Source of the DNA: a virus
DNA length: 27,212 nt
Virus record (IMG/VR): IMGVR_UViG_3300022602_000340
Span: 1-27,212 of that record
Strand: one strand, 5' to 3'
The position numbers and the translations under genes were made by a program. Positions 1 to 27,212 of this stretch are shown here, piece by piece (position 1 is the first letter of the stretch; each line of letters begins with the position of its first letter). A model generated the notes under the pieces. The model worked only from the letters and a program-made list of their open reading frames with translations. It made no database searches and was not told the DNA's origin.

Positions 1-11
1 CCACCAGCCAT
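1..11 (-). CDS. Start of next gene, probably the tape-measure protein (partial)
   Basis: Only the first codons (Met-Ala-Gly) lie in the window. The ATG at 11-9 overlaps the TAA that ends the chaperone fusion (TAATG). An AAAGGAG ribosome binding site sits about seven bases upstream, so a real start is well supported. The identity is inferred from gene order: in lambda-like phages the tape measure directly follows the frameshifted tail-assembly chaperone pair. No coding content is available to confirm it. Confidence 0.45.
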
Positions 12-552
12 TAAGTTTCTCCTTTTGCCTTCTTCAATATGTCTAACATAACTTCCTGTTTAACCCGAGGAGTTCGACCTTCTGCTTTATCTCTACGTGC
101 CTGTTCGTAACTGATACTGACATCCATTACCATTATGTCTAAAGTGGAGGCTCTAACAAGAACCTCACTGGGCAATAGACCATAGCGTTCTGCCATTCTG
201 TCCAGTGTGACCGCAACATATACTTCAGGACTCTCTAGGTCAAAATCTCCTCCTGTTACTTTCCCAACTGTGCGGCCAGTTTAGTAAACGCAGACACCAT
301 TACCTTACTAGGTAGAATCTGACCATCTGTTATCACTGGCTCACCTGATTCTGTTAAAACCATGTCTTTAAGCACCATGGCCATAGAAGCAAAGTCCTTG
401 TTATCACCTGACGCAAACTTCAAGAAAGTTTCCATAGGTTGACGGTCATAGGTCCAAAATTCCAATGGCTCTCCATACTCCTTAATGATCTCTTCATCAT
501 CAATGGTAATTCGAATTAGTTCTGGGGTTTTTGCTAAATCTTTAAGTTTCAT
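11..552 (-). CDS. Tail assembly chaperone, long form made by -1 frameshifting (gpG-T-like)
   Basis: The 98-codon chaperone ORF ends in Leu-Gly-Lys-stop across the heptamer G GGA AAG. A -1 slip there re-reads base 259 and continues for 82 more codons (Val-Thr-Gly-Gly-Asp and on) to the TAA at 13-11, giving a protein of about 180 aa. No stop interrupts the -1 frame, and the last 61 codons also appear as an ORF starting at 196 that has no ribosome binding site of its own. In lambda, gpG and gpG-T bind the tape measure and recruit major tail protein during tail tube assembly. The location just before the probable tape-measure start fits this role. The frameshift is inferred from the slip site and the open frame. 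The ratio of the two products is unknown. Confidence 0.72.
256..552 (-). CDS. Tail assembly chaperone, short form (gpG-like)
   Basis: This 98-aa acidic protein has the look of phage tail-assembly chaperones: an N-terminal Thr-Pro-Glu-Leu-Ile segment, then 'EYGEPLEFWTYDRQPMETF' at about residues 25-43, and an 'LP' motif followed by a helical C-terminus. Its ATG overlaps the stop of the upstream 58-codon ORF (ATGA), indicating translational coupling. It ends in TAA directly after the slip site, so it is the unshifted product. It should act transiently in the cytoplasm and be absent from mature virions. Family assignment rests on general resemblance and gene order. Confidence 0.75.
   Translation of the reverse strand: MKLKDLAKTPELIRITIDDEEIIKEYGEPLEFWTYDRQPMETFLKFASGDNKDFASMAMVLKDMVLTESGEPVITDGQILPSKVMVSAFTKLAAQLGK
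259..265 (-). other. -1 ribosomal frameshift slippery site GGGAAAG
   Basis: On the minus strand the bases are G GGA AAG in the chaperone reading frame, followed at once by TAA. This is the same heptamer used for the lambda G-T frameshift. Slippage by -1 opens an 82-codon extension. I did not identify a downstream pseudoknot. A purine-rich AGGAGGAG lies five bases past the AAG codon. Confidence 0.75.
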
Positions 553-725
553 TTTATATCTCCAAATCGTTGTTTAATATGATGTAATAGGGCCAAAATA
601 AACCGTTGTCTATTTTCTGCCTTGTCCAAATCTTGTTGAGCATGACGCATTTCACTGATGGTCTTGGCCACCTCACCTTCTAGGCTCAGTATCAATTGTT
701 CAACCGAGTAATCTTCAAAACGCAT
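549..725 (-). CDS. Small coiled-coil protein upstream of the tail chaperone
   Basis: This 58-aa charged, helical protein has a probable coiled coil through residues 8-45 (heptad-like Leu/Ile/Ala spacing, many Glu, Lys and Gln). I chose the ATG at 725 rather than the upstream in-frame TTG because AAGGA lies eight bases before the ATG. It is the first gene after the terminator at 758-780, and its stop overlaps the chaperone start (ATGA). It may be a tail-assembly accessory or a minor virion protein. I do not recognise a family. Confidence 0.62.
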   Translation of the reverse strand: MRFEDYSVEQLILSLEGEVAKTISEMRHAQQDLDKAENRQRFILALLHHIKQRFGDIK

Positions 726-742
726 AATCAAATCCTTCCATA

Positions 743-749
743 TATTTAC
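743..749 (-). promoter_or_regulatory. GTAAATA box, candidate phage late promoter
   Basis: Minus-strand GTAAATA lies between the terminator (758-780) and the ribosome binding site of the 58-aa gene. It resembles the T4 late promoter core TATAAATA and recurs before several other minus-strand genes. Lying just downstream of a terminator supports a promoter role, but no phage sigma factor is visible in the window. Confidence 0.35.
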
Positions 750-757
750 AAAAGAAA

Positions 758-780
758 GGGGATACCTTGTGGATATCCCC
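758..780 (-). terminator. Rho-independent terminator after the major tail protein gene
   Basis: Minus-strand GGGGATA and TATCCCC form a 7-bp stem around a 9-base loop and are followed by TTTCTTTTG. It lies 22 bases past the stop of the 167-aa tail protein. A strong stop here would let major tail protein be made in excess of the downstream chaperone and tape-measure genes. Confidence 0.7.
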
Positions 781-801
781 TGTGTTTCGGTCAGTTACTG
801 A

Positions 802-1305
802 TTAAGTTGCTGATACTGTATAACGGCCATCAACCTCTAGAACCAATGGGCTAATCCAAACTGGTTGGTCTGGAGTAACCTTAGGTGCTAGGCCTGATAG
901 GAATGCTGAACCATAAACTGCTTCAGTATTGCCTGTGCCGCCCCAATACAATTTGAAATAGACTCGAGTCTTTTCATTGCTTAGGTTGAATATACCGGAT
1001 TGAACAGCAGTAGCACCATTTTGTGGTAAAGCTCCTGTTGATCCGTAGAATGCAGTGTCATCTAACACAAGTGTTAAATTCACGCTGTTTGTTGCTGGTG
1101 TCACTGCGACTTTTTGTCCTAACTCATCCAACTGCTTCCATCTGAAAACACCGTTGTTGTTGGTTACTGTAACATCTTGTAGGGCTGGCACTAATAGCAC
1201 GCCGGTAGATGTTGAAGTAATAACAGAACTGGTATTAACATTGGTAGTAGTTGACAGATATAGTTGAACGAATCCGCTTTGTGCTGATACATTAATATTT
1301 GCCAT
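802..1305 (-). CDS. Major tail (tube) protein, probable
   Basis: This 167-aa protein is rich in Thr, Val, Asn and Ser with alternating beta-strand character throughout. It has no membrane segment or enzymatic motif. It is encoded after the head-tail connector genes and before the terminator, chaperone and probable tape-measure genes, which is the usual place of the tube protein in siphophages. An AAAGGAAAG ribosome binding site precedes its ATG. The role is inferred from position, size and composition rather than a recognised signature. A neck or decoration protein is the main alternative. Confidence 0.6.
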   Translation of the reverse strand: MANINVSAQSGFVQLYLSTTTNVNTSSVITSTSTGVLLVPALQDVTVTNNNGVFRWKQLDELGQKVAVTPATNSVNLTLVLDDTAFYGSTGALPQNGATAVQSGIFNLSNEKTRVYFKLYWGGTGNTEAVYGSAFLSGLAPKVTPDQPVWISPLVLEVDGRYTVSAT

Positions 1306-1317
1306 TTCTCTTTCCTT

Positions 1318-1725
1318 TTATATAACTTGTAATCTTGTGAGATCGAATATAACTCGATAACGCTCGCTGTTGTTCACATACTGTTGCTCTATGGTGTGTT
1401 CACGCAGGAAGTAGTCTTGAAACAAAGCATTGTCAATGAAAATCTGAAATATACCCAACTCTGTTTCCACGAATGGATTGATTTGTTGAGTAATCACATA
1501 CATTTCAATGCGATCCTTTATGTTGTAGACATGTCCGCCTGGTGTAATACCATTAGAGTTTTTCATCCTATCTGCCTGATACGCACGAGCCACATACACG
1601 CCTTCACTGATGAGATTCTCATTGCTGGGAAATTCAGTAAACACTTGTAGGTTAGTAGTTCCAGTGGTCATGACCAATTGCGTGGTCAACGCACTGGAAA
1701 CATCTTGAGCTGTGAATAAGGGCAT
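1318..1725 (-). CDS. Head-tail joining / tail terminator-like protein
   Basis: This 135-aa protein has predicted alternating helix and strand. Its start shares one base with the stop of the upstream connector gene (TAATG). It sits between the putative adaptor and the major tail protein, where many siphophages encode a head-closure or tail-terminator protein of 120-150 aa. The 'ERYRVIFDLTRLQVI' C-terminal strand is reminiscent of tail terminators, but I cannot point to a diagnostic motif. It probably caps the tail tube at the neck. Confidence in the gene is high, and in the exact neck role moderate. Confidence 0.5.
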   Translation of the reverse strand: MPLFTAQDVSSALTTQLVMTTGTTNLQVFTEFPSNENLISEGVYVARAYQADRMKNSNGITPGGHVYNIKDRIEMYVITQQINPFVETELGIFQIFIDNALFQDYFLREHTIEQQYVNNSERYRVIFDLTRLQVI

Positions 1726-2327
1726 TAGAAGTATCTCCGATCGCCTTCAAAGAAATTGGGATCAGCCAACCAACTTTGTTGATATATGCCGATTTCGCCC
1801 AAACCTCTTAGGTCATAGAAATAACTTTCTTGGATGGCTTTTTCCCATTCTTCTTCAAAACGTAACCGGGCAAATTGATGGTTCTTGGCATCCTTCTCAT
1901 TGATATTTGAATTGTCAGTTACCAAGGTTGAGTAGAATATTTCCACTGCCTTATAAACTTCCAACTGTATCAAGGTCTGGTTGTCTTTGACCAAAGAGCC
2001 TGGACTAAATGCTGTAATAGTTTGATTGGTTTTTTGGCTTTGTTGATAGTAGAAAGCACCTAGGGTTCTTTCCACATACAAGGGCCACCATCCAAATTCA
2101 AACAGATTAAGCATTTCTATTGAAGATTTAGGGAAAAAGATATATGTAATTTCACCGTCCTGACCATCCGGATACAATGTGGTATTGGCTCCGAACATCT
2201 GTTCCATTCTACGATAGGCCGCACGATCATAAAACGCAATATCCGCGGGTGTTGCATTAGAGATCTTGTTTAGGCCTCCGTATTGTAGACTAGCGTCAGT
2301 AAACTTTAAAAAGCTGGTTAATGCCAT
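1725..2327 (-). CDS. Head-tail connector / adaptor-like protein
   Basis: This 200-aa, mostly helical protein is rich in aromatic residues, with Phe-Phe, Trp-Trp and Tyr-Tyr pairs. A conserved-looking 'RLRFEEEWEKAIQESYFYDLRG' stretch (described here by its ends, residues about 155-176) is charged and helical. It lies immediately after the major capsid gene, where the connector that bridges portal and tail is usually encoded. A GGAG site seven bases before the ATG supports the start. Its role in head completion is inferred from synteny. A gp6-like ring protein is the best guess. Confidence 0.45.
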   Translation of the reverse strand: MALTSFLKFTDASLQYGGLNKISNATPADIAFYDRAAYRRMEQMFGANTTLYPDGQDGEITYIFFPKSSIEMLNLFEFGWWPLYVERTLGAFYYQQSQKTNQTITAFSPGSLVKDNQTLIQLEVYKAVEIFYSTLVTDNSNINEKDAKNHQFARLRFEEEWEKAIQESYFYDLRGLGEIGIYQQSWLADPNFFEGDRRYF

Positions 2328-2345
2328 ATTCTTTCTCCAAAGAGA

Positions 2346-3410
2346 TTAAGCAATGTTAATTGCCAATCCGCGAGCTTGTGATGTAACGCCTGAACCGAAG
2401 TAGCCCAAACCTGTAATCCAAGTCTGCAAACCTCCGTCCTTGTCGCCCATGCTGATGTCAAGACCTTTGACCATTACTGTTGTAATAGCCTGTGGTCCAA
2501 TAGCGGCACCAACTGAGCTGGCAGTTCCTTTTACACCATCAATCCAACGACCTGACACACTAGTTTGTAGGAATGTAGTGAAGATAACTGTGCAACCATA
2601 AAGATTACGCAACATACCTGTGGCCAACAACTCATCACCCAAGGCTGTTAAACCTGCGTTGATTTGAGTTCCTACGCCATTACCTTGATACACCGCACCA
2701 CCTGTTAATTCTGTTAACAAGCGTTGCTCTTCTGATGGGCCAAGAATGATGGTTGGACGACCAGGGTTACGAGCCTCACGCCATGCTTTGATAACATTGC
2801 GAACTAGACCAGCAACTGAACCAGAAGCCAATGTAACATTGGTTGGTGTGCCACCTTCAGCGATCAGGCTCTGTGCAGCCATGGCTTGAACACGGTTGAA
2901 TCCATCAGTGATAGGAGTTGAACCAACTGAGTAGTATGTAACTGTTTGTGTGTTGGCGAAACCAGCTAGGCTAGTGTCACCTGTTGTAACAACACTGGGG
3001 TTACCTACGAATGAACTTGTAACACGCTGATCAACTTTTTCAGCAAATGATAAGCCCAACTCTGTTCCTAGATTTGCGGCTAGGTCGAAAGCTGTTGTCC
3101 AGCCCAAGAACTTACTGAAAGCAGTCTGTGCCACAGCAGGTGTAGCAATAACTTCTTTGGCAGTAATACTGGCTGTCTGCTCAATATTTGTTAGAGTTGA
3201 GTATGTGGGGTTAACACCTGAGTCAGTGTAATCACCATAGCTGACAGGAGCCATGTGTGGAACTTTGTAAGTGTTACCTTGGTTTGGCATGACCACATTG
3301 GTCATGTTTACGAGGCCTTGGCTCTCGTGTAGAACTTGTATTGCGGAATTCTGGATTGTCTTTTCAAATGCATTCGCTTCGCCAGAAGTGCCGCCGATAA
3401 AATATGCCAT
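2346..3410 (-). CDS. Major capsid protein
   Basis: This 354-aa protein lies directly after the scaffold gene and before the connectors. It has Ala/Gly/Thr-rich composition, an N-terminal helix-rich arm ('EKTIQNSAIQVLHESQGLV'), an Ala-rich spine-like segment near 'AEKVDQRVTSSFVGNP', and a C-terminal beta-rich part with 'GLDISMGDKDGGLQTWI'. These features fit an HK97-fold coat protein, which would form the icosahedral shell. AAAGGAAATT precedes the ATG. No prohead protease gene is seen nearby, so assembly may depend on scaffold release rather than cleavage. Confidence 0.8.
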   Translation of the reverse strand: MAYFIGGTSGEANAFEKTIQNSAIQVLHESQGLVNMTNVVMPNQGNTYKVPHMAPVSYGDYTDSGVNPTYSTLTNIEQTASITAKEVIATPAVAQTAFSKFLGWTTAFDLAANLGTELGLSFAEKVDQRVTSSFVGNPSVVTTGDTSLAGFANTQTVTYYSVGSTPITDGFNRVQAMAAQSLIAEGGTPTNVTLASGSVAGLVRNVIKAWREARNPGRPTIILGPSEEQRLLTELTGGAVYQGNGVGTQINAGLTALGDELLATGMLRNLYGCTVIFTTFLQTSVSGRWIDGVKGTASSVGAAIGPQAITTVMVKGLDISMGDKDGGLQTWITGLGYFGSGVTSQARGLAINIA

Positions 3411-3429
3411 TTTAATTTCCTTTAAATGT

Positions 3430-4194
3430 TTATACTATTGGCTTGTTCATTGAGACTGTCATGGCTTTCAAGTTTCTACCTCCGATTCCGTTTTGTTCTT
3501 TCCACCTCTTCCAACCTTCTAGGTCAATTGAAGCATCAGGAATTTCATCGGGACTGCGTTGAACACCAATTCCAAACTTGGAACCTGTGCCTGAGCGGCC
3601 TTCATCATTGGCCAATTTGGGCCTGGATCTCAATATATCTTGTGCTAACAGTTCAAGTGTATAAGGATTTCCATTCTTATCCAACTTTACTGAACCGTTT
3701 GCTCCCTTTACAAAGAAGTTGCCTGACTCATCATAATCCAAATTGGATTCAAACAAGTTGGTAGCAATATCAAGCATGTTGGGATCAAATCCTTGACGAA
3801 TAGCCGTTTCTTTGATCTGACTCTGTAGTGTAGTTTGTCTTACTGTTCTATCTTTCTGTTCCAATTGCGTTTGAAGGCCTTGGATCATACTACGCAGTTC
3901 AGCCAGCTCACCACCTACTTTACTTGACTTGACTTCTTTGGGCGATTCGGAGCCACCGGATTGTGCTTTACTTAAACTTTCAATAAACTTGACTGCGTCT
4001 TTGGGTTTAGCAAAGTCCACACCTGCTGCCTTTGAAAGCGCCGATAAAACTTCCTGTTGTCCTGATTTTCTGATAGCTCCCAAATTGGGTATATCAGACG
4101 GCTCTGGAGCAACTGTTGACTGACCTTGAGTATTATATATATTCGTATCAGCAGTTTGACTATTCGGAGTCACCGCATTTGACTTAACGTCCAT
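3430..4194 (-). CDS. Capsid scaffolding protein
   Basis: This 254-aa hydrophilic protein has a low-complexity N-terminus (about residues 1-90, rich in Ser, Asn, Gln, Pro). A coiled coil follows at about 96-125, starting 'ELAELRSMIQGLQTQLEQKD', and then a helical/charged C-terminus. Position between portal and major capsid genes and this composition are typical of scaffolds, which fill the procapsid and exit before packaging. The basic, Trp-containing C-terminal part could bind coat protein. AAAAGGAAAT precedes the ATG. No serine-protease triad is visible, so a protease-scaffold fusion is unlikely. Confidence 0.7.
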   Translation of the reverse strand: MDVKSNAVTPNSQTADTNIYNTQGQSTVAPEPSDIPNLGAIRKSGQQEVLSALSKAAGVDFAKPKDAVKFIESLSKAQSGGSESPKEVKSSKVGGELAELRSMIQGLQTQLEQKDRTVRQTTLQSQIKETAIRQGFDPNMLDIATNLFESNLDYDESGNFFVKGANGSVKLDKNGNPYTLELLAQDILRSRPKLANDEGRSGTGSKFGIGVQRSPDEIPDASIDLEGWKRWKEQNGIGGRNLKAMTVSMNKPIV

Positions 4195-4270
4195 TTCTAT
4201 TTCCTTTTAGTTGTATCGGAACTACCGATCGATCTAATTTTTACGTCACAAGATCAAAGACGAAACTGTT

Positions 4271-5797
4271 TTATCTACCTACGCCCAACATCACAAGTTG
4301 GCGAGCAAGTGGATCATTTGTGGTTACACCTTTATCTTGAATCTCACTATCAAAGATGTTGTCTGATTGTTTTTGTTCTACTAATCGTGCCTGACTGTCT
4401 GTGCCGGCCAACCAGTCTGTGGTATTCTGTTGAGGTTCAGCAATGCTCTTACCAAGTTGTGCCAGGTAGGCGGCTGTTTCATCTGGTGCGGTAATCATCT
4501 TGATCACTTCACGATCTATAATGTCTTGAACCACAGCATTGTTGCCACTCAATTGACTGGCAGTTTGTAGCAGGGCCATGCGGAACTGTAGGTCCTTGTC
4601 TTCATAATCAGTTGAATATGTGATATCACCAACCCAGCGTTGATCCATCATGATGGCTGCCAGGCGTAAGATATCTTTTTCTACTGCTTCTAATCTTCTG
4701 GCACGATAGCTGGCCTTGCGATGTAGGGCTCTGCGTTCTTCCACAATGCTGATGCCTGATTGTGTTTGTGTCTTGTAGGTTCTAAGACTACCACGGCCCA
4801 TAAAACCATCTAGGCGTTCAATCAGGCTCTGTTGTTGTTCACGAATCTGTGCTATGTCCTGAACCGGAATAGGAAACACTTCCATTGAATCCTTGTCACC
4901 ACGCACAATACCACCACCTCCAGCTGGAATACGAACACCAGCTGAGGCACGAATCATGGGTTTTGAGAACCTGATTGAATCATACGCTTCACACTCCAAT
5001 TTAAACATTTCTCTTTGAACATCAACTGCTTCCTGTAGGTCTGAAACACCAAGATCATTCCTACGCTGATCAGGCCTAGCGATAACCTGAACAACAGGTA
5101 TAGGCAGACCCATAGGCAGAGTGTAAGTTTCCTCAGGCTCCACAATGTTTTCATCATTAACCATTTGCTCATTCTTAACAACATAACGCTCACAATAAGT
5201 GGGATTTTTAGCATCACCAGCATACCATAACTTATAAATTGTGCAATTGGCATCTTGATATTCCTTGACTTTCAAAAACTCCAAATAGTCACGACCATAC
5301 TGTGTCCAGAATTTCCAATCTATCACATGTTCGGCTGAAGCCACGCTGATGTAGGGTCTATTGTCGGGACTGGGATCAGCAGGTAGATCCACAAACACCC
5401 AACTCCATCCTTCGATGCCTGACATGCTGGCAGCCTGTTCCATGACTCCTGTAAAGCTGGTGCCATTCAGGTCAGCATTGACGATGAAGTCTTCATACCA
5501 ATCAGGAATGCCTATGTCGGCTGTTGAGAAACGATTTAAGAAGGCAGGATGGCGTGTGGGTTCTTCTTCATAGATCACATCTGTGATTTCATCCACAATG
5601 GCCTTACAGATTGGAATCACTGCCACATTTAAGAGCTTGTCTCTAAACAGGGCCGCATCCTCTGAAGGACGCTTGATCAAGGTCATGTTCTTGAAGGCGG
5701 GCCCACCTTCGTAACCGTTGCGGTAACTCTGCATTTGAGCAGAAATTGTCCTCATAAGATCACTGGAGGCAGTGAGTTGTCGAATGCTTATACCCAT
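4271..5797 (-). CDS. Portal protein
   Basis: This 508-aa protein follows the large terminase gene. It has the portal layout: a helical N-terminus, a mixed wing region with 'WSWVFVDLPADPSPDNRPYI' (about residues 131-150), then a long helical stem and clip. The latter includes 'SIVEERRALHRKASYRARRL', a hallmark-like basic helix of portals. The 'VDxPxxxxxxxRPY' pattern recalls the DUF4055 portal group, which I offer as inference. It should form the dodecameric ring at one capsid vertex that docks terminase and the connector. TAGGA lies eight bases before the ATG, and TAAATATAAGG occurs in the short gap upstream. Confidence 0.82.
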   Translation of the reverse strand: MGISIRQLTASSDLMRTISAQMQSYRNGYEGGPAFKNMTLIKRPSEDAALFRDKLLNVAVIPICKAIVDEITDVIYEEEPTRHPAFLNRFSTADIGIPDWYEDFIVNADLNGTSFTGVMEQAASMSGIEGWSWVFVDLPADPSPDNRPYISVASAEHVIDWKFWTQYGRDYLEFLKVKEYQDANCTIYKLWYAGDAKNPTYCERYVVKNEQMVNDENIVEPEETYTLPMGLPIPVVQVIARPDQRRNDLGVSDLQEAVDVQREMFKLECEAYDSIRFSKPMIRASAGVRIPAGGGGIVRGDKDSMEVFPIPVQDIAQIREQQQSLIERLDGFMGRGSLRTYKTQTQSGISIVEERRALHRKASYRARRLEAVEKDILRLAAIMMDQRWVGDITYSTDYEDKDLQFRMALLQTASQLSGNNAVVQDIIDREVIKMITAPDETAAYLAQLGKSIAEPQQNTTDWLAGTDSQARLVEQKQSDNIFDSEIQDKGVTTNDPLARQLVMLGVGR

Positions 5798-5869
5798 GCG
5801 TTTTTCCTAGGAATTTTGATATCCTTATATTTAGTAAAAGGCCTGAGATACAGCTCAATTAGCCGGTGT

Positions 5870-7318
5870 TTACATCCACAGCTCATCTCCCAAATCCTGT
5901 TCCATTCTACGAATCATGTAGTCTATGGTAGGAACACCATCTCGACTCTTAATCACTGTGTTTTCAGTTAGATAATCTGAACCTGGTTCCATATAGAAAT
6001 CATTTACACCATCTACATATTCTGCCTGGCCTGTAGAGTCATGAGTCATAGGAAACAGATAATGTATGCCATAACGGATACAATCACCTAGGCCATCTAT
6101 GTGAGCATATTTGGCATCTGAATATTTTACCAATTTTTTTCTAGTGCCATCTTCATAATGATAGGTAGATAAAGCATCCAATAGTCTGATTTCAGTGGTA
6201 GGAACTACCAACCTACCTTGACTAATAAAAGCATTACTACTGTTATCAGTGTCACTAACCATTGGGTTTGATCTGGCTGTGTTAATAATTCTAAATCCAT
6301 ACTTTTCTAATATAGTTTGATCTGTGGTTCCAAACGCACTGGTGGTATCACGGTTTAATTGTGATCCTGAACGGTCCATGATGGCCTGTAGAGTTCTTTG
6401 AGGAAAATCTGCTCGGATGGCCTGAGCCATGCCTTCTGTTCCGCAGTCAGGTATGGCATAACTCTTTAAGATTTCTATTCGGGCCTGAGAGCTTCTAATC
6501 TCTCCTCCCACAACCTGTGCCACAACTGCACACATCACACGTTTATTAAAATCATGAAAGGTGTATAATTCACGTCCACGATCATGTGTAGGTTCAGGGC
6601 TGGCCATACCACTACGCCATGAGTAATAGAACTGATCTTCTACTGTGCCCCAATCACATTCTAAATCTTTTTTAAATTTAAGTGGACTTAATAGATAGCG
6701 TTGTTCATCAATCCACTTGCGAGGTTGGACTCGCATGGTTTCCCAGGTTTTGTGTAGCACTTGCCAACGGTCTGGATGATCTTTGGCATGTTGAAACCAA
6801 TCATAGAAGGCATTCTTACCTTCAGGCGTGGAGATAAGAATAAGTCTACCCGTGGCTTCATTTTCTCCAGGTCTGGGTCTGATACGATTTGATAATTCCT
6901 GTAGACTTTCATCACTGAACTCTGCGGCTTCATCACATACTATCAGGCCAGCATTGATACCTTTGAGTCCAGTTTCCGAACTCAAACAGAATATTCTAAT
7001 GCCATTGGGAAAGGTGATGGTTTTACTTGAATTGTTGATGTCTTGTTCATCCTTAAGGCCCCACATGCTCATACATCTCTGTTTGAGATCTTTCCAAATG
7101 ATTCTGCTGATCATGGGAGCAGTGGGTGCCACATACAGGATATCACGACCCCGGTGTATGCTGGGTGTGGTGGCCGCAATAGGAAGTAATAAGCTGGCTA
7201 AGAAACTTTTACCTGATCCCACAGGTAAAACAGCACACACATTGCGATCTGACAGCATGGCATCCCAAACTTCTCGTTGTGCGCCGTAGAGTGTTAACTT
7301 GTGTCGATTATCACTCAT
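5870..7318 (-). CDS. terL: Terminase large subunit
   Basis: This 482-aa DNA-packaging motor has an N-terminal ATPase with Walker A 'GSGKS' at residues 34-38, Walker B 'LIVCDE' at 125-130 (Asp129, Glu130) and a coupling motif 'ISTPEG' near 162-167. The C-terminal RNase-H-like nuclease shows acidic residues at Asp256 (HDFN), Asp315 (MDRS) and Asp408 with Asp412 (HIDGLGD). It translocates DNA into the prohead through the portal and cuts concatemers. It overlaps the small terminase gene by eight bases, which suggests coupling. Length and motif order are normal and I see no frameshift. Confidence 0.93.
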   Translation of the reverse strand: MSDNRHKLTLYGAQREVWDAMLSDRNVCAVLPVGSGKSFLASLLLPIAATTPSIHRGRDILYVAPTAPMISRIIWKDLKQRCMSMWGLKDEQDINNSSKTITFPNGIRIFCLSSETGLKGINAGLIVCDEAAEFSDESLQELSNRIRPRPGENEATGRLILISTPEGKNAFYDWFQHAKDHPDRWQVLHKTWETMRVQPRKWIDEQRYLLSPLKFKKDLECDWGTVEDQFYYSWRSGMASPEPTHDRGRELYTFHDFNKRVMCAVVAQVVGGEIRSSQARIEILKSYAIPDCGTEGMAQAIRADFPQRTLQAIMDRSGSQLNRDTTSAFGTTDQTILEKYGFRIINTARSNPMVSDTDNSSNAFISQGRLVVPTTEIRLLDALSTYHYEDGTRKKLVKYSDAKYAHIDGLGDCIRYGIHYLFPMTHDSTGQAEYVDGVNDFYMEPGSDYLTENTVIKSRDGVPTIDYMIRRMEQDLGDELWM

Positions 7319-7655
7319 TGCGATAATCGGCTATTTCTTGTGTGGCTATTTCTATGATGGGAGCTAGGCTGGCTCCATTACTAGTTATGTCAATCTTGTC
7401 AGCCACCACTTTGCTTAGAATCATTTGATCATATCGAGCTCTAAGTGTTAGATCATCAGCCCAAATGGCCTGTTGATAGTTTAGGGCCAATTGAACCGCA
7501 TAGGGATGACCCAATGTGTTTTCAAGACTTTCTAATATGTCTTTGGCACTGAGTTTGTTTAGGCTGCCACGAGGACGCCCTGCTCCAGGTTGTAGGCCAC
7601 CAAATTTTTTAGCGGCTGGTTCGGCCTTTTGTAAAGATTGTTTATCTTGTTCCAT
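7311..7655 (-). CDS. terS: Terminase small subunit (probable)
   Basis: I chose the ATG at 7655 (114 aa) over an in-frame TTG at 7676. The protein has a basic 'GAGRPRGSLNK' at about residues 24-34, typical of the N-terminus of many phage small terminases, followed by helices with 'AVQLALNYQQAIWADD' and a repeated-charge C-terminus. It would recognise phage DNA and load TerL. The eight-base overlap with terL supports the pairing. No good ribosome binding site is seen before the ATG. A GTAAATAC motif lies just upstream (7660-7667), hinting at a short or leaderless mRNA. Confidence 0.72.
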   Translation of the reverse strand: MEQDKQSLQKAEPAAKKFGGLQPGAGRPRGSLNKLSAKDILESLENTLGHPYAVQLALNYQQAIWADDLTLRARYDQMILSKVVADKIDITSNGASLAPIIEIATQEIADYRNE

Positions 7656-7735
7656 AGTTGTATTTACTAGACTCAAAGAAAAAGCCCACTATACTTGGTA
7701 TAATGAGCTTGATCTTACCTCTTCATTCAATAAAA

Positions 7736-7759
7736 GTTGACATTATTCTGCATGTCAAC
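7736..7759 (-). terminator. Hairpin with T-run; possible terminator or operator
   Basis: GTTGACAT and ATGTCAAC pair over 8 bp around an 8-base loop. The minus strand then reads TTTTATTG, which fits a rho-independent stop between the 151-aa gene and the terminase genes. The same bases contain TTGACA with TTTTAT 17 bases later, so a promoter carrying a palindromic operator is an alternative reading. Confidence 0.45.
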
Positions 7760-7774
7760 AACAAGTATACAGTT

Positions 7775-8230
7775 TTAATTTGCGGAGGTCAACCTGATAT
7801 TTTTAATCATTTGATGTAATTTAGAAGTTTTAGATACAATTCTTATTTCCCTGGGTTGATAGAATAAAAACATTTCTTGATTTTGAATCCAACATCTAAC
7901 ACCTGTGTGTTCATAGATAAGTTCACTTATTGGTTGCCATTGCTCAATGAGATCTTCATAACTGTCAAAATGATATCCATTACATGAATTATTATCATCC
8001 AATTGATAAATTAAATCATAAGCAATTTCGGGATCTTCTGATCCCCAATATTGGGCTATATCAGCAAAAGTTTGAATAGTTTGAAAATATACAACACCTA
8101 CTAATTCTTTCAAATAATCACCATATTGCCATTCTGAAGTCCAGGCCACGGTTTCAAATTTTTCTCTTTTAATTTCTCTATCTTTTTGTGTCATACCTGT
8201 TTCCTTAAGGTTTAAAATTTCTTTTGTCAT
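7775..8230 (-). CDS. Conserved-looking phage protein of unknown function (151 aa)
   Basis: This is an acidic protein rich in Trp, Tyr and Gln. The ATG at 8230 overlaps the upstream stop (ATGA). A second in-frame ATG at 8194 has a better ribosome binding site (AAGGAAACAGGT), so a 139-aa form is possible. It contains 'YWGSEDPEIAYDLIYQLDDN' in the middle and a basic, helical C-terminus after 'FLFYQPREIRIVSK'. I recognise no family and see no membrane segment or metal site. It is the last gene of the accessory block before the terminase promoter region. Confidence 0.6.
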   Translation of the reverse strand: MTKEILNLKETGMTQKDREIKREKFETVAWTSEWQYGDYLKELVGVVYFQTIQTFADIAQYWGSEDPEIAYDLIYQLDDNNSCNGYHFDSYEDLIEQWQPISELIYEHTGVRCWIQNQEMFLFYQPREIRIVSKTSKLHQMIKNIRLTSAN

Positions 8231-8460
8231 TCTGCATCCTCTAACAAGGCTTGTGTAATTTGATTAACAATGGCATGAATATGCTCATCCCAAACACTAG
8301 TGGGCATAACATATACTTCAACTAGATTGCCTTGACGGACATCAGTGTATTGCCTAAATTTAAATGGTGCTTCTTCCCAAATGTTGTTGACAATACGCAT
8401 ATTATTGTCATTATATTCAACAACTACTTCTTTATAGGCTACTGTTTGAAATTTAATCAT
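8227..8460 (-). CDS. Small acidic protein of unknown function (77 aa)
   Basis: I chose the ATG at 8460 because AGGAAG lies six bases upstream, whereas the longer 85-codon reading has no such site. The protein is acidic with beta-strand character ('VEVYVMPTSVWDEHIHAIVN') and a C-terminal Leu-Leu-Glu-Asp-Ala-Glu tail. Its stop overlaps the start of the 151-aa gene (ATGA). No function can be assigned. Confidence 0.6.
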   Translation of the reverse strand: MIKFQTVAYKEVVVEYNDNNMRIVNNIWEEAPFKFRQYTDVRQGNLVEVYVMPTSVWDEHIHAIVNQITQALLEDAE

Positions 8461-8508
8461 ATTTGCTTCCTGTGTGTTATACAATGCCCTATTGCGTTGT
8501 ATGTATTG

Positions 8509-8514
8509 ATTATA
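8509..8514 (-). promoter_or_regulatory. Candidate -10 box (TATAAT) in an 109-base gap
   Basis: The minus strand carries TGTATAAT about 50 bases before the start of the 77-aa gene, in a gene-free gap (8461-8569). No good TTGACA is found 17 bases upstream, so this is a weak prediction. Confidence 0.3.
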
Positions 8515-8569
8515 CAGGAAGTAGGGGTCTAGGTCTGCGGTTTTTACGCAACAGTGTGCGAATACAACA

Positions 8570-8791
8570 CTAATCTCTACGCATCTGCAGTTTGGTGGGC
8601 AACATTCTACAGCCCTTTAGACTCATAAGTGTGGCAGTGGGTGAAGCAAGATTGACCCAAACTCCACGATCATGATAATCATGTTCTACATCTTGATCAC
8701 GCACTTCATGATGTGTGACACCACGATAGTAGAGTTCATTGGCTTCTACATAGGCCCAACCTGGACGATCTTGATATCCATTATAACTCAC
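8570..8791 (-). CDS. Small hypothetical protein with GTG start (73 aa)
   Basis: Translation appears to begin at a GTG whose G-T-G-A overlaps the stop of the preceding gene, a typical coupled start. The protein is charged and aromatic in its first half, with several His, Asp and Tyr residues ('HHEVRDQDVEHDYHDRG', about 27-43). That could bind metal, but I see no recognised motif. The C-terminus is basic. Function unknown. Confidence 0.5.
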   Translation of the reverse strand: MSYNGYQDRPGWAYVEANELYYRGVTHHEVRDQDVEHDYHDRGVWVNLASPTATLMSLKGCRMLPTKLQMRRD

Positions 8792-9117
8792 GGTGTGGGT
8801 TCCTGTCTTGATCTAATCATCACAGCATCATGAAACTTGTAGATCACCTGTGCCACTGTGGTGCTGGCATCTAAATCCATTGCGTCATAATCCATTTCGG
8901 CCATATCATAAGGCCGAGTGATATTTTTCAACATGATTCTGGGCAGGATGAATCCAAACGCTCTATCCTGGGGCAGATTCTTTAGAACCTGTGCCACATC
9001 AAATCGTGTATATCGGTTGTTGTGTAGATCCAACACTAGATCACCAGCAATGGCACCTGCGTGAAGGTCTTGTTCTAGGGGTTCCGCTTGATATCTGCCG
9101 GGTATCGTTAACTTCAT
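8788..9117 (-). CDS. Hypothetical protein (109 aa)
   Basis: I prefer the ATG at 9117, which follows the upstream TGA by one base and has AGGA eight bases before it, over a longer reading that would overlap the neighbouring gene by about 140 bases. The protein starts 'MKLTIPGRYQAEPLEQDLHA' and contains 'GDLVLDLHNNRYTRFDVAQV', then an acidic 'DMAEMDYDAMDLD' stretch. It belongs to a tightly coupled run (9729 to 8570). I do not recognise the family. Confidence 0.55.
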   Translation of the reverse strand: MKLTIPGRYQAEPLEQDLHAGAIAGDLVLDLHNNRYTRFDVAQVLKNLPQDRAFGFILPRIMLKNITRPYDMAEMDYDAMDLDASTTVAQVIYKFHDAVMIRSRQEPTP

Positions 9118-9118
9118 A

Positions 9119-9334
9119 TCATATCCTATTGTCGTTTCTGTGAATGGTGTTGGTTTCTGCGTTGGCTTTGATCCAATCAACCATGCGTCGGGATCCTGTT
9201 TCGATAACATAGTGTGGGTCACTGCCGAATTCCACAGTATATGATTCTGTTTCGCCATTGAATTTTCTCCAGGCCTCTAACATGGCTATAAAATCAAAAA
9301 TGGTTTGATGCCGTCGTAATCGTATACTGATCAT
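9119..9334 (-). CDS. Hypothetical small protein (71 aa)
   Basis: The start overlaps the upstream stop (ATGA). The N-terminal half is basic and helical ('SIRLRRHQTIFDFIAMLEAW'), followed by a short strand region and a polar tail. Part of a coupled run of small genes. No recognised domain. Confidence 0.5.
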   Translation of the reverse strand: MISIRLRRHQTIFDFIAMLEAWRKFNGETESYTVEFGSDPHYVIETGSRRMVDWIKANAETNTIHRNDNRI

Positions 9335-9729
9335 CGGAACTCATCTCGAGGCACCATAATACTCACATAGTCTCCGGGACTGTTGCGAACTTCCGCTTCG
9401 GTGCCTTCGGTCATTGTGATCTTGTGTAGCCAGGCTTCACGCAGACTATTTGGGTGATGAACTGCCCGGATAGCATTTTGATTTTCAATGGCCCATAATG
9501 TAGTGATGGCCTGATAGCGAGCTGGACCCAGTTGTTCAGCTACCCAAAGCAGTGCGTCCTGTGTGGTGAAGTTGCCTTCATATCGTGATTTGGCCATCTT
9601 CTCCAACTCACGAACAATCCGCCACGACTCATCATCCGTAATATAAGGACTCATCGCAAACATTATGCGATCCACAGGCCAAAACCGATTTGTAGCCGCC
9701 GGGCTTACATAACTGAATGCCTGTGTCAT
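9331..9729 (-). CDS. Hypothetical protein (132 aa)
   Basis: The ATG abuts the TAA of the Dps-like gene with no gap. The protein is mainly helical, with 'TQDALLWVAEQLG' at about residues 56-68 and a C-terminal strand segment ending 'VSIMVPRDEFR'. A 'DQNTLLWAIDQI' segment in the 132-aa protein at 11689-12087 looks similar, which may reflect distant kinship or simply shared helical composition. No function assigned. Its tight coupling to the Dps-like gene suggests co-expression. Confidence 0.55.
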   Translation of the reverse strand: MTQAFSYVSPAATNRFWPVDRIMFAMSPYITDDESWRIVRELEKMAKSRYEGNFTTQDALLWVAEQLGPARYQAITTLWAIENQNAIRAVHHPNSLREAWLHKITMTEGTEAEVRNSPGDYVSIMVPRDEFR

Positions 9730-10197
9730 TTAGATCTCTTCGGGCCGGTTATGGTCCAGTGTGGCCCGGGTGTGCCAAATCCAATGATCCAGGCTTTGAA
9801 TGTATTTGCTCAATGTTGAAGCAATACCAAACTGATCAGCCTCGTTTGCTCTTTTATGTGCTTTGATGGTACGATCACGAACTGTTTGAAAGTCTGCTAG
9901 AAGTTCTGCGTTGATTTTCTCAACATCAGGGACTTCGGTGGCATCTTCGAGTTCGGTGAGTTCTTGAACTCGTTCAATACTGGCTGGTGGTGTTTCATCC
10001 AAATATCTAATACTATGTCCAATCCTGTGGTTATACCACATGATCTTTTTGGCGATCTTTTTGAATGCGTGATGGTTTTCCAACATGGTGGCACCTTCAG
10101 CACCTAGGCTAAATCCTTCTACCTTGGCGTGTAAGCTGATGTTGTCAGCCCATAATGTTTTTAAGTGATCTACAAGTTTATCTGTATCGTCGGCCAT
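9730..10197 (-). CDS. Dps/ferritin-like protein with altered metal ligands
   Basis: This 155-aa helical protein follows the Dps pattern: helix A with His23 ('SLHAKVEGF', compare the Dps HWNVxGxxF segment), helix B with 'NHHAFKKIAKKIMW' and 'HRIGHSIRYLDETPPASIER', which lines up with Dps DxxAERIRALGxxPPGS. Later come the 'DFQTVRDRTIKAHKRANEAD' helix and a C-terminal 'SLDHWIWHTRATL' helix like the Dps end. Dps proteins form 12-mers that oxidise and store iron and protect DNA. In my hand alignment the ferroxidase Asp and Glu of helix B become His57 and His61, so classic chemistry may be lost or changed. A virion or DNA-binding role is possible. Confidence 0.6.
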   Translation of the reverse strand: MADDTDKLVDHLKTLWADNISLHAKVEGFSLGAEGATMLENHHAFKKIAKKIMWYNHRIGHSIRYLDETPPASIERVQELTELEDATEVPDVEKINAELLADFQTVRDRTIKAHKRANEADQFGIASTLSKYIQSLDHWIWHTRATLDHNRPEEI

Positions 10198-10198
10198 T

Positions 10199-10264
10199 TT
10201 ATTTCCTTTTGACTGGACGAACCGGTCTTGTTTTTTTCATTGGTTTCATTGGTGCGTAGCCCAT
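10199..10264 (-). CDS. Tiny basic peptide (21 aa)
   Basis: The 21-codon ORF begins with ATG at 10264, has AGAGG eight bases upstream, and ends one base before the Dps-like start. Nine of 21 residues are Lys or Arg, with several Pro ('PMKKTRPVRPVKRK' at the end). Its own 3' end supplies the AAGGAAA binding site of the next gene, so it may serve mainly as a translational leader. A nucleic-acid-binding micropeptide is another possibility. Confidence 0.4.
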   Translation of the reverse strand: MGYAPMKPMKKTRPVRPVKRK

Positions 10265-10266
10265 GT

Positions 10267-10500
10267 TTAATCCTCTATGTTGGTTATCCAATGAGTGCAC
10301 CAATATTCTGGTCGCACTATTGCATTGTTCCAAATGCTACATCTATCGTCGACTGGATTGTAATAACCGCAATTGCCGCATTTTTGTGGAAATGGAATGC
10401 CACTGTTGGCACTATCTTGATATCTAGGTGGTAAACTTTTTGGTATAGGTTTACCATCTGGATATTGTTCAGGTCTTTTGTATTCCCAAGGTGCGCCCAT
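10267..10500 (-). CDS. Four-cysteine HiPIP-like small protein
   Basis: This 77-aa protein has a Pro/Lys-rich N-terminus and a compact C-terminal half with Cys41, Cys44, Cys54 and Cys68 arranged as CxxC-x9-C-x13-C, with 'CGNCGYYN' and 'EYWCTHW'. The aromatic residues next to Cys and the 13-residue last gap resemble high-potential iron-sulfur proteins, whose four Cys hold a 4Fe-4S cluster. A structural zinc site is the alternative. It lies next to the Dps-like gene, which may suggest a shared link to iron, but that is inference. Confidence 0.55.
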   Translation of the reverse strand: MGAPWEYKRPEQYPDGKPIPKSLPPRYQDSANSGIPFPQKCGNCGYYNPVDDRCSIWNNAIVRPEYWCTHWITNIED

Positions 10501-10501
10501 T

Positions 10502-10675
10502 TTAGTAGCTTCCTGTTACACGGTTTTGAGTGATGGCACCTGCTGAACCCATTGTGCCACCAATAGAGGGAGCTGAAGGTCGAACTGTGGTCACTGTGGG
10601 TTGTTTGTTGTGTTCTGGTTTCAAGGGTTTTAAAGCCACTCGTTCTACCTGTTGACGCATCTTAGGTGTTTTCAT
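10502..10675 (-). CDS. Small hypothetical protein (57 aa)
   Basis: The ATG overlaps the stop of the next upstream 57-codon ORF (ATGA), and the TAA lies one base before the HiPIP-like gene start. The N-terminus is basic and helical ('KTPKMRQQVERVALKPLKP'), and the C-terminus is Gly/Ser/Thr-rich and probably disordered. No function recognised. The AGGAAGC near its end serves the downstream gene. Confidence 0.55.
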   Translation of the reverse strand: MKTPKMRQQVERVALKPLKPEHNKQPTVTTVRPSAPSIGGTMGSAGAITQNRVTGSY

Positions 10676-10845
10676 TTTTTTCTTCCTGATGATTTCATAG
10701 CCTTTCGCATAGCTGGTTCTCGATATCCTGCCGCATGAATGGCCTGTGCTTGTTTTACAGCTCCAGCTCTGGTGGCATACACATGACCATGAGTGCCATA
10801 TTGATAACCTGTCTTACCATTTTTGACTATTTTATGAATAGGCAT
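10672..10845 (-). CDS. Small basic phage protein (57 aa)
   Basis: AAAGGAG lies seven to eight bases before the ATG. The protein carries 'NGKTGYQYGTHGHVYATRAG' followed by 'QAQAIHAAGYREPAMRKAMK', a layout I associate with small basic proteins of tailed phages that are often encoded near head genes. It is strongly basic (Lys-rich end) and may bind DNA or be packaged in the head. Function unknown. It overlaps the next gene by ATGA. Confidence 0.6.
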   Translation of the reverse strand: MPIHKIVKNGKTGYQYGTHGHVYATRAGAVKQAQAIHAAGYREPAMRKAMKSSGRKK

Positions 10846-10862
10846 GTCAGAACTCCTTTTAC

Positions 10863-11219
10863 TTATTTACTTAAAACTGTTTTTTTAGTCCAGTTATAGT
10901 GTTTAGGTTGAGGTTTACGAGTAGGGCTAAGACGACTTTCTCGCAGTTGTTCTCTACGTGTAATGATATGAACATTATCACAATCCCAAGCCAACCCTGG
11001 ATCAATTCTAGTCAACACCAGATCATCCCCTTGTCTGCCACGTCGGGCCCAATCTGTAGGATTGTGCCATATCTCAAAATATTCTTCTAGAGTTATGTTC
11101 CAGGTTTCTTTTCTAAAACGTGCTTGAACCCGACTGAGATTCCAAGCATAATGACGCTTATGATCAAATGGATCCTCAAAATATTTTCTAGCACCTACAC
11201 CATACGGATACTTTTTCAT
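10863..11219 (-). CDS. Putative endonuclease-like or DNA-binding phage protein (118 aa)
   Basis: The ATG overlaps the stop of the preceding endonuclease-like gene (ATGA). The basic N-terminal half contains 'SRVQARFRKETWNITLEEYF', and the middle carries 'TRIDPGLAWDCDNVHIITRR'. The Arg-Ile-Asp, Trp and Asn-Val-x-Ile-Ile order is like that seen in HNH-type homing proteins (RID...W...N). I cannot place full catalytic His residues, so activity is uncertain. The tandem arrangement with the 150-aa neighbour suggests related origin or paired function. Confidence 0.5.
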   Translation of the reverse strand: MKKYPYGVGARKYFEDPFDHKRHYAWNLSRVQARFRKETWNITLEEYFEIWHNPTDWARRGRQGDDLVLTRIDPGLAWDCDNVHIITRREQLRESRLSPTRKPQPKHYNWTKKTVLSK

Positions 11220-11668
11220 AGGGTTTTCGTCCTGGTAGGAGTTGTCAATGCTTTAGACAAGGGCCATCCACGGTCTAAACGACTATACAATGTGGTGTGA
11301 TGAATTTCATATTGATCGGCCCAATCACGTAGATTTTGAGTTTGATTGTTCCAGGTCAATTGATGAGCCCGAATACTGTGTCTACCTACCTGTTGTGATG
11401 GTGCCCATTGTAAATTGCCTAGGACATAATCTCCATTGATGTCAATCCTATTCAATTTGCTGTGAAAACCATCAGGTGGTTCTCCCAGAGTAGTTAGAAC
11501 CAATTCTTCAAAACTTCTAAAGTTTGCAAAACGATTTTGAATACCTCGACCACCATATCTTGGATAATCTGCGTTGTTGGGATTGCCTGTGACTGCCACT
11601 ATATGATTCCATCTGGCCCATAAGGGACTGTCTACCACACGGTCACTGCGTTTATATCGTTTTGCCAT
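11216..11668 (-). CDS. HNH/AP2-type homing-endonuclease-like protein
   Basis: The 150-aa protein has the arrangement seen in many phage HNH-like proteins: 'YGGRGI' near residue 38, 'FRSFEELV', then 'KLNRIDINGDYVLGNLQWAP' at about 71-90 (the RID-NGxY-xxNxxW core). The C-terminal helix-turn-helix-like part is 'NLRDWADQYEIHHTTLYSRL'. Such proteins recognise DNA and may nick it. GAGGAGACAAGTT precedes the ATG, with an ATAAATA box just upstream (11686-11692). It interrupts no recognisable gene, so it is a free-standing homing-type gene or a domesticated regulator. Confidence 0.65.
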   Translation of the reverse strand: MAKRYKRSDRVVDSPLWARWNHIVAVTGNPNNADYPRYGGRGIQNRFANFRSFEELVLTTLGEPPDGFHSKLNRIDINGDYVLGNLQWAPSQQVGRHSIRAHQLTWNNQTQNLRDWADQYEIHHTTLYSRLDRGWPLSKALTTPTRTKTL

Positions 11669-11688
11669 AACTTGTCTCCTCGTTGTAT

Positions 11689-12087
11689 TTATTGTTTAGG
11701 CTCAATATCAAACAAATCATGGAAACGGCTTGACTGACCTCGAACCCAGAGATCATAACTGAATTGACCTCGTGCGGCCTCACGACATATCTCTATGGCT
11801 CGTTGACCAGATTGAGTATCTGCTAGGCTGACTCCTTGACCTATAGGAATACCTGGATATACAGCTTTGCTGTGAACTATTTGATCAATTGCCCATAACA
11901 AGGTGTTTTGATCTGATCTATTACATTGAAATTGATTTTCTTGAACTTGTTCTACAAATCGTTTGAGATAAGGTTCAAACTGATTCCAACTGTGTGATCG
12001 AAGTGCTCGATGTTTATAAGTGACCACTGCCTCCATGATGTCTATCACACGATTTAGATGATTACTGGTTAGTGTTACTGTCGCCAT
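11689..12087 (-). CDS. Hypothetical protein (132 aa)
   Basis: I chose the ATG at 12087, which has AAGGAG eight bases upstream, over a longer 151-codon reading. The protein is helical throughout, with 'NRVIDIMEAVVTYKHRAL' near the start, two Trp residues and a C-terminal 'SSRFHDLFDIEPKQ'. No recognised domain. Its ribosome binding site lies in a hairpin (12096-12114), so translation may be regulated by RNA folding. Confidence 0.55.
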   Translation of the reverse strand: MATVTLTSNHLNRVIDIMEAVVTYKHRALRSHSWNQFEPYLKRFVEQVQENQFQCNRSDQNTLLWAIDQIVHSKAVYPGIPIGQGVSLADTQSGQRAIEICREAARGQFSYDLWVRGQSSRFHDLFDIEPKQ

Positions 12088-12095
12088 TTCTTTCT

Positions 12096-12114
12096 CCTTG
12101 TAATATTTACAAGG
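12096..12114 (-). promoter_or_regulatory. Hairpin that covers a ribosome binding site
   Basis: Minus-strand CCTTGTAA-ATA-TTACAAGG is an 8-bp stem with a 3-base loop. Its 3' arm contains the first bases of the AAGGAG site of the 132-aa gene (start at 12087). Folding would hide the site. The loop side also spells GTAAATA, the recurrent promoter-like motif, so it may instead be a DNA-level operator. Confidence 0.45.
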
Positions 12115-12140
12115 ATTGGTAAAAATAGCGGGTTTATGGG

Positions 12141-12368
12141 TCATAATTGTTTCAATCCTAATCTTACTTTATCCAAAGGTATCATTCCAAGATCCTCAAC
12201 TCCGGATTTAATTAATTCATTGGCTATATCTGTGTTTAACCATTTTATTAGTTTAGCACAATTAGCACAATATAGGCCAGGCACTGCTTGATATCTATTT
12301 CGATGAAATCTGTTGATAATAACAACTTCATGATCATTGTGTTTGTTTAATACATCTTCAAAACTCAT
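12141..12368 (-). CDS. Small CxxC protein (75 aa)
   Basis: This protein has 'HRNRYQAVPGLYCANCAKLI' at about residues 22-41, with Cys34 and Cys37 and nearby His13 and His22, which could bind zinc. The C-terminal part reads 'GVEDLGMIPLDKVRLGL'. I recall similar small proteins in T4-like and marine phages, but know no function. AAGGGG lies seven bases before the ATG. It is the first gene after the polymerase-like gene, behind a possible TTGACA promoter. Confidence 0.6.
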   Translation of the reverse strand: MSFEDVLNKHNDHEVVIINRFHRNRYQAVPGLYCANCAKLIKWLNTDIANELIKSGVEDLGMIPLDKVRLGLKQL

Positions 12369-12413
12369 TTCATTTCCCCTTAAAATAAAAGATCAGTGAC
12401 ACTATAATGCATA

Positions 12414-12442
12414 TATGTATATATTTTAATATAGTTTGTCAA
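12414..12442 (-). promoter_or_regulatory. Candidate sigma70 promoter before the accessory block
   Basis: A perfect minus-strand TTGACA (12442-12437) is followed after 17 bases by TACATA (12419-12414), or after 15 by TATACA, in a very AT-rich gap between the polymerase-like gene and the 75-aa gene. The -35 is ideal and the -10 imperfect. It would start the accessory operon with host RNA polymerase. Confidence 0.45.
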
Positions 12443-12443
12443 A

Positions 12444-13442
12444 TTATTCATATATATCCCAATCAAGTTTAATCACATATCCTGTATGTGATCTCACATA
12501 ACTTCTCAACTCAGTTTCATCAATTGCTTTCTGACATGTCCAACCATCATGTTCAAGTAATCCCTTGTTATGTGTTTTCCTCAAATACCTCTTTATCACT
12601 AAGATAACTTGTTGTTCTAGTTCTCTATATAGTTTGGCTTTATCTCTTCCACTTAACCTCAAAGATGTAGAAGTAATATAAGGCTTAATAGATCTCCACA
12701 TGAGACGAATTTCTTCTTTAATACCCTGTATGTACGAATTAGTTTTGAGTTTATCAATTGCCATATGATTTTTAATATGAACAAATATAGAACTATCTGT
12801 TTTATGACTGATAGGTGCTCCATGAAGCATAGCATTGATAACAAATTTTACTTGATTCTCTGTGAGGTCAGTTTCTAAGGCAATTTGCCTTCTTATTGAC
12901 TGTCTATCTAGGATATATTGGTCTAAAACAGGTGTTAAGGCGTCAAAACCACAGGTATTGCGAGCGTATTGTAGTAATAGTGTTGGAGCACAACAATTGA
13001 TGTCATATCCATAATTGTAACCTGAACTGGCCAACATGGGGCGTTTGATTCTTTTGGGCAACTGTTGTATGTCATTAAAATACCTATTGGCCTTTTCTGT
13101 ATAAACAAATTCACCAGTGGTCAATTGAGCATGTTGTTGATCTGTTATGGAGGTAGGGGTAGAAGCAGTTCCATATACCTGCTGATATAGATCATGACAT
13201 CCTACAACATTACGCACATATTGTTTACATTTGCCCGAGGCCATGTTGTAATAGGAATCCTCACAGATCAACAGTTGTTGTCGTAGATATTGTCCTAAAG
13301 GTTTATTGGTAAAATGCTTGTCTATTTCTCTGGTGCTTAACCATTGTGGTGTGGATCCAACAAAAGTATTGACCCATGCCAGGGCTGATTTACATCTTCT
13401 TTGGACTCTGATGTCCGTGAAATTGGGTTGGTATAAACTCAT
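12444..13442 (-). CDS. Minimal family-A-like polymerase (TV-Pol-like candidate)
   Basis: This 332-aa protein shows the three palm/fingers motifs of the PolA/T7 RNA polymerase superfamily in order. Motif A is 'YGYDINCCAPTLL' (Asp147). A motif-B-like helix 'VKFVINAMLHG' has Lys199 and Gly208 at the same +9 spacing as Klenow Lys758 and Gly767. Motif C is 'LLEHDGW' (His298, Asp299). The A-to-B distance (52) is close to Klenow (53). No exonuclease domain fits in the N-terminal 140 residues, and the motif-B Arg is absent. Iyer, Abhiman and Aravind (2008) described a family of small PolA-related polymerases in mobile elements and viruses with proposed primase-polymerase activity; this may be a phage relative. 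AGGA lies before the ATG. Confidence 0.6.
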   Translation of the reverse strand: MSLYQPNFTDIRVQRRCKSALAWVNTFVGSTPQWLSTREIDKHFTNKPLGQYLRQQLLICEDSYYNMASGKCKQYVRNVVGCHDLYQQVYGTASTPTSITDQQHAQLTTGEFVYTEKANRYFNDIQQLPKRIKRPMLASSGYNYGYDINCCAPTLLLQYARNTCGFDALTPVLDQYILDRQSIRRQIALETDLTENQVKFVINAMLHGAPISHKTDSSIFVHIKNHMAIDKLKTNSYIQGIKEEIRLMWRSIKPYITSTSLRLSGRDKAKLYRELEQQVILVIKRYLRKTHNKGLLEHDGWTCQKAIDETELRSYVRSHTGYVIKLDWDIYE

Positions 13443-13470
13443 TTATTTTCCTAATGGATCTTGTTGCCAT
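13390..13470 (-). CDS. Possible 26-aa leader ORF overlapping the polymerase start
   Basis: ATG at 13470 has an excellent AGGAGACAATT site, better than that of the polymerase itself. The frame runs 26 codons and overlaps the polymerase gene by 53 bases in another frame. The peptide is basic (Arg, Lys, His-rich). It could couple or damp polymerase translation rather than make a functional product. Confidence 0.35.
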   Translation of the reverse strand: MATRSIRKINEFIPTQFHGHQSPKKM

Positions 13471-13485
13471 AATTGTCTCCTATTA

Positions 13486-13493
13486 TATTTATA
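13486..13493 (-). promoter_or_regulatory. TATAAATA, T4-late-promoter-like box
   Basis: The minus strand carries the full T4 late consensus TATAAATA 16 bases upstream of the leader ATG and 44 before the polymerase start, downstream of the strong terminator at 13688-13705. T4 late promoters consist of this -10 alone and need gp55-type sigma factors, none of which is seen here. Confidence 0.4.
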
Positions 13494-13548
13494 TAATACA
13501 TGAAAAAATCAGTTAAGTCTAGAGGTATCACTTGAGATGGAGGAAGTT

Positions 13549-13677
13549 ATGTTTACGTCAATCCTATGGCCCTTGGGCTATAGGCCTGGCTTAGCTAGGT
13601 TCCTCATATATGATATATATTATATGTATGCAATATTGTCACACGAGTTAACTCGTGTGACATGTAAACAATCTTAG
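13549..13677 (+). CDS. Possible small plus-strand ORF (42 aa)
   Basis: ATG at 13549 is preceded by GGAGG at five-base spacing, and the 42-codon frame ends 10 bases before a hairpin that also works as a terminator on the plus strand. The product would be Ile/Tyr/Leu-rich in the middle. It spans the AT-rich tract and the 26-bp palindrome, so the frame may be accidental. No strong plus promoter is seen. Confidence 0.2.
   Translation: MFTSILWPLGYRPGLARFLIYDIYYMYAILSHELTRVTCKQS
13564..13583. repeat. 8-bp hairpin with CTTG loop
   Basis: CTATGGCC and GGCTATAG form an 8-bp stem with one G-T wobble around CTTG. It lies in the leader between the candidate polymerase promoter and its start codon, so it may shape the 5' UTR. 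The rest of the 13471-13636 stretch is AT-rich and holds no other gene I can support on the minus strand. Confidence 0.35.
13619..13624 (-). promoter_or_regulatory. TATAAT -10 box next to the palindrome
   Basis: The perfect minus-strand TATAAT lies 12 bases downstream of the 26-bp palindrome, which therefore covers the expected -35 region. No consensus -35 is present at 16-18 bases, so activation or repression by a dimeric protein on the palindrome is plausible. It would drive the polymerase-like gene. Confidence 0.4.
13637..13662. repeat. 26-bp perfect palindrome
   Basis: The left half is TGTCACACGAGTT and the right half its exact complement. It is flanked by an AT-rich tract (13606-13636) and weak outer inverted copies TGTTTAC (13550-13556) and GTAAACA (13664-13670). 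It fits an operator for a dimeric regulator or part of a replication origin in front of the polymerase-like gene. Lacking a loop, it is more likely a DNA site than an RNA hairpin. Confidence 0.65.
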
Positions 13678-13687
13678 CCAAAGAAAA

Positions 13688-13705
13688 AGCCCCAGTTAAG
13701 GGGCT
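13688..13705 (-). terminator. Strong rho-independent terminator
   Basis: Minus-strand AGCCCC-TTAACT-GGGGCT is followed by TTTTCTTT. A flanking AAAAAGC/GCTTTTT pairing extends the structure, so it may also stop plus-strand transcripts. It separates the fibre/zinc-finger operon from the polymerase-like gene. Confidence 0.8.
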
Positions 13706-13833
13706 GGAGCTTTTTCACTTCTTACAAAACCTATGCCAGGACAGCGAGAAGTGTGAAGGGAATATACAGGATATTTTAGTTTGGCAACAAGAATTAAACG
13801 AGCGATTCAAAAAATGAATCTTTCCCTTCACAC
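13706..13833 (-). ncRNA. Structured 3' UTR or candidate small RNA
   Basis: Three bases after the stop of the 142-aa gene, GTGTGAAGGGAA (13833-13822) pairs with TTCCCTTCACAC (13762-13751) over 12 bp and encloses a GATTCA/TGAATC hairpin (13820-13804). A competing 7-bp helix joins CACTTCT (13753-13747) with AGAAGTG (13722-13716), sharing three bases with the first. The terminator follows. It could be a processed phage RNA, a switch, or a stabilising 3' end. No match to a known RNA family is recognised. Confidence 0.4.
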
Positions 13834-13835
13834 AT

Positions 13836-14264
13836 TTATTTATTATTTTCTATTTCAATGGGCATCAAATCATGGTGATAACGTGTGATTCTGATTTCTT
13901 CTGTATCTACCAAAATTTGTTTACGTGGACGTCCTTTTGGTCCACGTGCCTGTTTGATTTTGGGATGGGTTCTAACGGGCAACATGTTACGGAATTCTGA
14001 CGCAGGACGACCACGTAGGCATAGGGATCTAGCAGTTTTAGGTATGGGCTGTTGATACAACACATGATCACACACATTACATCTGTGTCGCACATGCTGA
14101 CTGGGTCTACCCCAGGCCATGACTTCCATTATGACAGTTCTATTCAGCACAGATCGGTCACAGGTTTCACAAGGTCTGATTTGTGATTTTAATCGATAAA
14201 CATCTGTCTTGGCATTGTATTCCAGATATTGGTCAATAAAAGGTTTTAATAATTTAGGATCCAT
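13836..14264 (-). CDS. Zinc-finger / AT-hook DNA-binding protein
   Basis: This 142-aa basic protein has a zinc-ribbon-like pair of knuckles, Cys32-x2-Cys35 (CETC) and Cys62-x2-Cys65 (CNVC). A C-terminal AT-hook-like core 'GPKGRPRKQ' lies at about 108-116, and two further Gly-Arg-Pro triplets are at about 52-54 and 85-87. It probably binds AT-rich DNA and may regulate late genes. The AT-rich tract and palindrome just downstream are possible targets, by inference only. It is the last gene before the structured 3' UTR and terminator. A TAAATA box and AGGG lie before the ATG. Confidence 0.6.
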   Translation of the reverse strand: MDPKLLKPFIDQYLEYNAKTDVYRLKSQIRPCETCDRSVLNRTVIMEVMAWGRPSQHVRHRCNVCDHVLYQQPIPKTARSLCLRGRPASEFRNMLPVRTHPKIKQARGPKGRPRKQILVDTEEIRITRYHHDLMPIEIENNK

Positions 14265-14281
14265 AGCCCTATTTAATAGGC

Positions 14282-14524
14282 TTATTTTAGATGAGATAAA
14301 ATTACGAAACCAGTTCCTATTAAACTTACCACAATGGTTCCACCAGTGGTTATTAAGGTAGTGGCAATGCTGGTTCGAATGCCATCAACTTTTTCCACAA
14401 GTGTATCCATTTTGATTTCAAGTGATTCCAAACGTTGATCCAATTCCTGATAACGCTGAGCACAAAGATCCACATGTGTGGCTAGATCTTTGTGCTCAGC
14501 TGTAATGGTAGATAAAGTTTTCAT
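14282..14524 (-). CDS. Small coiled-coil membrane protein, possible holin (XhlA-like)
   Basis: This 80-aa protein has a coiled coil at about residues 22-50 ('RYQELDQRLESLEIKMDTLV') and one C-terminal membrane segment at about 55-77 ending 'GTGFVILSHLK'. That order and size match haemolysin XhlA-type and some holin families that act with endolysins at the inner membrane. No endolysin is seen nearby, so the lysis role is inferred. The ATG overlaps the stop of a 23-codon ORF (ATGA). A 16-bp inverted repeat inside codons 9-24 could control its expression. Confidence 0.5.
   Translation of the reverse strand: MKTLSTITAEHKDLATHVDLCAQRYQELDQRLESLEIKMDTLVEKVDGIRTSIATTLITTGGTIVVSLIGTGFVILSHLK
14455..14500. 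repeat. 16-bp perfect inverted repeat inside the holin-like gene
   Basis: GCTGAGCACAAAGATC (14455-14470) and its exact complement GATCTTTGTGCTCAGC (14485-14500) flank a 14-base loop that contains CACATGTG. In mRNA it would form a very stable hairpin starting 24 bases after the ATG. No T-run follows, so it is not a terminator. Confidence 0.8.
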
Positions 14525-14592
14525 GATCGTCTAGGTCTTGGAGCAGGTATTGATGGTGGAGGTGGAGGAAGGGGAGGAGTTGATCGAGACAT
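14521..14592 (-). CDS. Proline-rich 23-aa micro-ORF
   Basis: Translation would start at 14592, one base past the preceding stop (TAACATG), and end overlapping the holin-like ATG (ATGA). Eleven of the 23 residues are Pro, including a run of five, and the tail is Arg-rich. Poly-Pro slows ribosomes without EF-P, so it may meter coupled translation of the membrane protein. Confidence 0.4.
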   Translation of the reverse strand: MSRSTPPLPPPPPSIPAPRPRRS

Positions 14593-14593
14593 G

Positions 14594-14746
14594 TTATTCT
14601 ACCTGTGATAATGTTACTGTGGCTGTGGAATTGGCACGGTTATAAACCTCTACCAAGGCCATTTTTTTAATCTGTTTAAGATTGGCATGTGTATGTGATA
14701 GGGCTTGAATAGCCGCAATTTCAGATTTTAATTGATCTAGGGTCAT
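14594..14746 (-). CDS. Small helical protein (50 aa)
   Basis: The ATG at 14746 follows AAAAGGAAAA. The protein is helical in its first half ('TLDQLKSEIAAIQALSHTHA') with a basic middle 'LKQIKKMALVEVYNRA'. The reading frame, binding site and coupling to the following micro-ORF support it. No family recognised. It is probably a small accessory of the fibre or lysis module. Confidence 0.5.
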   Translation of the reverse strand: MTLDQLKSEIAAIQALSHTHANLKQIKKMALVEVYNRANSTATVTLSQVE

Positions 14747-14772
14747 TGTGTTTTCCTTTTCATATTAGGTCC

Positions 14773-15126
14773 TTATACTGGAACAGTTTGGCTTGTTAAA
14801 GTTTGACTAACAATACTATCAGTAATGGTTTTTCTTAAACCATTAATAGTATCTAGGCCTAAATGTTTATTAACCCAAGCAATCAATTGTGCTTGAGTTA
14901 AATTACCAAAATCTGTAAATTTTGTGGGATCATAATCAAGTTGAATGGTTCCTGATTGTGAAGCAGTCATGTGCGAATTGTCTGACTTTAACTGTGTGCC
15001 CTTCATGGTCCAATCCAATTCAACAACAATGTCTCTATTGCCTTGATTACGTGTTCTTACTCCAGTAATACTCCATTCAATTGCCACAGAGTTTTGTGAA
15101 TATACTATTGTATCTAATGTTGTCAT
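14773..15126 (-). CDS. Small protein downstream of tail fibre genes (117 aa)
   Basis: The N-terminal 70 residues look like beta strands ('VELDWTMKGTQLKSDNSHMT'), followed by a helical end with 'AQLIAWVNKHLGLDTINGLR'. AGGA lies eight bases before the ATG, and the gene follows the 468-aa fibre gene by four bases. I recall similar proteins near fibre genes of marine phages, with no known function. It could be a fibre chaperone or a small virion protein. Confidence 0.55.
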   Translation of the reverse strand: MTTLDTIVYSQNSVAIEWSITGVRTRNQGNRDIVVELDWTMKGTQLKSDNSHMTASQSGTIQLDYDPTKFTDFGNLTQAQLIAWVNKHLGLDTINGLRKTITDSIVSQTLTSQTVPV

Positions 15127-15130
15127 AATT

Positions 15131-16537
15131 TTATCCTACTAATGTAATTCCATATTTGCCAGCCAGATATGATTCTACACTGGCTATTTCGCCTGAAGTT
15201 AATGTTCTACTATAGGCAATTACTTCTACTGTGGCCCAATCACTGACCTCACCTGATTTAACATTAATAGCTAAACCGCCGCCTGGTCCTGGATTATCTC
15301 CACTACCACTTGTTCCTTGTGCAGCAGTATCTCCATTGGGACGATAGAAATAGTTTTGATCAGCACTGATAACCCAATTTGTTCCAAACCAATCAGTATC
15401 AGTATTAACCCATCCACCATGATAAGCAACTCCAGCACCTGAACTGTGATGTCCACTTAACCAAGTTGGATTACTGGCATTGGTATAGATGCGTTGATGA
15501 TTACTGCCATTCCAACGAGCCACAGTAAACAATGAATATGTACTACCTGTAGCAACTGGACTTGGGAATAAGGCTGAATCACCTGTTCCACCTGCCAAGG
15601 CTGATGTGATATTGGTAGCACCTCCACCTGATACAGTGGCTATTGTGGGACTACCATACAAAGTGGCATTGTAACCATTGCCTGATAGATCCGTCCAAGT
15701 CATGCCAGAAATATTAACACTAGTCATGTCATACCAAGCAATGTAATCAGTTACTGGAGGTCCACTTGGAGGTGGAGTATAAACAACTACATCTGTTCCA
15801 ACATATAACCACATGCTGGCTGTTGTATTGTAATAAGCAACACGACCACCCATGTCCGTGATCAAAATTATACCAGAACTGGTTGAAGTTGCTGTTGTTT
15901 CAGCGGCTGTGACAGATTGATATCCTGCCCAAGCAGTGGTTTGAATAGTGCTGTCTGGAAATATTAAATTACCATCTATGCTAAAAGTCCAAGTGTTTTC
16001 TACCATGGTGCTGGTATTGACAGTAATTAAATTAATAGGATCTTCATACCCTAGGGCCTTGATGTTTAGACCAACAGTATAATCATTGGAGTCTGAGATT
16101 ATACCACCATTGGGTAATTGAAGATAACCAGCACGAGTAAATGTCCAGGCATTACCATTTACAATGGTTGTAAAGTCTGCTTCACCTGAAGTATATAAGA
16201 CACTGCTGGTTGTTGCTGAAACCACACCTGCCGCTGTTTGTCCAATAATAAATTCAGCATCCAATTGATTAGGCAATGTTAAATTACCATCATTTTTAAA
16301 CTGCCAACTATACGCACCATTGGCTGTATTGATCTCAACCTGATTATTGTGTCTTAACCAAACTTCTACACCATCTGCTGTGAAGTTATTGGTGTATAGG
16401 TCAATGTCTCCAGTTGATGTAGAAACTACACCAATGTAGGGTCCTGTTAGGCCTAAACCTGATCCACTATTAGTGGCAACCAAGCCTGATCCTACATTTA
16501 ATCCATTTTTTACTCTAAAATTATTGTCTGTTGTCAT
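15131..16537 (-). CDS. Tail fibre / receptor-binding protein with lectin-like C-terminus
   Basis: This 468-aa protein has an N-terminal beta-rich shaft with repeating short strands, such as 'YSWQFKNDGNLTLPNQ' and 'WTFSIDGNLIFPDSTIQTTA'. The C-terminal domain is of concanavalin A/LamG type (about residues 263-468), with 'YIAWYDMTSVN', 'TWTDLSGNGYNATL' and the end motif 'SRTLTSGEIASVESYLAGKY'. Such lectin-like folds bind glycans, so this is a candidate host-recognition protein. It shares the FPDSTIQTTA element with the 700-aa fibre at both protein and DNA level. AGAGGAAAC precedes the ATG. Confidence 0.72.
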   Translation of the reverse strand: MTTDNNFRVKNGLNVGSGLVATNSGSGLGLTGPYIGVVSTSTGDIDLYTNNFTADGVEVWLRHNNQVEINTANGAYSWQFKNDGNLTLPNQLDAEFIIGQTAAGVVSATTSSVLYTSGEADFTTIVNGNAWTFTRAGYLQLPNGGIISDSNDYTVGLNIKALGYEDPINLITVNTSTMVENTWTFSIDGNLIFPDSTIQTTAWAGYQSVTAAETTATSTSSGIILITDMGGRVAYYNTTASMWLYVGTDVVVYTPPPSGPPVTDYIAWYDMTSVNISGMTWTDLSGNGYNATLYGSPTIATVSGGGATNITSALAGGTGDSALFPSPVATGSTYSLFTVARWNGSNHQRIYTNASNPTWLSGHHSSGAGVAYHGGWVNTDTDWFGTNWVISADQNYFYRPNGDTAAQGTSGSGDNPGPGGGLAINVKSGEVSDWATVEVIAYSRTLTSGEIASVESYLAGKYGITLVG

Positions 16538-16560
16538 TTAAGTTTCCTCTATCCACTTGA

Positions 16561-18663
16561 TTAAATTGGGGTAACAGTATTGCTGTTACCAACGTAAGTC
16601 CATGCTTCAGCATCATCATCCCAATAGGCAGGAGCCCAATTGCCTGCTGGACTATTAGTATCTGATCCACTATCACTAATGGTAATAATGCGACCTTGGA
16701 CACCTGTGGGTAAACTGTTACGAGCATAAACACTAGTTCCACCAGCAGTGGTTTGAATTGTGCTGTCTGGAAATTGTAATCCACCTGAATTGTTGAATAT
16801 CCATTCATGTCCGCCAGCGTATACTTCAACATCTACAGGAGTTACTACGACGGCCTGTGTTTGGCTGTAATCTTCCATGTAAACAGCACTGGTATTGGCA
16901 GCAGTCCAACTACCATTGGTTATATAACTACCATCATTGAATTTGATATAGCCATCTGATTTTTTAACTTCTAGACCACTTTCATCAATTTGAAGAATGT
17001 TGGTGGCATTGGCATAGGCATAAAATACGCCATCTTCATTGCTGTATAGGCCTGTGTCATTGCCAGATTCGCTAAAACTTAAACCACCACCTGATCCAGG
17101 TAGGCCTTCGGTCACTATCAAGTTGTTGACGGGAATATTAAAACTCCAAGTGCTAGAAGTAACTTGAGCAGTTTCTATGTAATCATTCCAGAAATTAATA
17201 TTGCCTACCGCATTTGAAAACATACCAGTTTGACGATCATTCTTAAATGTATAACCAGTTGGTGTTGATGTGGTTGGCCAGCCCTGTTGTGATTGAAATC
17301 CACCCATCAAGGCAACACTGCCTTCTGCTCCATCTAATTGATTACCAGGGAATGACATTGTGCCATCATTGTTAAAATACCATTGATAATTAGATGAACC
17401 ATCTGAATTTTCAACATAAATTTGTAGGTTACTTCCTACATTATTGCTGTAATGATTTAGGTTGGCTTGAACTTTACCACCTGGAGTAGGATTGTTGGTT
17501 TGTAGGCTAATGGCACCATAACCAGTTCTTAAATTGGTATTCCAAGAACCAAATGTGTTGTTTTCATTGAATACAATGTCATAGGCACCTGTGTCTACTT
17601 GACCATTTGAATTCAATCTAAAGATTATGCTGGTTGTGGTAGTATCTGCTTCTAAGTAGGCTTGACCTCCTGCTATTCTTACAGCTGAATAAACAGGTGA
17701 TCCATCTGGAGGTGTTCCTGAATATTCCCATTGTAAACACGCATTGCCAGAAGTATCAGTTAAGATTACTCCATTAGGACTGTACATCTGTAAAGGATTA
17801 CCACTGGTAGATTGAATAGTATCAATTACAGCTTGTTGTCCAGCTGTCACGGATAAACCACTTACAAAATTGGCAGCCTGATTAAATTCCCAACTTGAAG
17901 AACTAAAATTGGCCACTTCTTGAGCGTTGGCATAAAATTGAACAACGCCATCACCTGTAGAGAACATGCCGGTATCAAGACCACCATCTGCTTGGAAACT
18001 ATAACCTGTGGTGCCATAACTGCCTTCAGCAGCCAGGAACATGTTGGCAGAAAAAATACCATATGTGCCTTCTAGGGACGCTAGGAATTCACCATTGACC
18101 AAAGTAGAAGTTGAACCTGTGTAGGCAGTGGTTTGAACAGTATTATCATTAAATGTTATACCTTGTTCAAATTTAGCATCTGCTTGAAAAAGCATATTAT
18201 CATTAAAAGTAATATGTGAAGAACTGTTTACACTGATTATATCAACTTGAATATGAGTATTATCAAATATAACACCATCACCAGAATCAAAATGTATTTC
18301 ATTAGCTCTAAAAGTCAATACACCTTGATTATTAGCAGTGCCAATAAAAAATTCAATTCCTGAATCACCATTAGGAGTCATTGGAACAAGAGTATTAACT
18401 AATCCTGTGCCATCTACAGTTAATCCACTGCCTACAATTATACCACCTAGGGTGCTGGTGGTAGCAGGAGTTGTAGTTCCTGATGGACCACTAGGACCTG
18501 ATGGACCACTAGGACCACCTCCACCGGCTACTTGTATTCCGCCAGCTGTGACGCCATCACCAACATATAATACATGGGTGTCTGTGGTCCAAACGGGTTC
18601 ACCGCTGGCAAATGTTGTTGTTGCTCTATCGGCATCTAGGCCTCTGCGAAATTGTAAAGACAT
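16561..18663 (-). CDS. Long tail fibre with Mtd-N-like start and short collagen-like stretch
   Basis: The 700-aa protein starts with an Mtd_N-like domain, 'LQFRRGLDADRATTTFASGE' then 'VLYVGDGVTAGG'. A short [13 protein letters not shown] collagen-like hinge follows at about 50-62, then a long beta shaft. At least three copies of a module of about 40 aa with DTGMFS, QTGMFS or DTGLYS are visible, each followed by an Ala/Asn-rich strand and Ser-x-Trp-x-Phe. Two F-x-D-x-T-x-QTTA elements occur. It probably trimerises and projects from the tail. A perfect 8-bp hairpin (16570-16590) lies at its 3' end. Confidence 0.7.
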   Translation of the reverse strand: MSLQFRRGLDADRATTTFASGEPVWTTDTHVLYVGDGVTAGGIQVAGGGGPSGPSGPSGPSGTTTPATTSTLGGIIVGSGLTVDGTGLVNTLVPMTPNGDSGIEFFIGTANNQGVLTFRANEIHFDSGDGVIFDNTHIQVDIISVNSSSHITFNDNMLFQADAKFEQGITFNDNTVQTTAYTGSTSTLVNGEFLASLEGTYGIFSANMFLAAEGSYGTTGYSFQADGGLDTGMFSTGDGVVQFYANAQEVANFSSSSWEFNQAANFVSGLSVTAGQQAVIDTIQSTSGNPLQMYSPNGVILTDTSGNACLQWEYSGTPPDGSPVYSAVRIAGGQAYLEADTTTTSIIFRLNSNGQVDTGAYDIVFNENNTFGSWNTNLRTGYGAISLQTNNPTPGGKVQANLNHYSNNVGSNLQIYVENSDGSSNYQWYFNNDGTMSFPGNQLDGAEGSVALMGGFQSQQGWPTTSTPTGYTFKNDRQTGMFSNAVGNINFWNDYIETAQVTSSTWSFNIPVNNLIVTEGLPGSGGGLSFSESGNDTGLYSNEDGVFYAYANATNILQIDESGLEVKKSDGYIKFNDGSYITNGSWTAANTSAVYMEDYSQTQAVVVTPVDVEVYAGGHEWIFNNSGGLQFPDSTIQTTAGGTSVYARNSLPTGVQGRIITISDSGSDTNSPAGNWAPAYWDDDAEAWTYVGNSNTVTPI

Positions 18664-18675
18664 AATCTTATCCTT

Positions 18676-18888
18676 TTATATAATATTACCCAAATCTAAA
18701 TTTACACCATAAGGTTGTAAAACGTAACCAAAATCCAAACTGTAGGCAGGTTGAATACCATTGGGACGTGTGGCATCACCTATCCAATAATTGGTATTAG
18801 TAGTTAACCAATCTGGTGTTGTGCCAGATGGAACACTGATAATCCAATGAGCATTAAAATTGGTTGTAAAAGTTATGGTTGAACTCAT
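18676..18888 (-). CDS. Small tail-fibre-associated protein (70 aa)
   Basis: Its ATG overlaps the stop of the neighbouring 90-aa gene (ATGA). The last 20 residues contain LDFG, then Pro-x-Gly, then LDLG, the same pattern that ends the 90-aa protein. The first 50 residues have no recognised domain. Such Asp-x-Gly strand repeats occur in phage fibre proteins, so it may be an attachment or oligomerisation piece. Confidence 0.55.
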   Translation of the reverse strand: MSSTITFTTNFNAHWIISVPSGTTPDWLTTNTNYWIGDATRPNGIQPAYSLDFGYVLQPYGVNLDLGNII

Positions 18889-19157
18889 ATCTTGCCCAAA
18901 TCTAATGTAAACCCTACTGGTTCAGTAATTGAACCAAAATCCAAATTACCACCCCCACCGGCACCTGAGACCAAAATACCTCCAGGTGTTACATTATCAC
19001 CTACAAATAATTGACTAGTGCTACTTGAATAAATCAATTCTCCATCATTGGGAATATATTGTCCCAATTGTGATAATGTTCCTCTGCGAAGTTGTAATGG
19101 TCGATAACCATTGAATATTGGATTGTCCCAGCGTATTGCGTATGTGCTTGTTGTCAT
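18885..19157 (-). CDS. Small Mtd-N-domain protein (90 aa)
   Basis: The protein carries the same N-terminal type as the 700-aa fibre: 'LQLRRGTLSQLGQYIPNDGE' and 'LFVGDNVTPGGILVSG', the Mtd_N-like fold that anchors fibres. It then ends after a Gly-rich hinge with LDFG-x5-P-x-G-x2-LDLG. It is therefore an anchor domain without a shaft, either a decoy/capping subunit or a remnant of a longer fibre. AAGGAACAATT precedes the ATG. Confidence 0.6.
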   Translation of the reverse strand: MTTSTYAIRWDNPIFNGYRPLQLRRGTLSQLGQYIPNDGELIYSSSTSQLFVGDNVTPGGILVSGAGGGGNLDFGSITEPVGFTLDLGKI

Positions 19158-19166
19158 AATTGTTCC

Positions 19167-21596
19167 TTATACTGGTGCCGCCGAAGCATCAAACCAGCCA
19201 TTGATGGGACCCAACGCTGTATAAACCCAAATGTGTTCTGTATCTAATGCCACCAAGGCATCAAAGTAAAGTGGTATAGGATCTGCCGCATAAAAATTTT
19301 CAGAGGATGCGGTATCTACATTACCTTTAAATGTTATCATGGGAGGCAATACACCATAATCAGGGATCCAAGCACTATATTGAACAGTTCCATCTGGAAA
19401 TTGAACGCCATCTGGAAATAATGGTGGACCACTGCCATCATGGTTATAAATTCTACTTACATATAAATTACTATTGGGAGCCGAAGGACCCACAATCAAT
19501 GGATCAGCATTGATCAGCAGGTAGGTTCCTGTTGTGCCTAATGTAATGTTATTGCTATTTAAAGCAATGCTGGGTGAGGTTATGTTGATACCGGCTGTGT
19601 TGGTTATTATGCTTGAATCACCAACCACAATATCCAATTCACTAGAACTAAATTGAATATATTCAGTGCCAGTGGTTGAGGCATTATATGTTATTTGATA
19701 ACCATTGGTATATAGATCTTGTGTTAATTCTTTGAGTTCTGGACCACTTGGACCCGAGGGACCTGGATCACCCTGAGGACCTGGTAAGCCCGCAGGCCCT
19801 GTGGGACCTCTAACTCCTGTGGGACCTGTGGCACCTGTAGGACCTGATGGACCGCCTGGAGTTCCTGCGGGACCTGTGGCACCTGTGGGACCTGATGGAC
19901 CTGTAGGGCCTGATGGACCGCCTGGAGTTCCTGCAGGACCTGTGGGACCAGATGGACCTGTGGGACCTGTTCCACCACCACCTCCTGCAGTATACTGTTT
20001 GCTACCATCTGGGAATTCAAGATAATCACCTAACACAACAGGTTTTAAAAATCCAGTATAATCCTTGGTCATACTCATTGAATTTACTACCGCTGTTTCA
20101 TAATAGATATCTGGATAGTAATCAGTTTTGCCTTCGTTTTCAATCCATCTAAATTCTTGAGTGGTATTAATGACTTCTAATAGAATACCGGCCTGACTAT
20201 AAGTATTGGCCTGAGTGGTAGGCCCACCTTGAATATTTTGAGATCTAATAGTAATTTCATTATTGCTGCCACCCTGCGTTATTAGATCAATTTTACCAGC
20301 CGCTGTGACCGCAACATCACCTGAATAATTATTTTGAGTATATTCATATTTTTCAATATAAGGACCTGGTCCAGGAGGTATGTTTAGACTGAATAAGCGT
20401 GTTGCGGTGATGCTGTATTGACCCAGGGCCGTGGCATCCACATTGGTGGAAGTGGTAACAATGCGGCCATCACCACCCAATTTTAACATGGATGGACCTT
20501 CAGGTGTTTCCGCATGAACAGCAGGATCACCACCTGACCATACATATAAATCATTGGCTGTGCCTAGATTGGTTCCAGATTTGATATTATAACCATCAGT
20601 GGTTAGATCTGTGAACAGAGTCCAAACAGTTCCTACACCAAGGTATTGCCAACTGGCATGTCCGGCACCATCTGTCATTAAGAATTGTGTATTGGCACCC
20701 TTATTGGTAGGAAATGTGGTTCCATCTAGATTCAAAAGACCATTGACATTGAGATTGTTTAATGTTACATCATTTTGATGAAAGGACACATTACCTTCAA
20801 AATCAACTGTGTTGTTAAAAACAGCAGGACCATTAAAAGTAGAGGAACTGTTGATGGTAAGTCCACCTGATCCTAGGCCACCACCTACTGTAAAATTACG
20901 TCCTATGGCCGCATCACGACCAACAGTTAAATCTAGACCTATTGAAGCCGAAGTTCCTACATTTAGATAATTGGTAATGGTCAAATGATCTAGTGGAGTA
21001 TCCATTGTGACCAACCCAACAAGGTGACTGGTTCCTGTGACCATTAAATTGCCACCTGAGATTGTTCCAGGAACCGTTAGATATCCACCACCTGAAATAT
21101 TGCCACCCACTGTTAGATTAGAACCTATGGTGGCAGTGGTTCCTACGTTTAGATAATTGGTAATGGTAAAATGATCACGTGGTGCTTCATTCCAAACAAA
21201 ACGTTGCCAATGATCAGGATCTTGATCAGGTGGAAAACCGCTGGAGTAATAAACTGTAACATCAGGATTCCAATACTTTAAAAAGTATAGACTCCAATTG
21301 TGTTGAACAATATCCCCGGGTAGATAATAAAAATATCCTGGAGGTGGAGCAAATGGTGGCATTACAGACTGTGCTACCCATTCACCACGCCAATAATCAT
21401 CTAGAGTTCCTGCTCGTAATTCAGAGAAATTGGTGTAGATTGTTACAGTTGAAATATAATCAGTAATGGTAAAATTACTGACCACAGAAGTCAATGTGAA
21501 ATACGCATTGGTTTCACTGACTGAAATGGTAGGCAATGCCACAGTGGTAACTGTGAATTGTGGCCTAACTTCTGTGATTGTAAATGAATAAGGCAT
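19167..21596 (-). CDS. Long tail fibre with collagen-like domain
   Basis: This 809-aa protein has an N-terminal beta-rich region. Then comes a Trp/Tyr-rich segment '[10 protein letters not shown]' and '[18 protein letters not shown]' (about 68-111) resembling small carbohydrate-binding modules. Two similar shaft repeats both contain '[10 protein letters not shown]'. A collagen-like tract follows at about 537-618 and a C-terminal beta region contains '[13 protein letters not shown]'. Collagen-like tracts in phage fibres form triple helices. It probably forms a long side fibre or tip fibre for host binding. AAGGAG overlapping the upstream stop precedes the ATG. Confidence 0.72.
19741..19985 (-). 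repeat. Collagen-like Gly-X-Y coding tract
   Basis: About 27 Gly-X-Y triplets rich in GPT, GPS and GPA. The register is broken twice by the same PGGP step. A 66-base unit is repeated: the string CCTGATGGACCGCCTGGAG starts at 19843 and again at 19909. The tract probably expands and contracts by recombination. Confidence 0.8.
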
Positions 21597-21605
21597 TCCG
21601 ACTCC

Positions 21606-22154
21606 TTAGATCAAACTCACATAACCTGTGCTTGTTGATGAGGTAGGATCTCCTGGAGTGACCAAGGGTTCCCAGGCCATGATCTTGGCAATTCTATGAC
21701 TGTTGATCTGTGCTGGGATAGTGAGACCATTTACAGTTGTGGTAGGAATAATCCAAGTAAAACTCACAATTGTAAGTGGAGTGTTTTGACGTGCGTCTGG
21801 TAAAATAGGTCCTGTGTAAAGACCTGGTGGATGTGTTACATTCACTAGACCCAATCCAGGACTTATAACCTGAATATAAGTAGAATTGGTGCTGGTTGTA
21901 GTGATACTGACTTCGGGAAAATAACCTATAACTTTACTGTTGGTAAAGTTAGGACTGCTGGAGTTGGTCACACGATCTACTGTGTAGGTGATTTGATCTA
22001 CCACAATGGTTTGTGCTTGTAATTCATATTGCCAACCAGTGACATTTTGAGCAAAATTATAAGCGTAGGTCTTGCTTGAACTTGGGAATGTTGATTCCGC
22101 TTTGACTTGGTCCGGTCCGCCAAGCCAAGCATCTAGGGTTAGAACTCCTGCCAT
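21606..22154 (-). CDS. Tail-associated protein of unknown role (182 aa)
   Basis: This protein is beta-rich and Thr/Ser/Pro-rich, with 'YAYNFAQNVTGWQYELQAQ' and a C-terminal 'INSHRIAKIMAWEPLVTPG' segment. It lies between the J-like tip gene and the fibres, so it may join a fibre to the tip. AGGAG is eight bases before the ATG. The minus-strand GTAAATAC and TATAAT boxes at 22227-22241 may drive it and the fibre genes. No family recognised. Confidence 0.5.
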   Translation of the reverse strand: MAGVLTLDAWLGGPDQVKAESTFPSSSKTYAYNFAQNVTGWQYELQAQTIVVDQITYTVDRVTNSSSPNFTNSKVIGYFPEVSITTTSTNSTYIQVISPGLGLVNVTHPPGLYTGPILPDARQNTPLTIVSFTWIIPTTTVNGLTIPAQINSHRIAKIMAWEPLVTPGDPTSSTSTGYVSLI

Positions 22155-22202
22155 TTTTGTTTCTCCTGAGGGTTACGTCCAGAGACTGAGGCCTTCTGGA
22201 TA

Positions 22203-22231
22203 TTGACATAAAAGCAGTTTTATGTTATTAT
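22203..22231 (+). promoter_or_regulatory. Sigma70 promoter for the HNH gene with operator-like spacer
   Basis: Plus-strand TTGACA (22203-22208), a 17-base spacer and TATTAT (22226-22231) make a near-consensus promoter 30 bases upstream of the HNH start. The spacer region contains CATAAAA-GCAG-TTTTATG, a 7-bp inverted repeat (22207-22224). A minus-strand TATAAT (22232-22227) overlaps the -10 face to face. Confidence 0.65.
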
Positions 22232-22260
22232 ATGTATTTACTCAATTTCATTAAAACACT

Positions 22261-22713
22261 ATGAATAACACAGGTATTGAAAAATTTTGGTCCAAGGTAG
22301 ATAAAACCAACACCTGTTGGATTTGGAAAGGATCAAAAGATAGTCATGGATATGGACAATTTACACATGAATATACAAATTATAAATCACATAGATTGAG
22401 TTATGAATTGACTCAGGGTTCTATTCCAAAGGGATTATTTGTATGTCATAGTTGTGATAATCCAAAATGTGTAAATCCAGCACATCTTTGGTTAGGCACA
22501 TTACAAGATAATCATCGTGATATGATGATGAAACATCGACATGGTCATGGAACTCATCCTGGTTCTCAAAATCCTGCCGCAAAACTTACTGAACAACAAG
22601 TTTTAGAAATAAGATCCCTACCTGGACCTCGTAGAAAACTAGCCGAACAATATGGTGTTTCAAAGGCCACAATAGATGATATTAAAACCAGAAAAACCTG
22701 GCGTCATATCTAA
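22261..22713 (+). CDS. HNH homing endonuclease
   Basis: The only well-supported plus-strand gene, 150 aa. The central HNH_3-type domain has His44-Arg45, 'VCHSCDNPKCVNPAHLWLGT' (about 61-80, with Cys63, His64, Cys66, Cys70, Asn72, His75) and Asn84-x2-Asp87. The C-terminal helix-turn-helix-like part is 'AEQYGVSKATIDDIKTRK'. It would cut DNA at a specific site and spread itself. It lies between the tip and 182-aa genes and its end overlaps the tip gene by four bases tail-to-tail. No clear ribosome binding site precedes the ATG, so expression may be low. Confidence 0.85.
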   Translation: MNNTGIEKFWSKVDKTNTCWIWKGSKDSHGYGQFTHEYTNYKSHRLSYELTQGSIPKGLFVCHSCDNPKCVNPAHLWLGTLQDNHRDMMMKHRHGHGTHPGSQNPAAKLTEQQVLEIRSLPGPRRKLAEQYGVSKATIDDIKTRKTWRHI

Positions 22714-25418
22714 CCTAATTTTACCCAGTTAGACCCATTATAAACTGTCAAATAGGCAGTTCCGGTATTGAGCTGTGGTGTTACCGGATGCCATGTGGTA
22801 TTGTTGGCCATTGCTATTGTGCCTGTGGTATAAGAACCAGGAGGTGCACTCAATGGTGTCAATTGAGCCACATTGCTGATGTTGATGCTGGGTGTTGACA
22901 ACACATTGCTGTTGGCATTGTATTTCAAAAGGCTATTGGCATATTGAGGACTATTACCTGTATTGGCTGCCGCATGAGTAATAAAGAATTCACCTACACC
23001 CGCATTCATTGTGACATTGTTGGCATTGGTAGAATCAACTGCGGTGCCGGCCTGAACCGCAGGAGCCCAGACATAAACAGGTGAACTCACAGGACTGAAT
23101 ACACTGTAGGTTGAATTGTTATAGGCTCTGGTGGCAAAATAAAAACTACCAGCCTGTAGGCTTACTACATCAAAGTTTACATAATTGTCCAGGGTAGGAG
23201 TGCTGTTGGGGAATGGCGCACCAGAAGGATTGTTGATGGTCATTATGGGTTGCCAGGTTGAATCTATTGTGGTGGTTAGACCTGCCCATAATTCAATGGC
23301 AGTGATGATTCCATTAAAAGGAATTAGGCTACTGACTACAAAAAATGGAAAACTACTGTTGGGATATTCAGGAGTAGGAGTAGCACTGGCCGGAGTAAGG
23401 GGTTGGCCAGGCTGTGTGATATTGATGGTATCTACATTTAGGCCAAATTGATCAGGAGTATAATAATGAGGATTCATGGTCTTATACAGGCTATCATTGT
23501 AGGCCGAGGCCACAATTTGAACTCCTAAGAATCCAGAACTGTCCTTGGCTTCTTTGACCTGTGTTACTCTAAATGGTTTACCAGGAAATGTGAGTCCATT
23601 GTATTCACCTGAGCTCCATCCATACCATTCATGTTGTATGGCCACAATATCTCCAGCATTGATTCCAATGCCTGAATAATCCATACTAAAGTTGATGGCA
23701 ATGTCTTCACGACTCATGAACAATTTTCTATAACCCAGATAAGTGGCCTGTAAAGGATCAGTAACAAAAGGCATGTTGATGTCTATGTTGTTGTCAGGTT
23801 CATTGGGACTGATCAATTCAGGTCTATCTTGTTTTAGAAAATAGTATCTGTAATCAGTTTGATTAATGATGTCTGAGTTGGGAAATGCTATGCTGATCTT
23901 GTTGGCACTGGCCTTTAGATCAGTGGGCGTTAGATTGATACCACCTATGATGTTGTCACTGGTGATCACACGCATGGTTGTGGTGCTTAAGATTCTGGCC
24001 TCAATGGGATTGATTTCAGGATTGTTGATGAATGTGATTTGAATGTATTCACCTGGAGGTGGAGCATAGGACTGTAGGGCCGGCGTGCTCAATGAGACAT
24101 CAAAGTGACTAGCATAAGGATAATTAGGATCAGGTAGATAAACAGGGCTATTAATAACATTTGTGACAGTGGTTCCTACATCAAAATAAGCTGAATACAC
24201 AGGATCTAATTCAGCACCTACACTGGGAATATCAGCCGCCGTGCTTGATGTTGACAAGATACGAATCACATAACTGCCTGTGGATGTCAACGCATTGTCC
24301 AGAGTAGAAATTACTGTGCTGGTGGTTCCTTGATTTTGAAAAGCATAGTATTGATCAATACTGATGTTAGGGATCACACCCCACTGACCTACTTTTTCAT
24401 TCCATTGAATCCAACTGTCACAGGCATCACTTATGTTGTTGAGATTTGTCAAGCAATCCTGTGTGGTATCCACAATACCATTTATTTGATAGGTCCAGGT
24501 ATTGGTAACTGTTGTATTATTGGTATCCACAATGGTCAGAGGATAAGAAGATATTTTGTCTAAAAATAATAGACTTGGAATGTCAACATTTTGAGAAGGA
24601 ATACCGCAACCATATGTAGTATTAGTAAGATAATCGTATATAGCATAACCTGGAAATTGTGTTTGTGGATTGTTGAGTTTTAAATCCATACTGCCTAGAC
24701 CATAGATACCTGCTCCCTGATCATAAGTCAATTTGATCACAGCAAAGGTGGCATTATTCATTGTGGTGGCTGTGGTCCATTGAGTTTCTGTGGGAATGGC
24801 TGAATCTTGTAATAAACTAATGGCATCAATTGTGGTGGTGCCTGTAGATACAGTTCCTATATCAAAATTACCTCCACCCTGATCTATCATGGTATAACAT
24901 TGATGATTAGTGCCTGTTGTTAAACTGCCATTACGATAAAAATACATTGACAATAGGCCAGCAGGTTTAGTATTGTATTGTCCACCTACTTTTGAATGTT
25001 TTTTGGGTTGTGTATACCATCCTGTGATTTCATTGGGATTGGCAGGATCAAATATCAACAGTTTGCCATCATAATAAACTTCACCTACGGAGAATTCGCC
25101 AAAGGTAGGTGCTTCACTGAAACTCAACACATACCACATGGTTTTTTGGTCTGTGCTGATGATGGCATCAGTCACAATTGGTTTACAATATCTAGATCCA
25201 TACACCACTGGCAATTTGTTATCCGTGGCTGGGCCCAATTGTATTTCAGTTCCCTGAGGTGTATTTTGTTGTTGATTTTTTAATAATAAACTTGTTAAGG
25301 CATAAGTTGTAACCAAACGAATGGCAAAGGTTGCAGCGGCAAATCCAAATGATCCTAATGCGGCTGCGGCCTCAAATTCACTACCATAAATTGCGGCTAA
25401 TACTAAACTGCTTGGCAT
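22710..25418 (-). CDS. Tail tip / host-specificity protein (J-like)
   Basis: I chose the second ATG (25418, 902 aa) because GAGGAG lies eight bases before it and only two before the first. Residues 1-50 are hydrophobic and Ala-rich. The segment 'ATDNKLPVVYGSRYCKPIV' recalls the VVYGxR motif of lambda J relatives, followed by 'MWYVLSFSEAP' and 'VGEVYYDGK'. A long beta-rich body with fibronectin-like stretches and a C-terminal Gly/Asn-rich end follow. J-like proteins form the tail tip and bind the receptor. It overlaps the GNAT gene by 16 bases. Confidence 0.72.
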   Translation of the reverse strand: MPSSLVLAAIYGSEFEAAAALGSFGFAAATFAIRLVTTYALTSLLLKNQQQNTPQGTEIQLGPATDNKLPVVYGSRYCKPIVTDAIISTDQKTMWYVLSFSEAPTFGEFSVGEVYYDGKLLIFDPANPNEITGWYTQPKKHSKVGGQYNTKPAGLLSMYFYRNGSLTTGTNHQCYTMIDQGGGNFDIGTVSTGTTTIDAISLLQDSAIPTETQWTTATTMNNATFAVIKLTYDQGAGIYGLGSMDLKLNNPQTQFPGYAIYDYLTNTTYGCGIPSQNVDIPSLLFLDKISSYPLTIVDTNNTTVTNTWTYQINGIVDTTQDCLTNLNNISDACDSWIQWNEKVGQWGVIPNISIDQYYAFQNQGTTSTVISTLDNALTSTGSYVIRILSTSSTAADIPSVGAELDPVYSAYFDVGTTVTNVINSPVYLPDPNYPYASHFDVSLSTPALQSYAPPPGEYIQITFINNPEINPIEARILSTTTMRVITSDNIIGGINLTPTDLKASANKISIAFPNSDIINQTDYRYYFLKQDRPELISPNEPDNNIDINMPFVTDPLQATYLGYRKLFMSREDIAINFSMDYSGIGINAGDIVAIQHEWYGWSSGEYNGLTFPGKPFRVTQVKEAKDSSGFLGVQIVASAYNDSLYKTMNPHYYTPDQFGLNVDTINITQPGQPLTPASATPTPEYPNSSFPFFVVSSLIPFNGIITAIELWAGLTTTIDSTWQPIMTINNPSGAPFPNSTPTLDNYVNFDVVSLQAGSFYFATRAYNNSTYSVFSPVSSPVYVWAPAVQAGTAVDSTNANNVTMNAGVGEFFITHAAANTGNSPQYANSLLKYNANSNVLSTPSINISNVAQLTPLSAPPGSYTTGTIAMANNTTWHPVTPQLNTGTAYLTVYNGSNWVKLG

Positions 25419-25861
25419 AACCATGTCTCCTCAAGTTTTTCAAATCCAAAACGGTCATATTTTAGATCTGGGCTTGTAACCATTTTACTGATTGTGTAAT
25501 ATTCAATTTCTTTTTGTTCAATCAATAGTTCACCTACTTTGCAATATTGATCTAATAATCTATAACCGGCAGTGGAACCTCTATGATCAGGATCAACCCA
25601 ATAGGCCAATTCAGCCATATAACGTATTTGTTGATCCCACAGATTAAATGTATAAACTGCCATCAGCATGCCTGTAATACCTGAATCATCTTCACTTAAT
25701 AGGATAATGCCACGATTATGTGTAAGAATTAATTCAACCATAGATTTAGCAGTGGTTTCATCAACTTGACTATGTGCGTTTAAAGGACTGGCCTTTCTAT
25801 AGTCACGCAACATATTCCATATGGTTTCTCTATCATTGATGGTGGCAGGTCTTATCTTCAT
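25403..25861 (-). CDS. GNAT-family N-acetyltransferase
   Basis: This 152-aa protein has the GNAT layout: an N-terminal 'MKIRPATINDRETIWNML' strand-helix, a central beta part with 'GITGMLMAVYTF', a strand 'YMAELAYWVDPDHRG' leading into the acetyl-CoA binding loop 'HRGSTAGYRLL' (about 93-103, a variant of R/Q-x-x-G-x-G/A), and 'YDRFGFEKLEETW' at the end. It transfers acetyl from acetyl-CoA to an unknown amine. It is encoded within the tail genes with a coupled ATGA start. Tail-located GNATs are known in phages but their substrates are not. It may modify a tail or host protein. Confidence 0.8.
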   Translation of the reverse strand: MKIRPATINDRETIWNMLRDYRKASPLNAHSQVDETTAKSMVELILTHNRGIILLSEDDSGITGMLMAVYTFNLWDQQIRYMAELAYWVDPDHRGSTAGYRLLDQYCKVGELLIEQKEIEYYTISKMVTSPDLKYDRFGFEKLEETWLCQAV

Positions 25862-26550
25862 AACGGTAATCCAAAATTAAATGTTTGATCGTATATGGCC
25901 TGAACACGGTCCATACCTGTATCATATGCAGGATTGGTAGGTATTCCATTGACATCATAAAGAGGTTTGATATTGCCATTCCAACTGACGCCATTGGTGT
26001 GTCTACCAGCAAATCTATTTTCTAACACTGTTTTATAACTTGAACAATTAAGACTCAAGGTAAAAGCATCTGTTTCTTCTACACGATCTTCTGTGATGTG
26101 ATAACTGGTCACAATGCCGGTGTATCTCAATTGTGGTATATCTATAAGACTATAGGTATCATCATAGAATCCACGCCAGATCTGTATTTGAGCTCCTTTG
26201 AGTCCTGAATGATAGGTCATGGTCACAGGATTATAACCTATTTCTAATACCTGTTTAATCTTGGTAGGATCAATACCCACTAGAGTAATTTGTGTATCAA
26301 AACTGGTGGCACTCAAATCACGTTGATGTCCACTGATGCTGACCAGACCGCCCAGGGCACTGAATGTTCCTGTGGCAACACTACTTACACCTGTATTGTC
26401 TGTGATGGTTTCATCTTGGAAACTGGTTGATATGCTATAAACAGTGGCAGTTGAACTCAAAGGATCTAGAATGCTTAATCTAATGAATTCCGCATCACGA
26501 ATGATACTGGAATTAAGAGCAGTATCAATGGCGGGAGTAAATGTAGTCAT
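25858..26550 (-). CDS. Tail hub / baseplate-like protein (DUF2163-like)
   Basis: This 230-aa beta-rich protein carries 'KGAQIQIWRGFYDDTYSLID' (about 119-138) and 'YTGIVTSYHITEDR', a pattern like the hub proteins of siphophage and gene-transfer-agent tails (DUF2163). The C-terminus is a helical, aromatic tail. Position between the first distal tail gene and the J-like gene supports a tail-tip ring role. The TAATG junction shares one base with the upstream stop. Family placement is inferred. Confidence 0.5.
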   Translation of the reverse strand: MTTFTPAIDTALNSSIIRDAEFIRLSILDPLSSTATVYSISTSFQDETITDNTGVSSVATGTFSALGGLVSISGHQRDLSATSFDTQITLVGIDPTKIKQVLEIGYNPVTMTYHSGLKGAQIQIWRGFYDDTYSLIDIPQLRYTGIVTSYHITEDRVEETDAFTLSLNCSSYKTVLENRFAGRHTNGVSWNGNIKPLYDVNGIPTNPAYDTGMDRVQAIYDQTFNFGLPL

Positions 26551-27194
26551 TAAACATCTCCGGTATATTCATAGAATTGAAATGGACCTGACCAAGTGAC
26601 CAGAGCAGTGCTACCACCTGGATTCAATCGATAAGTTGGCATGTTGTTTACAAACATTAGAAATTGAACATCATTGCCTACTCTTATACTTTTACCCACT
26701 ACACCTGTGCCCATAAAATTAGGACGATGTGTTGTGATGGTAACTGTAGAACCTGAACCTCTCAGCACATCATACTGTGTGGTAAAAGGATAAGGATAGT
26801 CAGCAATCTGAATAAAATCACCCTTGCGAAACAACACAGTGGTAGGAGCTGTGCTAGGCAAGTTGGTCAATACTAAAGTATTTCCTGACCAACTGGTCAC
26901 TGTGATATTAGATATATCTGATGGTGACATATCACCCTGATAGTTGAACATGTAACTGATACCTGCGTTGGCACCCGAAGCAGGATTAAATGTGATGATT
27001 TCAGGCGACTTTCTGTCCAATCTATCAATGTCTTCCAATAGGTCTCTATACTCCTGATAAGGCAACATGGCACTAACAGTAACATTGAATTTCCAGGTAT
27101 TTCTAGTTACAGTTTCATTGATGCGAGCCACTTCACTGCGACTGTATTGAATGCCCATAACACGGCGTCTATTGATTTCCATGGTTTCTGCCAT
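26550..27194 (-). CDS. Distal tail protein (start uncertain)
   Basis: This 214-aa protein has 'VTRNTWKFNVTVSAMLPYQE' and 'YRDLLEDIDRLDRKSPEIIT' near the N-terminus, then a beta-rich barrel-like part and 'VQFLMFVNNMPTYRLNPGG'. The size and order suggest a tail-tip collar or minor tail protein, as in lambda M/L-type genes. The frame remains open upstream to the window edge and no ribosome binding site is visible, so the true start may lie outside or at the later ATG (27182). The next gene upstream should be near the end of the tape-measure module. Confidence 0.55.
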   Translation of the reverse strand: MAETMEINRRRVMGIQYSRSEVARINETVTRNTWKFNVTVSAMLPYQEYRDLLEDIDRLDRKSPEIITFNPASGANAGISYMFNYQGDMSPSDISNITVTSWSGNTLVLTNLPSTAPTTVLFRKGDFIQIADYPYPFTTQYDVLRGSGSTVTITTHRPNFMGTGVVGKSIRVGNDVQFLMFVNNMPTYRLNPGGSTALVTWSGPFQFYEYTGDV

Positions 27195-27212
27195 GTTGAT
27201 GATTGATTGTAA

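Follow-up and report, generated by a model that had tools for sequence, protein, structure and literature searches.

A 332-residue phage protein with a predicted polymerase I-type fold and kinship to the TV-Pol polymerases

TV-Pols are a little-studied family of polymerases of transposons and viruses described by Iyer, Abhiman and Aravind in 2008 and predicted at that time to unite priming and polymerisation (PMC2579912). They occur in mobile elements, and share two metal-binding aspartates, a beta-hairpin with an absolutely conserved Arg, fingers with a conserved Asp and an RxxxK motif, and an N-terminal thumb of two antiparallel helices; the same authors noted one member with a displaced thumb, resolvase neighbours of others, and a TV-Pol in Microcystis phage LMM01 (PMC2579912). 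The biochemically tested TV-Pol is CcPol of SCCmec. Together with its partner MP it acts as a DNA primase and primes with dNTPs; CcPol uses dNTPs and not NTPs, and without MP it extends primers but does not prime (PMC7581432). In divPolA2 of barbaviruses and Vibrio phages, another small polymerase I-type palm from phages, a globular domain at the N-terminus takes the place of the thumb; these phages encode a regular polymerase B as well, and for divPolA2 a repair or end-processing type of role has been suggested (PMC11348598). Here we describe a phage protein that resembles each of these in part, and compare its sequence, predicted structure and genomic setting with theirs.

The gene and its predicted domains

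The virus record that carries the gene has 27,212 bases and no end repeats; it was analysed whole and is referred to here as the window. A sequence-only reading had proposed a minimal family-A-like polymerase at this place, and the underlying ORF is genuine: it encodes 332 aa and runs on the minus strand (13442..12444), the plus strand at 12444-13442 being full of stops. Its features are:

12444..13442, minus strand: gene of the 332-aa TV-Pol-related polymerase (ORF, family alignment, AlphaFold model, structure matches)
13149..13442, minus strand: predicted N-terminal domain, residues 1-98, winged-helix-like, replacing the canonical thumb (separate model, structural matches)
12996..13004, minus strand: motif A, Tyr146-Asp147-Ile148, with the first metal-binding Asp (Tyr and Asp invariant; model strand 144-148)
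12819..12848, minus strand: motif B, Lys199 to Gly208, fingers helix (Lys and Gly invariant; helix 195-206)
12543..12551, minus strand: motif C, His298-Asp299-Gly300, with the second metal-binding Asp (invariant; turn of hairpin 294-296/300-303)

The protein's family comprises about 40 divergent members, mostly of 23-43% identity. In viral contigs, a search with the single sequence found 2 relatives, one with a first alignment 7 loci and one with a second alignment 40; bacterial genome contigs added 2 more, one from an uncultured Legionella bin and one from the chromosome of Roseateles depolymerans. We found that R120, Q126, Y146, D147, R184, K199, G208, W249, Y272, E276, H298, D299 and G300 are invariant in a 34-sequence family alignment, and that the residues originally read as motifs (Asp147, Lys199-x8-Gly208 and His298-Asp299) are thus present as claimed and invariant among relatives. 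Some relatives were retrieved with a pattern that contained EHDG, but those retrieved solely by N-terminal and mid-protein patterns keep HDG too. The motif spacing is also as first reported (52 residues from D147 to K199 and 99 from K199 to H298), although by itself it is weak support for a polymerase identity. No model in Pfam, PHROGs or NCBIfam, nor any of the PDB sequences, recognised the family; weak library matches to DKNYY, CueP and Melibiase were taken as chance.

The AlphaFold2 model built from the 34-member alignment (pLDDT 92.3, pTM 0.80) presents in succession the D147 strand, an insertion of fingers helices that includes K199, several long helices, and a hairpin whose turn holds H298-D299; this is the order of the polymerase I palm. 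The top matches of this model in the PDB were of the polymerase I family, and VIA-align gave Z 13.3 against T7 DNA polymerase (3.2 A, 216 residues), Z 12.2 against Klenow and Z 11.1 against yeast mitochondrial RNA polymerase; among viral models, uncharacterised proteins of tailed phages and the polymerases of two virophages, Zamilon and Qinghai Lake virophage, matched best. Taken together, the fold, the structure matches and the invariant catalytic residues uphold the assignment of the protein and its motifs to the polymerase I/T7 superfamily, and the model gives strong support to palm and fingers domains of this type whose two-aspartate active site is intact. From its topology and the structural alignment we infer that Asp147 would lie next to Asp299, and two-metal polymerisation by the modelled protein is strongly implied. 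Against this fold shared with T7 DNA polymerase and Klenow stand an identity of 9-14% and the lack of an exonuclease, of a canonical thumb, and of the O-helix Arg and Tyr and the steric-gate Glu (residues 195, 207 and 152). The steric gate is a Glu in Klenow, whereas 32 of the 34 family sequences carry Ala there and the remaining 2 carry Cys; nor does the family have the O-helix Tyr or conserve the O-helix Arg.

Two domains take up all 332 residues of the model, which agrees with the reported absence of an exonuclease domain. The description of the polymerase as minimal holds for its size but not in the sense of a bare core, as residues 1-98 are modelled as a separate winged-helix-like domain, and no canonical or evident thumb was seen in the AlphaFold model. 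Modelled alone (pLDDT 86.9), these residues have the order H-E-H-H-E-E-H: a helix and a strand, then a pair of helices, a wing formed by two strands and a last helix. Winged-helix proteins made up nearly all of their top structural matches, with a plasmid initiator and a replication terminator protein among them, although the Z values were 3.5-4.3; a winged-helix-like DNA-binding domain at the thumb's place is therefore predicted with moderate support. Compared with the N-terminus of classical TV-Pols, residues 1-98 gave E 0.006 and score 22 (30 shuffles, scores ≤17), and homology between the two would for now be a lead only.

Kinship with TV-Pol

By tblastn the Roseateles relative matched proteins of two Polaromonas plasmids (E 3e-4), one of which in turn matched MAP_030 of Microcystis phage LMM01 (6e-5). 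An hhalign comparison of the family with plasmid and cyanophage TV-Pols gave 99% probability, E 4.4e-18 and score 138, with scores of ≤20 in the controls (ten column shuffles and a reversal), and a maximum-likelihood tree, in which some rows are very long, placed the phage subfamily and the classical TV-Pols on opposite sides of one branch (92/86). The profile match, the tblastn chain to LMM01 and the virophage structure matches bear out the relation to the TV-Pols of Iyer et al. that had been suspected at the outset. Common descent, judged from these alignments, is strongly supported, as is the protein's membership of the polymerase I superfamily, where it falls in a TV-Pol-related subfamily.

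The likeness extends to the palm/fingers core, the hairpin Arg, Gln126, both Asp, the fingers Lys and HDG. R120 is found in 34/34 sequences, with strands 115-117 and 120-122, and aligns with the GRLY Arg of plasmid TV-Pols; the two metal-binding aspartates D147 and D299 are invariant in 34 relatives, with matching topology in the model. Similar to TV-Pols, the family has no nuclease domain, its members are found in viral contigs and in recombinase-linked chromosomal copies, and some adjoin a serine recombinase: in Roseateles the relative begins about 180 bases past a 530-aa serine recombinase, and in the bacterial genome G084 the distance from such a gene to a divergent relative downstream of it is about 1.2 kb. 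In the divergent chromosomal relative at L082:7652-8881 (minus strand), near a serine recombinase, FDIKSCFP and IHDC replace YDI..APT and EHDG. However, members have 332-416 aa as against about 500 in TV-Pols, and differ from them in having a predicted winged-helix-like N-terminus, no canonical thumb seen in the model and no D5 helicase; five residues past the motif A Asp this protein has Ala where classical TV-Pols have His, and the family lacks the Tyr preceding the motif B Gly. As for the fingers RxxxK, Lys199 is invariant, while an Arg four residues earlier occurs in 1/34 and is absent in that register in the examined classical TV-Pols too. Two other proteins deserve mention, an unannotated 767-aa TV-Pol-like protein of Desulfovibrio phage SRB7757 (L004:7101-9404, plus strand; hhalign to the family E 7.6e-12) and the TV-Pol of Polaromonas plasmid pH8NP1 (L067:6095-7600, plus strand), whose annotation as a Clp protease N-terminal domain protein apparently stems from a sub-cut-off Pfam match.

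Likened by description, CcPol-MP (PMC7581432, PMC10061031) is similar in that CcPol too is a stand-alone polymerase I-type domain of a mobile element with no exonuclease, but the OB-fold partner MP is encoded beside it, whereas the neighbour ORF list identified none for the present polymerase. The ORF preceding the gene often overlaps its start, yet among relatives it is of several unrelated types, and no conserved upstream partner was found. The resemblance to divPolA2 is one of layout; in sequence, hhalign gave a weak match of the family to its representative AUR84708 (E 0.024, 45 columns, the target being a single sequence).

Genomic setting

The window genes include terminase, portal, capsid and tail, with tail genes at both ends; because no tape-measure-sized gene is found beside them among the window ORFs, the record is probably incomplete. 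On a circular map, about 7.7-14.3 kb, from the fibre/lysis genes to terminase, is the non-structural block of the phage. The place of the polymerase gene had been called odd, but this puzzle dissolves, since the gene opens the block, which runs to terminase, behind a terminator and a 393-nt leader:

13443..13835, minus strand: 393-nt non-coding leader upstream of the polymerase gene (no notable ORF save a 26-codon one overlapping the start)
13637..13662, strand not assigned: perfect 26-bp palindrome TGTCACACGAGTTAACTCGTGTGACA, operator-like (13-nt arms, 100% complementary)
13688..13705, minus strand: terminator-like hairpin closing the upstream transcription unit (stem of 6 pairs and a T tail)

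The leader is a candidate control region or origin. Its palindrome has no conserved counterpart upstream of relatives' polymerase genes and is specific to the window's phage. Near the gene, GC skew, AT content and repeats gave no consistent origin candidate and promoter-like sites were not more frequent than in shuffles; Rfam and tRNA searches returned no family and no tRNA. Immediately upstream (13836-14264, minus strand) is a 142-aa protein with CxxC pairs (zinc-ribbon-like), and small CxxC proteins precede the gene in several relatives also. A Dps/ferritin-like protein (9730-10197, minus strand; Pfam Ferritin 2.6e-9, phrog_3636 DNA binding protein) is matched at 24.5 bits by a protein-cluster profile from 7 related genomes, and such a protein thus often accompanies the polymerase in phages. 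Elsewhere we observe an HNH endonuclease by profile (11216-11668, minus strand) with a related-looking neighbour (10863-11219, minus strand), an HNH-like ORF (22261-22713), no other gene of any size being on the plus strand of the window, and a collagen-like fibre protein in which Gly-x-y is repeated at length (19167-21596, minus strand).

Three relatives' genomes carry direct repeats of 109-191 bases at their ends and were taken as complete (33.8-35.1 kb). When the proteins of 11 genomes were clustered, the polymerase family was the only cluster in all, with portal, capsid and tail clusters in different sets; as these genomes were picked for carrying the gene, the result shows its combination with different virion modules and not universality. 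The 11 genomes gave no DNA_pol_A or DnaB_C match, and classical DNA polymerase I (DNA_pol_A, PF00476) was unmatched in the window and ten related genomes, with positive controls detected. The earlier observation that the window holds no other replication gene stands, in that profile searches recognised no further polymerase or helicase there. Neither was recognised in G006 and G016, both closed by end repeats, where in a P-loop scan terminase was the only typical P-loop ATPase; a second motif match, in a DNA methylase, was taken as chance. It is possible that an unrecognised replication gene is among the small ORFs of the closed genomes. G024 and G003 have an extra small P-loop ATPase on the opposite strand, and the small P-loop ATPases of about 290 aa in two related phages (L063:754-1620 and L047:12309-13190, both minus strand) are possibly helicase-loader-like. 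In one closed genome a fusion of a ParB_N domain with an N6/N4 DNA methylase directly follows the polymerase gene (L049:8939-10489, plus strand).

Possible roles of the polymerase

The likeliest proposal, to which we give an even chance, is that the polymerase starts phage DNA synthesis as both initiator and primase-polymerase. Its N-terminal domain, for which we hypothesise origin binding, would bring it to a place in the phage genome, perhaps in the leader (13443-13835), where the polymerase domain would make or extend a short primer strand; the genome would then be copied by host helicase and replicase, or by strand displacement. Priming is plausible by analogy, given the TV-Pol kinship, the priming by CcPol-MP with dNTPs and the lack of any other recognised primase. 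Support for an initiator and primase-polymerase comes from the fold, that kinship and the invariant catalytic residues, from the family's standing as the sole cluster that all 11 genomes share while their virion modules vary, from the lack of DNA_pol_A and DnaB_C matches and of P-loop ATPases other than terminase in G006 and G016, and from a gene that opens the non-structural block and whose relatives adjoin serine recombinases like other TV-Pols. Moreover, the one biochemically tested TV-Pol, CcPol with MP, is a DNA primase (PMC7581432). However, neither a helicase nor an MP-like partner with an OB fold was identified, and CcPol alone cannot prime; the N-terminal fold matches are at Z ≤4.3, the genomes were selected for the gene, and skew, AT content and repeats reveal no origin. 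The missing helicase and partner may be supplied by the host. Only tentatively do we propose a one-protein initiator, in which an origin-recognising winged helix and a thumb-less palm would start strands, of DNA or of mixed RNA/DNA, unaided.

A repair, gap-filling or end-processing DNA polymerase that helps at ends or lesions while host enzymes replicate the genome seems rather unlikely: the same fold does repair elsewhere, and the small size and the absence of an adjacent helicase or partner gene would suit this role, but the protein is the sole replication-type enzyme recognised in closed G006 and G016, is kept in phages with different virion modules, and has as kin the TV-Pols of plasmids and recombinase elements. 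That it is selfish cargo, a passenger TV-Pol with no part in phage replication, is improbable, since its active site is strictly conserved across deep divergence and no recombinase or transposase adjoins the gene in the window, even though TV-Pols live in mobile elements (PMC2579912), chromosomal relatives adjoin a serine recombinase and the gene is found in phages with unrelated virion modules. Least probable of all is a single-subunit RNA polymerase that transcribes phage genes and reads promoters with its winged-helix domain: T7 RNA polymerase has Gly where the family has Ala (32/34) or Cys (2/34), and mitochondrial RNA polymerase also matches the model (Z 11.1), but DNA polymerases match it better (Z 12-13), the Tyr by which T7 RNA polymerase selects sugars is absent, classical TV-Pols have His at the gate, CcPol takes dNTPs and not NTPs, and neither a thumb nor a promoter loop was seen.

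A recurrent phage gene that the searched family libraries do not recognise can now be named, and small bacterial viruses that otherwise differ may have a polymerase of this type as their sole replication enzyme. The protein is a stand-alone version of 332 residues, possibly thumb-less, and its strict natural conservation guides mutants. This opens to test the smallest working polymerase I core, a DNA-binding domain in place of thumb and partner, and the start of replication in tailed phages without a recognisable helicase or primase. If the one-protein initiator were true, a tailed phage of about 34 kb would replicate without a helicase or primase of its own.
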